Part shown: positions 1 to 64,000 of the stretch, in pieces
How the letters are laid out: each line of letters starts with the position of its first letter
How positions within the stretch are numbered: position 1 is the stretch's first letter
NCBI GenBank assembly: GCA_027451445.1
Contig: DAIDJG010000272.1
Span: 1-64,000, forward strand
Direction of reading: 5' to 3'
DNA: 64,000 nucleotides
From: Singulisphaera sp.
GTDB lineage: Bacteria > Planctomycetota > Planctomycetia > Isosphaerales > Isosphaeraceae
Notes under the pieces: generated by a model
The model's input: the letters and a program-made list of their open reading frames with translations, nothing else
Databases searched by the model: none
What the model was told of the DNA's origin: nothing
Program-made: the position numbers and the translations under genes

Positions 1-1547
1 CCGTCGGCGGTGCTGGATCCGTTGGCGTCGATTTGATAGAGCCGCTGTCCGGTCGGACTCGGATAGTCGCTTGTGATGCAGGCGCGGCACAGCTTCTCCT
101 CCGAGAGGCCAACGGCGCGTGCGATGGCTTCTACGGGAAGATAGCGCAGACTGTCCGCCCCGAGCTCGCGTGCCATCCGATGCTGGGCTTCTTCCGACAC
201 CCCGCCTTTGGGTAGGTCGGCGAACGGTGTCGCGAACAATTCGTCGCGTCGAGACATATCGATGCCGTAGTAACACGGCGCGATGATGGGAGGACAGGCG
301 ACTCGCAAATGGATCTCACGTGCACCGCCCCGATCACGAATCTCGTGAACGAGTGCACGCATTGTGGTGGAGCGGACGATGCTGTCTTCCACCAGCAGAA
401 CTCGCTTTCCCGCAAGCACTTCGGGAAGCGGCGTGTATTTCAAGCGCGCCTTGGTCGCGCGGTCCGCAGTCCCTTCGATGAACGTGCGGCCGATGTAACG
501 ATTGCGCATCAGGCCTTCGACCGTCGGCAAGCCGAGGGCAAACGCCATCGAGTCGGCCGCCGCCTTGGCGGTGTCGGGGACGGGAACCACAATGGTGTCC
601 GCATCGATGGGCACCGTTTCGAGACGCGCGAGCTCCTCGCCGAGCTTTTTACGCGTCAAATACACGGAACAGTCGTCGAGCGTGCTCGCCGCGTTCGCGA
701 AGTAGATCCACTCGAAGAAGCAGTGGGCCCGGCGCGGGCTGTAGGCGAACTGCTCGATCCGCACGCCGTCCTGGTTGGCCACTGCCACCGTGCCGGGCTC
801 GAGCGAGCGGATGTTCTTGAACCCGAGGTTCGCGAGCGGCACGCTCTCGCTCGCCGCGGCAAACAGCGGCCCGTGTTCGGCGATACAAAGAGGCCGGAAA
901 CCCAGCGGGTCACGCGCAACCACGAGATCGCCGGCGGCGGTGAGCAGAACGACGTTGTACGCGCCGTCGAAGCGCTCGGACAGCCGGGAAAACACCCCTC
1001 GCCAGTCAGTGTCGGCCCCTTCTCCCGACAGCTCGTAGCTCAGCGAATGCATCAAGATCTCGGTGTCCGTGTCGAGCTTCAGGTGATAGTCGCCCTGCTC
1101 CAACAGCTCCTGCCGCAGCTCCGAGTAGTTGGCGAGCTGGCCATTAAAGGCAAGTGCGAACCACTTCGTCTTGCGCCCGTGTTCGCGCTCGAACGGTTGG
1201 GCGTAACTGCGATCGGAGCCGCCGCAGGTGGCGTACCGGACGTGGCCGATTGCCGCGGGACCATCCAGGCCAACCATGATCCCCTCGAACTCTTCGCGAT
1301 GATTCAGCCGAAAGGCTTCAGAGACGGTCCCGAGTTCCTTGTGGGTTTTGAGCAATGTGCGGCGGTCGGGACGATAGCTCGTCATCCCCGCGGCCAGTTG
1401 ACCCCGGTTCTGCATATCGAGGAGCATTCGCGGCACGAGTCGCGATACGCTGTTGATGTCTCCGGCATTGGGCGCCAGCGTGGAAACGGGCTTCCTGGCG
1501 GCGTGGTAAACGGCGGCCACGCCACACTCGTGGAAAAGTTCGCCCAT
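1..1547 (-). CDS. purF: Amidophosphoribosyltransferase, C-terminus cut by window edge
   Basis: Catalyses the first committed step of purine synthesis, making phosphoribosylamine from PRPP and glutamine. At least 515 residues are visible; the 3' end lies beyond base 1. The N-terminus reads [16 protein letters not shown], so Cys8 would be the Ntn nucleophile after removal of a seven-residue propeptide. The glutaminase domain carries GHVRYAT and FNGQLANY. The phosphoribosyltransferase loop [13 protein letters not shown] binds [17 protein letters not shown] and [10 protein letters not shown] match the cysteine ligands of the [4Fe-4S] cluster of the Bacillus-type enzyme. The ATG at 1545-1547 is chosen because it gives the expected propeptide; no strong ribosome binding site is visible. 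The gene is divergent from proB. Family assignment is firm. Confidence 0.95.
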
Positions 1548-1664
1548 GAGCTTGGATTTCCCTGTTGGTTCGGCCTCATCAGGCTCGCAATGAGGCACGC
1601 ATCAGGAGAGGGGAAGCACGCGGCTTGCCGAGGATCCCCGAGAGTTCCTCTAGGCTCCTCGCGA

Positions 1665-1700
1665 GTGAGAATTATAATGACGGAGGGGTCTACCGACAAC
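1665..1700 (-). promoter_or_regulatory. Putative purF promoter with palindromic -10 box
   Basis: Bases 1671-1678 read ATTATAAT, a palindrome that gives TATAAT on both strands. On the minus strand a TTGTCG hexamer (1694-1699) lies 17 nt upstream of it, which fits a sigma-70 type promoter for purF with a leader of about 120 nt. On the plus strand TATAAT could serve proB, but no good -35 box is visible there. This is pattern inference only. Confidence 0.4.
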
Positions 1701-1824
1701 CTTCACACTCCAGGAGTTGGTTTCACCCCGTTGGATCGTGCTCGCGGCGCAACCTGGGGAAACTGTAAGTCCTCTTTTGGAAGAATGCCCGATTGGTCAC
1801 CCCGTGTTTACGGATCGAGGGGGT

Positions 1825-2970
1825 ATGGCACTGCCGCGAGACTTGGTGCGAGACGACGTCGTCCTTTCCGCGAAAACGTGGGTCGTCAAGGTTGGCACCA
1901 GCGTCCTCACCGGGGATGATGGCCGGCTTGACCCGGCCCGAATCGGCCACCTGGCCGAACAGATCAGCAGCGTGATGGACACTGGCCGCAAGGTGGCACT
2001 GGTCAGCTCCGGGGCCGTCGGTGCGGGGATCGGACAGCTCGGACTCCCACGACGTCCGGACAACCTTCGCCAGGTCCAGGCCGCCGCAGCCGTGGGACAG
2101 GCCTATCTCATCCGCGCCTACGACGAAGGTCTCAAGCGCCACAACCGCCACGCGGCGCAACTCCTCCTGACCCACGAGGACTTCGACAGTCGGTCACGAT
2201 ACTTGAACATGCGTAATACCCTGACCGCGCTGTTCGAGTACGACGCTGTACCGATCATCAACGAGAACGACACGATCAGCGTCGATGAAATCAAGTTCGG
2301 CGACAACGACCGGCTCGCCGCGATGGTGACCAACCTGCTCCGCGCCCCTCTCATGGTGATCCTGAGCGTGGTGGATGGGCTTTACCGCTCAGATCCGGGT
2401 CCCTCAGGCATCGGCGAGGTCGTTCCGCTCGTTGCCAACCTCGACGATCAGACCCTCGCACTTGCAGGCTCCAGCCGAAGCGCGGGCGGGACCGGCGGGA
2501 TGCAAAGCAAGCTCGGCGCGGCGCGGCTCGTGACTCGTGCGGGTGGATCCGTCATCATCGCCTCGGGGAAAAAGCCCGAGCCGTTGACCCGAATTCTCGC
2601 GGGCGAGCCGGTGGGGACGCTCTTTCTGGCCCACGGTCGCACCCACGGCGCCCGTAAGCGTTGGATCGGCCTGACCGCCCGCCCACGCGGCCATTTCGTC
2701 GTCGACGCGGGCGCGCGGAAAGCCCTCGAAACGGGAACGAAGAGTCTGCTCGCCATCGGCATCGTGAACGTCGTCGGCGACTTCGACAAAGGGGACGTGG
2801 TTGGAATCGTCGACGGCGACGGCAATGAATTTGCGCGCGGGCTCACGAATTTCGCCACGACCGAGGCTCGCCAGATCCAGGGACTCCGTTCCGACCAGGC
2901 CCGCCAGGCGCTCGGGGCCATCCTGGATGACGAAGTCGTCCATAAGGACAACCTGGTTCTCATACTATGA
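1825..2970 (+). CDS. proB: Glutamate 5-kinase
   Basis: Phosphorylates glutamate to glutamyl-5-phosphate, the first step of proline synthesis, in the cytoplasm. The 381-residue product has an amino-acid-kinase domain (about residues 15-265) with the ATP-site motif KVGTSVLT, VSSGAVGAG and the substrate-site motif INENDTIS, then FGDNDRLAA. A C-terminal PUA domain (about 285-365) follows, as in full-length ProB. The frame is open upstream to 1717, but those 36 extra residues do not resemble ProB. The ATG at 1825 puts the kinase core at the usual distance from the N-terminus; the purine-rich GAGGGGG just before it is closer than an ideal ribosome binding site. No proA is nearby. It converges with the next gene, 24 bp between stops. 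Confidence 0.93.
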   Translation: MALPRDLVRDDVVLSAKTWVVKVGTSVLTGDDGRLDPARIGHLAEQISSVMDTGRKVALVSSGAVGAGIGQLGLPRRPDNLRQVQAAAAVGQAYLIRAYDEGLKRHNRHAAQLLLTHEDFDSRSRYLNMRNTLTALFEYDAVPIINENDTISVDEIKFGDNDRLAAMVTNLLRAPLMVILSVVDGLYRSDPGPSGIGEVVPLVANLDDQTLALAGSSRSAGGTGGMQSKLGAARLVTRAGGSVIIASGKKPEPLTRILAGEPVGTLFLAHGRTHGARKRWIGLTARPRGHFVVDAGARKALETGTKSLLAIGIVNVVGDFDKGDVVGIVDGDGNEFARGLTNFATTEARQIQGLRSDQARQALGAILDDEVVHKDNLVLIL

Positions 2971-2994
2971 GAACCTTGGAATCCCATAGCTCGC

Positions 2995-4359
2995 CTACGG
3001 CATGGGAATCTTGCTGAACTTGAATGGCACTTCGATCGCCCCCATGACGAGGCTGTAGACGCGCAGATGGGTCGGCTGCGCCTTCGCATCGCGGATCGAA
3101 AGTGCACAGAGCACCCGCGACTCGCCCTGGTCGTCCGTCTGTACATCCTTGACGGCCCACTGAAGCGGAGCACCCTTCGCGTCGACGATATCGAGGCGGT
3201 TCTGCAGCGTATCGACCGGCCGAACGGCGGGAAAGTCGCCCGGTAAAGGCGTGTCATCCGTGGTGATCGTATCGGCCCGCGTCTGGCGCGTGACGATCAA
3301 CTCCAGCGGCGTCCGGACATCGAATTCGACTTTCGCGTCCGGGAATCGGACACTGATGTCGGCGTCGACAAACGACTTGCCGGCCGCGTCCGCCAACGCG
3401 ATCACGAGCGGGTCGGGCCGTCTGAGTGCCACCTGGAGCGGAATGAAGCCTTCAAGGCGCTCGATCGTTGTGCCGGGACGTTCGGGGGTACGGAGTAAGA
3501 TTGGAAATTGGACAATGCTCAGCGTTCCAGGAACGGAACTCGGACCGCGTTCGATCCAAGGACCCGAGGCGTCCGGCGTCGGGTCGTCAGCGTCGTTATC
3601 AGGCGCGGGAGGAGGCGGAACGAGATCCTGATCGAAATCGTCGCGCGCCTTCAATTCCTTGGGCGGCCCGTTCAACGTGATGATGAGGTGGGGTTCCGCA
3701 AAGACCTGGGTCACCACTTCGAAGCGCTCGAGCTGGGGAGCAGCCGGCTCCTCGGCATCGAGTTCTTTCGGTCCGAAGTCCACATCGTGCCGGCGGTGTG
3801 CACTCAGCAGGCTGACCCGAAACGGACCACTGAAACACTTGGGGAAAACGAGGCCACCGTCCTGGAGATGAAAGATGGCCGTCCGTTCGTCCGGCGGCCG
3901 GGGGAACGCAGGATTGTGTCGTAAGCGTCCAGCCGTTCCGAGGCGGTCAAGCGCTTCCCAGAAAGAGAGCGGTCGCGGTTCCCTGAGACTGATCCGCACA
4001 GTTTGCCAGGACGGATCATCGACGGGCTCGAGGCTAAGCCGAAATCCGGTCTGTTGGCTGATCGATTGCACCACCTCGGCGACCGGGTGATCTTGAAAAT
4101 CGAGCGACACGAGCGTTGGGCGGATCAACAGGCCGGTCTCGATCTTCTCCAGCAGGTCGGCCGCGCGTCTGCGTAACTCGGCGTCCTTTGATCCCTTGGC
4201 AGCGCGTAGCGCCGGAATCGCCGCCCGTCCCAAGGTCTCGAGAGCGGTGGTCGCGGCGTTGCGCTCCACGGTTGAAGGATCCGCAAGTTTGGTGACGAGC
4301 GAGACCGGGTCCGGTTCAGCCCCCAGAAAGAGTGCCAGGATCACCATGATAGCCGTCAT
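2995..4359 (-). CDS. Secreted HEAT/STN-like protein, paralog 1 of 3
   Basis: A 454-residue protein of unknown function. A short signal peptide (MTAIMVILALFLGAEP) is followed by a HEAT-like helical pair (about 17-75). Next comes a stretch resembling the STN/secretin N-terminal fold (LDFQDHPVAEVVQSISQQTG, about 80-150). The remainder is a long beta-rich region ending in KIPMP. The ATG at 4359 is preceded by GGGAG with 8-nt spacing; the frame is open further upstream but without signal-peptide character. It is the last of three co-directional paralogs (with 4409-5314 and 5441-6829) that share the 'GPFRV..L' block, the 'lkGtiPv..' block and the hydrophobic-x-MP or LP terminus. Secretion is inferred, and the family appears planctomycete-specific as far as I can recall. 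Confidence 0.75.
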   Translation of the reverse strand: MTAIMVILALFLGAEPDPVSLVTKLADPSTVERNAATTALETLGRAAIPALRAAKGSKDAELRRRAADLLEKIETGLLIRPTLVSLDFQDHPVAEVVQSISQQTGFRLSLEPVDDPSWQTVRISLREPRPLSFWEALDRLGTAGRLRHNPAFPRPPDERTAIFHLQDGGLVFPKCFSGPFRVSLLSAHRRHDVDFGPKELDAEEPAAPQLERFEVVTQVFAEPHLIITLNGPPKELKARDDFDQDLVPPPPAPDNDADDPTPDASGPWIERGPSSVPGTLSIVQFPILLRTPERPGTTIERLEGFIPLQVALRRPDPLVIALADAAGKSFVDADISVRFPDAKVEFDVRTPLELIVTRQTRADTITTDDTPLPGDFPAVRPVDTLQNRLDIVDAKGAPLQWAVKDVQTDDQGESRVLCALSIRDAKAQPTHLRVYSLVMGAIEVPFKFSKIPMP

Positions 4360-4408
4360 CAGGGCGTCTCCCAGAACCACCGCCAGGCGGCCCGCAACTC
4401 GAGCGCGA

Positions 4409-5314
4409 TCAGGGTAGCGGCACACCCTTGAAATCGAAGGGGATCTGCTGGACGGTTTGGGCCAGCCCCCACACGCGAACGCGGTCGGGAGCGCCAAAGG
4501 CTTCGTCCGGCCTCACGCGCAACGTTCCGCGAACCTCATTGCGGCGAACCGTTGTGCTTGCATAAGCGACCACGGGCCTCGTCTGGTCATCCACCAAATC
4601 AATCTGGCGCTGCACCACGTCAACCAGGCGCGCGGCGACCTGTTCTTGATACACACGGTCGCGGAAGTCACCTTTCTCCGATTCCAATTTCGCGAGCAAT
4701 TTGATCGTTGCGCTGTGGTCGGGCTCGATTTTCACGTCCTGGATCGAAACCGTGGCGCCGCCGGCTTGGAGGCTCTTACCCCGAGCGGCGCTGACATCCA
4801 ACACGGCTACGGGTTCCTTCGAGCGTGTTTGCAAGACAACCGGGATCGTACCCTTGAGACGCTTGATCGTCTTGCCCGGTTGGTCCGGAAGCGAGAGTGC
4901 GAAGCGCACGTCGCGCGTGTCATACGCAGCGCGCTGCTGACTGCCGCGCGGCTGGAGTTCCGCGATTTCTTCATCCGTCGGCTCCAGCGACGTGTCGAGA
5001 TCGTCGACCGCCTCGTCGAGCCGGACGTTGCCCGCCTGGCGGAAAAACGTCGGAGGATCCGTCGTGATCCGAATGCGGGCATAGAAGACCGGGCCACCCG
5101 TTGAGCGGTTCCTGGGCGTCCGATTCTCGATGGTGCGCTGGGCTCCCTCCTCGTCCACCCAGATCCAGGGCCCCCGTACAAGCATGACGTCCCGTTGCCG
5201 GTGCAAGCCGAGGAGACAGACCTGGAAAGGAGGAGTGTTGGTTTGGAATTCCTGGCCCGCGCTTCCGTTCGCCAGCAAAACGACCGCGCACCCCGCCAGT
5301 ATCACCCCGCGCAT
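4409..5314 (-). CDS. Secreted protein, shortened paralog 2 of 3
   Basis: A 301-residue protein with a clear signal peptide (MRGVILAGCAVVLLANGSAG). It aligns with the C-terminal two thirds of its two neighbours. The matching blocks are the PPFQVCLLGLHRQRDVML block, the 'PGKTIKRLKGTIPVVL' block, 'VLDVSAARGKSLQAGGATVS' and the terminus FKGVPLP. It lacks the HEAT-like and STN-like N-terminal domains completely. The start at 5314 has GGGAG upstream, the same spacing pattern as paralog 1. The gene stops 49 bp before the start of paralog 1, so the two are probably cotranscribed. It could act as a secreted partner of the longer paralogs. No catalytic motif is visible and the function is unknown. Confidence 0.75.
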   Translation of the reverse strand: MRGVILAGCAVVLLANGSAGQEFQTNTPPFQVCLLGLHRQRDVMLVRGPWIWVDEEGAQRTIENRTPRNRSTGGPVFYARIRITTDPPTFFRQAGNVRLDEAVDDLDTSLEPTDEEIAELQPRGSQQRAAYDTRDVRFALSLPDQPGKTIKRLKGTIPVVLQTRSKEPVAVLDVSAARGKSLQAGGATVSIQDVKIEPDHSATIKLLAKLESEKGDFRDRVYQEQVAARLVDVVQRQIDLVDDQTRPVVAYASTTVRRNEVRGTLRVRPDEAFGAPDRVRVWGLAQTVQQIPFDFKGVPLP

Positions 5315-5440
5315 GAAGGCGACTCCCGGTTTTCGGCGAATTGCGACTGCGAGAGATGGATAATAGCGAAAGTCGACGTAGAAGTCCTAATCGATTCCCG
5401 CGCATTTCCCCATAAATGGGTCTTCCAACGGTGTTCGCAA

Positions 5441-6829
5441 TCAGGGCATCGGAACATCCACAAACGCGAAATCCACCTCGGTGCTCGCCCGCGCCAGCCC
5501 GTAGTATCGGATCTGCGACGGGACCATCGCGGGATCATCGGGTGCAATCGTCAAGGTTTGTCGCGACGACTCTGGGTCGCTGCCCGAGGGATACCAGCGC
5601 AGAATTCGGCCCTGAGCGTCGACAATTTCGAGTTGCTCGAGCTGCTGGGCCTGCCGCTCAGGCCGCTGGAACGTAAACTCGGCCCCCGGCACTTCGGGCA
5701 TCGGGACTTGTGATTCGGTGTTCCGGATCGACAACTCGAGGATCGTCTGATTGGTGACCGGGTTAACCTTGATCTCGTGCACGCTGAGCGTCACGTCGTC
5801 GTTGTGGAATGTCTTGCCGGACGAAGCGCTGATCGAAACGGTCAAGGGGTTCGGCTTGCGCGTCGTGACGTGCACGGGCAGAGTGCCCCGCAACTTCTTG
5901 ACAAGCGTGCTGGGTTTCCGCGGATGGATCAAGTAGGCCTGGATCGGGAGCATCGACCCTTGAGGCAGCGTGTTGTAGCCCGATTCCCGCTGACCCGTCG
6001 ATGGGGCGATCAGCGACTGTCCCTGGTCGTCGATGGCCTCGAGCAGGCGTAAGGGTCCACTCTGGGCGAGCGACAGGCGCGGTTCGGCAACGACCTGGAT
6101 CTGGGCGTAGAACTGCTCGGTGATCGCGGTTCGCGGACTCGAGGGTGCCGGAATTCGAGCGGGAGCTGGCGGCGGCGCAACGACGGGGGGGGACACCGCG
6201 AAGCGGCCTGCCGCCTGGAAGTTGACATCTCGCTGGTAGCGCAGACTCACCAACTGCACGCGGAAGGGACCTTGATCGCAAATCGGCCCTGCCGGCCGTC
6301 CACCACCCGCTCCACTGTAATAGAGTGGAAATGCCGACTCGCGCGCCGCCCCGTACCCGTGAGTCGTGAAGTGGTACTGCAGGTTCGCCGCAGCGCAGAA
6401 GCGGTCAATCGCCTGCCAGAACGGCAGCGGCGCGGATTCTTTCAACGAGATTTTCAAGGTCCGCCAGGCAGGCAGACCCTCGGGAATGAGTGCGAGCCGA
6501 AGGTTCGCCTGATCGCCGATGGATTTGGCGATGTCCGCCGTGGTCTGATCCTGGAAATCGAGCCTTACCATGGTCGCCTGCGTGAGCAGCGCACCCTCGA
6601 TTTTATCGACCAGGGCCGAGGCTCGCGTGCGAATCTCAGGGTCGCGGGCGTTGGCAGCTAGACGGAGCGCGGGCAAGGCCTGGCGGCCGATCCGTTCGAG
6701 CGCGGCGGTGGCGGCCTCGCGCTCGGCATAACGCTTTGCCCCCAACTTGCTAACGAGCGCGCCCGCGTCTGCGGGCGAAACGGGGGCCTGCCCCAAGACG
6801 ACGACCAGGAGCAGATTAACGCCTATCAT
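5441..6829 (-). CDS. Secreted HEAT/STN-like protein, paralog 3 of 3
   Basis: A 462-residue protein with the same architecture as the paralog at 2995-4359. It has a signal peptide (MIGVNLLLVVVLGQAP), a HEAT-like helical pair (about 20-80), and an STN-like beta-alpha-beta region (VRLDFQDQTTADIAKSIGDQ). A proline-rich linker (about residues 220-245, APPPAPARIPAP) follows, then the shared C-terminal beta-rich domain ending in VDVPMP. It is the promoter-proximal gene of the three-gene minus-strand set and starts back to back with the cupin gene at 7007. The STN similarity is fold-level pattern recognition. Such domains in secretins and TonB receptors bind periplasmic partners, which does not by itself prove a role here. 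Confidence 0.75.
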   Translation of the reverse strand: MIGVNLLLVVVLGQAPVSPADAGALVSKLGAKRYAEREAATAALERIGRQALPALRLAANARDPEIRTRASALVDKIEGALLTQATMVRLDFQDQTTADIAKSIGDQANLRLALIPEGLPAWRTLKISLKESAPLPFWQAIDRFCAAANLQYHFTTHGYGAARESAFPLYYSGAGGGRPAGPICDQGPFRVQLVSLRYQRDVNFQAAGRFAVSPPVVAPPPAPARIPAPSSPRTAITEQFYAQIQVVAEPRLSLAQSGPLRLLEAIDDQGQSLIAPSTGQRESGYNTLPQGSMLPIQAYLIHPRKPSTLVKKLRGTLPVHVTTRKPNPLTVSISASSGKTFHNDDVTLSVHEIKVNPVTNQTILELSIRNTESQVPMPEVPGAEFTFQRPERQAQQLEQLEIVDAQGRILRWYPSGSDPESSRQTLTIAPDDPAMVPSQIRYYGLARASTEVDFAFVDVPMP

Positions 6830-7006
6830 CTCGGAGTCTCCGAGTGTGCCGATCCTTGGCCCGGCCCATTCCGTTCGGTGGGATTGGAGCGAGCGGGGTT
6901 TTACGCGACAATCTCCACATCATAGCCCATTTTGCATCCGTTTCCACAGAGTGGATGCCTCGGAACGATTTTCGAGGACAACCCCTCAACCCGGCGGGGC
7001 TTCGTA

Positions 7007-7747
7007 ATGATTGGACGCACTTTTCGGATCGAGCCGGATGACACAACGACGCTCGCTCTCGCAGCCGAGGCCCTCCGCGCATGGGAGCCGCTCTGGGACT
7101 TGTATCGACCGCCACGCCATGCCCGCCTGTACGACGCGGACGGGACTCTCTACGGCTTTTGCCTCCAACAACCGATGACGGTTGACTATAACCGCCGCGA
7201 GCAAGTGCTGAATCCGGGTGACCTCATTGTCGTGCCTCGAGAACTCGCGCTCGATATCGAACCTTCCGTTGACCTTCTCGCCCTGCGTTTCGAAGGACAA
7301 CCGCCGGACCATTTTCGGGAACGGTTCATCCAGGTTTGGGGCTTCGATCGATTGTCGGCGCCAGCGGACACGCTCGCTTCGAACGAATCTACGGCTGTCG
7401 TTCCCGAGTCCGATCCTCGCTTTCCGCTCACGTATGCGCTGGAGCGGCTTTCCGAATCTGAGCCTACAGTCAGGGAAACAGGGCTCGAGACGACGCTCGT
7501 CATTGCTTTGGATGGTCAGGCGCAGGTGACCGTCGACGGCGCAAGGGATCGAGAAACCCTGACAATTGTGCGCGGTGGAGCGGTTTTGATCGGTCCTGGA
7601 TTGCGCTATTCCACAGTCGGTAACGGTCTCGTAGGGCGAGCCGTACTCTTTACCGATCTGGAACATCAGGCGAGACAGGCGCGCGCGTCGGCAGCCGGCC
7701 GAGTCAGCAGCCCGGAATACGATTCGCACAGCCGAGGGCTGGGCTGA
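7007..7747 (+). CDS. Cupin-like protein of unknown function
   Basis: A 246-residue soluble protein. Residues about 40-95 and 155-225 both look like small beta-barrel halves. The sequence 'QVLNPGDLIVVPRELALDIEP' and the later 'LTIVRGGAVLIGPGLRYSTV' follow the cupin pattern of a turn glycine before a strand that ends in a sugar- or metal-binding edge. Clear metal-binding histidines are not obvious, so enzymatic activity is doubtful. The ATG at 7007 (MIGRTFRIEP) is preferred over 6932 because the 25 upstream residues lack coding character. It is transcribed divergently from the secreted-paralog genes. A regulatory or sensor role is possible but not shown. Confidence 0.6.
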   Translation: MIGRTFRIEPDDTTTLALAAEALRAWEPLWDLYRPPRHARLYDADGTLYGFCLQQPMTVDYNRREQVLNPGDLIVVPRELALDIEPSVDLLALRFEGQPPDHFRERFIQVWGFDRLSAPADTLASNESTAVVPESDPRFPLTYALERLSESEPTVRETGLETTLVIALDGQAQVTVDGARDRETLTIVRGGAVLIGPGLRYSTVGNGLVGRAVLFTDLEHQARQARASAAGRVSSPEYDSHSRGLG

Positions 7748-7879
7748 AAATGTCGTCGGGTTTTGTGCACCTACCCCCTGGCGGCGGCGTGCAGACGTGG
7801 TAAACTACAAGATGCTCTAGAGTTGGACTCCTAATCCCCGATTGGTCCGCCCGATCGCTCGCTATGGAGAACCACGAAC

Positions 7880-8722
7880 ATGGCTCCCTCCCAACGATTG
7901 CGGTTTGCCGTCAGCATCGTCCTGGGATTATCGGGCTGGATTGCCGGTTACTCGAATGCCCGCGGGCAGCTCTCGCCCGATCCTTACAAACCGTTTAACT
8001 CGCAATACGAGCAGTACGTTTTTCCGAGTTATCCCACCGGAGACGGTGTCTCCCCGAACCAGTCGCTCCTCGACGCGCGCCCGTCGTATCGCTCGGCGAA
8101 CCAATACCGAAGCTTTCTCGACGAGATGGACGAAGCTGCGAATGGACCAGTCGGATCATCGAGTTCAACGATTCGACGAGGGATCGGCACGCCTTACTAC
8201 CAAGCGCACCGCGATTACAATCGAAGCCATGGACGGGTCTACACGCCCAACGGCACGGCCGATCAAGACTACCTTGCGAACCGACAAGCCCGCGATGATG
8301 CCTGGTCCGACTATCAGCGCTTCAAGGGTCGCGACCCCAAAGCGGCTGCGAAGGCACTCAAAGAATACGAACTCTACAACGAGAAGACCCGACGCGACCT
8401 GTCGGCAAACCGGACGGAGCCGGCGCGTCGACCCGCCGCGAACCCATCTCGTGAAACTTCAAGAGACTCGGCGCCACCACGGCCGAGGTTGGACAGCGTG
8501 CCGTCGAGGACAGGAACTCGGGCCCGGTCGACCAGACCTCCGATTCCCGGAACAGAGTCCGCAACGGGCCGTTCAGCGACTCAACGAGGCAGTTCTGGGA
8601 GCTCGCCAACCAGCGTCCTCAATCGAAATGAACGGGAAAGCCGCGAAAGCGTGCCTCAACGCAGAAGACCGCCGATACCGTCGAGTCCACCCGAGCGGCC
8701 GAAAAGCAACGTCGTCCGTTGA
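7880..8722 (+). CDS. Secreted hypothetical protein
   Basis: A 280-residue protein with an N-terminal signal peptide (hydrophobic FAVSIVLGLSGWIAGY, cleavage probably after ARG near residue 29). A Tyr/Pro/Ser-rich stretch follows, then a charged segment around residues 135-175 (DYLANRQARDDAWSDYQRF) that could be a short coiled coil. The tail from about 180 is disordered and rich in Arg, Ser and Pro. No catalytic domain is recognisable. Its composition changes sharply at the tail, as in many exported planctomycete proteins. A terminator at 8864-8892 separates it from the nuo operon, so it is probably a single-gene unit. Confidence 0.65.
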   Translation: MAPSQRLRFAVSIVLGLSGWIAGYSNARGQLSPDPYKPFNSQYEQYVFPSYPTGDGVSPNQSLLDARPSYRSANQYRSFLDEMDEAANGPVGSSSSTIRRGIGTPYYQAHRDYNRSHGRVYTPNGTADQDYLANRQARDDAWSDYQRFKGRDPKAAAKALKEYELYNEKTRRDLSANRTEPARRPAANPSRETSRDSAPPRPRLDSVPSRTGTRARSTRPPIPGTESATGRSATQRGSSGSSPTSVLNRNERESRESVPQRRRPPIPSSPPERPKSNVVR

Positions 8723-8863
8723 GGATCGCGTTCTATCATCAGTGATCGGTCGTCGATCGCTTGTCCGCTAACCGCGATCGAACCCTGTTTCCGGTACGAA
8801 CTTGGTGACGTGCCGCCGGTGCCCTCTTGCGAAAGAGACGGCGAGGCGTATGATCTCTCTCGT

Positions 8864-8892
8864 CCCCGGCGTCCCCCTTGCTGGGGTTTTTT
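8864..8892 (+). terminator. Rho-independent terminator before the nuo operon
   Basis: CCCCGGC (8864-8870) pairs with GCTGGGG (8880-8886), seven pairs with one G-T wobble and a 9-nt loop. It is followed directly by six T residues (8887-8892). It lies downstream of the secreted hypothetical gene and upstream of the Rex-like site, so it isolates nuo transcription. Confidence 0.65.
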
Positions 8893-8901
8893 CGCGACCG
8901 A

Positions 8902-8923
8902 CTTTGTGAAACCCTTCACAAAG
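8902..8923. promoter_or_regulatory. Rex-type operator upstream of nuoA
   Basis: A perfect inverted repeat with 9-bp arms and a 4-bp centre, core TTGTGAA-ACCC-TTCACAA. This matches the known consensus for the NADH/NAD+-responsive repressor Rex (TTGTGAA, four bases, TTCACAA). It ends 41 bp before the nuoA start, where a repressor would block transcription. Rex is known to control nuo genes in Streptomyces. Binding here is inferred; the rex gene itself is not in the window. Confidence 0.75.
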
Positions 8924-8964
8924 ATCGTCGTGTTTTCGCACGAAATCACGGTTCCACGACAGCG

Positions 8965-9393
8965 ATGGACACGGAATTCATCCCGATCTTTCTCTTCATT
9001 CTCGTCGCGATCCTCACCGCGGCAAGCATGTTGGGTATCAGCGCCTGGTTAGGGCCGAAGCGGCGGACGCTGGTCAAGCAAATGCCGTACGAGTCCGGAA
9101 TGGACCCGATCGGCGACGCGCGTCAACGCTTTGACGTACGTTACTATCTCGTTGCGATCGTCTTCCTGCTCTTCGACGTGGAATTGCTTTATCTCTATCC
9201 GTGGGCCGTCGCCCAGCACAGTGCGACGCCCGCCGTTGTCGCGGTTCATGCCGAAGGCACGCCCCCGCCGCCGAGTGCGGGAATTCCCCCTGTCTTCCGA
9301 TCGCTCGTTTTCTTCGAGATCCTGGTTTTTATCGTGATCGTCGCCGCTGCATTTGCTTTTGCCTGGCGCAAGGGGGTGTTCGAATGGCGATAG
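8965..9393 (+). CDS. nuoA: NADH-quinone oxidoreductase subunit A
   Basis: Small membrane subunit of complex I (142 residues) lying at the junction of the quinone site and the membrane arm. Three transmembrane helices are visible, at about residues 6-28, 55-78 and 110-135. The loop after the first helix carries the family signature '[20 protein letters not shown]', and the second helix carries [14 protein letters not shown] with the conserved acidic residues. The loop between helices 2 and 3 is longer than usual (HSATPAVV...PPPSAGIPP). The start at 8965 is the only ATG that gives a normal NuoA N-terminus. The gene overlaps nuoB by 10 bp and is the first gene of a complete nuoA-N operon. Confidence 0.95.
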
Positions 9394-10079
9394 GATCAAG
9401 CCGCGAGTCACATGGTCACGCGCCGGGACGAATGGGGCAGGGCTCCGTTACCTCAGGTGTCGAGGTCCCCGAAAACACGATTCTGACGACCATCGACTCC
9501 GTCGTGAGCTGGTGTCGCAAGTTCAGCCTCTGGCCAATGCCGTTCGCGACAGCCTGTTGCGGGATCGAATTGATGGCCGTGGGCGCCAGCCGGTTCGATA
9601 TCGCGCGCTTCGGCGCCGAGGTCATGCGGTTCAGCCCCCGGCAGTGCGACCTGATGATCGTTGCGGGTCGCGTCGCGATGAAGATGCTCCCCGTTCTGCA
9701 ACGAATCTGGCTCCAGATGCCGGAGCCCAAGTGGTGCATCAGCATGGGTGCCTGTGCGTCGACAGGCGGGGTTTTTGATACCTACGCCGTGGTGCAAGGG
9801 ATCGATCGCTTTATTCCCGTCGACGTCTACATTCCCGGCTGTCCCCCACGACCCGAACAGATTCTTCGCTCGATTCTGGACCTGCAAGCCAAAGTCCAGC
9901 GCGGTGGTACGCTGAGCGGGCTCGGTCTTCCCGAGTTGATCGAACGCGAGCGGATGCTGGAAGAGAAGCGAAATCAACCTCCCGGTTTCGCACTGGCACG
10001 CGAACGCGGCGACGAGGACCGATTCGGCTACCGACTGCCCGGAGGCCCGGGCACACTCGGTGTTGATGAGTCTCGATGA
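9384..10079 (+). CDS. nuoB: NADH-quinone oxidoreductase subunit B
   Basis: Peripheral-arm subunit (231 residues) that holds cluster N2, the last iron-sulfur centre before quinone. All four ligand cysteines are present: the tandem pair in [10 protein letters not shown], one in CISMGACAS, and one in [11 protein letters not shown]. The core fills about residues 30-175. A charged C-terminal extension of about 50 residues follows ([15 protein letters not shown] onward), a variable part of the family. The ATG at 9384 overlaps the end of nuoA by 10 bp; ATG 9432 is an alternative that still keeps the core. Translational coupling with nuoA is likely. Confidence 0.95.
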
Positions 10080-10116
10080 ACGACCGACAACCAACGTGCA
10101 GGAGTTGATTCCCGGG

Positions 10117-10650
10117 ATGAGCACCGCGACGAACCAGGCGACTGACCCCCATGCGGCGACGCTGGCAACCCTTGCGCGGGTTTTCGGTGACGGCGTGTTC
10201 GGCATGTCGCACTTCCGAGACAACCTGCGGCTGTTCTTGCCCCCCTCGCGTCTCATCGAAGTGCTCACAGTGCTCAGGGACGAGTGTAGATTTGCGCTGC
10301 TGGCGGAGTTGGGAGCGACGGATTACCTGGGCTATCCCGGTTGGACTCGCGCGCGGTTTGAAGTTCATTACGTGCTCTTGAATCTTGATACGGCCGAACG
10401 GCTCGTGATCAAGACGGGTGTGGATGATCCGAAGCCCGAATTGCCGTCTGCCGTGCCGCTCTGGCTCGGTGCGGACTGGATGGAGCGCGAAGTTTTCGAC
10501 ATGTATGGGATCACGTTCACGGGCCATCCCGACCTGCGCCGGATCTTGATGCCGGACGAATTCACGGCCTTCCCTTTAAGGAAGGATTATCCGTTGCGCG
10601 GGCGGGGCGAACGGCACAACTTCCCACGCCTCACGCGTGAGGAGTCTTGA
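10117..10650 (+). CDS. nuoC: NADH-quinone oxidoreductase subunit C
   Basis: The 30-kDa-type peripheral-arm subunit (177 residues), which packs against NuoD and NuoB near the quinone site. The family signature is visible as '[26 protein letters not shown]' (given here only as its known block), followed by DYPLRGRGE. It is a separate gene from nuoD, unlike the fused NuoCD of E. coli. The ATG at 10117 has AGGAG upstream at a 12-nt distance. GTG 10060 or ATG 10066 would overlap nuoB and add 17-19 residues, so the start is uncertain. The core from residue 15 onward is unaffected. Confidence 0.93.
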
Positions 10651-10661
10651 AGTGCAAGGCC

Positions 10662-10694
10662 AGCGACGCGACGAGCTCGCCGTCGCTTTCTCTT
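10662..10694 (+). terminator. Possible attenuator hairpin between nuoC and nuoD
   Basis: AGCGACG (10662-10668) pairs perfectly with CGTCGCT (10681-10687) around a 12-nt loop and is followed by the T-rich TTCTCTT. The T tract is imperfect, so it may reduce rather than stop readthrough. It sits in the 139-bp gap between nuoC and nuoD, the second-longest gap in the operon. Confidence 0.35.
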
Positions 10695-10789
10695 CAAATG
10701 GTGTCAACTTCGGACCGATTCTCAGTATTCCTCTTTAGTGGACATCGGCCGGGCCAGCCCGGACCCGATATTCTCGCGGGTTTCAAACC

Positions 10790-12010
10790 ATGCCGGCTAA
10801 TTTGCTCGACGAACCGGAAGTGGAAATCGGGTCCAAACCCTTCACCTGGACCCTGAATTTCGGTCCGCAGCACCCCGCGACCCACACGACCCTGCGCCTC
10901 ATCCTGGAGCTCGACGGCGAGCGAATCGTCCGCGCCATTCCCGACATCGGCTACTTGCACTCGGGCTTCGAGAAGCTGGGCGAGCACCTGAACTTCAACC
11001 AATACGTGACAATCGTCGACCGCAAAAACTATATCAGCCCGCCCATGAACGAGGTGGCGTGGCACCATGCGGTCGAAAAACTGCTCGACATCGAGCTCAC
11101 CCCGCGCTGCCAGTACATCCGTGTGATCATCGGCGAGCTCGCGAGGATCAGCGACCACCTGCTATGCACCGGCGCCGCGGCCCTCGACCTAGGTGCGTTC
11201 ACGGCGTTCCTGTTCGCGTTCAATCTCCGTGAGCTCATCTACGACGTCTACGAGGAGATGTCGGGCTATCGCTTCCATCCTGGTTTCACGAGGGTCGGCG
11301 GCGTACTCTACGACTTCAACGATCGCGTCCTCCAGCGCATCCGGCGCGTCATGGAGAGCTTTCCCCAGGTCTACTCCGACATGGAGAAGCTCCTCTTCCG
11401 TAATCGGATTTTCCTCGACCGTTTGCGCGGGGTGGGTGTCCTGACGAAAGAGGCTGCCATCAGTCTCTCCTGCACCGGTCCGATCGCGCGGGCCAGCGGC
11501 GTGACCTACGACTTGCGCAAGGACGAGCCCTACCTCGTTTACCCCGAGTTCAACTTCGACGTCCCCTACATGACCGAAGGGGACAGCTTCGCGCGCTTCT
11601 TTGTCCGCATGGAAGAAATGCGGCAGAGTCATCTGATCCTCTCGCAGGCCCTTGCCAAGCTGCCCACCGGCCCGGTGAATGTCCCGATCGCGGAGAAATT
11701 CCCCTTACCCGACAAAGGAACGGTCTACAACAGCATGGAAGGGCTGATTCAGCACTTCGAGCTGATCATGCCCAACCGCGGGTTCGAATCGCCCAAGAAT
11801 GAAGTTTACGCCGCGATCGAATCACCGAACGGCGAGCTCGGATACTACCTCGTCGCCGACGGTTCGCAGACCGCGTGGCGCACGCGAACGCGCCCGCCGT
11901 CGTTCATTCACTTCCAGGTTTTCCCCCACATCATCAAGGATCACTTGATCGCCGATGTGGTCGCAATCCTGGGAAGCCTGAATATCATTGCAGCGGAGCT
12001 GGACCGGTGA
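10790..12010 (+). CDS. nuoD: NADH-quinone oxidoreductase subunit D
   Basis: The 49-kDa-type subunit (406 residues) that forms the quinone-binding cavity with NuoB. It is related to the large subunit of [NiFe] hydrogenases but lacks the NiFe cysteines. Visible family blocks are NFGPQHPATHTTLRL near the N-terminus, DIGYLHSGFEKL, RISDHLLC, and the C-terminal HIIKDHLIADVVAILGSLN. The quinone-site histidine lies in GPQHPATH. The length is normal for a stand-alone NuoD. The ATG at 10790 gives a conventional N-terminus. It is followed by an unusual repeat-bearing gap before nuoE. Confidence 0.96.
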   Translation: MPANLLDEPEVEIGSKPFTWTLNFGPQHPATHTTLRLILELDGERIVRAIPDIGYLHSGFEKLGEHLNFNQYVTIVDRKNYISPPMNEVAWHHAVEKLLDIELTPRCQYIRVIIGELARISDHLLCTGAAALDLGAFTAFLFAFNLRELIYDVYEEMSGYRFHPGFTRVGGVLYDFNDRVLQRIRRVMESFPQVYSDMEKLLFRNRIFLDRLRGVGVLTKEAAISLSCTGPIARASGVTYDLRKDEPYLVYPEFNFDVPYMTEGDSFARFFVRMEEMRQSHLILSQALAKLPTGPVNVPIAEKFPLPDKGTVYNSMEGLIQHFELIMPNRGFESPKNEVYAAIESPNGELGYYLVADGSQTAWRTRTRPPSFIHFQVFPHIIKDHLIADVVAILGSLNIIAAELDR

Positions 12011-12021
12011 TGGGCAGTAAT

Positions 12022-12102
12022 CCATCAATGACAAATGGCAAATGAATCGCATAAACGTCCTTTTCGTACCTTACACATTTTGCATCTGACATCTTGCATC
12101 CA
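12022..12102. repeat. Palindromic intergenic repeat, copy 1 (nuoD-nuoE)
   Basis: This short AT-rich block in the nuoD-nuoE gap begins with TGACAAATGGCAAATG and ends with CATCTGACATCTTGCATCC. The two halves are imperfect reverse complements. The same words occur in the nuoH-nuoI gap (17028-17160). It is clearly different in composition from the flanking GC-rich genes. Confidence 0.55.
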
Positions 12103-12141
12103 GCCTGCCGACGCGCTCCCGATCGAACTCTGAGGAATCTC

Positions 12142-12654
12142 ATGGCCGGCGAAACGACAACCGCGACCCCGATGTTGACCGAGGCGATCCGAGAGAAGAT
12201 CCGCGCCTACATTCCGCGCTATCCGAGCAAGCGTGCGGTGACTCTGCCGGCCTTGCACATCGTCCACGAGTACTTCCGTTGCGTGCCGTACCAGGCGATG
12301 GCCGAAATCGCCGAGATCCTGGAAATCACGCCGGCGGAAGTGCACGACACGATGAGTTTTTACGGGTTTTTCCCGCAAGCACCCATCGGCGACGTCCGGG
12401 TGTGGGTCTGCCGTTCGATCTCATGCATGCTGCGTGGGGGTGAGGATATGCTGAATCACGCATGTCACCGCCTCGGAATCCATCCGAGCGAGACGACGGC
12501 CGACGGAAAGCTGACGGTGGATTTTGCCGAGTGCCTTGGTATTTGCGACTTCGCTCCTGCGGCCGTGGCGGACGACGGGCGGATGTTCGGGCCGCTGACG
12601 CCGGAGAAGGTCGACGCGATGATCGACGAGTTGAAGCAAGAGCGGAAGGACTGA
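12142..12654 (+). CDS. nuoE: NADH-quinone oxidoreductase subunit E
   Basis: The 24-kDa-type subunit (170 residues) with a thioredoxin-like fold that binds the [2Fe-2S] cluster N1a beside NuoF. The four ligand cysteines appear as the pair in WVCRSISCML and the pair in AECLGICDFAP. The helical N-terminal part (MTEAIREKIRAY type helix, then the 'VPYQAMAEIAEILEI' block) is typical. The ATG at 12142 has GAGGAA upstream. The frame is open to 12094, but those residues fall inside the repeat-bearing intergenic gap. nuoF follows 50 bp downstream, completing the NADH-oxidising module. Confidence 0.95.
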   Translation: MAGETTTATPMLTEAIREKIRAYIPRYPSKRAVTLPALHIVHEYFRCVPYQAMAEIAEILEITPAEVHDTMSFYGFFPQAPIGDVRVWVCRSISCMLRGGEDMLNHACHRLGIHPSETTADGKLTVDFAECLGICDFAPAAVADDGRMFGPLTPEKVDAMIDELKQERKD

Positions 12655-12704
12655 GGGACGTTGGTGGTGCGTTCGTCGGATGCGATCACTTTGGGGAGCC
12701 GACC

Positions 12705-14105
12705 GTGGCTGAGTTTGAACCTGTCCTGAGCCGCAACTGGAACGTGACCGATGGCCATACACTGAAGGTCTACGAGTCGCGCGGCGGCTACCAGGCAGCC
12801 CGCAAAGCGCTGACGACGCTTGACCCCGATAAGGTCGTCGGCATCGTTAAGGATTCCGAGCTGCGCGGTCGCGGCGGCGCGGGGTTCCCGTGCGGGCTGA
12901 AGTGGAGCTTCTTGCCCAAGGACCGCAAAGAAACCTTCATGTGCGTCAACGGCGACGAGAGCGAGCCGGCGACGTTCAATAATCGGATCCTGATCGAAAA
13001 GGATCCACATCAATTTATCGAAGGCATCCTCATCGCGTGTTTCGCGACCAAGGCGAACACGGCGTACGTCTACCTGCGGGTCGAATATTTCCACGCGTAC
13101 AAGGTGCTCGAGGCTGCGGTGGCCGAGGCCCGAGCGGCAGGGCACCTGGGGAAGAACATCTACGGCAGCGGGTTCGATCTCGACATCTGGCTACACCGCG
13201 GGGCAGGGGCCTACATCTGCGGCGAGGAGACAGGGCTGATCGAGAGCCTCGAAGGCAAGCGCGGATGGCCCCGCATCAAGCCGCCGTTCCCGGCGATCGA
13301 AGGGGCGTTCCGCAAACCCACGGTCGTGAACAACGTCGAAACGCTCTGCTGCGTGCCGCACATCATCGAGCGTGGCGCCGAGTGGTTCAAGTCGATCGGT
13401 ACGCCGAAGAGCTATGGTCCGAAGCTCTACTGCGTCTCTGGGCACGTGAACAAGCAGGTATGCGTCGAGCTTCCGCTCGGCATTACCTGCCGCGAGTTGA
13501 TCGACAAGCATGCCGGCGGCGTCTGGAAGAATCGCAAGGCGAAGGCCGCGGTTCCCGGCGGGATCAGCATGGGGCTCCTGTCGGCCGAGGAGTTGGACAC
13601 GCCCCTGGATTTCGAGAGCCTCCGCAAACCGGGCTGTCTTGGGCTTGGGACGGCCGCCGTGACCGTGATGGACGAACACACGCCGATCATCGACTACCTC
13701 TACAATTGTGCCCGGTTCTTCGCCCACGAGAGCTGCGGCCAGTGCACGCCTTGCCGCGAAGGGACGGGCTGGCTCTACAAGATGCTCAAGCGGATCAAGG
13801 CGGGCGGCGGCCGGCTCGAAGATCTGGACATCATGGCGAACATGGCCAACAACATGGGCATCATGCCCGGCACCACGATCTGCGGCCTGGCCGATGGCGC
13901 AGCCTGGCCGATCAAGAATGGGGTCGCGAAGTTCCGGGCCGAGTTGGAAGAGTACATCAAGACCCACCAGGACCCCGCGTACGGGGCCACCACGCTCCAG
14001 GCGGCGATTGCCAAGGGTGCGTACGCAGTTCCCCACAACGGGCTGCCCCCGGTCATCAACAGCGTTCCTACGGCCGGGGCGCTTCGGTCTCCTCATTCCG
14101 CCTGA
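12705..14105 (+). CDS. nuoF: NADH-quinone oxidoreductase subunit F
   Basis: The 51-kDa-type subunit (466 residues) that binds NADH and FMN and holds cluster N3. Motifs in order: the NADH/FMN glycine-rich block RGRGGAGFPCGLKW, CVNGDESEPATFNNR, the FMN-site block GAGAYICGEETGLIESLEG, and the N3 ligands ESCGQCTPCREG with a later cysteine in TTICGLADGAAWP. The start is a GTG at 12705 preceded by GGGGAG with 6-nt spacing. No ATG in this frame precedes the conserved core within the gap, so an ATG-only search would overextend into nuoE. The presence of NuoE, F and G shows that this complex oxidises NADH, unlike the 11-subunit form of cyanobacteria. Confidence 0.95.
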   Translation: MAEFEPVLSRNWNVTDGHTLKVYESRGGYQAARKALTTLDPDKVVGIVKDSELRGRGGAGFPCGLKWSFLPKDRKETFMCVNGDESEPATFNNRILIEKDPHQFIEGILIACFATKANTAYVYLRVEYFHAYKVLEAAVAEARAAGHLGKNIYGSGFDLDIWLHRGAGAYICGEETGLIESLEGKRGWPRIKPPFPAIEGAFRKPTVVNNVETLCCVPHIIERGAEWFKSIGTPKSYGPKLYCVSGHVNKQVCVELPLGITCRELIDKHAGGVWKNRKAKAAVPGGISMGLLSAEELDTPLDFESLRKPGCLGLGTAAVTVMDEHTPIIDYLYNCARFFAHESCGQCTPCREGTGWLYKMLKRIKAGGGRLEDLDIMANMANNMGIMPGTTICGLADGAAWPIKNGVAKFRAELEEYIKTHQDPAYGATTLQAAIAKGAYAVPHNGLPPVINSVPTAGALRSPHSA

Positions 14106-14115
14106 AGGGAACCCG

Positions 14116-15861
14116 ATGGCAACGATCATCATCAACGGACAAGAGCACACGCTCCCCGAAGGCGAAAAGCTGAACGCGATCCAGATGGCCAAGCGCGTCG
14201 GGGTCGATATCCCCTATTACTGCTGGCACCCTGCGCTCTCCGTCGTCGCCAACTGCCGGATGTGCGAGATCGAAGTGGGCTCCAAGGATCCGAAGACGGG
14301 CGAGATCAAGATGATCCCCAAGCTCGTCCCCGGCTGCCAGACCCCCGCGAAGGATCTGACCGTTATCGTCACCGATAGCGCCAAGGTCAAAGAGCATCAG
14401 CGCATGATCATGGAGTTCCTCCTGATCAACCACCCGCTCGATTGCCCTGTGTGCGACCAGGCCGGCGAGTGCGGCTTGCAAGACTACAGCTATGAGTACG
14501 GACAGTCGAATCACCGGTTCATCGAAGAGCGAATCGTCAACCCGCGCAAGGACGTCTCGAGCGCGATTCAGCTCAACCAGGACCGCTGCATCATGTGCAC
14601 CCGTTGCGTCCGGTTCACCCGGGAAATCTCGCAGACAGGCGAGCTCCAGGTGATGAACCGCGGCAATCACGCGGAGATCGACGTCTTCCCCGGCCACCCC
14701 GTCGATAACCCACTCGCGGGCAACGTGGTCGACCTCTGTCCCGTCGGGGCACTGCTCGACAAGGACTTCCTCCACAAGCAACGTGCCTGGTTCCTCTCCA
14801 AGCACGACTCCGTCTGCACGCGCTGCTCCACGGGTTGCAACATCAGCGCCGAGGAGAACCGAGGCCAGCTCTGGCGGTTCAAGCCGCGGTTCAACCCGCA
14901 GGTCAACGACTACTGGATCTGCGACGAAGGTCGGTACAGCTACAAGGCGGCCAACGATCCCGCACTCCTGTCGGCGATGTATCTGCGTCAAAACAACGAT
15001 CTTCAGCCCGCGCCCATCGATCAGGCCCTGAAAACGGTGGGCGAGACCCTGGGACGGATCGCCGCAGCCGGCGATATCACCGCGGGGGTGCTTTCGCCCT
15101 TCCTGACCGTCGAAGAAGCGTACCTCATGGCCTCGTATATCAAGGGGCTGAACGCGGCGAACATCCTCGCGCTCGGACCGGTGCCAACGCAAGGTCACGA
15201 CCGGACGTTCACGCCGGACCAGGTGAAGGGAAGGAACGGCGATACGAGCTTTATCGTTCCTCGCCCGTTCACCATCCATGCGGAAAAATGTCCCAATCGG
15301 AAGGGAGTCGAAGCGATCCTCGAGCACTTCCAGGGCGAGGTGATCACGTGGGGCGACTTCGAAGGACGCGCCGCGCTGGGAGACTTCAAAGCGGCCTACG
15401 TCGCCTCGGACGCCATTGATCCGTGGATCGATAACGAGCGAGCCGCGAGCCTGCGATCGAAGGTCGAGTATCTCGTGGTGCAAGACACGACGGTCACACC
15501 GCTGGCCGAACGCGCCGATGTCGTGCTGGCCGGTGCGACGTTCGCGGAAAAGGCGGGGTGCTACGTGAACGCGAACGGCCGCCTTCAGTATTCGGAGGCC
15601 GCCTTGCCCCCGCGCGATGGCTCGCTGCCGGACCTCGATGTGTTCGCGATCTTGCTGCACCGAGCGGGCGGTCCGGTGCGTTCTCAAGAGATTCTGGCCG
15701 AGCTGGCCGAGGCGGTCCCTGCGTTCCGCGCGGTTGCCGGGGGACGCGTTCCCGAGTTTGGCGTGTCGATCACCGAGCCGGCACGAGTTGGTGTCGCTCC
15801 GTTTCCGTTCAATGACCCCTGGAACGAGTCGCGCGTTCAAGTGGGGGCGAAGAATGCGTGA
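14116..15861 (+). CDS. nuoG: NADH-quinone oxidoreductase subunit G
   Basis: The 75-kDa-type iron-sulfur subunit (581 residues). The N-terminal [2Fe-2S] domain carries YYCWHPALSVVANCRMCE for N1b. HPLDCPVCDQAGECGLQD gives the N5 ligands. DRCIMCTRCVRFTREI with LCPVGALLD gives the N4 cluster. CTRCSTGCN with ICDEGR indicates the additional N7-type [4Fe-4S] cluster found only in some bacteria. The molybdopterin-oxidoreductase-like domain that follows is short and degenerate. The length is less than in E. coli (about 900 residues). The ATG at 14116 has AAGGGA upstream and lies 10 bp after nuoF. Confidence 0.95.
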   Translation: MATIIINGQEHTLPEGEKLNAIQMAKRVGVDIPYYCWHPALSVVANCRMCEIEVGSKDPKTGEIKMIPKLVPGCQTPAKDLTVIVTDSAKVKEHQRMIMEFLLINHPLDCPVCDQAGECGLQDYSYEYGQSNHRFIEERIVNPRKDVSSAIQLNQDRCIMCTRCVRFTREISQTGELQVMNRGNHAEIDVFPGHPVDNPLAGNVVDLCPVGALLDKDFLHKQRAWFLSKHDSVCTRCSTGCNISAEENRGQLWRFKPRFNPQVNDYWICDEGRYSYKAANDPALLSAMYLRQNNDLQPAPIDQALKTVGETLGRIAAAGDITAGVLSPFLTVEEAYLMASYIKGLNAANILALGPVPTQGHDRTFTPDQVKGRNGDTSFIVPRPFTIHAEKCPNRKGVEAILEHFQGEVITWGDFEGRAALGDFKAAYVASDAIDPWIDNERAASLRSKVEYLVVQDTTVTPLAERADVVLAGATFAEKAGCYVNANGRLQYSEAALPPRDGSLPDLDVFAILLHRAGGPVRSQEILAELAEAVPAFRAVAGGRVPEFGVSITEPARVGVAPFPFNDPWNESRVQVGAKNA

Positions 15862-15928
15862 CCCGTTGGGTGGCGTAGTGGTTCGCGGTTACACGGCCAT
15901 CTGATATTCCGAAGAGGCGGCAAAGATC

Positions 15929-17029
15929 ATGCTGGTAGTGATCGGAATCCTGATCAAGATCCTGGTGGTGGTGGGCATCACCCAGGGGGCGGTCGCGTAC
16001 ATGATCCTCCTGGAGCGAAAGGTCGCCGCCTACTCTCAGGACCGTATCGGCCCGAACCGTTGCGGGAGTAATCTCGTCCTGCCGGGAGGGTTTCGGCTCA
16101 ACCTGCCGTTTGGTCTGCTGCAACCGATCGCCGACGGGGCCAAGATGATCCTCAAAGAGGACGTCATCCCCAGCTATGTCGAGAAACCACTCTACATCCT
16201 TGCGCCGGCCATCTCGATCATCGCGGCGATGATTGGGTTTGCCGTCATCCCGTTTGGGCCCGTCGGAACTCAGGCGCCGAGCGGTGTGAACTTCCAGATT
16301 GCACCGGGTGTGGATATCGGCATCGTCTACGTCTTCGCAATCGGCAGTCTGGCGGTTTACGGGGTGATCCTCGGCGGTTGGGCTTCGAACAACAAGTACT
16401 CATTCCTGGGTGGCCTCCGGTCGAGCGCCCAGTTGATCAGCTATGAGATTCCGCTCGGGATGTCGATCCTGGGGATGGTTCTCCTCGCAGGCTCGCTCGA
16501 CCTCAACACGATCGTCAACTACCAGGACGGCCATGGACTCTGGCTCACCAGGTGGCTCGGATTGCCGGCCTGGGGGGTGTTCGTTCAGCCCATCGGTTGC
16601 CTGCTGTTCATTATTAGCGCGTTCGCCGAAACGAACCGGCTTCCCTTCGACTTGCCCGAGGCCGAGCAGGAGCTCGTGGGGGGCTATCATACCGAGTACT
16701 CGGCAATGAAGTTCGGTATGTTCTTCCTCGGTGAATACCTGCATGTGATTACCGTCAGCTACCTGACCGTGATTCTCTTTTTCGGCGGCTGGGACGCTCC
16801 CTTCCTGAATCAAATCCAGAGCGATTGGTTCTCGGGATTGCTTAAGGCCCTGGTCCTGCTCGTCAAAGTCGGATTGATGGTTTTCTTCATGATGTGGGTG
16901 CGCTGGACGATCCCTCGGTTCCGGTATGACCAACTGATGGACCTCGCGTGGAAAGCGTTGATTCCGATCGCGCTCGTTAACCTGGTGGCGACAGCGGCGA
17001 TCGTGGAATTGCTCAGGTCTTCCCATTGA
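15929..17029 (+). CDS. nuoH: NADH-quinone oxidoreductase subunit H
   Basis: Membrane subunit (366 residues) that links the peripheral and membrane arms and forms part of the quinone tunnel. About eight transmembrane helices are visible. Family blocks include LERKVAAYSQDRIGPNRCG, LQPIADGAKMILKE, the acidic loop AETNRLPFDLPEAEQELV and 'GYHTEYSAMKF'. The C-terminal block RWTIPRFRYDQLMDLAWK is typical. The ATG at 15929 is preceded by GAAGAGGCGG. The N-terminal cytoplasmic loop and the charged residues of the E-channel are intact, so a working subunit is expected. Confidence 0.96.
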   Translation: MLVVIGILIKILVVVGITQGAVAYMILLERKVAAYSQDRIGPNRCGSNLVLPGGFRLNLPFGLLQPIADGAKMILKEDVIPSYVEKPLYILAPAISIIAAMIGFAVIPFGPVGTQAPSGVNFQIAPGVDIGIVYVFAIGSLAVYGVILGGWASNNKYSFLGGLRSSAQLISYEIPLGMSILGMVLLAGSLDLNTIVNYQDGHGLWLTRWLGLPAWGVFVQPIGCLLFIISAFAETNRLPFDLPEAEQELVGGYHTEYSAMKFGMFFLGEYLHVITVSYLTVILFFGGWDAPFLNQIQSDWFSGLLKALVLLVKVGLMVFFMMWVRWTIPRFRYDQLMDLAWKALIPIALVNLVATAAIVELLRSSH

Positions 17030-17160
17030 TGACAAATGCGAAATGGCAGATGGCAAATGGGAGATGACAAAGGTGGGATCGAACAGCATCGCAACGACGG
17101 GTTGACGTTTTGCCCCGTTAGATTTGCCATCTGACATTCGCCATCTTGCATCTGCCATCA
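17028..17160. repeat. Palindromic intergenic repeat, copy 2 (nuoH-nuoI)
   Basis: Arms at 17038-17059 and 17121-17141 share CAGATGGCAAAT on opposite strands, with one mismatch and one indel over about 21 bp and a 61-bp spacer. Around the arms, short 'TGCCATCTGACATT' type words are repeated on both strands. It starts at the nuoH stop codon and is related to the block at 12022-12102. Confidence 0.6.
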
Positions 17161-17190
17161 GGCATTCAGATATCTTTGGAGTCTAACCCC

Positions 17191-17817
17191 GTGCGTGCCG
17201 ACGACCCTCACCTGAAACGCTTGACGCCGCCGACGCTCACGATCTCCGAAAAGTTCTTCTTGCCGCAGATCGCGGCGGGCTTGGCGGTGACGGCGAAGCA
17301 TATGTTCGGCGTCGTGTTCAAGGACAAAGCGTTCACGGTTCAGTATCCCGAGCAGCAGGAAATTCAGGTCGGCCAGCCGGTGAACCTGCGGACGAGCGCA
17401 GTCTATCGCGGTGTCCATCGCCTGAACAAAGACGAGCAAGGCCGAGTGAAGTGCGTGGCCTGCATGCTCTGCGCCACGGCTTGCCCAGCCCACTGCATCG
17501 ACATCGTGGGCGCCACTGCGCCCGAGACCTGGCCCGACCGGGAGAAATACTGCGAGAGTTTCGTCATCGACGAGCTCCGCTGCATTTACTGCGGAATGTG
17601 CGAGGAGGCATGCCCCGTCGAGGCAATCGAGCTGACAGGGCTCTACGACTTGACCGGTCTGTCTCGCGAACAGATGATCTTCGACAAGACCAAGCTGCTC
17701 TCGGTGTTCGACGTGACGAAGGAGGGTGAGCCGATGCGGTTCGGGCAGCCGCCCCGGCCCGAAATCACGCCCCCGACAGCCCTGGCCGCCCCTGATACAA
17801 CTGCAACCAACCCGTAA
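17191..17817 (+). CDS. nuoI: NADH-quinone oxidoreductase subunit I
   Basis: The 23-kDa-type ferredoxin subunit (208 residues) with clusters N6a and N6b on the path to N2. The two [4Fe-4S] motifs are CVACMLCATACPAHC and CIYCGMCEEACPVEA. The N-terminal amphipathic region (about residues 20-50) lies on the membrane in known structures. I chose the GTG at 17191, which has GGAG upstream with 9-nt spacing. ATG 17146 would read into the palindromic repeat of the gap. A proline-rich tail of about 20 residues ends the protein. nuoJ follows 30 bp downstream. Confidence 0.94.
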   Translation: MRADDPHLKRLTPPTLTISEKFFLPQIAAGLAVTAKHMFGVVFKDKAFTVQYPEQQEIQVGQPVNLRTSAVYRGVHRLNKDEQGRVKCVACMLCATACPAHCIDIVGATAPETWPDREKYCESFVIDELRCIYCGMCEEACPVEAIELTGLYDLTGLSREQMIFDKTKLLSVFDVTKEGEPMRFGQPPRPEITPPTALAAPDTTATNP

Positions 17818-17847
17818 TCACCCGGCGCGAAAGAACGGAACGCCGAC

Positions 17848-18708
17848 ATGCTTGAGAAGCGAGATTTGATTCTGGCCATTGCGGTCATCGTGCTCGGCGC
17901 AACGGGCACGTACCTGATGCTGCCGCACCGCCATGGCTCCGCCAAGCCGAGGCGCGTTCACCTCATCGGGGCAGTCCTCGCGGGGCTGGCACTCCTGCTG
18001 TTCGCGACGTTCTGGCGAGCCCCGGCATCGGCGATATCGAGCCTCTTCTTCTACGCGTTCAGCCTGGCGGCTGTGGCGGGCGGGCTATTGACGATCACGA
18101 GCCGCAACCCCATCCACAGCGCTCTCTGGTTCGCGTCCGTCGTGCTGTCCACGTCGGGCCTCTTTCTGCTCGCGGGAGCCCAGTTCCTGGCGGCGGGCAC
18201 CGTCATCGTCTACGCCGGTGCGATCATCGTCACCTTCCTTTTCGTGATCATGCTCGCCCAGATGGAAGGCCGAGCCCCTTACGACCGAGCCGCCCGTGCG
18301 CCGGGCCGTGCGACCTTCAGTTGCTTCCTCCTCTTCTGGGCCCTGTTTTACGCGCTCTTGATCGTCCGAGTTGCACCGCACCCCAAGGGTGTCGCCATCG
18401 ACACGGATAACGAGCGGCTCGTTCGCTCCGGTGAAATCGCGAGCTCCTACGGCCTGAAGGCCGACCATCCTGCGCGACTCATCTCTGAGCTCGCCAGGCG
18501 AGACACGCTGCGGATGGACGATATCTCGAAACGGCCCAAGCCCCACGTTGCCGGGCTCGGCGAGGCGCTCTACACCGAGCACCTGATCTCCGTCGAGCTC
18601 GCCGGTACGCTCCTGTTCGTTGCGTTAATCGGCGCATTGGCCATCGCCACCCCGAAACTGCCGATCCGGCCGGGCGACCCGCGTCCCCAACCCCTAACGA
18701 AACTCTGA
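17848..18708 (+). CDS. nuoJ: NADH-quinone oxidoreductase subunit J
   Basis: Membrane subunit (286 residues) of the complex I membrane arm. The core is recognised by 'ITSRNPIHSALWF', 'VVLSTSGLFLLAGAQFLA' and the pi-bulge helix VIVYAGAIIVTFLFVIML. The protein is about 100 residues longer than E. coli NuoJ. It has two extra hydrophobic stretches before the core (about 8-26 and 38-56). It also has a long soluble loop (about 175-245) between the fourth core helix and the last helix (VELAGTLLFVALIGALAI). The start at 17848 is an ATG close behind nuoI. The extra N-terminal helices are seen in some other planctomycete-type operons as far as I recall; that point is inference. Confidence 0.93.
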   Translation: MLEKRDLILAIAVIVLGATGTYLMLPHRHGSAKPRRVHLIGAVLAGLALLLFATFWRAPASAISSLFFYAFSLAAVAGGLLTITSRNPIHSALWFASVVLSTSGLFLLAGAQFLAAGTVIVYAGAIIVTFLFVIMLAQMEGRAPYDRAARAPGRATFSCFLLFWALFYALLIVRVAPHPKGVAIDTDNERLVRSGEIASSYGLKADHPARLISELARRDTLRMDDISKRPKPHVAGLGEALYTEHLISVELAGTLLFVALIGALAIATPKLPIRPGDPRPQPLTKL

Positions 18709-18763
18709 TCGCCTGTCGTGCCGACACCCAAGACCAGGAATCGCCTACGAACCGAGTGCTGAC

Positions 18764-19228
18764 ATGACGCCGTTCCCGTTTGAACTCCTGATGAACTACC
18801 TGCTGGTCGGGGCCGCCCTGATGGCGCTGGGGATGCTCGGCTTCCTCTCGCGGCGGAACCTGATCGTGATGTTCCTGTCGGCCGAGATGATGCTGCAAGG
18901 GACTGCCCTGACGCTCGTGGGCTTCGGCCGCTACCACGGGAACTGGACCGGCCAGATCTTCACCATCGTGATCCTGACCGTCGCCGCCTGCGAGGCGTCG
19001 GTGGCCCTCGCCCTGATCCTGATCCTGTTCAAGCGCCGAAGCTCGCTCGATGTGACCCTGTGGAACGAGTTGCGTGAATCGACCCAGGCCCCCTTCGAGG
19101 AGCCGACGGTCGAGGAAGAAGCCGAGTCGGTCGCGCCCGCACTCGGCCCCGAGTCGTACCCGCACCTGACCCGTGCCGGGCTCGAACCGGCGCATCCGAC
19201 GAGCCCGTGGATTGAGCGCCGCAAATAG
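18764..19228 (+). CDS. nuoK: NADH-quinone oxidoreductase subunit K
   Basis: Small membrane subunit (154 residues) related to MrpC antiporter subunits. Three transmembrane helices fill residues 8-95. The conserved glutamates needed for proton translocation are present in FLSAEMMLQG and VAACEASVALAL. A charged C-terminal extension of about 50 residues (from DVTLWNELRES) is absent from the usual 100-residue NuoK and probably lies in the cytoplasm. The ATG at 18764 gives a normal N-terminus (MTPFPFELLMNYLLVG). It precedes nuoL by 89 bp. Confidence 0.94.
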   Translation: MTPFPFELLMNYLLVGAALMALGMLGFLSRRNLIVMFLSAEMMLQGTALTLVGFGRYHGNWTGQIFTIVILTVAACEASVALALILILFKRRSSLDVTLWNELRESTQAPFEEPTVEEEAESVAPALGPESYPHLTRAGLEPAHPTSPWIERRK

Positions 19229-19317
19229 GTCGTATCGGATCGGAACCCGTTTACGAAGGAAGAGAATCCACGGCGGACTCAAACCGCCGATCGTCAGATT
19301 GCCCCAGGAGCCGCGAC

Positions 19318-21354
19318 GTGTCTCAGTTTTTGGCCCACAACGCCTGGCTCGTGCCGTTCTTCCCGCTGCTCGGGTCATTCATCGTCGTCGTGGCGGCGAA
19401 GTGGCTCCGAGAGCAGTCCCACCTGCCAATCGTGGCCGGCATCGCGCTCTCGTTCCTGGTCTCGTTTTCTCTGTGGATGGTGGCTGGGCCTGACGTCACC
19501 TCACCCGCGATTGAGTGGCTCACCATCAGCGGATTCAACGTGCCGATCCAGTTCCGGCTCGATGGCCTGACGACGATGATGCTGGCGATGGTCACATTCG
19601 TCGCCACGCTGATCGCCGTGTTCGCATCGGGCTACATGGCGGGCGACCCCGGCTACCCCCGGTTTTTCGCCCTCATCGGCCTGTTCGTCTTCTCGATGAC
19701 GGGACTCGTGCTTTCCAACAACTACGTACTGACGTACCTGTTCTGGGAAGGCGTCGGCGTTTGCAGCTATATGCTGGTCGGCTTCTGGCACTCGAAACCG
19801 TCGGCCGCAGCCGCGGCCAAGAAAGCGTTCCTGGTGAACCGGATCGGTGACTTCGGCTTCGCCATCGCGATCTTTTGGCTCTGGTCAGCATCGATCAACC
19901 ATGACGTGAGCTACGGTAACGTGCTCAGCCGGGAAAACCTCGATCAGCTTGGCCCCGCCGCCATCATGGGCATCTCCTTTCTCTTGTTCTGGGGAGCCAC
20001 CGCCAAGAGCGCCCAGGTGCCGCTCTATGTCTGGCTTCCCGACGCGATGGAAGGCCCCACGCCGGTCTCCGCTCTGATCCACGCGGCAACAATGGTCACA
20101 GCCGGCGTTTACTTGATCGCGCGGTCGACGCCGCTCCTCGTCCGAGCCCACGAGGTCCAGGCTCTCGTCGCCGTCATTGGCTGTCTCACCGCGCTTCTGT
20201 CCGCCACGATCGCCTTGACGCAAACCGACCTCAAGCGGGTCATGGCCTACTCCACGGTGAGCCAGCTCGGGTTCATGTTCATGGGCCTGGGTGCGGGCGT
20301 GAACAACGTTGCCCAGCTCGCGGTTTTCGCCGCGATGTTCCACCTGTTCACGCACGCGTTCTTCAAGGCCCTCCTGTTCCTCGCATCCGGCAGCGTGATG
20401 CACGCGATGGGGAACGTAATCGACATGCGGCGATTCAGCGGGTTGCGCCATCGGTTGCCGATCACGCACCTCACGTTCGCCGCAGGGGGCCTGGCACTCG
20501 CCGGTTTTCCGTTGACCGCAGGCTTCTGGAGCAAGGATGAGATTCTCCTGGCCCTCAAGCACGCCGCGCATCAAGCCGAGCCTGGATGGGGTGGCATCTA
20601 CGTCGCCGTGTACTGGATTGCGGTACTCACCGCGTTTATGACCGCGTTCTACACCGGTCGGGCTTACTTCTTGACCTTCTGGGGACCCGAGAAGCTTCCC
20701 AGCCCTCAAGATCCTGAGGCGTTGGCCGAAGCTGTGGACGAGGTCGACCACGGTTCGTCACACACCGAACACGACCATGGGCACGACGCGGGACACGGCC
20801 ACGATGGGCATCATGTCGGGCAGGAATCACCCCCGATTATGACGTATCCCCTGATGATCCTCGCGGTCTGCGCGCTCATCGTCGGATTGATCTTTGGCCC
20901 CACCGGGCTGTTTGAGCACCATTTGCATCTAACCCTCGGATACGAGCATCTCGGTCACCTCGAAGCGCATGGCGCTGATTGGTTAGTAATGCTCATGGGC
21001 TCACTCGCGGCCATCCTCGGCCTGGGTCTGAGCTATCTGTTCTACGCCCACCGCAGTCCGATCCCCGCCCAGCTCGCCGAGCGGTTGCGGCCGCTCTACC
21101 TGGCGTCGTACAACAAGTTCTGGATCGACGAGATCTACGAGAAGGCCGTTGTGGGGACCACGCTGCTCCTGGCCGAAATCAGCGCGATCTTCGACATGGT
21201 CATCGACGCGATCGTGCGAGGAATTGCCTACTTGCCTCGCTGGCTCGGGGGCGCGGGGTTGGCTCCGTTCCAGAACGGACTCGTGCAGTTTTACGCGGGC
21301 GTGACCGCGATGGGTGTGGCGTTCCTGCTGATCATCGTGCTCTTCTGGCTCTAA
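19318..21354 (+). CDS. nuoL: NADH-quinone oxidoreductase subunit L
   Basis: Distal antiporter-like subunit (678 residues) with about 16 transmembrane helices, including the long lateral helix at the C-terminus. Recognisable blocks: YLFWEGVGVCSYMLVGFW, GATAKSAQVPLYVWLPDAMEGPTPVSALIHAATMV (split over residues 230-262), QTDLKRVMAYSTVSQLGFM and FPLTAGFWSKDE. The key lysine and glutamate of the proton channel are in these blocks. A histidine-rich loop (about residues 480-505, HTEHDHGHDAGHGHDGHH) is unusual and could bind metal. The start is a GTG at 19318 with CAGGAG upstream; no closer ATG exists. Confidence 0.95.
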   Translation: MSQFLAHNAWLVPFFPLLGSFIVVVAAKWLREQSHLPIVAGIALSFLVSFSLWMVAGPDVTSPAIEWLTISGFNVPIQFRLDGLTTMMLAMVTFVATLIAVFASGYMAGDPGYPRFFALIGLFVFSMTGLVLSNNYVLTYLFWEGVGVCSYMLVGFWHSKPSAAAAAKKAFLVNRIGDFGFAIAIFWLWSASINHDVSYGNVLSRENLDQLGPAAIMGISFLLFWGATAKSAQVPLYVWLPDAMEGPTPVSALIHAATMVTAGVYLIARSTPLLVRAHEVQALVAVIGCLTALLSATIALTQTDLKRVMAYSTVSQLGFMFMGLGAGVNNVAQLAVFAAMFHLFTHAFFKALLFLASGSVMHAMGNVIDMRRFSGLRHRLPITHLTFAAGGLALAGFPLTAGFWSKDEILLALKHAAHQAEPGWGGIYVAVYWIAVLTAFMTAFYTGRAYFLTFWGPEKLPSPQDPEALAEAVDEVDHGSSHTEHDHGHDAGHGHDGHHVGQESPPIMTYPLMILAVCALIVGLIFGPTGLFEHHLHLTLGYEHLGHLEAHGADWLVMLMGSLAAILGLGLSYLFYAHRSPIPAQLAERLRPLYLASYNKFWIDEIYEKAVVGTTLLLAEISAIFDMVIDAIVRGIAYLPRWLGGAGLAPFQNGLVQFYAGVTAMGVAFLLIIVLFWL

Positions 21355-21399
21355 GTTTGGTGCGTTGCGATCCGTCCGCAGGGCGACAAGGACAACGTG

Positions 21400-23049
21400 A
21401 TGGCGACTTTGCTGGTGCTGACGGTTTTCCTTCCCTTTGTGGGGAGCCTCGTGCTCTTCCTCCAGCCGAAGCTGGAGAAGAAGACCGCGCGCATGACAGC
21501 GCTCATCACGGCGCTCGTCACGCTCGCGTTCAGCCTGATCCTCACGGCCGTCTTCAAGCCCGACGTCACAACCCCGCAGTTCGCCGCTGGGGCGCCCGGT
21601 GGCCCTTACGGATGGAACTGGCTCTCGGGTGCGAAGATTCAATTCGCCCTCGGGCTCGATGGCCTGAGCGTCTGGCTCTTCGCTCTCACCGCGGTCTTGC
21701 AGATCACCGCCATCTTCGCGTCGTGGGAATCCATCACCGAGCGCCCGGCTCATCACTACGCGTTCTTGCTCGCGCTCGAAACCGGGCTACTGGGCCTCTT
21801 CGCCAGCCTCGACGTCGTCGTCTTCTACATCTTCTTCGAGTTTACGCTGATCCCCTTGTTCTTCCTGATCGGCATCTGGGGAGGACCGGAACGGCGCAAG
21901 GCGTCGATCTACTTCTTCCTGTACACGCTGGCTGGCAGCCTCCTCACCCTGCTGGGAGTCATCGCGCTCGTCGCCATCCACTACCAGCATTCGGCCGGAC
22001 ATGTGCTGACGTTCTCGATTCCTGAGTTGACACACGGCCTCGCCAACCTCAAGTGGCCGGGCTGGCATTCGGCCACGAGCTTGACCAGCCCCCAGGTGTT
22101 CATCTTCCTGCTGCTGTTCGCGGGGTTCGCGATCAAGGTGCCGATGTTCCCGTTTCACACCTGGCTTCCCCTGGCGCACGTGGAATCGCCGACGGCGGGG
22201 TCGATTATCCTGGCGGGTGTGCTGCTCAAGGTCGGCGGCTACGGTCTGTTGCGATTCAATATGAGCATGACTCCGCTGGGGGCGGTCTATCTCTTTCAGT
22301 TCCTGGTCACATTGGCGGTGATTGGGGTCATTTACGGCGCCTTGACGGCACTGGCCCAGACGGACGTGAAGAAACTTGTTGCATACAGCTCGGTGAGCCA
22401 CATGGGGTTCATCGTGCTCGGCCTTTTCGCCATGAACCCGACCGGGATTGATGGCGCTGTGATCCAGATGGTGAATCACGGGCTGACCACCGGCGCCCTG
22501 TTCGCCTGCGTCGGCGTGCTTTACGAGCGATATCACACGAGGGAGATGTCGGAGCTGGGCGGCCTCTGGAATCGCTTGCCGCTCCTCGCGTTCTTCCTCA
22601 TCCTCTCGTCGCTCGGCTCGGCGGCCGTGCCGGGCCTGAACGGATTCGTGGGCGAGTTCCCGATTCTGGCCGGGATGTTCGCAAAGAACCGAACAGCCGC
22701 CGTCCTCGCCGCGACGGGGATGGTCCTGGGCGCCTACTATCTGCTCTGGATGGTCCAGCGCGTGCTGTTCGGCCCCCTTCGCGAGCCGCACCAGCACGGC
22801 GACCACGCCCATGCCGAGGTTCGCCCCGTCGGCTGGCACGAGATCGCGGGTCTCACGCCCTTGATGGTGCTGATCGTGTTGATCGGCGTCTTGCCCGCCC
22901 CGTTTCTCGCTCGGATCAACCCGGTCATCGAACCGATCGCCGCGCGACTCGAGTCGTCGGTTCCGACGACCGGAGGCACACCTGCCCCCGAAGTGACTCA
23001 CATGAACCCCGCGCCCGCTGCGGTCGTCGCGCGACAAGGGAGCCGTTGA
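21400..23049 (+). CDS. nuoM: NADH-quinone oxidoreductase subunit M
   Basis: Middle antiporter-like subunit (549 residues), about 14 transmembrane helices. Blocks: LGLDGLSVWLFALTAV, FYIFFEFTLIPLFFLIGIWGG with the channel glutamate, KVPMFPFHTWLPLAHVESPTAGS, QTDVKKLVAYSSVSHMGFI and PGLNGFVGEF. A short histidine-rich loop (HQHGDHAHAE, about residue 470) occupies a place similar to the one in NuoL. The ATG at 21400 has AAGGA at 7-nt spacing; an in-frame GTG lies just before it at 21397. The stop codon overlaps the nuoN start by one base, which implies translational coupling. Confidence 0.95.
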   Translation: MATLLVLTVFLPFVGSLVLFLQPKLEKKTARMTALITALVTLAFSLILTAVFKPDVTTPQFAAGAPGGPYGWNWLSGAKIQFALGLDGLSVWLFALTAVLQITAIFASWESITERPAHHYAFLLALETGLLGLFASLDVVVFYIFFEFTLIPLFFLIGIWGGPERRKASIYFFLYTLAGSLLTLLGVIALVAIHYQHSAGHVLTFSIPELTHGLANLKWPGWHSATSLTSPQVFIFLLLFAGFAIKVPMFPFHTWLPLAHVESPTAGSIILAGVLLKVGGYGLLRFNMSMTPLGAVYLFQFLVTLAVIGVIYGALTALAQTDVKKLVAYSSVSHMGFIVLGLFAMNPTGIDGAVIQMVNHGLTTGALFACVGVLYERYHTREMSELGGLWNRLPLLAFFLILSSLGSAAVPGLNGFVGEFPILAGMFAKNRTAAVLAATGMVLGAYYLLWMVQRVLFGPLREPHQHGDHAHAEVRPVGWHEIAGLTPLMVLIVLIGVLPAPFLARINPVIEPIAARLESSVPTTGGTPAPEVTHMNPAPAAVVARQGSR

Positions 23050-24677
23050 TGGACCCGAATGTGTTACTCACCACGGCGGTCAAACCGTCCCTCGTGGTGC
23101 TCCTGCCCGAGATCCTGATCCTGTCGGTCGCGGTTGTGATGATGACCGCCGGGGCCTTCGTTCGACAGCCGCGTCGCGTCTGGAGCGTGTCGGCCGCCGT
23201 TGCGCTTGCCCTTGGTCTGCTTGTCCTGTCGCTCACCGGAAAGACGACGACCGACCTCTATACGTCCGTCGCCCTGAACGATGCCTTCTCGCACTACAGC
23301 CGGCTCGTCCTGTTGTTGTCCGGCTTCATCCTGCTCGGCCTGGCCCACGACCAGGTCGACGACGCCCGCGCACCGGAGTTTTTCGGGTCGTTGCTGATGA
23401 TCGTTGCGGGTTCGATGCTGGTGGCCGCGGCAAATGAGTTGGTGTTCCTGTTCGTCGGCCTCGAGCTCGTCAGCATTCCCACGTACTTGCTCCTGTACCT
23501 CGCGGTCCGCAACACGACGACTCAGGAAGCGGCGACGAAATACTTCTTCCTGAGCATCTTCTCGTCGGGCCTGCTGCTTTATGGCCTGGCGTATCTCTAT
23601 GGAACGACAGGCGGTAGCAACCTGAAGGCCCTGGCATATCTTGCCGGCCCTGCACAGTTGCCGAACATGCCTCAGCCCCAGTTTGGCCTGATCGCCCTGG
23701 TCTTCATCATGGCAGGCCTGGGGTTCCGCGTCGCCGCGGTTCCCTTCCACTTCTATGCGCCCGACGTGTATGAAGGCTCGCCAACGATCATGGCGGCACT
23801 CCTCGCCTGGATCCCCAAGGCGATTGGCTTCCTCGCGATCACTCGGACCTTGACGGCCGTCATCTCGGCGGGAAGCGATTCCAGCCTGCTCGTTGCGAAG
23901 GCGGTTGTGCTGGCGTGGATCATCGCCGCCGTCACCATGACGCTCGGCAACGCGATGGCGCTCTTGCAGGACAACCTCAAGCGGCTCTTCGCCTACTCCT
24001 CGATCGCCCATGCGGGCTATTTGATGGTCGGGGTCGCCGTGGCCTTCTACAACGCACCCACCTACGCGCCCGGCACCACGCTCTATGATGCGCCCGCCGC
24101 GCAATCGGACTTCTTTCTGGGGACCGAAGGCATCCTCTTTTACCTGGTCGCGTACGCGCTGATGACCCTTGGCGCCTTCGGCATCTTCATCGCGCTGAGC
24201 ACTCCCGAACGGCCGGTCGAAACCGTCGATGACCTCGCAGGCCTTGCACGTGAGCATCCGCTGACGGCCCTCGCCCTGGCGATCTGCCTGTTCAGCCTTG
24301 CGGGGATTCCGCCTTTGGCCGGGTTCTGGGGCAAGTTCCAGATCTTCTCATCAGCCTTTGGCGCCGCGACGACGACGGACGCTCCGACCTTCCAGCTCCT
24401 GGCGGTGATTGGCGTCTTGAATTCGGCCGCGGGCGCCTATTACTACCTGCGGATCGTGGTCGGCATGTACCTTCGGCCCCCGCTTTCCAACCGGCCCCCG
24501 CTCCAACCCAGGCCCGCCTGGCCGACGAGGGTGGCGGTTGCGGCCTGCGTGCTTTTCACGCTGATTGTCGGCTTCTTCCCCAACGTCGTGAGCGCACCCA
24601 GCCGCACCGCGGCGGAATCGGCAGTTGCACTGCCACGACCGCTGCCTCCGGTTGTCGAAGAGGCCTCAGCGCGCTGA
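23049..24677 (+). CDS. nuoN: NADH-quinone oxidoreductase subunit N
   Basis: Proximal antiporter-like subunit (542 residues), about 14 transmembrane helices, closing the nuo operon. Blocks: FVGLELVSIPTYLLLYL, AATKYFFLSIFSSGLLLYG, FRVAAVPFHFYAPDVYEGSP, LLQDNLKRLFAYSSIAHAGY and FSLAGIPPLAGFWGKF. These contain the conserved lysines and glutamate of the half-channels. The ATG at 23049 overlaps the nuoM stop codon (TGATG). A loop of about 30 residues (YNAPTYAPGTTLYDAPAAQS, about residues 335-355) is inserted between helices. No strong terminator is visible after the stop. Confidence 0.95.
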   Translation: MDPNVLLTTAVKPSLVVLLPEILILSVAVVMMTAGAFVRQPRRVWSVSAAVALALGLLVLSLTGKTTTDLYTSVALNDAFSHYSRLVLLLSGFILLGLAHDQVDDARAPEFFGSLLMIVAGSMLVAAANELVFLFVGLELVSIPTYLLLYLAVRNTTTQEAATKYFFLSIFSSGLLLYGLAYLYGTTGGSNLKALAYLAGPAQLPNMPQPQFGLIALVFIMAGLGFRVAAVPFHFYAPDVYEGSPTIMAALLAWIPKAIGFLAITRTLTAVISAGSDSSLLVAKAVVLAWIIAAVTMTLGNAMALLQDNLKRLFAYSSIAHAGYLMVGVAVAFYNAPTYAPGTTLYDAPAAQSDFFLGTEGILFYLVAYALMTLGAFGIFIALSTPERPVETVDDLAGLAREHPLTALALAICLFSLAGIPPLAGFWGKFQIFSSAFGAATTTDAPTFQLLAVIGVLNSAAGAYYYLRIVVGMYLRPPLSNRPPLQPRPAWPTRVAVAACVLFTLIVGFFPNVVSAPSRTAAESAVALPRPLPPVVEEASAR

Positions 24678-24981
24678 GCGTCTTTCCGCACCAGTCGTTT
24701 CGTCGCCGGTGGTAACCGGCCGTTGGCGCGTTGACTCAGCATTTCGGTTACCGAAACCGGGCCGTTGACTCACGTCAATGTTACCGCCCACCGGCGCGCG
24801 ACGGTCGTGGAGTTTCAGACGGCAAGATCGGCCTGGAGGGAACCAAACAGCGAGACGCCGGGTTGCCCCGGCACCCGGACCGCACGGTATGCAACCGAGG
24901 TCGGGTCGCATAAGCCACTGCCGCTGCGTAACATCTTTGGGTCAGGCAACACGGGCGGGAATTCTAATTGTCGCCAATCAA

Positions 24982-25325
24982 TTAACTCTCGTACTCGATC
25001 AACTCGGCCTTGTACCGTCCTTGAAACAAGTGTCACGGTCTCCCTTGGCCCCGTGGGCACCACTGGGCATAGGACGAGAGAAACGACTGCATTCCGCGAG
25101 CGAGATTAGGTCTGTGCGTCTTGAGCAAGAGATGGAAGCGATTGCTCATGTCCACGAAGCTCAGAACCTGCCACCCCGAGCGCGGGACGGTGCGTTCGAG
25201 GCCATCAAGCAGCCTTCGGCCGTCGTGATCGTCTTGGACGATGTCCTGCCGGGCATTGCCCCGAGCCATGAGATGATCGATCGCGCCCACGAATTCAATG
25301 CGAAGTCGTCGTGGGATGGCAAGCG
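24982..25325 (-). pseudogene. Degenerate REP-associated tyrosine transposase (RAYT)
   Basis: The minus-strand frame reads RRLRIEFVGAIDHLMARGN, then RQDIVQDDHDGRRLLDGLER, then LLLKTHRPNLARGMQSFLSS and YAQW. This is the N-terminal half of a Y1/IS200-like REP-associated transposase. The usual HUH motif (NH-hydrophobic-H) is changed to NRFH. The conserved GHLFQGRYKA block is interrupted by an in-frame TGA at 25033-25035 in place of the glycine codon. The frame then continues as HLFQGRYKAELIEYES and meets TAA at 24982-24984. The part that should carry the catalytic tyrosine is missing and no initiation codon is evident. It is therefore dead on three counts. Confidence 0.8.
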
Positions 25326-25704
25326 ACTACCGTCAACTACGACGGCCGTAAAGGGAAAAATAAAAACAACATCCGAGCCGCTGCTCTCGGTTGCTGGCTC
25401 CCGAGCAAAACTGCGCGGCAGCGATCCGGGAACGAAAATGCGTGTCGGAGAGTCCTTTTTCTCCCCGCCTCGGATCGCTTGGTGCTTGCTCTGAGAAAGC
25501 GGCCGGAGAATCATACGTGGAACGCGAGAGCAGCGAATCACGCCGCAATAGAGGAATCACGACAAATGGCGCAAACCAGAATCATCCTATTTCTGGTGGC
25601 CGCTCTTGCGTTCGTCTGAACTGCGGTTTCGCCGACAGGTACTGGCAACGCCTGACTTGGCCCAGCAAACGCGCTGCTGGGGCGACCGCAGAGCGGTCAA
25701 GACT

Positions 25705-25733
25705 GCGTTCCCACGCGGGAGCGTGGGAACGAG
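25705..25733. repeat. REP-like hairpin
   Basis: GTTCCCACGC (25707-25716) and GCGTGGGAAC (25721-25730) are perfect 10-bp arms around GGGA. This 'gttcccacgc' palindrome is a common REP-type element of bacterial genomes and lies about 400 bp from the dead RAYT. On the minus strand it produces the familiar spurious peptide 'RSHAPAWERS'. Confidence 0.75.
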
Positions 25734-26714
25734 GATACGCTGTTCGCGGCGGCGTGGTGCTTCCATCTGCGTAACTCCTATTCTGTTTGAACATACACAT
25801 GGCACCTGGACCGGCGTGGTTTGGGGCGTCGCACGCCATCACCCGATAGGGGTAGGGAGAGCTCTGAAGGAGCTCCCCTGCGTCTATCGGGGAGACATGA
25901 CAACAACATCCCCTTTTACTACGTCCCAGGTTCGTGCAGTTCATCAATCTGGTAGCCCTCTAGCGGCTTGAAAGGCACGTAATCGGCGCACACCCGGCCG
26001 GGCGAAAACAACGAAATCCTTACCATCAAAAATGGTCGGAACCCCAGTACGAATCGGCAAATCATTCACCGTGAGACGGGCAAGAACTATCGAGTTACCC
26101 GGAGCATAATAGAAGGGGGACTGCGCGAACGCTCGTGCTTCGGCCGGGAGAAATTCGACCGCGACTCGGCAGACCGTCCCCGGGAGAACGGACGAAATGA
26201 CCGGGTTCCGCGGGTGTTTTGTGGGGACAAGGCGCTGCGATCCCGCGTGTCGAATCGTTTTAACGACCACCAGTCGTTCGGCGTGGGGTCCTGACCTCAC
26301 TGCAGCGCCGCCGACAGGAGGGCGCGTCGAACGGGCGGGACGAGACGGCCGTGCGCTGGGGCAATGCTGCGAGCGGACGTACGTCGAGGTCGGGAGACTC
26401 GCGCCCAACCGGCCGGTGTCCGGTTAGCTCGCATAACGAAACGTTCGACTGCGAGAATGGAGAGGCGCAACAAAAACCGCGCGCGCTCTGGATAGACGTC
26501 GTCCATCCCAACTTCTCGCCAACCCACCCTACGACTCCCGTCCGTCTCACACGTTCGGCCGACGCTATGTGGAACCAGAACGCTAACCGCCCTGGTGAGC
26601 GCCATCGTCCGGAGATGAAGACTCTCATCCGACTCTCAATCCATGAACCACGCTGCGTACCCACGGTTTCCGCGTTCGCCGACGAACCGGAACGAGCGCG
26701 CGACGGTGCGTTGT

Positions 26715-26771
26715 CCCATTCGGTAATTCGGAACCCCAAGGCTGCCAATGGGTTCCGAATTACCGAATGGG
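26715..26771. repeat. Perfect 22-bp inverted repeat
   Basis: Bases 26715-26736 (starting CCCATTCGGTAATTCGG) are the exact reverse complement of 26750-26771, with a 13-nt loop. A partial third copy of the arm (ATTCGGAACCGCAAGG) follows at about 26785-26800. The element lies in the gene-poor region and has no T tract, so a terminator role is unlikely. Confidence 0.7.
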
Positions 26772-26932
26772 GAATCGACTCGACGATTCGGAACCGCAAG
26801 GGAGACAAGAAGTTATGACGAGACACCGGCTCTCCGGCTAGCCTATCACGTTAACTTAAATACAGACGCCGTCCTCTTTCGACAAGCAGGATTACGCCGC
26901 TTCCTGTTGCCTGGGAAAGCCTATTTCGGATA

Positions 26933-26999
26933 TTTCGTAAGCGTTCGCCAGTTGGTGCGCGAAGATGGGAACTGTTGGGTGACTGGGGTCGAGCCCGCC
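26933..26999. repeat. Interspersed repeat A, copy 1
   Basis: This 67-bp unit starts TTTCGTAAGCGTTCGCCAG and ends GGGTCGAGCCCGC. It matches 27287-27353 with three internal differences in the first 66 bases. Both copies are preceded by a TATTTCG word. Confidence 0.7.
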
Positions 27000-27045
27000 A
27001 CCCACCCCTTTTGTCGATTCGGCGATCTGTACAGGGGTATATTTC

Positions 27046-27080
27046 GGATATTTCGTAAATCTCGGAGCGTTTTTCGTGCA
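27046..27080. repeat. Interspersed repeat B, copy 1
   Basis: The unit GGATATTTCGTAAATCTCGG plus a T-rich tail ending GTGCA occurs here and again at 27483-27517. A shorter relative (ATTTCGGATATTTCGG) lies at about 27106-27122. Confidence 0.6.
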
Positions 27081-27286
27081 CCTATTTGGTAACCAGCACG
27101 GAGGTATATTTCGGATATTTCGGCGTGGTTCAAATCCAGGGTTACAGGTTAGGCCGCCGCCGCTCGCTCGCTATACGCCGCATTCCGTTGATCTGTCATG
27201 GTTTGCGGCGCATGGAGGCCGGATTGGAGCCGCCAAACGTGTTACCTTGGGCCACCGCCTTTTGAACCACGCCGATATTTCGTGAA

Positions 27287-27353
27287 TTTCGTAAGCGTTC
27301 GCCAGTTGGTGTGCGAAGATGGGAAATGTTGGGTGGCTGGGGTCGAGCCCGCA
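27287..27353. repeat. Interspersed repeat A, copy 2
   Basis: Second copy of the 67-bp unit at 26933-26999. Its last 23 bases run into the 5' arm of the perfect 31-bp inverted repeat that starts at 27331, so the hairpin appears to have grown from, or inserted at, the end of repeat A. Confidence 0.7.
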
Positions 27354-27428
27354 GGGCGATGCCCCCGGACGTTTGTGCCGTCCGCACGGACTGGGGACAT
27401 CGCCCTGCGGGCTCGACCCCAGCCACCC
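27331..27428. repeat. Perfect 31-bp inverted repeat hairpin
   Basis: Arm 27331-27361 (GGGTGGCTGGGGTCGAGCCC and onward) is the exact reverse complement of 27398-27428. The 36-nt loop contains a smaller CGGACG/CGTCCG stem. The combined structure is 98 nt long, very stable, and spans no gene. Confidence 0.75.
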
Positions 27429-27482
27429 GCCCTCGACGGGCGTCTCCTAAAGACATAGCGCCCACCAACTCGCGAGCGCTAG

Positions 27483-27517
27483 GGATATTTCGTAAATCTC
27501 GGTGTGTTTTCTGTGCA
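27483..27517. repeat. Interspersed repeat B, copy 2
   Basis: Matches the unit at 27046-27080 (GGATATTTCGTAAATCTCGG, then a GTTTT-rich stretch and GTGCA). It lies about 55 bp after the 31-bp inverted repeat. Confidence 0.6.
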
Positions 27518-27860
27518 TTTGGACGGCATATCAAGGCATGATCGTGGGACGTATCAGGAACCGCGATGGTGTGTAATCTCGGTGAAATAATGCGCTCGAT
27601 CGCATTCCCTGTTCTCACACGCGGCGCAGAGGAGACGAACGCAACGGCAGTGCCGCCCGCGCGATCGTCGCCGGATTGGGGGCAATCCCATTCAACACGT
27701 CCGGCTCGCAACCGTGCACGACAAGAACCGATCTGCCGAGAGTGCCGGAGCGCCGGTCGGTCGGACTTCATCCGAACGACACGCGCGCTCCTTGAAGTCG
27801 TCGCCGCGTTCCTGGCTCGTTCCTGAGAGCCGGACGCGCCCTGCGATGAATCAACAAGAC

Positions 27861-29075
27861 TCAGCGTGCCGCCTGAGTCGTCGGTGTCTTCGGCGGCGGA
27901 GCCGGCAGCGCTGGGGCGTTCGAGTCGGGCGTATGCTTGAGCAGATCGAGGAACTTGAACGCGTGGTATGGCTGCGTGACCGCCGGTTCGCCTTCCTTCG
28001 ACGCATTGGCAACCCACAAGCGGGTCGACCCGGTCTCAAACAGCACGCTATGCAGGTTCGACTTCATCGCGACGGGGCGATCCATCAACTTGCGGGCACT
28101 CTCGGCGTCGAACGAGCCGTGGGCCTCCTGAACGCGACGGGCGAGCTCCTTGTAGCGGTCACCGGCGGAGAGCAGCACGGCATCCTTCACCGCATGAGGC
28201 AGCCGCTCATGCGACTCGCCCATCCGGACGACCCCGAACTTGTCCCACGACGCCTCCATGCCGACACCCTGCCCGGTCTCCCCATCCGCGACGACATAAT
28301 AATATTCGCAGGTCCGTGGGTTGTCGCGAAAGATGGCGATGGCGTCGTCGAGGCTCTTCGCGTCCTCGAGGGCCATGCGAACCAGCAAGGCCATCGGCAC
28401 TCCTTCCCAGTGCCCCAGTCCTCGCCCGCCCATCTCGCCGATGGAGATTCGCTCCGCGTTCATCCCGGTGACGCTGCCGATGAAGCCCGCGTAGGTCACG
28501 TTCACAAACGGGACCTTCCCCTCCGGCTCGGCGATCGTGAGAATCGCGTGGTCCTGAAGCCGCCAGTCGCAGCCGTAGTCGAGAATCCGGCCGTGATAGA
28601 GCGTGCCGTCCTTCGTCGCCGAACCACTAAGGGCAAAACCGGAACAGTGAAACATCTCCGGAATGAAGTTCGCGACGATCGCTTCCTGCACATCCATTCC
28701 CGCGCCGTCAGCTAAACCTTGCAGCTCATCGTAGAACCTCGAGGGGACGTGTTTTCTCTGGGTTGCCGCGATTCCGGCAATGGCTCTTTTCGGGTTCAGC
28801 AGCTTGATGCCGCCGACCTCGAGGGTGATGCCCTTGGCCTTCTCTTCGAAGAGAAAGCGGAACCCCTCGCGAATGTCATCCTTGAGCAAGGCCCCCTGCT
28901 GGTAACCCATCTCATAAGGCGTGCCCTTGACGTGGAGGACGCGATAGCCGTCGACTTCTTCGAGGAAACCTTTGCCACAGCGTGCGATGGTTTTCGAGTC
29001 GCCGTAGGCCGTCCAGGGGACGACCAGAAGCGCGAGGAACGTGAAGGCGTTCGCGGAGAGGGTGCGGCGAGTCAT
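27861..29075 (-). CDS. Secreted C45-family (acyltransferase-like) Ntn hydrolase
   Basis: A 404-residue exported protein. A signal peptide (about residues 1-26, hydrophobic FTFLALLVVPWTAYG) is followed by 'GTPYEMGYQQGALLKDDI', the typical opening of the C45/phospholipase-B-like family. Cys144 in MFHCSGFALSG is the expected catalytic N-terminal nucleophile after self-cleavage. The conserved block ATKDGTLYHGRILDYG follows it, as in acyl-CoA:6-aminopenicillanate acyltransferase relatives. The C-terminus is proline- and threonine-rich. The ATG at 29075 has GGGAG at 8-nt spacing; 23 upstream residues in the same frame lack signal character. The substrate is unknown; an amide-bond hydrolase acting outside the cytoplasm is likely. 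Confidence 0.85.
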   Translation of the reverse strand: MTRRTLSANAFTFLALLVVPWTAYGDSKTIARCGKGFLEEVDGYRVLHVKGTPYEMGYQQGALLKDDIREGFRFLFEEKAKGITLEVGGIKLLNPKRAIAGIAATQRKHVPSRFYDELQGLADGAGMDVQEAIVANFIPEMFHCSGFALSGSATKDGTLYHGRILDYGCDWRLQDHAILTIAEPEGKVPFVNVTYAGFIGSVTGMNAERISIGEMGGRGLGHWEGVPMALLVRMALEDAKSLDDAIAIFRDNPRTCEYYYVVADGETGQGVGMEASWDKFGVVRMGESHERLPHAVKDAVLLSAGDRYKELARRVQEAHGSFDAESARKLMDRPVAMKSNLHSVLFETGSTRLWVANASKEGEPAVTQPYHAFKFLDLLKHTPDSNAPALPAPPPKTPTTQAAR

Positions 29076-29413
29076 CGCGGGTCTCCCAGAGACGAGAGGG
29101 GGACTGGCTCGACCCCGCCGCCCTTGGCGGGGCGCTGGAGCCATTATGAACTGAAAGTGGGAAACAGGGGAGCCGATTTCGATGTCAAGTTCGGGTTTTA
29201 GCGGTCCTGACGCGTCTTTGGTTTATTGCGCGGGGACGATTCGGCCGATTCTATGAGTCAAGAGGCGCTGCGAGTCCCCCGATTGCGCCGGTAATCCGGG
29301 CATTGACGGGCGTTTCGGCTCAATGGAAAGCGCCGGTCGCGCCGATACCGTAGATTGCCGGGCGTCTCGGCCTCGGTTCAGGACGGACGAGTCCAGTCTT
29401 AGGAGATAATGGA
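29076..29413. promoter_or_regulatory. Divergent intergenic region before the subtilase
   Basis: This 338-bp gap separates divergent genes. It contains an imperfect direct repeat: GCGCCGGTAATCCGGGCATT at about 29286-29305 resembles GCGCCGATACCGTAGATTGC at about 29339-29358, and both continue into GGGCGT-TCGGC. AGGAG at 29401-29405 is the ribosome binding site of the subtilase gene. No convincing -10/-35 pair was found. Confidence 0.35.
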
Positions 29414-32400
29414 ATGTCTCACCCTTCCCGACCGCGGACGCATGGCAGACCGCAGCGACGCCACCGCTTCCGCCCGGACACGCCTTTGACTCTCGAGGAA
29501 CGTTGTCTACTGGCGCCCTATCTGCCCTTGACGCCGGATACCGCCACGTTCACCGCGGCCGCAACCCCCACGAACACCGACCTCGGCACGGTTACGGTGA
29601 CTCCGGGTGCGGCAGCGATCACCTCCACCACGACCCTCAACACCACCTTCGTCACCGCGGCGCCCGTGACCTCGGTCTCCGAGCTGACCCCGGTCTCGTC
29701 CTTCGGCGGCGACATCGTCCGCATTGCGGCGGGGCCAGGCGGAGTCTTCGGGAACGACGTCTATGCGATTTCCCGAGGTGCAGGCTCGGGCACTGGGTCG
29801 CAGGCCAACGCCGTGAATCGGCCGGGCGTGATCTATCGCGTCGACCCCGCCACCGGAAAGGCCTCGGTGTTCTTCGACCTCAACACCGTCATCAACCAGC
29901 TCGAGCCCGGCGGCAACGCGTCGAACTCGGTCGGCGCCTCGACGGGACTGGTCAACTGGTACGATATCTCGTTCGACCCCGAGGGCTACTTCGACGGTAA
30001 GCCGTCGATGTTCGTGACCAGCGTCGACCGCTCCGACCCGAACAAGAACGCCGTCTACCAAATCGGTCCGGACGGCTCCTTCCTGGGTATGTTCACTCAA
30101 TTCACGGCCGGCCTCAGCTCCTTGAAGTTTACGACGAATCCCACGTCGATTGTCGTACCGCCTCCCCAGCAGCAAAACTTCCTGCGCGGCATCATCGTGG
30201 GGTCCGGCATCAGCTCAACGAACGGGGCCTTCAGTGCACTCTACTTCAACGCGAACGAGTACAGCCCGGGCCAGGTCATCAGCAGCAACAGCTTGCCAAC
30301 TGGTGTCTCGGAGACGAACCTGACCGAAGGCCCCCAGGTGGGCCTGACGGCAGCCAATCCCGATTATCTCTCGCCGGTCTACGGCGCGTTCACCGACTTC
30401 GGCACACCCGCCGCAGGCGGCATCCCCGCCCAACCGGGCGGCAGCGGTGTGCAAGGACTCAACGGCGACCTCTTGATCACGCCTCCTGCCACGGCAACGG
30501 CCACCACAATTCTGCCGATCGATCAGCAGTCGATCGCATCGACGCTCGGCCGCCGGTATCAAGACATCGCCTTCGACCAGTACGGCTATTTCTCCCAGGG
30601 CTTCACCCTGACAGCAACGACCACAACGAGCGGCGGAGGTGGTAACACCATCGACGGCACCGGCGTCGGCATCAGCGCGCCGATCAACGCCGGCAGTGTG
30701 TTCGTCGCCGACCTCGCGTCCGGTCTGTCCGTCACGGCGACGCCGATCGCCCCGCTGCCGACCACCGCGATCCAGATCCCCGTCCAGGGATCGGGCCCCA
30801 TCGGTGTCGAAAGCAATGGCGCGGGTGGCGTCGTCCCCATCCTGACCAACGGCAACACGACGGGCGGTACCAACGCCACCGGCGGACGAATCTTGCGCAT
30901 CTCGCCAACGGGCGTGGTCTCGGTCTTCGCGGAAGGTTTCGACACCTCCGGCGCCCAGGATTCGTCCAGCTTCGTCGATTCGTCGCTCAGTATCTCGTTC
31001 TCCGCCGACGGCACCATCCTCTATGCCTCGGACAATGACGCGATCTGGGAGTTCAAGACCGTTACCGACCTGGCCAGTGCATCCAGTGGTTCCTACATCG
31101 GGCTCAACGACCTGCGCAGCCTCGGCGTACCGTACGATGGTCTCGGCGAAGCCGTAGCGATCGTCGATACCGGCGTCGACGCCAACTCAACGCCGTTCCG
31201 CGGCCGAGTCTCGACTGGCTTCAACGTCGTGACCAATGGCTTCGGCAATGACGACACCGCTCCCGGAGCCACAACCACCACCGGTAACAATACCGGCAAC
31301 AACAACAACACGACGGGCGCCGCGACCAACATCAGCACCAGCAGCGACGGCCACGGTACGCTCGTCGCCGGCGTCGTCGCCCAGTTCGTTCCGCAGGCCA
31401 CGATCGTGCCGGTCAACATCTTCAACCCGTTCCAGGCGACATCCGGCTTCACCCAAAGCACCGGGACCGGGACCGGCACGACGGGCGGAAACAACACTGG
31501 AAACAACGCGGCCATCAGCAATACGTCGAATGCGGTGGCTTCGAACCAGGACGTCTGGCTGGGCATGCACTACGTCGCGCAGCACCCGTTTGCACTCGAT
31601 CCCATTCGGCCGGGCACGACCGATCGCGTGGTCGCCGCCACGTTCGCGTTCGGCACCAACGAGACGTTCGCGAGCGAAGGCGACGCCTTCCATCGCTATC
31701 CCCAGGTCGTCATCGCCCTCAAGAGCCAGTTGCACAAGTTCGTCCACCTCGGCATCACACCCGTCGCCGCCGCCGGTGAATTGGGGCAGCCGTTCCTCGC
31801 GAGCCAGTCGTCCACAACCGGCACTGGCGGCGCGAACGGTGGTACGACTGGAACAAGTGGTAAGGGAGGAACCGGCGGCAACACTAACACAGGGAACGGC
31901 ACCTTCGGCAACGACAACTCCGACAACAAGACGGTCGGCGACGACAACGGCATGTCACTCCCCGCGATCCTCAACGAAGTCGTATCCGCCACGGGCACCA
32001 TTCCATTCCCGTACGCGACCGGACCGAATCAGACTCCGAACCCCGTCCCGGTCGGCGTCGTGCCTCGTCCGCTCGGTCCGATCCTGGTCTACAACGGCAA
32101 CACGATCGGCGGTACGGCGGGCAGCACAACAACCGGCTCTGGGACGACCACGACCGGCGGGAACAACCTGGCCCTCCTGACCGCTGGCAACTTCGCGATT
32201 TACAGCGGCCGGATCCTGGCGTCCTCGAACCGAAGCAACACCACCGACTTCGCGGCCCCCGCGATCGACGTCCCCACGTTCCGCCGCACGTTCGTGAAGT
32301 CGACCACGACCACGGGCACGACAACCACCGACAATACCGACCACAACGTCTTCAACCAGTCCGGGACCTCGTTGTCGGCGGGTATCACCGCGGGTGCGTT

Positions 32401-33931
32401 CGCCCTCGTGGCGTCCGCACTCAACTACTGGTCACAGCTCGCCCAGTCCAACGGCGTCACGTCCGACGCCTACCTGACCACTCCGCCCGGCGTCAACACG
32501 TTGAACTTCGGCAAGGGCTCGATCCTCGACCTGAGCGCCTGGAACAACCCGAACGGCATCAACGGCATTCTGGCGTGGACCGCGGTTCCCGTCCAGGATC
32601 CGAACGACGGTCTGGCCGCGTCGACTCCGCCCAACTTGATCGGCAACAATAACCCGCCCAACTACGCCGAGATCAACGTGGCCAACGCCGTCGCCGCGAT
32701 CGAAGGCTACGAGGCACTCAACTACCTGATCGCGCACAACGACTTGCACTACCTCGAGTCGAACAACAACGGCCTGATCACCGCACAGAGCATCCAGGAA
32801 TTCGTCGACAACTCCGCCAAGATGGGCCTCCCCGAGGCCGGGGCCATGGCCGCCCTGCTTGGCGGCACGGCACGTCCGCCCGCGAATAGCGCGACGGGCG
32901 ACCTCACCGCAGCCCTTGAGCAGCCCGATCAGCCCGACGTCAAACAGCGCCGGTTCAACTTCTTCGATTACGTCGCCGACGGCCAGCTCAATGGCAGCGT
33001 CACTGTCAGCCAACTCGAGATGCTCGCGCATACTCTGCTGCCGACGCCGGACGCCTACACCATCACCAATCGGGCCAGGGCCTCGGTCAACGGCTTCCTC
33101 GTCAATCCCAGCGCCCAGCGCAACTTCCGAGACCTCCAGCACATCTTGCCGCGCTTCGAGTTCGCGCCGATCACGCTCAATCGGAAGTACGCCAACAACT
33201 CGCCGGCAAGCCTCAGGGTCAGCAAGAATATCCCGCCGGGAATCGTGCACCCGATCTATTCGCTGTTCGCGGCCGGCGGAACGCCACAGTCCGTCGCACA
33301 GTCGAACAACTCGACAACGAACAACTCGACCAATTCGTCGACTTCGACGAGCTCGACGGTATCGTCAACGACGAGCTCAAACACTAGCACCACGCCGAGC
33401 TCTACGACATCGTTGACGACGACGGTGAGCTCGAACACCGCATCGAATCCGTCGCAGACGACCACGGGAAGCCAGTCGAACAACTCGACGACATCTTCTC
33501 AGAACACTCTGGCCCAGCAACTGCTTGATGTTCTCAACAACGCGGCCCAGACCAACCTGCATACGGCGGGGACGATCTCTTCAAGCGGTTCGAGCACGAC
33601 GGGGTCGACCAGTAGTACGACAGGATCGACAACAACGACGGGCTCGAGTGGCACCGTCGCGTCGAACATGGCAACGATTACCTCTCAGCCCACACCGATC
33701 GACTCGACCGGAACGACGACCTCGTCAACGACGAGCGACCCGAATTCGACCTCCACCGGAAGTTCGACTTCGAGCTCCACCGGGGGTGCGAGTTCGACCT
33801 CCGGCAGCAGCTCGACATCCTCCGGTAGTTCGGGCTCCGGTTCTTCAAGCGGCTCGGGTACGAGCTCCGGGAGCAACACCGGTTCGACCTCGGGATCGGG
33901 TTCGAACAAGAACGCTTCAACGACCAGCTAA
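29414..33931 (+). CDS. Giant secreted S8 subtilisin-like protease
   Basis: A 1505-residue protein. The N-terminus is basic and contains LTLEERCLLAPYLP, close to the LEPR-XLL sorting motif of large planctomycete exported proteins. Residues about 60-540 form a beta-rich region of unknown fold. The subtilase domain follows with Asp585 in AIVDTGVD, His647 in DGHGTLVAGV and Ser986 in SGTSLSAGITAGA. All three catalytic residues are present, but the H-S distance is long because Gly/Thr/Asn tracts interrupt the domain (about 613-635, 680-700, 795-835, 895-920). Residues about 1120-1260 are helical. The last 200 residues are almost pure Ser/Thr/Gly/Asn. The ATG at 29414 has AGGAG upstream. Substrate unknown. 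Confidence 0.85.
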   Translation: MSHPSRPRTHGRPQRRHRFRPDTPLTLEERCLLAPYLPLTPDTATFTAAATPTNTDLGTVTVTPGAAAITSTTTLNTTFVTAAPVTSVSELTPVSSFGGDIVRIAAGPGGVFGNDVYAISRGAGSGTGSQANAVNRPGVIYRVDPATGKASVFFDLNTVINQLEPGGNASNSVGASTGLVNWYDISFDPEGYFDGKPSMFVTSVDRSDPNKNAVYQIGPDGSFLGMFTQFTAGLSSLKFTTNPTSIVVPPPQQQNFLRGIIVGSGISSTNGAFSALYFNANEYSPGQVISSNSLPTGVSETNLTEGPQVGLTAANPDYLSPVYGAFTDFGTPAAGGIPAQPGGSGVQGLNGDLLITPPATATATTILPIDQQSIASTLGRRYQDIAFDQYGYFSQGFTLTATTTTSGGGGNTIDGTGVGISAPINAGSVFVADLASGLSVTATPIAPLPTTAIQIPVQGSGPIGVESNGAGGVVPILTNGNTTGGTNATGGRILRISPTGVVSVFAEGFDTSGAQDSSSFVDSSLSISFSADGTILYASDNDAIWEFKTVTDLASASSGSYIGLNDLRSLGVPYDGLGEAVAIVDTGVDANSTPFRGRVSTGFNVVTNGFGNDDTAPGATTTTGNNTGNNNNTTGAATNISTSSDGHGTLVAGVVAQFVPQATIVPVNIFNPFQATSGFTQSTGTGTGTTGGNNTGNNAAISNTSNAVASNQDVWLGMHYVAQHPFALDPIRPGTTDRVVAATFAFGTNETFASEGDAFHRYPQVVIALKSQLHKFVHLGITPVAAAGELGQPFLASQSSTTGTGGANGGTTGTSGKGGTGGNTNTGNGTFGNDNSDNKTVGDDNGMSLPAILNEVVSATGTIPFPYATGPNQTPNPVPVGVVPRPLGPILVYNGNTIGGTAGSTTTGSGTTTTGGNNLALLTAGNFAIYSGRILASSNRSNTTDFAAPAIDVPTFRRTFVKSTTTTGTTTTDNTDHNVFNQSGTSLSAGITAGAFALVASALNYWSQLAQSNGVTSDAYLTTPPGVNTLNFGKGSILDLSAWNNPNGINGILAWTAVPVQDPNDGLAASTPPNLIGNNNPPNYAEINVANAVAAIEGYEALNYLIAHNDLHYLESNNNGLITAQSIQEFVDNSAKMGLPEAGAMAALLGGTARPPANSATGDLTAALEQPDQPDVKQRRFNFFDYVADGQLNGSVTVSQLEMLAHTLLPTPDAYTITNRARASVNGFLVNPSAQRNFRDLQHILPRFEFAPITLNRKYANNSPASLRVSKNIPPGIVHPIYSLFAAGGTPQSVAQSNNSTTNNSTNSSTSTSSTVSSTTSSNTSTTPSSTTSLTTTVSSNTASNPSQTTTGSQSNNSTTSSQNTLAQQLLDVLNNAAQTNLHTAGTISSSGSSTTGSTSSTTGSTTTTGSSGTVASNMATITSQPTPIDSTGTTTSSTTSDPNSTSTGSSTSSSTGGASSTSGSSSTSSGSSGSGSSSGSGTSSGSNTGSTSGSGSNKNASTTS

Positions 33932-33947
33932 AGTGAGACCAGAGGAG

Positions 33948-33983
33948 TGGGGCGAGCCTCGCGCGGCTCGCCCCATATTTTTG
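33948..33983 (+). terminator. Strong Rho-independent terminator
   Basis: TGGGGCGAGCC (33948-33958) pairs perfectly with GGCTCGCCCCA (33965-33975) around a TCGCGC loop and is followed by TATTTTTG. It ends transcription of the subtilase gene 17 bp after its stop codon and may also serve the converging rlmI-like gene in part. Confidence 0.9.
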
Positions 33984-34034
33984 CGCTCCGGTGTATTGAG
34001 GAGATCGCTTCCCACAGCTCCAGCGACAGCACCG

Positions 34035-35342
34035 TCAGGCGCTATCTTCCTCAGGCTCCCCCTCAGTGTCTTCGAGGCGCGGAACCGTCACACGCTCGCC
34101 CATCCGAAGCCAGACCGCTTTGAGGTACGATCCCTCGAGCGCATCGAGCGCCACCGGATGATCCGGAGCCGCTCCCGTAACCGCCAGAATCTGGGCGGCC
34201 CGCCCTGCGCGACGCGCCGCGGCTCGCAAGAGAATCACGAACTCCTCGGCAGAGAGCAGACCCGAGCAGGAGCACGTGAGCAACATCCCGCCCGGCTCAA
34301 CCAGTCCCATCGCCAGCACGTTCAGGTCGAAATACTTCCGCTTCCCGGCTGAGATTTCTAGTCGATTCGGAATCAGCTTCGGCGGATCGAGCACAACCGT
34401 GCCAAACGTCTTGCCGTTCTGTGCCATTTGCCGCATGTAGCCAAACGCATCCGCGTGCACGAAGCTCGGCCGAACCTGATTCGCATTGGCATTCTCACGC
34501 GCCAGAGCGATCGCTTTTTCGTCGAGGTCGACGCACGTCACGTCACGCGCCTTGCCTTTGACCAGCGCGTAAAGCCCGAACCCACCGGAGTAACAACACA
34601 GGTCGAGCACGGTCCGATCCCGGCAAAACCGCGTCAACGCCAATCGATTGTCGCGTTGATCGCAGAAGAATCCGGTCTTGTGGGCCGCCTCGAAATGAAC
34701 GCGAAAGCGCACCCCGTGCTCCGCGATCGTCACGCGAGGCGGCAGCTTGGGACTCGTCACCAGCCGCCCCGAGAAGTCCTCGGCCAGGGCGATCCGTTCG
34801 TCCACATGAACCCGAAAATGCTTCGTGCCCAGCCGAAACGCCGCCAGTTCCAGGATCGGACCAATGCGCTGATACATCCCCAGGCTGAACACCTCCACCG
34901 AGAGCACGTCGTCATACCGATCAATCACGAGCCCGGATAACCCATCTCCCTCGGCGTGGGACACACGATACGCATTGGTCACCTCGTCGAGCCCCAAACC
35001 CTCACGACGAAGCGCCACGGCCCGGTCGATCCGCCCCTCCCAGAACGCGCGCCCGGGCACCTCGATCCCCGATGTCAGCAGGCGTAGACTAATTTGCGAC
35101 CGCTCATTCCAGAGCCCGAAACCGAGCGGCAAGTGTTCGCGATCGACCACGCGTACCAGGTCACCGTCGAGTGGGCGTACACCACCGACCGGCCCGATAA
35201 CCATCTTGCGAAAAATAAACGGATGGTTCCCCGCCGCTCGTACAGCGACAGTTGGCAACTCACCCGGCGGCTCCAGGCTACGGTCGGGGACGATGGCTGG
35301 GGGCGGAGCTTCAGCACGAGATTGGGAACGAGGACGGGCCAT
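34035..35342 (-). CDS. rlmI: Class I rRNA methyltransferase, RlmI type
   Basis: A 435-residue SAM-dependent methyltransferase of the RlmI/YccW family, which makes 5-methylcytosine in 23S rRNA. An N-terminal PUA-like domain (about residues 40-110, FIFRKMVIGPVGGVRPLDGD and following) is followed by the EEHAD-type region with 'GLSGLVIDRYDD'. Motif I of the Rossmann core is LDLCCYSGGFGLYAL. VLDPPKLIP is motif IV, and LLTCSCSGLLSAEEF carries the catalytic cysteine pair region. Start at ATG 35342 or five codons upstream at 35357; both fit. The exact target base is inferred from family resemblance. The gene converges with the subtilase. Confidence 0.85.
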   Translation of the reverse strand: MARPRSQSRAEAPPPAIVPDRSLEPPGELPTVAVRAAGNHPFIFRKMVIGPVGGVRPLDGDLVRVVDREHLPLGFGLWNERSQISLRLLTSGIEVPGRAFWEGRIDRAVALRREGLGLDEVTNAYRVSHAEGDGLSGLVIDRYDDVLSVEVFSLGMYQRIGPILELAAFRLGTKHFRVHVDERIALAEDFSGRLVTSPKLPPRVTIAEHGVRFRVHFEAAHKTGFFCDQRDNRLALTRFCRDRTVLDLCCYSGGFGLYALVKGKARDVTCVDLDEKAIALARENANANQVRPSFVHADAFGYMRQMAQNGKTFGTVVLDPPKLIPNRLEISAGKRKYFDLNVLAMGLVEPGGMLLTCSCSGLLSAEEFVILLRAAARRAGRAAQILAVTGAAPDHPVALDALEGSYLKAVWLRMGERVTVPRLEDTEGEPEEDSA

Positions 35343-35555
35343 GCGAGGACGATTCACTCTTGTCGGAAAGGGTCGCGCTCAAGCGGCGAATTGGGTAAAA
35401 CGTCATTCTATCAACTTGCTGGCGCACGGCCGAGACCTGGAGATTCGCCGAACAGAGCGAAGCCAGTTTCGGACGGTGCCAATCATCGATTGTGCATTGA
35501 TTCCGAGGCGCGTCGGCGCGAAAATGTAGAGTTGATGGCATTCGGAGGAAGGCCC

Positions 35556-36113
35556 ATGGCTACCGCCCCTGCTGAAAAGCTGATCACCGCCGAAGAGTAC
35601 GAACATCACTCCAATCCGGGATACCCGGACGAACTTGTTCGCGGGAGGATCGTTCCCCTGTGTAGACCATTTCCACGACACGGACAGATTTGCATTAAAG
35701 TCGGTAGAATCCTTGGCAATTACGCCGACGAGCATGAACTTGGCCACGTCGTCGGTAACGATTCCGGCGTCATCACAGAGCGGAATCCCGACACTGTACG
35801 CGGGGCGGACGTCGCCTTCTACAGCTACGATCGTTTGCCTCGCGGCCCGCTTCCCGCGAAGTATATCCCGGAAGTTCCGGAGCTCGTATTCGAAGTCCGC
35901 TCCCCGAACGACCGCTGGCCGGTCCTGCTCGCCAAGGCGGCCGAGTACCTGGAAGCGGGGGTCTCCGTCGTCGTCATCCTCGACGACGACCGGCGTTCCG
36001 CTCACATCCTGACGGCCGACGGCCCGAAGGGAATGCTCGGCCCTGAGGATGAGCTGACATTCCCCGGTTTGCTCGGAGAATTTCGCGTCCGCGTAGGCCG
36101 GTTCTTCGAGTGA
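35556..36113 (+). CDS. Uma2-family (DUF820) endonuclease-like protein
   Basis: A 185-residue cytoplasmic protein of the Uma2/DUF820 family, which has a restriction-endonuclease-like fold and is strongly expanded in planctomycetes and cyanobacteria. Visible marks are ITAEEYEHH near the N-terminus, ELVRGRIVPL, RGADVAFYSYDRLP, the core strand PELVFEVRSPNDRW and VSVVVILDDDRRSAHIL. The usual catalytic residues are Asp in 'DVAF', Glu in 'FEV' and a following lysine; here the residue after FEV is Arg-Ser, and lysine appears in LLAKAAEYL. The ATG at 35556 has an AGGAAGG ribosome binding site. The biological role of the family is unresolved. Confidence 0.85.
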   Translation: MATAPAEKLITAEEYEHHSNPGYPDELVRGRIVPLCRPFPRHGQICIKVGRILGNYADEHELGHVVGNDSGVITERNPDTVRGADVAFYSYDRLPRGPLPAKYIPEVPELVFEVRSPNDRWPVLLAKAAEYLEAGVSVVVILDDDRRSAHILTADGPKGMLGPEDELTFPGLLGEFRVRVGRFFE

Positions 36114-36168
36114 CGTTGGCGGACGCCAGCTTTGTAATGAAGCAATTCGACCCGACGCCCCGTCCCGA

Positions 36169-37554
36169 TCAGAACAGCTCCTCGATCGGCCGTCCCGACG
36201 GCAGCACCGTGATCGGCCGCCCCGCGTGGTTCTCGTACTGCACGCTGGTGTCGACGTGGAGATGGCGATAGATCGTCGCGAGCATATCCAAGGGCGACTT
36301 GGGGTTCGCCTTGGGGAAGGCCCCCTTGGAGTCGGACGATCCGACGACCCGCCCACCCTGGACGCCGCCCCCCGCCACGGCGGCGCTGAATACGTTCGGA
36401 TAGTGATCGCGTCCGGCGTCGTTGTTGACGCGAGGCGTCCGCCCGAACTCGCCCCAGGCGATCACCAGCGTCGAGTCGAGCAGCCCTCGAGCCTTGAGGT
36501 CTTCGATCAGCGCCGTGTAGGCCCGATCGAAGCGTGGCATGAACCCTCGGCGCATCGAGTCGAACCCTTTGACATGCGTATCCCACCAGCGGAGGTCGAC
36601 CGTCACCAGCCTCACGCCTGCCTCCACGAGCCGCCGCGCCAGCAGGATGCGCTGACTCCACGCCGGCGCCCCGCAACGGTTCGCGGCCCCCGGGTCGAAG
36701 GCCGGCATGAATCCGTAGCGCTCACGCACCTCGGCCGGCTCTTGATCCAGGTCGAACGCCTCGCGCGCCTTCGACGACGTCAAGATATTCCAGGCCTGCT
36801 GGTCGAATCGGTCGAGCGCCTCGAGCTGGCCCGACCCGTCCATATCCCGCCGCAACTGATCGAACGAGCTGAGCAACCCTCGCCGAACGCCGACCCGTTC
36901 GAGCGTGACCCCTTCCGGCAGCGCGAAGTTTGGCAACTGGAACGGCCCCGGCTGGGCCGGGTCCGCGAATGTCTCGAACGGCTTGCTGGCCACGCCAAGG
37001 TACGCCGGGCCCGTTCCGGGCACCATCTTCGGGATCATGACATACGGAGGCATTTCGGGCGTGAGATGGCCCAGTTGCTTCGCCACGATCGACCCGCAGC
37101 TCGGCATGATGTTCACGTCGGGACTCGGTCCGGACGGATACCCCGTAAAACAGAGCTGGTCGGCCGTCGAATGTCCCGCGTCTCCATGCGTGAGGCTGCG
37201 GACGATCGACCAATCGTCCATGATCGAGGCGCACATCGGCATCATGTCGGAAAGGAAGATGCCATTCACCGACGTCGGAATGGTGCCGAACTCCCCCCGA
37301 TACTCCAGCGGCGCGTCCGGCTTCGGGTCCCACATATCAATGTGACTGGGCCCGCCCCGCATCCAGAGGATGATCACCGAGTTACGCAGCGACGACGTCG
37401 AGGCCGCTCGCGCCTCGCGCCGCAGCAATTCACCCAGCCCGAGCCCCGCCGTCCCAAGCATGCCGATCCGCAAAAAGCTCCGCCGCGGCAAGGGATACGG
37501 AGTGTTCGCAGAAGGTGCCGAGCGGCTCGCGGCTGGTCGTGTCATCGGCTCCAC
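36169..37554 (-). CDS. DUF1501 domain protein, Tat-exported
   Basis: A 461-residue protein of the DUF1501 family, related to sulfatases/alkaline phosphatases and abundant in planctomycetes. The twin-arginine signal is RRSFLRIGMLGTAGLGLGEL (residues 24-43). The mature part opens with NSVIILWMRGGPSHIDMWDPKP, which carries family residues for metal binding. DAGHSTADQLC and IAWGEFGRTPRVN, with GRDHYPNVFSAAVAGGG, complete the usual motif set. The start is ATG 37554 or 37545. These genes usually stand beside a DUF1549/DUF1553 gene, but none is nearby here. Export by the Tat route is inferred from the signal; the reaction is not known. Confidence 0.92.
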   Translation of the reverse strand: MEPMTRPAASRSAPSANTPYPLPRRSFLRIGMLGTAGLGLGELLRREARAASTSSLRNSVIILWMRGGPSHIDMWDPKPDAPLEYRGEFGTIPTSVNGIFLSDMMPMCASIMDDWSIVRSLTHGDAGHSTADQLCFTGYPSGPSPDVNIMPSCGSIVAKQLGHLTPEMPPYVMIPKMVPGTGPAYLGVASKPFETFADPAQPGPFQLPNFALPEGVTLERVGVRRGLLSSFDQLRRDMDGSGQLEALDRFDQQAWNILTSSKAREAFDLDQEPAEVRERYGFMPAFDPGAANRCGAPAWSQRILLARRLVEAGVRLVTVDLRWWDTHVKGFDSMRRGFMPRFDRAYTALIEDLKARGLLDSTLVIAWGEFGRTPRVNNDAGRDHYPNVFSAAVAGGGVQGGRVVGSSDSKGAFPKANPKSPLDMLATIYRHLHVDTSVQYENHAGRPITVLPSGRPIEELF

Positions 37555-37633
37555 CCCCTAGTTCGGGATCGGTCGCACGTGCCCTTGATGGAGAGTTTAA
37601 CCTTTATCATACAACGTGTCATCAGAGGGGCTT

Positions 37634-37689
37634 TGCACAATAAATGCCCTCTGCACAATAAATCGCGCGGCTGCACGACAAATCGCCGT
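37634..37689. repeat. Triple direct repeat TGCACAATAAAT
   Basis: TGCACAATAAATGC starts at 37634, TGCACAATAAATCGC at 37652 and the variant TGCACGACAAATCGC at 37672, spaced 18 and 20 bp. They lie between the DUF1501 gene start and the next gene end. The array is too short and too regular for a CRISPR; it could be protein-binding sites or part of a mobile repeat. Confidence 0.5.
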
Positions 37690-37749
37690 TCTACCGCCTC
37701 AAGGCCGCGCAATCGTCAACGCATAGTTTAGCCGGAAGCCCGGCCGTGC

Positions 37750-38151
37750 TCACTTCGGCGGTGGAGGATCGGGCGGGACCGGGGGCAAGGGGTAGCGGGC
37801 AGCGTGCTCATATTGGAGGCGCATTCGTTTGCAATAGGCGCCGAAACGTTCCGATCGCCGCGCCTCGTCGGCCCAGAATCTGATGCGTGTTTCCTGCCCT
37901 TCCCGACCACCGTGGAGCGCGACAAGGTCAGGGGATCGCTTCATCGTTTCTTGTTCGATGCCCCAGTGCCACTGCGCGTCTTGCAACACCGCAACATTCA
38001 TGCGCACCATGTCTTCCCATCGCGCCGCCGCCTCTCGATACCGTGCGTGGTTCCAATAGAGCGTGCGCGCCGTGATTCCCGTCCAGAGAGCCAGTGCCAC
38101 CACCGCCACCGCGATCATCCACCGCCGGGTTGTCATTCGAGGGAAGGGCAT
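37750..38151 (-). CDS. Leader/tail family membrane protein (member 1)
   Basis: A 133-residue single-pass membrane protein of unknown function. The leader MTTRRWMIAVAVVALALWTG starts six residues into the protein as encoded from 38151 and forms the only transmembrane helix. The soluble part contains an Arg/Glu-rich helical region, and the C-terminus reads HAARYPLPPVPPDPPPPK. Leader and tail recur in the genes at 41083, 41389 and 42063. The ATG at 38151 is chosen because AGGAAAGG stands 8 nt upstream; an open frame to 38280 would add a second hydrophobic stretch. A 37-bp segment of the leader is identical to the one at 41327-41363. No domain of known function is visible. Confidence 0.65.
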   Translation of the reverse strand: MPFPRMTTRRWMIAVAVVALALWTGITARTLYWNHARYREAAARWEDMVRMNVAVLQDAQWHWGIEQETMKRSPDLVALHGGREGQETRIRFWADEARRSERFGAYCKRMRLQYEHAARYPLPPVPPDPPPPK

Positions 38152-38353
38152 CAGGACGACCTTTCCTTTTTGCAACACGATGAAGTCAACGGCCGCGCAA
38201 AGCAGACTGAACGCGACAACTGCCATCGTAGACTCCGACATCAGTTCGAGCGCGGTGCGAACTTTAACTTCATGCGACATTCACGTATTTCGCTTCATAT
38301 CTTCAACCGATGAACCTTCCGATCCAACGATCCGGACACCTGGTCCACTCCAT

Positions 38354-39658
38354 TCAGCGGCGTTTCTTTCGCTTCTTCGGCTTGCGGAAGTCGTCGGGGT
38401 TACTGATGGCGTACTGCCGCAGGAGGCTGGGAATATCCTCGCCGGGCCTCGGTTCGAGGAACGGGGCGTACAGCGCATCCATGCGGTCGACGACATCCGG
38501 ACGGTTCAGCATCTCGTGCAAGTGACGCTCGCCCTTGAGTGGCTTCAGCCGCAGAAGTGCGTGTGCCTGGCGGATCGACTCCGCGGCGCGGTGGGCGCCG
38601 ATGGCTTCGAGGGCTTCCGGCGTGCGGGCGATGTTCGCTTCGGGCGTTTCCATCAGGTAGCCATTGATGCCCTCGTTCCGAATCGTCTCATACGCCTCAT
38701 GCGCGAGGTAGTAGTTGGCGTGGGCCTCATCGATGAGGTCGAAGTCCATACCGTTTTCGTCGGCGTCTTCAGCCAGTTCTGCGACGGCAGCCTGCGCGAT
38801 CGAGAGCGCCTCGTCAACCTTCTCGATGACTGCCAGCGCCTCACCCGCGCTCTTCCTGCGATAGTCGTTTTTCGAACGAAGCGCCTCCTTGACCAGCGGG
38901 CGGGCGCCCTTCGGATCGGAGCGGGCAAGCAGTCCCAGGGCCACCTCGTAAGCGGACCCCGTGCGCCCGGCTGGATCAGCACCATCGCTCCAGGCCAGGA
39001 GGGCCGGCATCATTGGGAAAAGCGCGGAAGAAGGAACGGTACAGCCGGCGGATTCGAGCGCAATCATCACCCCGAGAAACTGGGGGTAATCAACACGGAA
39101 GACCTCCGGCGAGGTCAGGAAGGCGTGAGCTCGTGCGGGGTCGACCTTAAGGAGCGTCTCGGCCACGTTGTAGAACTCGCCCAGCTCACCATTGGACAAT
39201 CGCTCGAAGATCAGGTCATAAACCGCGGTGATGAACCCTGGCTCCCACCGCTCACGAGCCGTGCGAGCCTGGCGCCAGATGGACAGGAAAATGTTTCGCC
39301 GCTCATCGTTCCCGCATTTCCGCCAAGCACATGCCAGGGCCTCGGCGCAGGCCGACGAACCGTACCACACAAGCTTTCCATAGAGGTTCTCACGGATCAG
39401 CGGATCCTCGTGATCGACGAATGACGCCATTCGGCCGATGATCTCGGGTGTCGCGTGGAAGATAATCAGATTCCAGATGGTTGTAATCGCCGGCTGCAAA
39501 TCTAACTGGGTCGGTTGCCAGGCCCGTGGATCATCCATGGCACGCACAAGCGCTGGGACTGCCTTGGCCCCCAGCTTCGAGATCGAATACTCCGCGACGC
39601 GGTTTCCCTGAATCAGTTTTTCGACGAGTGCGTCAGCGTCTGGCTTTGTTCTCGGCAT
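38354..39658 (-). CDS. HEAT-like repeat protein with DMP19/DUF4375-like C-terminus
   Basis: A 434-residue soluble protein. Residues about 10-270 are built of helical repeats ('KLGAKAVPALVRAMDDPRAW', 'HEDPLIRENLYGKLVWYGS'). Near residues 300-400 the pattern NYYLAHEAYETIRNEGINGY, followed by LEAIGAHRAAESIRQA, resembles the DMP19 (DUF4375) domain, first known from a DNA-mimic protein of Neisseria. Many predicted family members have unknown roles. The tail is basic (KPKKRKKRR). The ATG at 39658 is preferred over 39901, because the 81 residues upstream look like a repeat-derived frame. The gene is transcribed toward the small membrane protein at 37750. Confidence 0.7.
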   Translation of the reverse strand: MPRTKPDADALVEKLIQGNRVAEYSISKLGAKAVPALVRAMDDPRAWQPTQLDLQPAITTIWNLIIFHATPEIIGRMASFVDHEDPLIRENLYGKLVWYGSSACAEALACAWRKCGNDERRNIFLSIWRQARTARERWEPGFITAVYDLIFERLSNGELGEFYNVAETLLKVDPARAHAFLTSPEVFRVDYPQFLGVMIALESAGCTVPSSALFPMMPALLAWSDGADPAGRTGSAYEVALGLLARSDPKGARPLVKEALRSKNDYRRKSAGEALAVIEKVDEALSIAQAAVAELAEDADENGMDFDLIDEAHANYYLAHEAYETIRNEGINGYLMETPEANIARTPEALEAIGAHRAAESIRQAHALLRLKPLKGERHLHEMLNRPDVVDRMDALYAPFLEPRPGEDIPSLLRQYAISNPDDFRKPKKRKKRR

Positions 39659-40249
39659 GGTTGCGAGCTCACTCGGTGTGCTGTAAAGCCTGCACGAATC
39701 GGCCCGATCGCTGGGGACGATTTTGCCCATCGCTGAACTCATAATAACTGATCGTTCACCATATCGCTCGCGTTTCAAGGACGGAGTCACGATCCGTTCG
39801 CGCAATTGCGGATCCCAGGCCTGAAGCCCACGAGCCACCCGCAGTGCGGGTATCGCACCTTGCCGCTCGGCGACGTCTGTGTCGGCCGCCGCGGTCGACA
39901 CCGGTTTGAGCGATCGAATTGATTTTCAGCGTCTTCACTAACTCGCGGCCAACGTCGGGAAAAATACCGAAACACCGGCCGCGAATGAGATTTGCGGCCT
40001 TCGCGATCGGCGTCATTCCATGTTCATATTAATTTTTTACATAAACACCGATAGGGAGGCCAAACCCCTTGAGATCCACCCTATTCGGTGTGGCCAGATT
40101 TGCTACTACCGCGAGCAGCCAGGTTCGGCCGAGTGTGCGTCAGTTCGATTTTGCTAATACTGAAGGTGTGCAAACACGTACCGGAGTTCGCGTGGATCGA
40201 TCAAGGAAGAAACCCATGGGTGGCGGGCCGGATCCCATCGAGCGAAGCG
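39659..40249. other. Intergenic stretch with no supported gene
   Basis: This 591-bp stretch has no open frame I can support. A minus-strand frame at 39756-40016 begins with plausible residues (DVGRELVKTLKINSIAQTG) and then turns into an arginine-rich, repeat-like sequence. An AT-rich spot (TATTAATTTTTTACAT) lies near 40030. The stretch may hold the promoter of the 434-residue gene and remnants of a small lost gene. Confidence 0.35.
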
Positions 40250-40567
40250 TCAGGCGGGATGATCACGGTAGCCAAAACACACGATCCCGCAGTCTTTGCA
40301 ACGATGCGCAATAAGTCGCGTTCTTCTGCCAAAAAAGCTGAACAGCGGCAGGTATTGGTTCTTGAGCAAGAGATCGCCATCGAAAAGCAGTTGTGCTTGC
40401 GGAAAGAATCCGGATCCCCAAGCCTTCAGTTCAATTGCGCCCTTATCCATCGGCCCAAGGACTCCGGTTCCTCGCGTCCTCAGTTCAAGCGATCCCTTAT
40501 CCATCGGTCCGTTGCATGCCGGGCAGCGTAGCTGCTCACCAGCGCTCTTCCGATTTCGGTCGCTCAT
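40250..40567 (-). CDS. Putative zinc-ribbon protein (DUF6487-like) with internal duplication
   Basis: A 105-residue cytoplasmic protein. CPACNGPMDKG near residue 15 and CKDCGIVCFGY near residue 93 supply the two CxxC knuckles of a zinc ribbon, as in the DUF6487 family. Between them the block GPMDKG-xLEL-x-G occurs twice in a row (about residues 20-36 and 38-54). The duplication is also visible in the DNA, where CCCTTATCCATCGG appears at two sites about 56 bp apart. Normal relatives have a single block. The start at 40567 is the ATG closest to the first CxxC. A metal-binding structural role is likely and the partner is unknown. Confidence 0.7.
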   Translation of the reverse strand: MSDRNRKSAGEQLRCPACNGPMDKGSLELRTRGTGVLGPMDKGAIELKAWGSGFFPQAQLLFDGDLLLKNQYLPLFSFFGRRTRLIAHRCKDCGIVCFGYRDHPA

Positions 40568-40592
40568 CGCAGTTCACCAACTTCCCCTTTCC

Positions 40593-40673
40593 CTAGTATG
40601 GCTTGTCCGCCATCGTACCAACGTGCGCCACCGCGATCATCAATCGCCGGGTTGTGATTCGGAGAAGGGGCAC
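40593..40673 (-). pseudogene. Truncated copy of the TTRRWMIAVA leader
   Basis: From GTG at 40673 the minus strand reads VPLLRITTRRLMIAVAHVG and stops after 26 residues. At 40627-40660 the DNA matches the leader of the genes at 37750 and 41083 with a few changes. The usual initiator ATG of the leader is now ATC. The soluble part and the proline-rich tail are absent, so this is a decayed family member. Confidence 0.6.
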
Positions 40674-40684
40674 CGGGCGAATCC

Positions 40685-41068
40685 TCAGTCCCTATGAATA
40701 TGCGCCGATTTGACACGCCCATCCCGTCCGAGTCGCATTACCAGGCATTCTGAGTCGATACTGATGAAGCTTCGTTCGGGGCCGAGGTAATACGTCAGGC
40801 CCCAAGTGATGGGCAAGCCCGTATTCAAGGGCTCCCCGAGCATGTCGATGACCTCTTGCCGCGTTTTGCCCTCAAGTGAATGCGACGCCAGGAGCCGATC
40901 AGCCATTGCCTGCCGAATACCGAGATATCCCTCGCTATCGTGCTGCCATGCGACAGGATCGAAAGGTCGCCCTGGGTTGCGGATGCGCCAAACGAGCCAT
41001 CCGACACCCAGGCCGACGATTGCCACGGCGATCATCAGCGTTCGGATGCGGAAGCGGAGGAGATGCAT
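40685..41068 (-). CDS. Small membrane protein with BamE-like domain and RTLMIAVA leader
   Basis: A 127-residue protein with one N-terminal transmembrane helix encoded by the leader FRIRTLMIAVAIVGLGVGWL. The soluble part, LEGKTRQEVIDMLGEPL followed by WGLTYYLG and the strand 'CLVMRLGRDGRVKSAHI', follows the SmpA/BamE-type alpha-alpha-beta pattern. There is no lipobox cysteine, so it is anchored by the helix instead. The leader is shared at DNA level with the genes at 41389 and 41912. It stands tail to head with the 92-residue gene (14 bp between). The BamE comparison is fold-level inference. Confidence 0.6.
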   Translation of the reverse strand: MHLLRFRIRTLMIAVAIVGLGVGWLVWRIRNPGRPFDPVAWQHDSEGYLGIRQAMADRLLASHSLEGKTRQEVIDMLGEPLNTGLPITWGLTYYLGPERSFISIDSECLVMRLGRDGRVKSAHIHRD

Positions 41069-41082
41069 GCTAACGTCCTCGA

Positions 41083-41361
41083 CTACTTCGGATCGGGTGG
41101 CTCAGTCGGCACAGGAAGCCAGGGACGCCAGGCAGCGTGCTGACACTCGCATCGCAGCGCGCGATACTCGGCAGTCACTCTCGCGTACTCTTCGGGCGAC
41201 GGAACTGCCGAGTCCCATAAGTCGCCACGCACCCAGAGCTGTTCGAGGCGACCGCACCAATCGGCCTTCGACGCGCGCTGGCGCGACGTCTGGCCGAGCG
41301 TCCACATGCCCAGCCCTGCCGCGACGACCGCCACCGCGATCATCCACCGCCGGGTTGTCAT
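41083..41361 (-). CDS. Leader/tail family membrane protein (member 2)
   Basis: A 92-residue single-pass membrane protein starting with MTTRRWMIAVAVVAAGLGMW and ending HAAWRPWLPVPTEPPDPK. The middle 50 residues (SKADWCGRLEQLWV and on) are charged and predicted helical. Start ATG 41361 lies inside a 37-bp stretch identical to the leader of the gene at 37750. Leader and tail are conserved while the middle differs completely from the other members, so selection or gene conversion must act on the two ends. It lies in a minus-strand string with 41389-41640 and 40685-41068. Function unknown. Confidence 0.65.
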   Translation of the reverse strand: MTTRRWMIAVAVVAAGLGMWTLGQTSRQRASKADWCGRLEQLWVRGDLWDSAVPSPEEYARVTAEYRALRCECQHAAWRPWLPVPTEPPDPK

Positions 41362-41388
41362 TCAGGGGAGGGGCACGGCCTGGTTCCT

Positions 41389-41640
41389 TCACTTCGGCGG
41401 TCGCGGGTCCGGCGGAACGGAGATCCAAGGGCGACGGGCGGCCGCATGGTACTTTTCGGCCATCGCAAAGTGATAGCGCACAAGCTCCGAGTCGGAGACG
41501 ATGGACCCGTTCGCCTCGTGATCCCACGCCCGAGCGGCGAAATCCTTCGAGCGCTGGTAGAAGACACCGGCGGCGAGCCCAAGAGCGACCAGCGCAACCA
41601 GGATCATCAGCGTTCGGATGCGAAAGCGTGGTGGGCGCAT
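41389..41640 (-). CDS. Leader/tail family membrane protein (member 3)
   Basis: An 83-residue single-pass membrane protein. It combines the other leader type (FRIRTLMILVALVALGLAAG) with the same proline-rich tail (AAARRPWISVPPDPRPPK). Between them lie about 35 residues including DHEANGSIVSDSEL. Its existence links the two leader families, FRIRTLMI and TTRRWMI, to one tail. Start ATG 41640. It is the first gene of a three-gene minus-strand string with 28 bp and 15 bp gaps. No catalytic residues are evident. Confidence 0.65.
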   Translation of the reverse strand: MRPPRFRIRTLMILVALVALGLAAGVFYQRSKDFAARAWDHEANGSIVSDSELVRYHFAMAEKYHAAARRPWISVPPDPRPPK

Positions 41641-41911
41641 CGACCGGCTCCAATCACCGTCCTCGTTTCATTTTCGTCGTCGAGGGCTCGGAATTCCATA
41701 GGGGTGGTATCCGATGCCCTCTTCCACCTTGGGCACCTTGCCGATCATCCGGTGTTGAGCCCGTTCGTCGACGTTCACGATGCGACACGCAACGCCCTGA
41801 GCGGCTTCTCAATCGCTCCGTCTTGGCGGATCGTCGTGTATGGCGAATTCCAGGGCGAGACCGCACCATGCACCATTCCTTCATATAAGCACACGTAATA
41901 TCAGACATTCC

Positions 41912-42037
41912 ATGGGCCACCCACGCTTTCGCATCCGAACGCTGATGATCGCCGTGGCGGTTTCTGCTGTCGCGCTATGGTGGGTCGTCGCACTCTATCG
42001 CATAATCATTCACAACAGATACGTCGAGATCCCATAA
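41912..42037 (+). CDS. Short leader-only membrane peptide
   Basis: A 41-residue peptide reading MGHPRFRIRTLMIAVAVSAV, then ALWWVVALYRIIIHN and a short end. It carries the FRIRTLMIAVA leader and the transmembrane helix but has no soluble domain and no proline-rich tail. It could be a functional small membrane protein or a truncated family member. The gene lies 25 bp upstream of another family member on the same strand. ATG 41912 is the only start that places the leader as in its relatives. Confidence 0.4.
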   Translation: MGHPRFRIRTLMIAVAVSAVALWWVVALYRIIIHNRYVEIP

Positions 42038-42062
42038 CGCAGTCCTTCAATGGGCCAGGCTT

Positions 42063-42458
42063 ATGCCCCCTCCCCGAATGACGACCCGTCGGTGGATGAT
42101 CGCGGTGGCGATCGTGGCGCTGGTGCTCGCGCTGGCCATGCGGGCGCGTCATCTGCAACGGATCGCCGGGTATTACGAGGCAAAGGCCGCCGAGTCTTTT
42201 GAGTCGGGCGCGCTGGTCGTCGGCGGCGCGGGTCCACCGGGGACGCAGTACGTCATCTCGCCCCGTCAACCCGCGGCGCACTACATGACGTTACCCAGCG
42301 ACCCGAAGACTCACTACGTAAACACAGTCGGAGCCTTGCGGCAGTACCACCGGCTCACGCCGCGAGGCGAATGGTATTTGGCAATGTGGGAGAAATACCG
42401 GCACGCTGCGCTCCGTCCCTGGCTCCCCGTGCCGCCCGATCCACCACAGCCGAAGTAG
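42063..42458 (+). CDS. Leader/tail family membrane protein (member 4)
   Basis: A 131-residue single-pass membrane protein, the only full-length plus-strand member. It starts MPPPRMTTRRWMIAVAIVAL and ends YRHAALRPWLPVPPDPPQPK. The soluble part contains two similar segments, GTQYVISPRQPAAHYM and KTHYVNTVGALRQYH, and an aromatic helix just before the tail (EWYLAMWEKYRHAA). That helix before the tail is also hinted at in the members at 41389 and 37750. The start could be 42063 or the ATG five codons later. Function unknown. It faces the three minus-strand members, so the family forms a local two-strand cluster. Confidence 0.65.
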   Translation: MPPPRMTTRRWMIAVAIVALVLALAMRARHLQRIAGYYEAKAAESFESGALVVGGAGPPGTQYVISPRQPAAHYMTLPSDPKTHYVNTVGALRQYHRLTPRGEWYLAMWEKYRHAALRPWLPVPPDPPQPK

Positions 42459-42511
42459 GCTCCCGGGAGACCGAACCTCTAACGCCAGAACGGAGTTCGG
42501 CCACGGATGAT

Positions 42512-42835
42512 TCAGGATTCGTCGTCGGCCTCGAAGTCGTCCTCGTCAACATCGACGTGCTCGCGACGGAGCACCCGGCGCAGGCGGACGAGGAGCGCCG
42601 TGGCGTAGCGCTGAACGGCGAGTTGCTTGGTCATCACGGCCTCGTCAGCCGCTTCCAGGGGGATCGCGGCGAGGATCCGGTTGGCGTGGCAGAGACTCTC
42701 CCACCCGGACTTCAAGATCCGTGGTGCGGCGTTCGGATCGTCCTTGGCCAGGCGGAGAAACTGCCTCGCTTTTCGCAACCCGGCTTGCGCTTGTTGGAGT
42801 TGCCGCAATGCGGCACCGGGGCTCGTCTCGGCCAT
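42512..42835 (-). CDS. Hypothetical helical protein
   Basis: A 107-residue soluble protein, predicted to be almost entirely helical (ALRQLQQAQAGLRKARQFLR, then 'MTKQLAVQRYATALLVRLRR') with an acidic tail (DVDEDDFEADDES). No signal, membrane segment or catalytic motif is visible. The ATG at 42835 gives MAETSPGAALRQ; an upstream frame to 42934 reads through the divergent promoter of clpS. A two-helix hairpin or coiled-coil adaptor is possible, but I do not recognise the family. It is divergent from clpS, 125 bp apart. Confidence 0.55.
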   Translation of the reverse strand: MAETSPGAALRQLQQAQAGLRKARQFLRLAKDDPNAAPRILKSGWESLCHANRILAAIPLEAADEAVMTKQLAVQRYATALLVRLRRVLRREHVDVDEDDFEADDES

Positions 42836-42960
42836 TCTTCGATCCCGTCTCGGTGAAAAAACATTGCCAATCGGACGCAATCTGTTCACGATAGAAGTAG
42901 GGATGATCCTATCAGGGGTCCTGTTCCCGAACAACCAATCCTTTCGTGGAGAGCCGTCCG

Positions 42961-43335
42961 ATGAGCGAAGCCGACGACAGCGCGAGCGCCGTGGCCGAAC
43001 CCATCGTCACGACCAAGAGCGAGCCGCGCTCGAAGACCGTTACCAAAACGGAAACTCGCCAGTTGCCGCCTTACAACGTGATCGTGCTCAACGACGAAGA
43101 GCACACGTTCGAATATGTGATCGAATTGCTGATGAAGCTGTTCCCGCACCCCTTGACCACGGCGCAGGAGCTCACCTGGCGCATTCATACCACAGGTCGG
43201 GCGATTGTCTACACGACCCACAAGGAGAAGGCCGAGCTCAAGCGCGACCAGGTCCTGGCGTACGGACCCGACCCGCGCATGAGCATTTCCAAAGGCCCCC
43301 TCAACTGCTACATCGAGCCCGCGACCAACGATTGA
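42961..43335 (+). CDS. clpS: ClpS-family adaptor of the Clp protease
   Basis: A 124-residue protein with the ClpS core from about residue 35 to 118. ClpS binds the ClpA/ClpC N-domain and delivers proteins with N-degron residues. The core signature PYNVIVLNDEEHTFEYVIEL corresponds to the DNxxxTF region that contacts the N-end residue. 'GRAIVYTTHKEKAELKRDQV' follows as in family members. The N-terminal 33 residues are charged and probably disordered. ATG 42961 (MSEADDS) is preferred over 42946. No clp gene is next to it. Its last 28 bp overlap the convergent gene 43308-43844. Confidence 0.88.
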   Translation: MSEADDSASAVAEPIVTTKSEPRSKTVTKTETRQLPPYNVIVLNDEEHTFEYVIELLMKLFPHPLTTAQELTWRIHTTGRAIVYTTHKEKAELKRDQVLAYGPDPRMSISKGPLNCYIEPATND

Positions 43336-43844
43336 GCCCCCTCGAACCAGTCGGCGGTCGAATGCGTGCGCTCGCGCAGGTCCTCGATCGACTCCGACGC
43401 GACCTCACGTAGCGATTCGAGCGGAATACCCACGGCGTCGCAGCCGACCCGCAAGGCGAGGTAATCCTCAGCGACACCGAGGAGCACATCGGGGATGCCG
43501 GTTGTCCACCGGACTGACTCGCGGACTCGGGGCGCTGCGACGGCAACACCCATCGCCACGGCCGCGCCCAAAGGTGCTGCCCACGGATCTTCGACGCCGT
43601 CTTCCTTCATGCAATTGTTGGCGACCCAGGCGCCGGCCATCCCTCGGATCAAGAGGGAGAAGAGATGGTGCCGGCCCGGAACGCCGGGGATCTTGTCGAA
43701 GATCATCTCCCCCATCGCCGCGAGCGCCAGACTTTGGTGTTCCGGACGATTCGCAGCCCTTGCCACAAGCGCGGGGCCAAGCATCGACCGCATGCCCGTA
43801 ACCACCGCAAGTTTCAGTGCGCGTTCTAACGACTGGTTCATCAT
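43308..43844 (-). CDS. DUF4126-like membrane protein
   Basis: A 178-residue protein. Residues 8-30 and about 70-115 contain short hydrophobic helices. The pattern VTGMRSMLGPALVAR, then MGEMIFDKIPGVPGRHH and LLIRGMAGAWVANN, resembles DUF4126 proteins, in which an 'E-x-x-x-DK-P' block and a following 'R-x-x-x-G' helix are typical. Alanine- and glycine-rich helices follow (GAAVAMGVAVAAP). The start is ATG 43844 or the next codon. The gene ends inside the 3' end of clpS on the opposite strand. Assignment is by pattern only; function unknown. Confidence 0.6.
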   Translation of the reverse strand: MMNQSLERALKLAVVTGMRSMLGPALVARAANRPEHQSLALAAMGEMIFDKIPGVPGRHHLFSLLIRGMAGAWVANNCMKEDGVEDPWAAPLGAAVAMGVAVAAPRVRESVRWTTGIPDVLLGVAEDYLALRVGCDAVGIPLESLREVASESIEDLRERTHSTADWFEGAQSLVAGSM

Positions 43845-44001
43845 GGTTGCGCTCCCCCGCGGATCAAAGGGGACTCCGCCGACGCGTTCCCAACACCAGG
43901 CGCGCGTCGAGCGACGGTCCCGAACGCCAGGTACTCATGCAAGCGCCAAGCCATCCTTACCAAATCGGCCAGGCAGAACGGCGCGTGCGCGTTCGCAGCG
44001 T

Positions 44002-44475
44002 CTATGTCCGCTCGAAACCCTTGAGGATTCGGATGGCCTCCTCGACGTGCTTCGTCGTCTGGAACTGAGCGACGAAGATATGGCGGACGATCCCCCGAAG
44101 GTCAATCACGTAGGTCACACGACCAGGGATGAGCCCAAACGTTTTGGGAACGCCGTAAAGCGTCCGCAGTGCCCCGTCGGCATCGCTGAGAAGATGGAAC
44201 GGCAACCGGTGTCTCGCTGCGAAACCGCGAAGGGTCTCGAGCGAATCACCGCTCACGCCGATTACTTCGGCGCCCTCGTCGTGGAACGCCTCGAAGCTGT
44301 CACGGAACGCGCAGGCCTCGGCGGTGCAGACGAGCGTGTTGGCCCTGGGAAAGAAGAAGAGGACGACCGCAGATTGGCCGCGGAAGTTGTGCAGCGAAAC
44401 GGTCTCGCCGTTTGGGGAGGGAAGGGAAAAATCGGGCGCAGGGTCTCCAACACGCACGCCAACGCTGCCTGCCAT
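44002..44475 (-). CDS. bcp: Thioredoxin-dependent peroxiredoxin, Bcp/PrxQ type
   Basis: A 157-residue cytoplasmic peroxiredoxin that reduces hydrogen and organic peroxides. The opening VGDPAPDFSLPSPNGETVSL is typical. FFPRANTLVCTAEACAFRDS carries the peroxidatic Cys50 and resolving Cys55, the CxxxxC arrangement of PrxQ. The active-site proline and threonine are changed relative to the usual 'PKDDTPGCT': here the run is PRANTLVCT. The later arginine lies in GLIPGRVTYVID. The start ATG 44475 has no close competitor. The gene stands alone. Confidence 0.88.
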   Translation of the reverse strand: MAGSVGVRVGDPAPDFSLPSPNGETVSLHNFRGQSAVVLFFFPRANTLVCTAEACAFRDSFEAFHDEGAEVIGVSGDSLETLRGFAARHRLPFHLLSDADGALRTLYGVPKTFGLIPGRVTYVIDLRGIVRHIFVAQFQTTKHVEEAIRILKGFERT

Positions 44476-44652
44476 GGGGCCTCCTCAGTCAGACCGACAG
44501 GGAGTGTAGGCGCAGAGCGAACGCGAGGCAAGCGAACTGAAGCCACAGTTTCCGAAATCGAAGCGCGGTGGGCTTTTTCCCGTCACGATCACCCACCGGC
44601 GCTTCGTGCAAGTTCCAACGGCCAGGTGTACGAGTGCACCAAGCCACCGGTA

Positions 44653-45078
44653 TCAGTTCGTCGATCCCCACCACACCCAGGGGCGAGGCATCTCGGTGTA
44701 TCGGCCAGCGTGGCCGTAGTTGGGAATCTTGCCGCCGTAGCCACCGTGTTCCCAATGACTCGTGCCCGGATTAAACCGATAGCCGTAGGCCACATGCCGG
44801 GGGGCCATATCCGGCGTCCCCGTCGAACTCACGCCCGACGAGGCCGTGCCGCGATACACATAGCTCGACCACGCCGAGGGCTGACTTGTGTAGGCGTACC
44901 AGGAATTCGCCCGATTCGTCGCATAGCCCGACCAAGCACCATTCGCTGGTGCCGAAACCGTAACCCGAGAGCCCGAGGGAGCAACACCCTGGGCCTGCGC
45001 AGAGCTGTCCACCCACGCCAGCGCCAATGCGGCAAAGGCCGCAATGGCCAGCGTCTTCACCCGTCTGATCCGCTTCAT
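44653..45078 (-). CDS. Secreted hypothetical, Tyr/Trp/Ser-rich
   Basis: A 141-residue exported protein with a signal peptide (MKRIRRVKTLAIAAFAALAL, cleavage probably after AQAQ near residue 29). The mature part is small, rich in Tyr, Trp, Ser and Gly (SWYAYTSQPSAWSSYVYRG, NPGTSHWEHGGYGGKIPNY). It has no cysteines and no catalytic motif. The ATG at 45078 has GGGAGG at 5-6 nt spacing. The frame is open for 24 more codons upstream without signal character. A surface or cell-envelope role is possible; I do not recognise a family. Confidence 0.65.
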   Translation of the reverse strand: MKRIRRVKTLAIAAFAALALAWVDSSAQAQGVAPSGSRVTVSAPANGAWSGYATNRANSWYAYTSQPSAWSSYVYRGTASSGVSSTGTPDMAPRHVAYGYRFNPGTSHWEHGGYGGKIPNYGHAGRYTEMPRPWVWWGSTN

Positions 45079-45433
45079 GTCGTCCTCCCTTCTGACCTCC
45101 GGCCGGCCGGTTTCCCAGCGCAATGGAGGAGAGAGTGGGCAAATGCCCACTTCGGCCGACCGGGAGTATCAGAAACCTCGCACTCGGCACACGCGATTGT
45201 GCGCCTTCTAACCCCTTAACTATCTTACCCTACCTGATCCCGATATCCAGCCAGGCGCGAATCGATTTTGGATGACAGTCCGCAACGATTTCGATCGCCC
45301 AGCGCTGGCAACGGGGAAGGGAACCACCAATAATAAGGTGTTACCCGCGACGAACATCCAGAAAGATGCCCGATCTCTCCCCGATCCACATGGCCCGGTT
45401 CGCACCGTTGACAATGCCCAGGGAGCCCCTGCC
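45079..45433. promoter_or_regulatory. Divergent control region of the Hsp70 cluster
   Basis: This 355-bp gap lies between the secreted gene (minus) and the first Hsp70 gene (plus). It is locally AT-rich around 45210-45240 (CTTAACTATCTTACCCTACC). AGGGAG at 45419-45424 is the ribosome binding site of the Hsp70 start at 45434. No CIRCE-type inverted repeat for HrcA was found. Confidence 0.35.
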
Positions 45434-47098
45434 GTGAGCGAAGGCCTCAAGCGTGTGTATGGAATCGACCTCGGCACGACCTACTCGGCGATTTCGTACG
45501 TCGACGAGCACGGCAAACCCGTGATCGTGCCCAACCAGGAGAGCGAGCGGATCACGCCCTCGGTCGTCCTGTTCGACGGCGACAACATCATCGTGGGCAA
45601 CACGGCCAAGGAATCGGCGAAGGTCGAGCCCCACCGGGTCGTCTCCCGGGTCAAGCAGAACATGGGCGACCCCCAGTTCGTCTTCGAGCACGAAGGGCAA
45701 GTCTACAGTCCCGAGGACATCAGCTCGTTCATCCTACGCAAGGTCGTGGGCGACGCCGAGCTTGCACTCGACGACAAGATTACCGACGTCGTGATCACAT
45801 GCCCCGCCTATTTCGGGACCGACGAGCGCGAAGCCACCGCGAATGCCGGGCGGCTTGCGGGGCTCAACGTGCGGGCGGTTCTGAATGAACCCACCGCCGC
45901 CGCGATCGCCTACGGACTCGAGCAGGGGGACGACCAGACGGTGCTCGTCTACGACCTCGGCGGTGGCACCTTCGACGTGACGATGATCGAGATCAAGGAC
46001 CGGCTGATCCGCGTCATTTGCACCGGCGGCGATCACCGGCTCGGCGGTACGCTTTGGGACGAGGCCATCGTGATGCACCTCGCCGAGGAGTTCCGCAACC
46101 AGACCGGCGAGGAGTCCGACCCGCTCGACGACGCCGAGGTCCTCAACGACCTCTTCCTTCAGGCCGAACGCGGGAAGAAGACGCTCACTCAGCGAGACAA
46201 GGCGCCGTTCCGGGTCACTCATGCCGGCAAACAGGCCCGCGTCGAGCTGGAGCGAGGCAAGTTCGAGGAGATCACGAAACACCTGCTCGACCGCACGATC
46301 GAGCTAACTCATGAGATGCTGGCCGATGCGAAGGCGAAGGGCTACGAGCGCTTCGACAAGATCATCCTCGTCGGCGGTGCAACGCGGATGCCGCAGATTC
46401 ATGACCGCGTGAAGGCCGAGTTCGCGACGGAACCGGAGATGTACGACCCGGACGAGGCCGTCGCAAAGGGTGCAGCGCTTTATGGGTTGAAGGAGACGCT
46501 TCAGGACGAGGTCAAGGAGATCCTTGCCCCGACCCTGCCCGCCGCCGAGGGCGAAGGGGGCCAGCTCAATCTCGACGCCGTGACGGAGAAGGACGTTTCC
46601 GACGCGCTCGACCGGCTCGAACGCCAGCTCGGGTTCACACTGACGGGGCCCGTTCGCGAGCTGGTCAATACGCGGATCGTAAACGTGTTGAGCAAGAGCC
46701 TGGGCGTCGTCGCGCGGAACGAGGAAAACAAGGAGGTCGTGGTTTACCTCCTGCCGCGCAACACGGAGGTCCCGTTCGAGCACAGCACAGACTTCGGTAC
46801 GGATGTCGCCAACCAGGCCGGCGTGGATATCCGCGTGATGGCCGGCGAGCGTGACAGTCCGGAGCCAAATGACTGCAAGGACGTGGGTACGGCCACACTC
46901 AACCTTCCTGAGCGCCTTCCCGCGCGGAGCCCGGTGCGGGTGAAGTTCGCGATCAACCGCGACGGCCGGCTGTTCGTGACCGCGACGGACCTCACGAGCG
47001 GAGGGTCCATTGACGTCGAGTTCGAGACCGAGGCCGTGATGAATGCTGACGAAGTGGCCGAGCGGTCTTCGGCACTGCGGCTGCTGAACGTCTCGTAA
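45434..47098 (+). CDS. Hsp70-family chaperone, DnaK-like
   Basis: A 554-residue Hsp70. ATPase-domain motifs are all present: phosphate-1 GIDLGTTYSAISY (about 10-22), NEPTAAAIAYGLE, phosphate-2 VYDLGGGTFDVTM and the adenosine block ILVGGATRMPQI. After residue 375 a family-specific segment (LQDEVKEILAPTLPAAEGEGG) precedes a short substrate-binding beta domain, and the C-terminal lid is much reduced. The protein is about 80 residues shorter than DnaK. The start is GTG 45434 with AGGGAG upstream; an open frame from ATG 45272 lacks Hsp70 features. It opens a co-directional cluster with a second, VWA-fused Hsp70, so a dedicated role is more likely than general folding. Confidence 0.9.
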   Translation: MSEGLKRVYGIDLGTTYSAISYVDEHGKPVIVPNQESERITPSVVLFDGDNIIVGNTAKESAKVEPHRVVSRVKQNMGDPQFVFEHEGQVYSPEDISSFILRKVVGDAELALDDKITDVVITCPAYFGTDEREATANAGRLAGLNVRAVLNEPTAAAIAYGLEQGDDQTVLVYDLGGGTFDVTMIEIKDRLIRVICTGGDHRLGGTLWDEAIVMHLAEEFRNQTGEESDPLDDAEVLNDLFLQAERGKKTLTQRDKAPFRVTHAGKQARVELERGKFEEITKHLLDRTIELTHEMLADAKAKGYERFDKIILVGGATRMPQIHDRVKAEFATEPEMYDPDEAVAKGAALYGLKETLQDEVKEILAPTLPAAEGEGGQLNLDAVTEKDVSDALDRLERQLGFTLTGPVRELVNTRIVNVLSKSLGVVARNEENKEVVVYLLPRNTEVPFEHSTDFGTDVANQAGVDIRVMAGERDSPEPNDCKDVGTATLNLPERLPARSPVRVKFAINRDGRLFVTATDLTSGGSIDVEFETEAVMNADEVAERSSALRLLNVS

Positions 47099-47137
47099 TT
47101 GGGTTCACCCTCAGGTTGAGTGTCGAGGCTCGTCGGT

Positions 47138-48139
47138 ATGGAGTTTCTGCTCCGCTTCCTCAGTCTGATCGGCGCGGGGGTGCTCGCGCTGTTCGTTCTG
47201 TTCGTTGTCGTGGTTGTCGTGCTCTGGTTCAAGGCACGGCGGTTTCTCAAGACCGTCGATACGCTCGTACGCACGGTGTCGAGTCCGGCGGCTCAACTTC
47301 GCCTCCGGCCGATGGCCGTGAACGACTGGGACGACGCGGCGGCGGTGCGGGGAGTGGGGGATTCGTTGGCGGAGCTGGGTTTTGTGCGAACTGGCGAATT
47401 CGAGGTAGAAGGGATTGACGGCCTACGGATTCAGACGTGGGCGCACGCGCAGGAAGCCGTGACGGCGATGATCCAGGAAGGTGCCGGGTTGCATCCGCCG
47501 GGGCTGAGTCTGTGCTTGGAGTTACAGGACGGCTCCCGAATGGTCGTCGCCAACGGTCCGCGCGAGGTGCTCTGGAAGACGGTTGGTCAGGAAGTGGAGT
47601 TTTTCCCCGAGCGGGATACGGCGACTCTGTTTCACACGTTGCGCGATGACTTCGTCGACCGTTTGAAGCGCCCTCTGGACCCTTCGGGGTTTCGTTCGCT
47701 TTTGGAGCGCGTACAAGTCGAATCCGCCGCCAGCGCGTGGCGGACAAACCCGAAAGCTCGTGCGGTCGCGGCGCTTACGGCCGAGGGCGTTGCTTTCGGC
47801 GGGACCGAATTCGCTGAAGAGGCGGACGAATCCGAGGCGATTGACGATCTTGAACAGTCGCTCTTGGAACAGTTTCTCGCTTCTTCCGGTCTTTCGGCGC
47901 TGGAATGGGAACGAATGCGCGAGCGCGTCATCATCGTCCATGACCGTACCGCCCCGGAATCCCTAGACGAAATTCTCGCCGATCTTGGTTGCGAGAAACC
48001 ATTCGAATTCGTCCAGGGGGCGACCGTCAGGCACTCGTTCGAGGAGTATAATGCGCGTTTGCCATTGGAATGCCGGTTCAAGCTCATGAGCACGGAACGA
48101 AAGCCCGTTGGGGCAGACGTCTACTGCGCACCGGAATGA
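47138..48139 (+). CDS. Single-pass membrane protein of unknown function
   Basis: A 333-residue protein with one N-terminal transmembrane helix (FLSLIGAGVLALFVLFVVVVV, split over residues 6-28) and a basic stop-transfer segment. A soluble alpha/beta part follows, containing 'VGDSLAELGFVRTGEFEVEG' and 'LGCEKPFEFVQG'. No catalytic motif is evident. The ATG at 47138 has GAGG at 9-nt spacing; GTG 47120 is an alternative six codons upstream. It lies 39 bp after the Hsp70 gene and 34 bp before the AAA ATPase, on the same strand. It could be a membrane anchor or client of the chaperone; that is context inference. Confidence 0.65.
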   Translation: MEFLLRFLSLIGAGVLALFVLFVVVVVVLWFKARRFLKTVDTLVRTVSSPAAQLRLRPMAVNDWDDAAAVRGVGDSLAELGFVRTGEFEVEGIDGLRIQTWAHAQEAVTAMIQEGAGLHPPGLSLCLELQDGSRMVVANGPREVLWKTVGQEVEFFPERDTATLFHTLRDDFVDRLKRPLDPSGFRSLLERVQVESAASAWRTNPKARAVAALTAEGVAFGGTEFAEEADESEAIDDLEQSLLEQFLASSGLSALEWERMRERVIIVHDRTAPESLDEILADLGCEKPFEFVQGATVRHSFEEYNARLPLECRFKLMSTERKPVGADVYCAPE

Positions 48140-48173
48140 CGGTGGGATTGACTTGCGTTCTGGAGAATGACTT

Positions 48174-49523
48174 GTGAAGAAGAACGGACGTACGGTCTCA
48201 TCGCCTTCCGTCAGCACGGAAGGCATCACGGGAGTCACTGTCCGGGGCTACAAGTGTCTCGCTGACGAGCACTCGATCGAGATCCGTCCACTCACCATTC
48301 TGGCCGGAGCGAACAGTTCGGGCAAATCCAGTATTATGCAACCGCTGCTTCTCTTGAAGCAGACCCTCGAAGCCGGTTTTGATCCAGGCGCTCTGCTGTT
48401 GCGCGGTCCACATGTAACGTTTACGTCCATTGACCAATTCCTCGCGCATCAGAGTGCACGGAAGATCGTAGACGGATTCGAGACCGGCGTTCAAATCGGC
48501 GGCGATCTCAAAGTGAGCGTCGAATTTCGAAGGAGATCATCAGGAGGGCTTGACGTAGAGAGAATGAACTTTGTCACGCCAAACACCGATTTCGCGATTC
48601 GAAGAGGAATGGGAGACGAAGAGATTAATCAAATCTTTGGGAATAATCGAATTGTTTGGAACGAAGACTCACGCGGCAACAAGGAGGTTTTCAGGGACCG
48701 GTGTTTTCTCAATATCGGTGTGCGCCGTGGATCTGATACTCTTCCTTCGGATTTGTTGCGATTATTGTTCCACCTCCGCGCGATGCCGGAACCAGCAAAC
48801 CTCACAAGAGTTATTACAAGCGTTTTGCACTTGCCCGGTCTCCGCGGTAATCCCGAGCGCAGTTACCCCGTGACTGCCGTCGGAGCGGCATTCCCGGGGA
48901 CGTTCGAAAACTACACGGCGAGTGTCATTCAGGGATGGCAGGAGGAAGCTCGGTCCGAGAAACTGGAACACCTCATTCAAGACCTTGTCCGACTCGGTGT
49001 CACCTGGAAACTGTCGGCCAGGCGCATCGACGATACTCAGGTCGAATTGCTTGTGGGACGATCGCGCGAACCCATTCGTGGAGGAGCGCACGATCTGGTC
49101 AACATCGCGGATGTCGGCTTCGGAGTGTCCCAATCGTTGCCGGTCCTCGTGGCACTTCATGCTGCACGGCCCGGTCAACTCGTTTATCTTGAGCAGCCTG
49201 AAATCCATCTCCACCCTAAAGCACAATCCGCGCTCGCCGTGGTGCTCGCGGACGCTGCCAAACGAGGTGTGCGCGTCGTTGTGGAGACTCACAGTGACCT
49301 GCTCCTCCTCGGAATCCAAACCCAAGTAGGGCAAGGGGACCTTCCTCCCGAGCTCGTCAAGCTACATTGGTTTGCACGACGGAAGGATGGTTCCTCGACA
49401 ATCACAAGCGCTGATCTCGACCATAACGGGACGTTTGGCGATTGGCCCGAGGATTTCGCGGATGTTCGGCTGAAAGCGGAAAGTGACTTTCTTAACGCCG
49501 GGTCGTGGGCTGGGACCAAGTGA
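48174..49523 (+). CDS. AAA/ABC-type ATPase with DUF3696-like C-terminus
   Basis: A 449-residue ATPase of the AAA_15/OLD-like group. Walker A is GANSSGKSS (45-53). Walker B with the conserved His is LVYLEQPEIHLHPKAQ (about 333-348), followed by VVVETHSDLLLLGI. The C-terminus, LDHNGTFGDWPEDFADV to AESDFLNAG, matches the short DUF3696 region found after such ATPases. A helical insertion of about 250 residues lies between the Walker motifs. The start is GTG 48174 with GGAG upstream. The PIN-like gene begins one base after its stop codon. Local GC is low (for example 22 of 60 bases at 48601-48660). Such ATPases often belong to anti-phage systems; that role is inferred. Confidence 0.85.
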   Translation: MKKNGRTVSSPSVSTEGITGVTVRGYKCLADEHSIEIRPLTILAGANSSGKSSIMQPLLLLKQTLEAGFDPGALLLRGPHVTFTSIDQFLAHQSARKIVDGFETGVQIGGDLKVSVEFRRRSSGGLDVERMNFVTPNTDFAIRRGMGDEEINQIFGNNRIVWNEDSRGNKEVFRDRCFLNIGVRRGSDTLPSDLLRLLFHLRAMPEPANLTRVITSVLHLPGLRGNPERSYPVTAVGAAFPGTFENYTASVIQGWQEEARSEKLEHLIQDLVRLGVTWKLSARRIDDTQVELLVGRSREPIRGGAHDLVNIADVGFGVSQSLPVLVALHAARPGQLVYLEQPEIHLHPKAQSALAVVLADAAKRGVRVVVETHSDLLLLGIQTQVGQGDLPPELVKLHWFARRKDGSSTITSADLDHNGTFGDWPEDFADVRLKAESDFLNAGSWAGTK

Positions 49524-49524
49524 C

Positions 49525-50064
49525 ATGCCGTCCAAGAGATCGCGACGGATTGTCATCGACGCGGACGTGGCAAGGGCGGCGGGCGAGATGGTATCCAATG
49601 ATTCTCGCTCGAATCTGTGTCGAGAGTTCCTTGAAACCGTGAGGAACGTAAGTCATCGGATCGTTCTTACGAGCGCACTTCGATTCGAGTGGGACAAGCA
49701 TGCGTCTCGCTTTACTCGCCTTTGGATCATCAAGATGGCGAACCTTCGCAAGATAGACCAAATCGAAATCACCGAGAATAACGAGATGCGAGCCAGAATC
49801 GAGGAGCTTGTGACCGACGTTCGTATCAGCCGGATCATGCTCAAGGATATCCATCTGATCGAAGCTGCCGTGCAGACCGATCGGGTCGTTGCTTCGCTCG
49901 ATGAAATCGCCCGCGGACACTTTGCGCGTGTCTCGGCGTCGTTCGACGAAATCGATCGCATTGTTTGGGTCAACCCAACGAGGGAGAGCGAACGTTTGGA
50001 AAGTTGGTTGAGACGAGGAGCACCCGAAAATCGTTCGAGGCAGCTCGGCTACCGCCGGCGCTGA
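49525..50064 (+). CDS. PIN-like nuclease, partner of the AAA ATPase
   Basis: A 179-residue protein with a PIN-domain pattern. RRIVIDADVARAAG holds the first acidic residues (Asp12, Asp14). A helix with FEWDKHASRF (about 54-63) may supply the second. KDIHLIEAAVQTDRVVASLDE (split at 107-127) carries Asp108 and Asp126, as in the usual 'D..L...A....D..V.S.D' end of PIN RNases. A basic tail (NRSRQLGYRRR) may bind nucleic acid. It starts one base after the ATPase stop, so the two are translationally coupled. PIN-type RNases act as toxins or as anti-phage effectors; the target here is unknown. Chance similarity is possible because no alignment could be run. Confidence 0.65.
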   Translation: MPSKRSRRIVIDADVARAAGEMVSNDSRSNLCREFLETVRNVSHRIVLTSALRFEWDKHASRFTRLWIIKMANLRKIDQIEITENNEMRARIEELVTDVRISRIMLKDIHLIEAAVQTDRVVASLDEIARGHFARVSASFDEIDRIVWVNPTRESERLESWLRRGAPENRSRQLGYRRR

Positions 50065-50097
50065 CATCAGAGTGCATCGAAGATAAAGGTTCGTTCC

Positions 50098-52161
50098 ATG
50101 TCCACCTTTGTTGGCATCGACCTGGGGACCACCAATTCCGTCGTTGCGTTTCGCAACGCCTACGGCCGCCCGGAGGTCGTCGCGAACCGTGAAGGCCAGC
50201 ACGTCACACCATCGGTCGTCTATTTCGGCGTCGATCCCCCGGCGGTGGGACAGGAGGCCAAGGAATGGGCGCGGCTGGGGAACGAGGAGATCGCGAGCTT
50301 CTTCAAGCCCCACATGGGCAGCCCGCTTTACCGGCTCCGGTTTCACAACCGCGATTATAACGCGACCGACCTTTCGGCCCTCGTCCTCAAGCGCCTTAAG
50401 GAAGACGCCGAGGCGAAGCTTGGTGATACCGTCGATCGCGCCGTCATCACCGTGCCGGCCTACTTCGGCGATGCCCAGCGCAAGGCCACGATCGAGGCGG
50501 GCGAAGCCGCCGGTCTGCGCGTCTTACGGATCATCAACGAGCCGACGGCCGCGGCGCTGGCGTATGGGTTGCAAAAAACGGGCGTGAATGAAACCGTGCT
50601 GATCTACGATCTGGGTGGTGGCACGTTTGACGTCACGGTCGCACGAATTGCACCCGACGAGATCGCCGTTCTCTCGACAGCGGGCGATCACGATCTCGGC
50701 GGCAAGAACTGGGACGACCGCATCGCGTCCTACCTCGCCGAGAAGTTCGCCGCCGACACCGGCGTCGATCCGCTGGATGACCCCCTGGCGCTCAACGAGG
50801 TCCTGGTTCGTAGCGAGCAGGCCAAGTGGGCCCTCTCCGAGCGCAACGCGACGAAGATCACGCTCCAGCTCGGCGACGAACGGCGCGGCTATGAGCTGAC
50901 TCGAACCGAGTTCGAGAGCATGACGTTTCCCCTCATGGACCGTACCCGTCGCCTGACCGAAGAGGCGCTCGACGAGGCGAAACTCTCGTGGAAAGACCTG
51001 GGAGGGGTCCTTCTCGTTGGCGGGTCGACACGGATGCCGATGGTCCGCACGTACGTGACACAGATGGCCGGCGCGCCTCCGCGTTCAGGCGTCAACGTCG
51101 ATGAAGTGGTCGCCCTCGGCGCGGCGATCCAGGCCGCGATGGAGGAGGGCGCCGAGACCCGCGATGCCACGCCGAGTTTCCGCCTCGCGGGCGAGAAGCG
51201 CGTTCACGATGTGATGTCGCATAGCCTGGGCGTCGTCGCGGTCAACGGGGACGGGACCGCGTATCTCAACGACGTCGTGATCCGCCGCAACCTCCCGATC
51301 CCCGCGGCGAACACCAAATCGTACCTCCACATGACGCACGGCGGCGCCAACGCGAAGCTCGAAGTGTACCTCACGCAGGGCGAAAGCAGCGTACCCCTGG
51401 ATTGTTCGGTTCTCGGTAAATATGTCTTCTCGGGCATCCAGCCCACGAACCCCGAGGTGACGGTCGACCTGAAGATGTCGTACGATGCGAACGGTGTCGT
51501 TCAGGTCGAGGCCAACCAGCGCGACACGGGTCAGACGCTCGCCATGACCGTTGAGCCGGTGCCTGATGATCTCTCGTGGCTCGGCCGTGCGCCGGTGTCG
51601 CAGGTTGAGCCGAGCGGCCCCGAGCCGTCGCGAGTTTATCTCCTCATGGACAACTCGGCGAGCATGACAGGGTTCCCGCTGGTGGAGGCGCAGAATGCGG
51701 CCCGCGAGTTTCTGAACCGCTGCGACTTCACGCGCATGGAGGTTGGCCTCATCTCATTCTCGACGCAGATCGTCCTTCAGGCCGAGGCGACCGACAACGT
51801 GCGCAAGGTCCAGGCCGCCCTCTTTCGCCTCGAGCCGGACGGGAGCACAAACCTCACCGATGCGCTCGAGCTTGCCCGCGAGCGGCTCTCGGCCCATGAT
51901 CGTACGCGTTACGTTGTGATCCTGACGGACGGCTATCCCGACGCTCCCGAAAGCGCCGTCGAGCAGGCCGAGGCGGCGCGCAAGGAAGGGATCGAGATTG
52001 TCGCGATCGGCATGGGCGACGCCGACCGCGACTACTTGCGGCGGATCGCAAGCACGGAATCCGGCTCGATCTTCGCGCATGCGGGTGAGCTGGTGCAGAC
52101 GTTCGGCCATATTGCCCGGGTCATCACCGAAGGAGGGCGCGGCTTGCGCACGTTGTCATGA
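50098..52161 (+). CDS. Hsp70-VWA fusion protein
   Basis: A 687-residue protein. Residues 1-370 are a full Hsp70 ATPase domain (GIDLGTTNSVVAF at 6-18, NEPTAAALAYGLQ, IYDLGGGTFDVTV, VLLVGGSTRMPMV). Residues about 380-495 form the substrate-binding beta domain without a helical lid. From about 498 a von Willebrand factor A domain follows: VYLLMDNSASM (MIDAS DxSxS), GSTNLTDAL (MIDAS Thr) and ILTDGYPD (MIDAS Asp). All metal-site residues are present. ATG 50098 lies 34 bp after the PIN gene. It overlaps the next gene by four bases. Joining Hsp70 to VWA in one chain is rare and suggests recruitment of a chaperone to an adhesion or assembly complex. Confidence 0.92.
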   Translation: MSTFVGIDLGTTNSVVAFRNAYGRPEVVANREGQHVTPSVVYFGVDPPAVGQEAKEWARLGNEEIASFFKPHMGSPLYRLRFHNRDYNATDLSALVLKRLKEDAEAKLGDTVDRAVITVPAYFGDAQRKATIEAGEAAGLRVLRIINEPTAAALAYGLQKTGVNETVLIYDLGGGTFDVTVARIAPDEIAVLSTAGDHDLGGKNWDDRIASYLAEKFAADTGVDPLDDPLALNEVLVRSEQAKWALSERNATKITLQLGDERRGYELTRTEFESMTFPLMDRTRRLTEEALDEAKLSWKDLGGVLLVGGSTRMPMVRTYVTQMAGAPPRSGVNVDEVVALGAAIQAAMEEGAETRDATPSFRLAGEKRVHDVMSHSLGVVAVNGDGTAYLNDVVIRRNLPIPAANTKSYLHMTHGGANAKLEVYLTQGESSVPLDCSVLGKYVFSGIQPTNPEVTVDLKMSYDANGVVQVEANQRDTGQTLAMTVEPVPDDLSWLGRAPVSQVEPSGPEPSRVYLLMDNSASMTGFPLVEAQNAAREFLNRCDFTRMEVGLISFSTQIVLQAEATDNVRKVQAALFRLEPDGSTNLTDALELARERLSAHDRTRYVVILTDGYPDAPESAVEQAEAARKEGIEIVAIGMGDADRDYLRRIASTESGSIFAHAGELVQTFGHIARVITEGGRGLRTLS

Positions 52162-53039
52162 GTACGGCAGCCGCTCCTACGATCCGTCCTCGAGGCACAG
52201 GGCTTCGGCAGGCCTACGACCTGGCGTTGGCAGGCGCTGCGGGGGCCGTGCTGGGCCTTTACCTGTACACGGAGCTGGTGCACTCCGAGAATGTCTGGGT
52301 CCGGGATTACTGGGCCGGGATGGTCATCGGCGGCTCGATCGGGTTCTTTCTGAACGCGGCGGGCCCCTTACGCGACGGCACCTGGCGCAAGCTAGCGCGG
52401 GTCTCAACCTGGGGCGCGATCGCGGGGGCGATTGGAGGCGCCGTGGGGCTCGTGGTGGGCGAGCTCGTGATTGGTTGGTTTCAGGGCGGAACACTCGGTC
52501 GAGCGGTGTCGTGGGCCGTTCTTGGCCTGGGCATCGGCGCCAGTCAAGGGCTGGCGTACCGCTCCCGGCAACGTCTCGTCTACGGGCTGATCGGGGGCGG
52601 GGCAGGGGGGTTCGTGGGCGGCTACTTGTTCGAAGGACTCCGGCAGCTCCTCGGGAACCGCTACAGCGTCAGCCAAGGGATCGGCATGGTCATCCTCGGT
52701 GCGGGGCTGGGCGTCTTTCTCGCGCTTGTCGAAGAGGTGCTGAAGCATGCGTGGGTCCAGGTTCTTCGAGGACGGCAGGAAGGACGAACATACCTGCTCG
52801 CGCGGGTCCGGTGTTCACTAGGGTTAGACGAACGTGCGGAAGTGGGTCTTTTCGGTGATCCGCAGGTCGCGCGCCGGCACGCCGAAATCGAACGCGGCCG
52901 GGACGGCTACGTACTCCACAGTTTCGCGCCCAGCGGGCGCACGAAGGTCAACGGCGCAGTCGTTAGTGCGCCGCAAACGCTCAAAGACGGTGATCGCATC
53001 GAGCTGGGACAGACCTTACTCGTGTTCCGTCAGAAATGA
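52158..53039 (+). CDS. Multi-pass membrane protein with C-terminal FHA domain
   Basis: A 293-residue protein with six or so hydrophobic segments between residues 20 and 195, many rich in Gly and Ala (GAIAGAIGGAVGLVVGELVI, GLIGGGAGGFVGGYLFEGL). A cytoplasmic FHA domain (about 210-293) follows, with 'VGLFGDPQVARRHAEIERG' and 'SGRTKVNG'. FHA domains bind phosphothreonine peptides. The key arginine and RRHA motif are present, but the usual GR turn is GDP. The start overlaps the Hsp70-VWA stop (ATGA), so translation is coupled. It probably reads the product of a Ser/Thr kinase; no kinase gene is in the window. Confidence 0.85.
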   Translation: MSTAAAPTIRPRGTGLRQAYDLALAGAAGAVLGLYLYTELVHSENVWVRDYWAGMVIGGSIGFFLNAAGPLRDGTWRKLARVSTWGAIAGAIGGAVGLVVGELVIGWFQGGTLGRAVSWAVLGLGIGASQGLAYRSRQRLVYGLIGGGAGGFVGGYLFEGLRQLLGNRYSVSQGIGMVILGAGLGVFLALVEEVLKHAWVQVLRGRQEGRTYLLARVRCSLGLDERAEVGLFGDPQVARRHAEIERGRDGYVLHSFAPSGRTKVNGAVVSAPQTLKDGDRIELGQTLLVFRQK

Positions 53040-53111
53040 TCCTGCGCTGCGGTTGCAGATTTCGGGTAATCAGGTTGTTCTCCGAAAAATCCTGGATGCT
53101 TCCCCCTCACC

Positions 53112-54572
53112 ATGACACAGACGACAAATCACTGGTCGCTTGAGATCGTGCGCGGGCGGGACGTGGGGCGAACCTACTCCGTTCGATCGGGCGAGTCCCT
53201 GCTCGGCAATGCGCTCAACGGTGAGCCGGGGCTCGACCTCGCGGATCAGGAGGGAAGCTCACCGCGCAAAATGGCATCGAAGCAAGCGCGTTTAGAATCA
53301 ACGGAGCGTGGACTGTCGGTTCGCGACCTGGAGAGTCCGGGTGGCACGTTCGTCAATCGCCAGCGGCTGCTCCCCGGGCAAAACCGAGCCTTGCAGGCGG
53401 GCGATGTCATCCAACTGGGTGCCGTCCAGCTCAAGGTGGTCACGGGATCCGCGAGCGCCCCGTCACCCCCGCCAGCGGCACCCCGCCCCGTGTCGCCCAC
53501 ACCACCGCCGTTACCGCGTCCCGAACCGGTCAAGACCGGTCCGATTCCGAGCCCCTTCACGTCGTCATCAGGAATCACGTGTCGCACCTGGGACGATTTT
53601 CTCACCCAGGCCGCCCAGCGTTGGCCGGCGCTGCGCGAGGAGCTGGTAACCGGGCGGCTGGGAGCGTGGCTCGCGACGATCCAGCGCTCCGACTTGATCC
53701 CTTCCCCCTCCGCGCCCGGTTCACCCGACGAGCGACTGGACGACTGGCTCGGCCGATTGCCCACGACGCGTGTCAGCAAACCCGAACTGGAGGTCCATCC
53801 GGCGTCGTTGGTTGTCCGTGTCGCGCCGGGTGGAGGAAGCACGCGGCGCGCGGTCCAGCTTACGAACGTGGGTTACCGACTTCTCCGCTCGACCGTGCGA
53901 GTCGAGCCGGCATCCGCAAACTGGCTTGGCGTTCCCCCGGAATATCGTCGGGGTCCGTTTGTCACCGTCGAGGCGTCCGAAGTCCCGATCGAAATCCAAA
54001 TACCCGAGATTCTGACGCAACCTCTCACGGGCGCCCTTGTCGTCGAGAGCAACGGCGGGACTCGGCGCGTCGAAGTCCGGCTCGAGCGACCGCCAGGTCA
54101 GGACGTAATCCCAGAGCCGTCGGAAGCCGTCGCCACCGGCGGGATCACGCTGCGCGACATCATTGAAGTCTACCCGCCCGCACAGCGCTTCGTTTTTGCA
54201 ATCGTCGGTGCCGTGGTGCTCCGTTGCGGAGCGATGGCAGCCGGGCTTTTCTCCGAGGGGTCGGCGTCGGGCGTTTCGCTCCGAACGACGGGGGTGCTGT
54301 TCGCTCTTGTCGGTGCGCTCCTCGCGGCTCGTGCTGCGCGACGTGGTGGTGAATCGCGCGACGTACCGCCCGCGTTGTTTGCCGGTGCGTTCGCGGGCGT
54401 CTTGGTCGCGGCCGTCGTCATTGCAATTTGCAGCGCGGTCGAACCGATCGTCTTCGGTTCGATGTCGAGGACTCTCTGGTTGAGTGCGGCCCTCTGGGTC
54501 GTCCTGGGCGCATGCTTCGCGGGAGTGTCCTTGGTGGTTGTCCCGCCTCGAACCACGCAGGAGGATTCGTGA
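53112..54572 (+). CDS. FHA-domain membrane protein with Ig-like and Pro-rich segments
   Basis: A 486-residue protein. An N-terminal FHA domain (about 5-115) shows ESLLGNALNG, SPRKMASKQARLE and 'VRDLESPGGTFVN'. A proline-rich linker (about 118-150) follows, then a small helical region and an Ig-like beta segment (about 225-330; LEVHPASLVVRVAPGG, ALVVESNGGTRRVEVRLE). Four transmembrane helices lie at about 360-470. The ATG at 53112 follows the previous gene by 72 bp. Its stop codon overlaps the start of the next gene by one base. With the gene before it, this gives two membrane-linked FHA proteins behind the Hsp70-VWA gene. Confidence 0.85.
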   Translation: MTQTTNHWSLEIVRGRDVGRTYSVRSGESLLGNALNGEPGLDLADQEGSSPRKMASKQARLESTERGLSVRDLESPGGTFVNRQRLLPGQNRALQAGDVIQLGAVQLKVVTGSASAPSPPPAAPRPVSPTPPPLPRPEPVKTGPIPSPFTSSSGITCRTWDDFLTQAAQRWPALREELVTGRLGAWLATIQRSDLIPSPSAPGSPDERLDDWLGRLPTTRVSKPELEVHPASLVVRVAPGGGSTRRAVQLTNVGYRLLRSTVRVEPASANWLGVPPEYRRGPFVTVEASEVPIEIQIPEILTQPLTGALVVESNGGTRRVEVRLERPPGQDVIPEPSEAVATGGITLRDIIEVYPPAQRFVFAIVGAVVLRCGAMAAGLFSEGSASGVSLRTTGVLFALVGALLAARAARRGGESRDVPPALFAGAFAGVLVAAVVIAICSAVEPIVFGSMSRTLWLSAALWVVLGACFAGVSLVVVPPRTTQEDS

Positions 54573-56683
54573 TGCCTGCGATCCTTGGGCGAAGGCCGAT
54601 CTGGGTGGCAGCGATCCTCCTGGTAGCGGTGCCCACCGCCTCGGCTCAGAACGGCCCAACCGACGACGAGGTGGCGCAGGCGATTGGGCGCGGCGTCGAC
54701 TACCTCAAAGACGCGCAAGGACCGACGGGGAGCTGGACGTACGATTTCCAACAAAACCATGAGCTTGGGGTCACGGCGCTCGCCGGCCTGGCACTGCTCG
54801 AGAACGGCATCGACCGCGAAGATCCCGTGATTGGCCGGGCGACCGAAGTCGTAGCCACGCTCGCACCGCGGTCGAATCAGACCTACGATCTTGCGCTGGC
54901 GATTCTGTTTCTGGCGCGCGCTCAGCAGGAGTCGCAAGGCCCCAACGACGCCCTGATCCGGCGCCTGGCACGGCGGCTCGAGGACGGCGAGCGCAAGGGC
55001 ATGTGGGGCTATTTCGTCCCGCTCGCCAGCGAAGAGGAGGCCAGGGGCTCTCGGCGAGGACGGGGACGAAGCCCGTCGGCGCTCGGGCCGCCAGACAATT
55101 CGAACACTCAGTTCGCTCTCCTCGGCATCTGGGCCGCGAGCCGGCACGAGTTCGACGCCAACGATGCGCTGGAGGCGATCGACGCACACTTTCGCGACTC
55201 ACACCTCTCGGACGGGCATTGGGGTTACCGGCCGGGAATGAGCGGCACGCACGCGATGACGTGCGCAGGGCTTATGGGCCTGGCCATCACCTCGGCGCGG
55301 CCGAAGCTCGCTGAGCGGCAAACCGCCCGCGCGCGAGGCGCCGCGCTCGCGGCGGATCCAATCTTCAGCGAGGGCCTCATCGCCGTCACCAAGGACGCAC
55401 ACTCGATCGGACCGGGTTCGGATATCTACTATCTTTGGTCGCTCGAACGCGTCTGCGTTGCCCTTGGCCTGCGTAGCCTCGATGGTTTCGACTGGTACGC
55501 CGCCGGCGCGAAGGAGTTGCTGAGACGCCAGCGCAAGGACGGAAGCTGGCCCGATCCGGACTGGGGCCACTTGCCGAACACATGCCTCGCGCTCTTGTTT
55601 CTGCGAAAGGCCAACCTGGCGTTCGAGCTCGACCGTGTACTCAAGCTGCCCGACGCGGGGCGTCCCGATCGGCGCCCAGGACCCGCCGCGGACGAGGCGA
55701 CCTCAACGAAAGACGAACCCGTTGCCGAATCGTCGGGCGACGCCCGTGTTGTCGTGACTGGGGCCAGTGAGTCCAAATTCCCCGAGATTCAGGTCGAGTT
55801 CGAGGTCAAGCGACCGGATGGCACGTACGTCCTGGACGCACACAAGGAGGACTTTCGGGTGACGGAGTCGGATACGGAGATGCCGATTCTGAGCCTTCAG
55901 TCGCCGACATCGTCCGAAGCGCATCCGATCACGGTGGTGCTCGTGGTCGACCATAGTCGGAGCATGGAGGAGGAGGACCGGATCGGAGCCCTGAAGCGCG
56001 CTGTGGGGTCGTTCGTCAAAGGGCTACCCCAAGGGTCGAAAGTGGCCGTCGTGGCGTTTTCGTCCGAGGTCGCGGTGATTTGTCCCTTCACCACCGATTT
56101 CGCGCGCGTGGAGGACGCGGTCAACCGCTTGAAACCCGAGGGAGCCACACGCTATTACGACGCCGTCGCCGAGGCCCTCGAATTGCTCCACGGCGAGACG
56201 GGACGGCGTGCGGTGCTCGCGATGACGGATGGCGAGGACACGTTCAGTCAGGCCGCGACACTCGACTCAGCCGTCGTCGCGGCTCGCCGGCTCGGGCTCC
56301 CGGTTCACACCCTGGGGCTCGGTTCCGAGGATGAGATCGAGAGCGACGCTTTGAAAAAACTGGCCTCTTCGACCCGTGGCCAATACTATCCGGCACGGCA
56401 GTCGGACCAGTTGCGTAAGATCTACGAAGAGCTCGCGCAACGTTTGAGCTCCAGCTACAGCCTGATCTACCGAACCGACCGGAAACTGCCGGACGGCACC
56501 CTCCGGCCGGTGCGCGTCTCGTACCGAGCGAGCCGACAGGTTGGTGAGACCGCAGTGTTCATCCGCGGCATGGTTGTCCCTGCTACCGGGTGGCCTGGCC
56601 TGTTTCTTGGGTTGCTGGCGCTGCTGGCCGCACTGGCACTCCTTCCGACCTGGATGAAACGGCGGTCGCCGTCGAAACCGTGA
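54572..56683 (+). CDS. Exported toroid (prenyltransferase-like) and VWA membrane protein
   Basis: A 703-residue protein. A signal peptide (AAILLVAVPTASAQ) is followed by an alpha/alpha-toroid domain resembling squalene cyclase or alpha-macroglobulin thioester-domain folds (about 30-370). Its QW-like repeats are LKDAQGPTGSWTYDF, 'DGHWGYRPGMSGTHAMTC' and RQRKDGSWPDPDWGHLPN. The toroid lacks the DxDD acid motif, so terpene cyclisation is unlikely. A VWA domain (about 460-640) has VVLVVDHSRSM, ATRYYDA and AMTDGEDTF. A C-terminal transmembrane helix (LFLGLLALLAALALLP) anchors it. The start ATG 54572 overlaps the previous stop (TGATG) and has GGAGG upstream. It is the last gene of the cluster. Confidence 0.88.
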   Translation: MPAILGRRPIWVAAILLVAVPTASAQNGPTDDEVAQAIGRGVDYLKDAQGPTGSWTYDFQQNHELGVTALAGLALLENGIDREDPVIGRATEVVATLAPRSNQTYDLALAILFLARAQQESQGPNDALIRRLARRLEDGERKGMWGYFVPLASEEEARGSRRGRGRSPSALGPPDNSNTQFALLGIWAASRHEFDANDALEAIDAHFRDSHLSDGHWGYRPGMSGTHAMTCAGLMGLAITSARPKLAERQTARARGAALAADPIFSEGLIAVTKDAHSIGPGSDIYYLWSLERVCVALGLRSLDGFDWYAAGAKELLRRQRKDGSWPDPDWGHLPNTCLALLFLRKANLAFELDRVLKLPDAGRPDRRPGPAADEATSTKDEPVAESSGDARVVVTGASESKFPEIQVEFEVKRPDGTYVLDAHKEDFRVTESDTEMPILSLQSPTSSEAHPITVVLVVDHSRSMEEEDRIGALKRAVGSFVKGLPQGSKVAVVAFSSEVAVICPFTTDFARVEDAVNRLKPEGATRYYDAVAEALELLHGETGRRAVLAMTDGEDTFSQAATLDSAVVAARRLGLPVHTLGLGSEDEIESDALKKLASSTRGQYYPARQSDQLRKIYEELAQRLSSSYSLIYRTDRKLPDGTLRPVRVSYRASRQVGETAVFIRGMVVPATGWPGLFLGLLALLAALALLPTWMKRRSPSKP

Positions 56684-56796
56684 GACAACTTGATCAGAAA
56701 AGACTGGGCCAACACGCCGCGCTCGCCGTAGAATCTGTACGTACAATCACCGGAGACCCAGTCCTCCGCGACAAGAACATCGACGAGGTCCGCTTG

Positions 56797-58131
56797 ATGC
56801 CCCGGCATGAAACCAAGAGCCTATTTGGATTTGACGAGCCGGAGGCGGATCCGACGACACAGGCCGGCCCCGATGCGCCCCTGGCGGAGCGGATGCGCCC
56901 TCGGACGCTCGACGAGTACGTTGGCCAGCAGCACCTCGTCGGCCAGGGGCGGCTCGTAACGAAGCTCGTCAAAGGGGGCGGAGTACTGCCCTCGTTGATC
57001 CTCTGGGGCGGCCCGGGCACCGGGAAAACAACGCTCGCGCGCTTGCTCGCAAGACGCACTGAGGCCCGCTTCGCGCCGTTGTCCGCAGTCTTGTCGGGCG
57101 TGAAGGAGTTACGCGAGGCACTGGCCGAGGCAAAAGACGCCCGGCGCAGGGGCCGGCGGACAGTCCTCTTTATCGACGAGATCCACCGGTTCAACAAAGC
57201 GCAGCAAGACGCGCTGCTGCCGGCGGTCGAGGACGGAACCGTCACGCTGATCGGCGCAACCACGGAGAACCCGTCGTTCGAGGTCAACGCAGCCCTGCTG
57301 TCGAGGGCGCGTGTTCTGACGTTGAACCCACTGACGGAGTCGGACGTCTTGCAGATCGTCAACTCCGCTCTGATCGATGCCGAACGGGGACTCGCTCGCT
57401 GGACACCTCGGCTGACCGACGAGGACCTCGCTCACCTCGCTCGAGCGGCAGCGGGCGATGCCCGCGTCGCTCTCACGGCACTGGAGTCGGCCGTCCTGGC
57501 GACTGAGCCGGACTTGGATGGCACCCGACACGTTGAGCGAGAGACACTGATCGAGGCCCTCGGTCGCGCTCGCTTCGCGTACGACAAAGGGGGCGAGGAA
57601 CACTACAACCTGATTTCGGCATTGATCAAATCGCTGCGAAACTCAGACGCCGACGCCGGCCTCTACTGGCTCGCGCGGCTGATCGAGGGCGGTGCCGACC
57701 CGGTGTTCATTGCGCGGCGATTGTGCATCCTCGCGTCCGAGGACATCGGCCTGGCCGACCCTCAAGCCTTGGTTCAGGCATCGGCCGCGGTCCAGATCGT
57801 GCAGTTGATCGGCTTACCCGAGGGCTTGTACCCGCTCTCTCAGGCCACGATCTACCTCGCCCAGGCGCCGAAGTCGAACCTCATCAAGCGTGCCTACTTC
57901 GCCGCTGCGGCGGATGCGGCCGAGACCGCCCGCGAGCCGGTGCCGCTGCATCTCCGCAATGCGGTCGCGCCACTCATGAAGGCGGTCGGCTATGGCGAAG
58001 GATACCGCTATGTGCACGACGATCCCGCGGCTCGGCAGGAAATGATGTGCTTGCCCGAAAAACTGGCGGGCCGAACCTACATCAATCCACCACCGAAGAG
58101 CGCCGGGACGTCAGGCGAGCCAGCGTTCTGA
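56797..58131 (+). CDS. rarA: Replication-associated recombination protein A (RarA/MgsA)
   Basis: A 444-residue AAA+ ATPase of the RarA/MgsA/WRNIP1 family, which acts at stalled replication forks. Order of motifs: RPRTLDEYVGQQHLVGQG, Walker A GGPGTGKTTLARL, Walker B TVLFIDEIHRFNKAQQDALL, sensor 1 GATTENPSFEVNAALLSRAR. The C-terminal family region GGEEHYNLISALIKSLR, ASEDIGLADPQ and GYRYVHDDP follows. The ATG at 56797 has GAGG at 8-nt spacing; the frame is open to 56590 but overlaps the preceding gene. It lies 113 bp after the toroid-VWA gene and is probably a separate housekeeping unit. Confidence 0.95.
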   Translation: MPRHETKSLFGFDEPEADPTTQAGPDAPLAERMRPRTLDEYVGQQHLVGQGRLVTKLVKGGGVLPSLILWGGPGTGKTTLARLLARRTEARFAPLSAVLSGVKELREALAEAKDARRRGRRTVLFIDEIHRFNKAQQDALLPAVEDGTVTLIGATTENPSFEVNAALLSRARVLTLNPLTESDVLQIVNSALIDAERGLARWTPRLTDEDLAHLARAAAGDARVALTALESAVLATEPDLDGTRHVERETLIEALGRARFAYDKGGEEHYNLISALIKSLRNSDADAGLYWLARLIEGGADPVFIARRLCILASEDIGLADPQALVQASAAVQIVQLIGLPEGLYPLSQATIYLAQAPKSNLIKRAYFAAAADAAETAREPVPLHLRNAVAPLMKAVGYGEGYRYVHDDPAARQEMMCLPEKLAGRTYINPPPKSAGTSGEPAF

Positions 58132-58288
58132 GCCGAATAAGAACTCTCCACCTTCTTGACGGGGCAAGCCTCCAAACGCCCGGTTTTGGTTGCGGTTGAC
58201 GGTTCATCCCATCCCGAATACCATCGCTCGCCCCTTCGGATTGTCCTCTCGAAGTGATCGATCATCCGTCATCCCCGAACGCCCTTCC

Positions 58289-59590
58289 ATGAGTGCTGCC
58301 ACGCCTCAACGCCGCGCGATCGATCGGTGGGCGTCGTTGGCGCTACTGCTGGAGTGGGCGCTCGGTCTGCGGATCGCGGCGGCGAACCTCGTTCAGTGGT
58401 TCTCCCAGCGCAAGGGTACACTGTGTCTCTTCCCCGATACCGGAATCTACTGGCACCTCGCCCGGATGATCCGCCGGGGCGCACCCTTCGAGGTGCTCGC
58501 ATGGGGCGATATTCCTCACTTTGCCCTCCGCACGCCGGGTTACCCCCTGTTCCTCGCATTTTGCCAGTTGCTCTTCGGCGAGAGTCTCCTGGCGGTCCGC
58601 CTCGTGCAGGCGCTTCTGGGGGCGGTCAGCGTCTGGCTGGTGTTTCGACTGACCCGGCAGGTCGCAGCCGAGCCGCCGGGAGCAGTTCCGAGGCGACGAT
58701 GGACGGTTCCCCTGCTGGCGGCGGGCCTGGCAACGTTCGATCCATACTTCGTCGGCACTTCGGCACTCGTGCTCTCCGAGGCACTCTTCATTGTCTTCAT
58801 GCTCCTGTCGCTATGGGGCCTGGCGGTCCTCTGGCCTTCTGGGACGACCTCTGCACCCTCGCGGCCGCTTCTGTGGGCGGCTTTGGTAGGGTTGGCGACA
58901 GGTGCCGCGGTGCTCGTGAAACCCTCGTGGGCACTCTGCCCGCCTGGACTTCTGCTTGCCTGGATCGCGTTGAGCAATCGACGGTTGAGCGCGTTGCGCG
59001 GGGTGTTGGTGATCACGCTTGTAGCTGCGCTCGTCATGACGCCCTGGTGGATTCGCAACGCGCGCATCTACGGCAAGTTCGTCCCCACAGCCCTCTGGAT
59101 GGGCGCGAGCCTCTACGACGGCATCAATCCCCGCGCCACCGGCGCCAGCGACATGCGGTTCATGGACGATCCGGACACCTGGCCGCTCGACGAGGAAACC
59201 CAGGACCGCGAGCTTCGCCGACGTGCGCTCGCGTTCGCTCGCGAACATCCGGGCCGCGTCGTCGAGCTCGCCGCGATCAAATTCGCACGCTACTGGAGCC
59301 TCTGGCCCAATACCGACACGCTCAGATCCAAACCGGTGATGGCCGCGTGCGCCCTTTGGAGTGTCCCGCTGTTCGCGTTCTGGATCATTGGGGCGTGGAA
59401 CCGCCGCCGCGACACCCGGGCGATCGTACTTCTCGCGGGGCCAATCCTTTACTTTTGCGCACTGCACATGATCTTCGCCGGCTCGATGCGCTACCGGATT
59501 CCGGGCGAAGTCCCCGCGCTCGGCCTGGCGGCTATGGGTCTACAATGCCTCTGGGCACGGCTGCAGAAAACGTCGTTGGCACAAGGATGA
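58289..59590 (+). CDS. GT-C family glycosyltransferase (ArnT/PMT-like)
   Basis: A 433-residue integral membrane protein with about ten transmembrane helices. The first outer loop carries CLFPDTGIYWHLARMIRRG, and the acidic residue there matches the catalytic Asp of GT39/ArnT-type enzymes that use lipid-linked sugars. 'RTPGYPLFLAFCQLLFGESL' is the family block that follows. Loop 'MTPWWIRNARIYGKFVP' and the C-terminal SMRYRIPGEVPAL are also characteristic. ATG 58289 is preferred over 58190 because the first 33 residues upstream are not hydrophobic. The acceptor is unknown; a role in cell-surface glycosylation is likely. Confidence 0.85.
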   Translation: MSAATPQRRAIDRWASLALLLEWALGLRIAAANLVQWFSQRKGTLCLFPDTGIYWHLARMIRRGAPFEVLAWGDIPHFALRTPGYPLFLAFCQLLFGESLLAVRLVQALLGAVSVWLVFRLTRQVAAEPPGAVPRRRWTVPLLAAGLATFDPYFVGTSALVLSEALFIVFMLLSLWGLAVLWPSGTTSAPSRPLLWAALVGLATGAAVLVKPSWALCPPGLLLAWIALSNRRLSALRGVLVITLVAALVMTPWWIRNARIYGKFVPTALWMGASLYDGINPRATGASDMRFMDDPDTWPLDEETQDRELRRRALAFAREHPGRVVELAAIKFARYWSLWPNTDTLRSKPVMAACALWSVPLFAFWIIGAWNRRRDTRAIVLLAGPILYFCALHMIFAGSMRYRIPGEVPALGLAAMGLQCLWARLQKTSLAQG

Positions 59591-59635
59591 CGGGAGGCTG
59601 ATCTCGTCGTCACTCCAAGGAAGGAGAAGCGGTCA

Positions 59636-62600
59636 ATGCGCATCCGAATCCGCTGGCGCAAACTTGTCGCCTGGACCCTGCTCCTCATCCTGTGCACGAT
59701 CGCCGGAGGGCTGGGATTCGCCTACTCGTTCTACACCGACAGCGCGACGCTCGGCTCCCTGCTCAAGGCCGAGATTCCGCGCTACTTTCCACACACCCAG
59801 TTCGACGTCGGCCGTGTCCGGGTGCGGCCGTTCATCGGTGAGGTGACGCTCACGGACCTGGGGCTTCGCCAGGTCGTGGACGGCGCCAACTTTCAGATGC
59901 TACGGATCCCCTGGCTGCACGTCCGCCACGACGCGAGAGCCTTGCTCAAGGGGCATTTTGAGCCCCAAGAAGTCGTGGTTTCTTACCCGACATTGCGCCT
60001 CTGCCGTAGGCGCGACGGTTCCTGGAACCTGCAAGGGTTTCTCGCCGATCCTTGGCCCGCGCCGCCCTTGAAACAAGCGCCTCCGGTCACGATCCAGAAC
60101 GGCTCGATCGAACTGGCTGAGACCGGACCCGACGGATCAACCACGGTCTTTTCGATTCTTCGCAAGGCCAGTATCAAGATCGAGTCCCTGCGCGAAGGCG
60201 AACTCAAGTTTGAAGGATTGGCAGAAGGCGATGCGTTCGACCGCGTATCGCTCAACGGAACAATCGATCTAGGCACCGGGCGGATCTACATGACCGGGGA
60301 TCTCGCGCGCGTGGAACTCACCGAGAAGCTGTTCAAGCGGAGCCCCCCCGAGTGGCGCACAACGCTCGATCGCATCGGCCTGACCGCCGGTGAGCTGGAC
60401 GTGGACTTGAACACTTTGATTTACGATCCATCAGGCACTCCGAAACTGCGCTATGCGGTGAAAGGACGGCTCAACGGCGGAGCATGGAACTGCAACAAGC
60501 TGCCGTTTCCGATCAACGACCTCGCGGCGAGTCTTATCCTGAGCGACGGCGTCCTGAAGATTGATAAGGTGGAAGGCTACAACGGCACAACCCGGGTAGG
60601 GGGCACGGCGGAAGTTGTCCTGAGCGATTCTCCACTTCCGCCGCTTAAGCTGAGTCTCGAGCTCAGCGGCCTGGAACTCAACGATCGGCTCAAGAAATGG
60701 ACGCCGCCGGAATTCGCCGAGACGTGGGAGAACTTCAAGCCAACCGGGGTCGTCAGCGTCAACATGGACGTGACCCGAACCGTTCCGGGAGGTCCCGTCG
60801 CGCTTGGCATGCACGTGAAGTGTCACGACGTGGCGATGGTCTACAAGCACTTCGCCTACCCGCTCGAACATATCCGCGGCGACCTCGACTTTACCCCTGC
60901 TATGGTGCGCCTGAACCTCCACACGCTGCTCGGGGGCAAGCCTCTTACCGCAGTCGGAACGATCGTCAACCCGGGACCGAATGCCATCGTCAAGCTCGAC
61001 TTCAAAGGTCAATCGTTGCCAATCGACAAGCTACTCTTCGACGCCGTCCCCCCGGAAATCCGCAAAGTACTCGACGACTTCAAGCCGGCCGGCTCCGTAA
61101 GAGGTACGGCTCATATCGAGAGACATCCGCCGCTCACACCGAGAGACGACCCGCGAGGACGGATCACCCTCGTCGCCGACCTCGACATGAACGAAGGCTG
61201 TTCCATCCGCTGGGCGGACTTGCCTTACCCGGTCGAGCACTTGACGGGTCGTCTCGAATTAAGGCCCGACCAATGGCGATTCCGTTCGATGCGGGGAGAT
61301 AACGGACAGGCGGAGATCACAGGTTACGGCGACGTCAAGAAAGTCCCCGGCGCCCCGGTGGGGAAGGACCTCAAAATCGACCTCCACCTGCAAGCCAAGA
61401 ATCTGCCCTTCGACGACGAACTGCACCGGTCACTTCCGGAGGCGTGGCAGAAAACCTGGACCATCCTCAACCCCATCGGCGCGAGCAACATCGAGGCCAC
61501 GGTCAAGATCGCGCCGGGACGGCCGGACGACTACCACGTGGAAATCACCCCCAAACTCGCAACAAGCGTCCGGCTCAGGTTCGAACGGATTCGCCAGCTT
61601 GCCGACGATCCCGGCGGCACCGTCGAGATGCGGATGGAAGACGTGAACGGCCGCTTCATCTTCGACAACGGCACGGTGAAGATGCACGACGTCGGCTTCC
61701 ATTTTCATGAGTCACCGGTTCGGGTCGCATCGGGGACGGTCGTCGTCGAAAACAGTGGGCGATTCAACCTCAAGGTCGAGGACTTACGGGTTGATCAATT
61801 CCGCGTCGACTCGCGGCTGCGCGCGATGATGCCCCCCTTGATGGCACAATTCGCGCGCCGGATCGACAATGAGTTGGTGACCTTCCGCGGGAACCTTGGG
61901 CTCCAGTGGTCGGGCAAGGTCGACGATCCGGTGCGGTGCGAATGGGACAACGGGCTCGTCGTCCTGAACAACAATAACGTGGATACGGGAGTCCCCCTCA
62001 AGCATCTCCAGGGACAGCTCGAGATGGTCCGAGGGTGGTCGAACGGCGAGGCCCTGGAGGTTCATGGGTTTCTTCGGCTCGACAGCGCGTATCTGCACGG
62101 CCTGCAAGTGACACGGGTGGAAGCACCCTTTCATGTGCAGAAGGGTCGCGCGTGGCTCGACGGTATTCAAGGAAAGCTGCTCGGCGGAGATGTCACCGGC
62201 AAGGTGGCGATCAGCCTCGAAGGGACTCCTCGGTACGAAGCGAAGCTCGCGCTCACAGACGCCGACTTGCAGAACTACACGATGACGATCCCTGGGAAGC
62301 AAGACTTCCGAGGAATCGCTTCCGCACAGATCGACTTTCGCGGGCAAGGCACGGATCTCCATACCTTACAAGGAAGCGGCGAGGCCCACGTCTCCAATGG
62401 CTACCTTGGCGAACTCCCCGGTTTCCTCCGGCTGGTCAAGATTCTCAATTTATCACCCGCCACCAAAACCGCGTTCGACTCGGCCGATGTCGCGTTCATG
62501 ATTCAAAACGGCGAGACCCACCTCGTCCCGATCAAGTTCACGGGCAATGCATTTAGCCTAATGGGCGGCGGCACCCTTGACCTGCAGGGGGCGCTCGACC

Positions 62601-62836
62601 TCCGCCTTCGGGTGCTCTACGGCCGCGATAAGCTACACCTCTTCATGGTCAGCGATGCGCTCCGCGAAGCCAGCGGCCAGATCCTGGTGATCCGCGTCCA
62701 GGGAACCCCCGCGTTTCCCAAGTTCTTCCTGGAGGTTCTTCCGAAGGCGTCGGAAATCGCCAAGTCCTTTGCCGAACGCAAGGTACGGCAAGACGCTGGA
62801 GTCGACGCGACACAGGCGCGAACGTTCCGACGGTAA
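59636..62836 (+). CDS. AsmA/TamB-like envelope protein
   Basis: A 1066-residue protein with one N-terminal transmembrane helix (VAWTLLLILCTIAGGLGFAY) and a long periplasmic part. The part after the helix consists of repeating amphipathic beta strands, typical of the AsmA-like (bridge-like lipid transfer) superfamily. The opening DVGRVRVRPFIGEVTLTDLG and the C-terminal block, 'GSGEAHVSNGYLGELPGFLR' and LMGGGTLDLQGALDLRLRVL, match the AsmA_2/DUF3971 pattern. Such proteins move phospholipids to the outer membrane. The ATG at 59636 follows an AAGGAAGGAG ribosome binding site, 46 bp after the glycosyltransferase, so the two may be cotranscribed. Confidence 0.88.
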   Translation: MRIRIRWRKLVAWTLLLILCTIAGGLGFAYSFYTDSATLGSLLKAEIPRYFPHTQFDVGRVRVRPFIGEVTLTDLGLRQVVDGANFQMLRIPWLHVRHDARALLKGHFEPQEVVVSYPTLRLCRRRDGSWNLQGFLADPWPAPPLKQAPPVTIQNGSIELAETGPDGSTTVFSILRKASIKIESLREGELKFEGLAEGDAFDRVSLNGTIDLGTGRIYMTGDLARVELTEKLFKRSPPEWRTTLDRIGLTAGELDVDLNTLIYDPSGTPKLRYAVKGRLNGGAWNCNKLPFPINDLAASLILSDGVLKIDKVEGYNGTTRVGGTAEVVLSDSPLPPLKLSLELSGLELNDRLKKWTPPEFAETWENFKPTGVVSVNMDVTRTVPGGPVALGMHVKCHDVAMVYKHFAYPLEHIRGDLDFTPAMVRLNLHTLLGGKPLTAVGTIVNPGPNAIVKLDFKGQSLPIDKLLFDAVPPEIRKVLDDFKPAGSVRGTAHIERHPPLTPRDDPRGRITLVADLDMNEGCSIRWADLPYPVEHLTGRLELRPDQWRFRSMRGDNGQAEITGYGDVKKVPGAPVGKDLKIDLHLQAKNLPFDDELHRSLPEAWQKTWTILNPIGASNIEATVKIAPGRPDDYHVEITPKLATSVRLRFERIRQLADDPGGTVEMRMEDVNGRFIFDNGTVKMHDVGFHFHESPVRVASGTVVVENSGRFNLKVEDLRVDQFRVDSRLRAMMPPLMAQFARRIDNELVTFRGNLGLQWSGKVDDPVRCEWDNGLVVLNNNNVDTGVPLKHLQGQLEMVRGWSNGEALEVHGFLRLDSAYLHGLQVTRVEAPFHVQKGRAWLDGIQGKLLGGDVTGKVAISLEGTPRYEAKLALTDADLQNYTMTIPGKQDFRGIASAQIDFRGQGTDLHTLQGSGEAHVSNGYLGELPGFLRLVKILNLSPATKTAFDSADVAFMIQNGETHLVPIKFTGNAFSLMGGGTLDLQGALDLRLRVLYGRDKLHLFMVSDALREASGQILVIRVQGTPAFPKFFLEVLPKASEIAKSFAERKVRQDAGVDATQARTFRR

Positions 62837-63001
62837 CTCCGCCCGCTGGCGATCGCCCTTCACATCGATCGACCCCTTTCTTCAGTAATCCTTCATCTTG
62901 CCAGACTTGCCTTAGCACTCGTCGTCCCGCTAAGATGATGGTCATGGATGACTGGGCGTCCTTCATGGACGAGTCGTGACACTCGAGAGTCGACTCCTCG
63001 G

Positions 63002-63280
63002 ATGGCCAGGGAGCGATGGCACGTTCACTATTCGGGTCGCGTGCAAGGGGTAGGGTTCCGGCTCACGGCCCGTCACCTTTCACGCGATTTCCAGGTTGGG
63101 GGCTACGTCCGCAACCTCCCGGATGGACGGGTCGAGCTCTTGGCGGAAGGAGAACCGACCGAGGTCACGGGCTTCTTGAACGCGATCAGACGCGAGCTCG
63201 GAGACAAGATTCGAGACGCCCAGGAAGAACGCGAGCCTCCGAGCGATCCTCCTTTTGTTGATTTCGACATTCGCTACTAA
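63002..63280 (+). CDS. acyP: Acylphosphatase
   Basis: A 92-residue enzyme that hydrolyses acyl phosphates. The signature is complete: [20 protein letters not shown] contains the catalytic Arg in the GRVQGVGFR loop. [19 protein letters not shown] contains the catalytic Asn and the second family motif. The length is typical. ATG 63002 gives [12 protein letters not shown], the usual N-terminus; the frame is open to 62948 without support. An acidic tail of about ten residues (EREPPSDPP) is an addition. The gene stands between the AsmA-like gene and an ABC permease. Confidence 0.93.
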
Positions 63281-63349
63281 TCCGTCGCAAAACGGGTATT
63301 CCGTTTCTGGCCGTCATTCATTCTTCTCCTCATTCGAGCTCTTGCCACC

Positions 63350-64000
63350 ATGAAAGCATTCACGATCGCGACCGCTACCGCCAAGGAGGCGATTCGCCAA
63401 CCCGTCTTCTTCGTCCTCGCACTGCTCGCAGGCTCCTGGCTCATTTTCTCCATTTTCTTGGCGTACTTCACCTTTGGCGAAGACATCAAGATGTACAAAG
63501 ACACGGGCTTGACCACGATCTCATTCGCCGGCCTCTTGCTGGCTCTGTTGACGGCAAGCTCAACGGTGGCGGAGGAAATCGAAGGCAAAACGGCCATTAC
63601 TTTGCTCTCGAAGCCGATCAATCGGCGCCAATTCATTGTGGGTAAGTTCCTGGGCATCGAGCTCGGCGTTTTGGCGCTTTTTGTGCTCCTCGGCCTCTTG
63701 TTCGAAGGGGGCGTTTACTACAAGTATGCGTACGACCTGCGCGAAGCGGCCGGGGGTGCCCCAGAAGCCTCCAAGCAGTGGGATCAGGTGAAGCAAGTGC
63801 TGCCTGGGCTTGCGCTTGGGTTCCTGGAAGTGACCGTGCTGACGAGCATCAGTGTGGCTATCTCCACGCGCCTGCCGATGCTGGTCAACCTGGTCGTCTG
63901 CATTGCAATCTTCTTTTTGGGACACTTGAGCCCGGTCCTGGTGGAGGCGACAGGCCAGGGGGTGAAACAAGGGAACGTCAACGAGCTTGTCAGCTTCATG
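63350..64000 (+). CDS. ABC-2 type transporter permease, 3' end cut by window
   Basis: The first 217 residues of an ABC-2 type membrane permease. It starts MKAFTIATATAKEAIRQPVF, an amphipathic N-terminal helix typical of Wza/ABC-2 permeases. Transmembrane helices follow at about residues 20-42, 60-80, 102-122 and 150-200. The block EEIEGKTAITLLSKPINRRQ is the signature of this family, in which long 'EE-x-G-T-x-LLSKP' segments contact the ATPase. The ATG at 63350 has no good upstream alternative. The ATPase partner and the end of the gene lie outside the window. Substrate unknown. Confidence 0.9.
   Translation, partial: MKAFTIATATAKEAIRQPVFFVLALLAGSWLIFSIFLAYFTFGEDIKMYKDTGLTTISFAGLLLALLTASSTVAEEIEGKTAITLLSKPINRRQFIVGKFLGIELGVLALFVLLGLLFEGGVYYKYAYDLREAAGGAPEASKQWDQVKQVLPGLALGFLEVTVLTSISVAISTRLPMLVNLVVCIAIFFLGHLSPVLVEATGQGVKQGNVNELVSFM

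Follow-up and report, generated by a model that had tools for sequence, protein, structure and literature searches.

Small membrane proteins with conserved ends in Isosphaeraceae and their predicted helical hairpin

Leader and tail genes in the window

The window is a 64,000-nucleotide stretch of DNA from Singulisphaera sp. (contig DAIDJG010000272.1), in which short genes with recurring ends lie between positions 37750 and 42458 (Table 1). The initial annotation described seven leader loci of two leader types, four of them ending in a shared proline-rich tail, and all were confirmed. The TTRRWMIAVA-type leader is combined with a tail in three ORFs (37750, 41083 and 42063), and the FRIRTLMI type occurs once with a tail (41389) and twice without one (40685-41068 and 41912-42037); the third tail-less copy is a truncated leader of the TTRRLMIAVA type. 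The four tail-ending ORFs close with HAARYPLPPVPPDPPPPK, HAAWRPWLPVPTEPPDPK, AAARRPWISVPPDPRPPK and HAALRPWLPVPPDPPQPK. The 37-bp leader identity noted earlier is likewise present. Gene 37750..38151, whose GC content by codon position is 0.67/0.53/0.70, likely starts at the ATG at 38151. In gene 41083..41361, a TGA occupies the position of Arg5 in the leader of its relatives, and therefore the internal ATG at 41361 is probably the start. When the 42063 protein was used as a query, a tail or leader was matched elsewhere in the same genome with an E value of 4e-8, so the sharing of the ends is well beyond chance. No Rfam element was found in the region.

Table 1. Leader and tail features between 37750 and 42458 of the window
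Feature	Position	Strand	Description
Leader and tail gene	37750..38151	-	MPFPRMTTRRWMIAVAVVA...HAARYPLPPVPPDPPPPK; longest ORF from 38280
37-bp leader stretch	38102..38138	-	identical to 41327-41363 (-)
Orphan leader fragment	about 40593..40673	-	VPLLRITTRRLMIAVAHVGTMADKPY*; truncated, decayed copy
Leader-only gene	40685..41068	-	127 aa; FRIRTLMIAVAIVG membrane helix attached to a different domain; tail absent
Leader and tail gene	41083..41361	-	92 aa; MTTRRWMIAVAVVAAG...HAAWRPWLPVPTEPPDPK
Leader and tail gene	41389..41640	-	83 aa; shortest predicted hairpin
Leader-only ORF	41912..42037	+	41 aa; MGHPRFRIRTLMIAVAVSAVALWWVVALYRIIIHNRYVEIP
Leader and tail gene	42063..42458	+	131 aa; MPPPRMTTRRWMIAVAIVALVLALAM...YRHAALRPWLPVPPDPPQPK

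Distribution and sequence evolution of the family

Regarding the extent of the family, a profile of the tail detected seven further copies in this genome outside the window; across 45 Isosphaeraceae genomes it matched 145 copies, spread over 32 of them, often several per genome and up to 14, and 303 genomes from elsewhere in the class gave no match. Of 392 genomes drawn from the whole phylum, the tail matched two, both Isosphaeraceae, and the leader behaved likewise. The ends are thus not peculiar to this locus, and the proposed small-membrane-protein family, with its conserved ends and differing middles, holds across many genomes. Members include copies in Isosphaeraceae MAGs and in Singulisphaera acidiphila DSM 18658 (NC_019892.1), in which hypothetical proteins show the same leader, motifs A and B (see below) and PW...PDPPxP tail; as they differ in none of these, they are members. 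The four tail genes of the window belong to an unnamed, multi-copy, membrane-anchored family found only in Isosphaeraceae. No Pfam or NCBIfam model covers the family, a Pfam scan of 11 members gave no match, and no paper describing the family or containing the motif letters was found; searches for relatives on plasmids, with padloc and among PDB sequences found none. A leader match lies upstream in 100 of 124 tail ORFs, and a tail lies downstream in roughly 57 of the best 100 leaders, a count that leaves out 41912 in the window and C13:34344, whose downstream tails belong to adjacent genes.

Recent DNA duplication would explain the likeness of the ends by the youth of the copies. The leader codons do agree more often than expected from codon usage (0.49 identical overall and 0.57-0.58 within subtypes, against 0.36-0.40), 37 bp are identical, and orphan fragments of both leader and tail occur. 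However, 0.438 of the tail synonymous sites in this genome are identical, close to the 0.414 expected for unrelated codons, and orthologues across genera give pN/pS of 0.34-0.56 and dN/dS of about 0.25-0.46. With tail synonymous sites nearly saturated and dN/dS under 0.5, the likeness of the tails is not accounted for by recent duplication, and the excessive synonymous identity that the initial annotation had allowed for was not seen in them. Duplication as the sole cause is very improbable; it is largely refuted for the tail, and for the leader DNA, which is partly homogenised, it still serves as part of the explanation.

Membrane helix, tail and coupling of the two ends

The leader forms a transmembrane helix, which in multi-pass relatives that share 38-50% identity along their length is roughly the fifth, and one predicted helix lies upstream of the tail in 87 of the 124 tail ORFs. 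Lysine and arginine beside the helix number 4.0 before and 3.8 after it, with a net charge of +3.6 on the N-side versus +2.5 on the C-side. This modest excess of positive charge, together with the reading of the multi-pass relatives, suggests that the C-terminal part would lie outside the cytoplasm (N-in/C-out). A Tat signal was rejected by inspection, as the FRIRTLM subtype lacks the RR found in TTRRWM.

The conserved N-terminus, the diverse downstream sequence and the clustering of small genes had also suggested a RiPP- or bacteriocin-like prepeptide, in which a conserved leader is cut from a variable core. The internal position of the corresponding helix in conserved multi-pass relatives would argue against removal of such a leader, a conserved C-terminus is not a core, and neither a modification enzyme nor a peptidase-exporter was present among the top 25 Pfam families of 106 neighbour ORFs at 20 loci, making a prepeptide extremely improbable. 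The recurrent families in that set are transposases, DUF1559 and TPR, and no recurrent functional neighbour was found. Transposases account for 9 of the 106 neighbours versus 4 of 108 beside loci picked at random in these genomes, and DUF1559 for five versus two; neither association is convincing.

In nearly all members the tail stands at the C-terminus, and in most it falls within the final 0-30 residues. A DNA pattern covering the seven terminal residues of the tail and the stop gives 29 matches in the 45 genomes, mostly known tail genes, and the tail occurs almost exclusively on proteins with the same architecture of two helices, described below as a hairpin. One protein with a multi-pass middle (G001:C441) nevertheless ends in SWVSVPPDPPTPE.

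The middles, which range from 15 to 94 residues, had been considered unrelated. They are indeed otherwise dissimilar between paralogues, but directly behind the membrane helix many carry the motif [YF]x3Ax2H (motif A), which mirrors motif B of the tail, H-x2-[ML]-x3-Y (in its fuller form H-x2-[ML]-x3-Y-x2-AA). Strict motif A occurs in 37 of 87 tail proteins, thus in fewer than half of the members, where 500 shuffles gave 1.8 on average and at most 7; among 29 leader-only proteins just one has it. Two AlphaFold2 models (mean pLDDT 90.9 and 93.5), based on a shallow alignment of 10 sequences, show a long helix, followed by a second one that runs antiparallel to it and by an ordered Trp/Pro tail. 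In the model of the 41389 protein, the helices span residues 6-47 and 51-69 and the ordered tail residues 70-83; on the register derived from the predicted helix limits alone, which also underlies the contacts and the His-His pairing, F34-A38-H41 of motif A would face H57-M60-Y64 of motif B. A Foldseek search against PDB folds gave no significant match to the hairpin (best E about 1.3). The motif A His covaries with the His in tail column 7 (26/31 versus 9/32, Fisher p=1e-5), the strongest covariation of 33 columns, and the association persists without relatives (<45% identity, p=0.001). Instead of framing a free middle, as first proposed, the two ends show mutual covariation and predicted packing against one another, and they appear to be not detachable tags but the halves of one folded helical hairpin.

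This coupling bears on the suggestion that the tail is a stand-alone sorting or processing signal for a dedicated machine, with the leader acting in export and the middle as cargo. The C-terminal position, the restriction to Isosphaeraceae and the tail of the multi-pass protein would fit such a signal, and PEP-CTERM and LPXTG systems likewise place a conserved C-terminal motif on many paralogues per genome. These systems, however, carry a hydrophobic helix and a basic cluster at the C-terminus and serve diverse cargo, whereas in the members no hydrophobic segment, membrane helix or basic cluster was seen past the tail, which in one orthologue group is followed by a further 18-30 residues. Moreover, the tail is tied to one fold, being almost never found without the hairpin helices; its residues covary with those of the stalk, and AlphaFold2 places it, ordered, on the hairpin. 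A sorting tag is accordingly quite unlikely.

The paired His could instead bind a metal ion, or heme between two hairpins, for metal or redox handling at the cell surface. Both His are present in 26 of 63 aligned members, loss of one tends to accompany loss of the other, and Tyr-Tyr takes their place in four. Nevertheless, about half of the members lack one or both, no conserved Cys or acidic ligand stands beside them, and no metal-related gene was found among the top 25 neighbour Pfam families, so that a cofactor-binding stalk is unlikely.

Proposed arrangement and comparison with known systems

Our preferred reading, with a probability of roughly 0.7, is an Isosphaeraceae-specific, mostly single-pass inner-membrane hairpin family, in which the ends form the base of a shared stalk and the middle its tip. 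The Arg-rich leader and the following hydrophobic run would act as an N-in signal-anchor helix, which would extend past the membrane as the helix bearing motif A; the chain would then turn, and the antiparallel second helix with motif B would return the ordered PW-x-PV-x-PDPPxP tail to the membrane-proximal base. The variable middle would thereby form the tip or an insertion at the tip. Of the cassette display proposed earlier, the geometry would stand, as a conserved stalk topped by a variable tip, but not the free middle. A stronger version, in which recombination between paralogues actively diversifies the middle, would agree with the dissimilarity and variable length of paralogous middles and with the partly homogenised leader DNA. 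The middles of orthologues, however, stay alignable and are under purifying selection over the aligned length, and no sign of gene conversion that stops at the middle was seen; active diversification is hence very unlikely. In the hairpin reading, copies would arise by duplication and then decay, with partial homogenisation of the leader DNA.

Several known systems share single features with the family. MgrB-type bitopic regulators are short, single-pass, N-in proteins with a small periplasmic part, as these would be, but no periplasmic motif is held in common, and the MgrB model (NCBIfam NF007635) reached at best 14.5 bits against a cut-off of 40 bits (E=0.029 in one member). The DUF1559/N_methyl pseudopilin-like proteins of Planctomycetes are also abundant and lineage-specific and have a conserved N-terminal membrane helix, whereas the G|FxxxE prepilin motif is absent here and none of 11 members matched N_methyl or DUF1559. 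The antiparallel helix pair of the model recalls CFP10/ESAT6-like and DksA-like coiled coils, for which the Foldseek matches were not significant.

As for the role, our best guess is a membrane-anchored stalk with paralogue-specific tips: each paralogue may offer its own tip to its own partner, and the base and tail may recognise one partner common to all or associate with one another in oligomerisation. It is a doubtful but conceivable extension that hairpins with a covarying His-His (or Tyr-Tyr) base, a Trp/Pro tail and differing tips act jointly at the surface of Isosphaeraceae cells as a hetero-oligomeric or cofactor-binding system with no counterpart elsewhere. More generally, a pattern of conserved ends and a variable middle can come from a hairpin instead of from tags. 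About 145 unnamed hypothetical proteins are brought together as one family with a defined motif, a predicted fold and a testable residue pair. The Isosphaeraceae have an unusual cell envelope, and the restriction of this multi-copy family to them in the sample searched makes it a candidate for lineage-specific cell-envelope biology.

Distribution and coupling of the two ends

Profile searches of the window's genome found 11 clear copies of the Pro/Trp-rich C-terminal tail and ~26 of the N-terminal leader (TTRRWMIAVA- or FRIRTLMI-type). The tail is present in 32 of 45 genomes and 17 of the 21 genera of the window's taxonomic family, which is the Isosphaeraceae, since the set includes Singulisphaera acidiphila DSM 18658 and Isosphaeraceae MAGs. 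These genomes yielded 145 tail matches at E<=0.01 (maximum 14 per genome), the few near E=0.01 being doubtful. With a 44-row tail profile, 31 of 348 genomes drawn from the class matched at E<=1e-4, all 31 within the Isosphaeraceae; a phylum-wide draw of 392 genomes added tail matches from Isosphaeraceae genomes only, and the leader was equally restricted at E<=1e-6. In these draws, only 20-27 candidates were scored per genome, yet Isosphaeraceae genomes were recovered at nearly the same copy numbers. Within the genomes searched, computation shows restriction of the protein family to the Isosphaeraceae. The window's family ORFs had no match at a meaningful level in Pfam or NCBIfam, and a literature search found no description of the leader/tail protein family.

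Translation of the cluster region on both strands gave the genes listed below, and the 37-bp leader identity reported in the initial annotation is present in the sequence. The four ORFs with both ends have codon-position GC of 0.67/0.51-0.59/0.70-0.78, like neighbouring genes.

Leader and tail features of the window cluster
Feature	Coordinates	Strand
Leader + tail ORF	37750-38151	(-)
Leader + tail ORF	41083-41361	(-)
Leader + tail ORF (83 aa)	41389-41640	(-)
Leader + tail ORF	42063-42458	(+)
Leader-only ORF	40685-41068	(-)
Leader-only ORF	41912-42037	(+)
Orphan leader fragment, seventh leader copy	~40593-40673	(-)

The gene at 41083 has, within 41361-41373 (-), a TGA where other leaders have Arg (MPLP-stop-MTTRRWM); it is probably translated from an internal ATG, or is a copy beginning to decay. 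The C-terminal part of the leader-only protein at 40685 (TRQEVIDMLGEP...YYLGPERSFISIDSECLVMRLGRDGRV) resembles BamE/SmpA by eye, with no Pfam match. Nearby lie a DUF6487 (PF20097) protein (40250-40567 (-)) with an in-frame 54-bp tandem duplication (18 residues, GPMDKG...; units 40403-40456 and 40457-40510, 76% DNA identity) and, between tail genes, a DMP19-like (PF14300) protein with a weak HEAT_2 match (38354-39658 (-)).

The end-to-end coupling of leader and tail is shown by computation: a leader match >5 bits lies upstream in 100 of 124 tail-bearing ORFs. Conversely, the tail is within the same gene for roughly 57 of the best 100 leader matches (raw count 59, two of these tails belonging to an adjacent gene), and leader-only proteins carry other domains or additional membrane helices; the tail thus generally goes with the leader, whose use is wider than that of the tail. 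The DNA pattern P-D-P-P-x-P-[KE]-stop matched 29 times in the 45 genomes (reversed control, 2), mostly in known tail genes. One match (G001:C441:8535) is on a multi-pass, non-hairpin leader protein with extra membrane helices (G001:C441:8268-8558 (+), locus L118), whose C-terminus, SWVSVPPDPPTPE, equals the tail end and whose locus adjoins two tail genes. In one orthologue group (L145, L155, L160 and L084), the tail PWMPVAPDPHAPG is followed by a conserved extension of 18-30 residues (..WLEQERRAK), so a C-terminal position is not obligatory for the tail.

Predicted hairpin and its probable topology

The initial annotation regarded the middles as unrelated, whereas motif A, [YF]-x3-A-x2-[HY], directly follows the membrane helix in many members. 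Its strict form occurs in 37 of 87 tail proteins (500 shuffles: mean 1.8, maximum 7) and in only 1 of 29 leader-only proteins (Fisher p=5e-5). Motif B, [YW]-H-x2-[ML]-x2-K-Y-x2-A-A, occupies the first half of the tail, and motif A (Y-x3-A-x2-H) mirrors it (H-x2-[ML]-x3-Y), the arrangement that two antiparallel, paired helices should give. AlphaFold2, run with ten sequences, predicts by computation a helical hairpin, with mean pLDDT of 90.9 for a 109-aa relative (helices 12-59 and 66-94) and 93.5 for the 41389-41640 protein (6-47 and 51-69), and >90 over the tail block in both. From the helix limits, a pairing register of the motifs may be inferred: in the 41389-41640 protein, the residue numbers add up to 98 in all three pairs between F34-A38-H41 and H57-M60-Y64, which is double the loop-centre position of 49, and in the relative, those of Y39:Y89, A43:M85 and H46:H82 add up to 128 (loop centre 62.5).

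When motif A was picked blind to its last residue, His at tail column 7 was found in 26 of 31 proteins with the motif-A His and 9 of 32 without it (p=1.1e-5), the strongest association among 33 tail columns (p=0.001 in 36 proteins <45% identity). Four proteins of the strict set have Tyr-Tyr in place of His-His. With shared ancestry only partly controlled, this covariation supports the view that the two ends touch each other in the proposed register.

The leader is, as predicted from sequence, a membrane helix. In a conserved sub-family (Singulisphaera, genomes G010, G039, G041 and G012, and others), it is about the fifth predicted membrane helix, and in a second sub-family one or two precede it. 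These multi-pass relatives are 38-50% identical along their length, so their upstream helices are coding; because such helices precede the leader, the cleavable prepeptide proposed initially is unlikely. The helix count and charged loops of these relatives would place the hairpin outside the cytoplasm, which the net charge flanking the membrane helix of short members (+3.6 vs +2.5) modestly backs.

Duplication, selection and possible role

Recent DNA duplication alone, raised initially as a source of the conserved ends, fits the two ends differently. At shared residues, tails in the window's genome have identical codons in 44% of cases, where codon usage predicts 41% (in the sister genome G001, 51% vs 41%). 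Synonymous sites of the tails in the window's genome are thus near saturation, which argues against recent duplication for the tail. Leaders have 49% identical codons (57-58% within subtypes) vs 36-40% expected, so their likeness is partly DNA-level. Computation on cross-genus orthologue pairs (dN/dS ~0.25-0.46) shows purifying selection on the protein family. Copies seem to arise and be lost over time, since decayed ones occur: the window's orphan leader, a tail fragment on its own in G010 and a frame-split Singulisphaera copy. The frame-split, broken member, in Singulisphaera acidiphila (L197, G048:C1:378958-379208), has leader and tail in different frames.

Three near-complete genomes were examined for the neighbours of 20 loci, and no shared functional partner was found. 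Enrichment was not clear for transposases (9/106 neighbours, against 4/108 for randomly chosen loci) or DUF1559 (5 vs 2). It is possible that the His pair of the hairpin binds a metal or heme, a role to which gene context gives no support. With the hairpin outside the cytoplasm and the helix register as proposed, the family proteins would be membrane-anchored stalks with tips specific to each paralogue.
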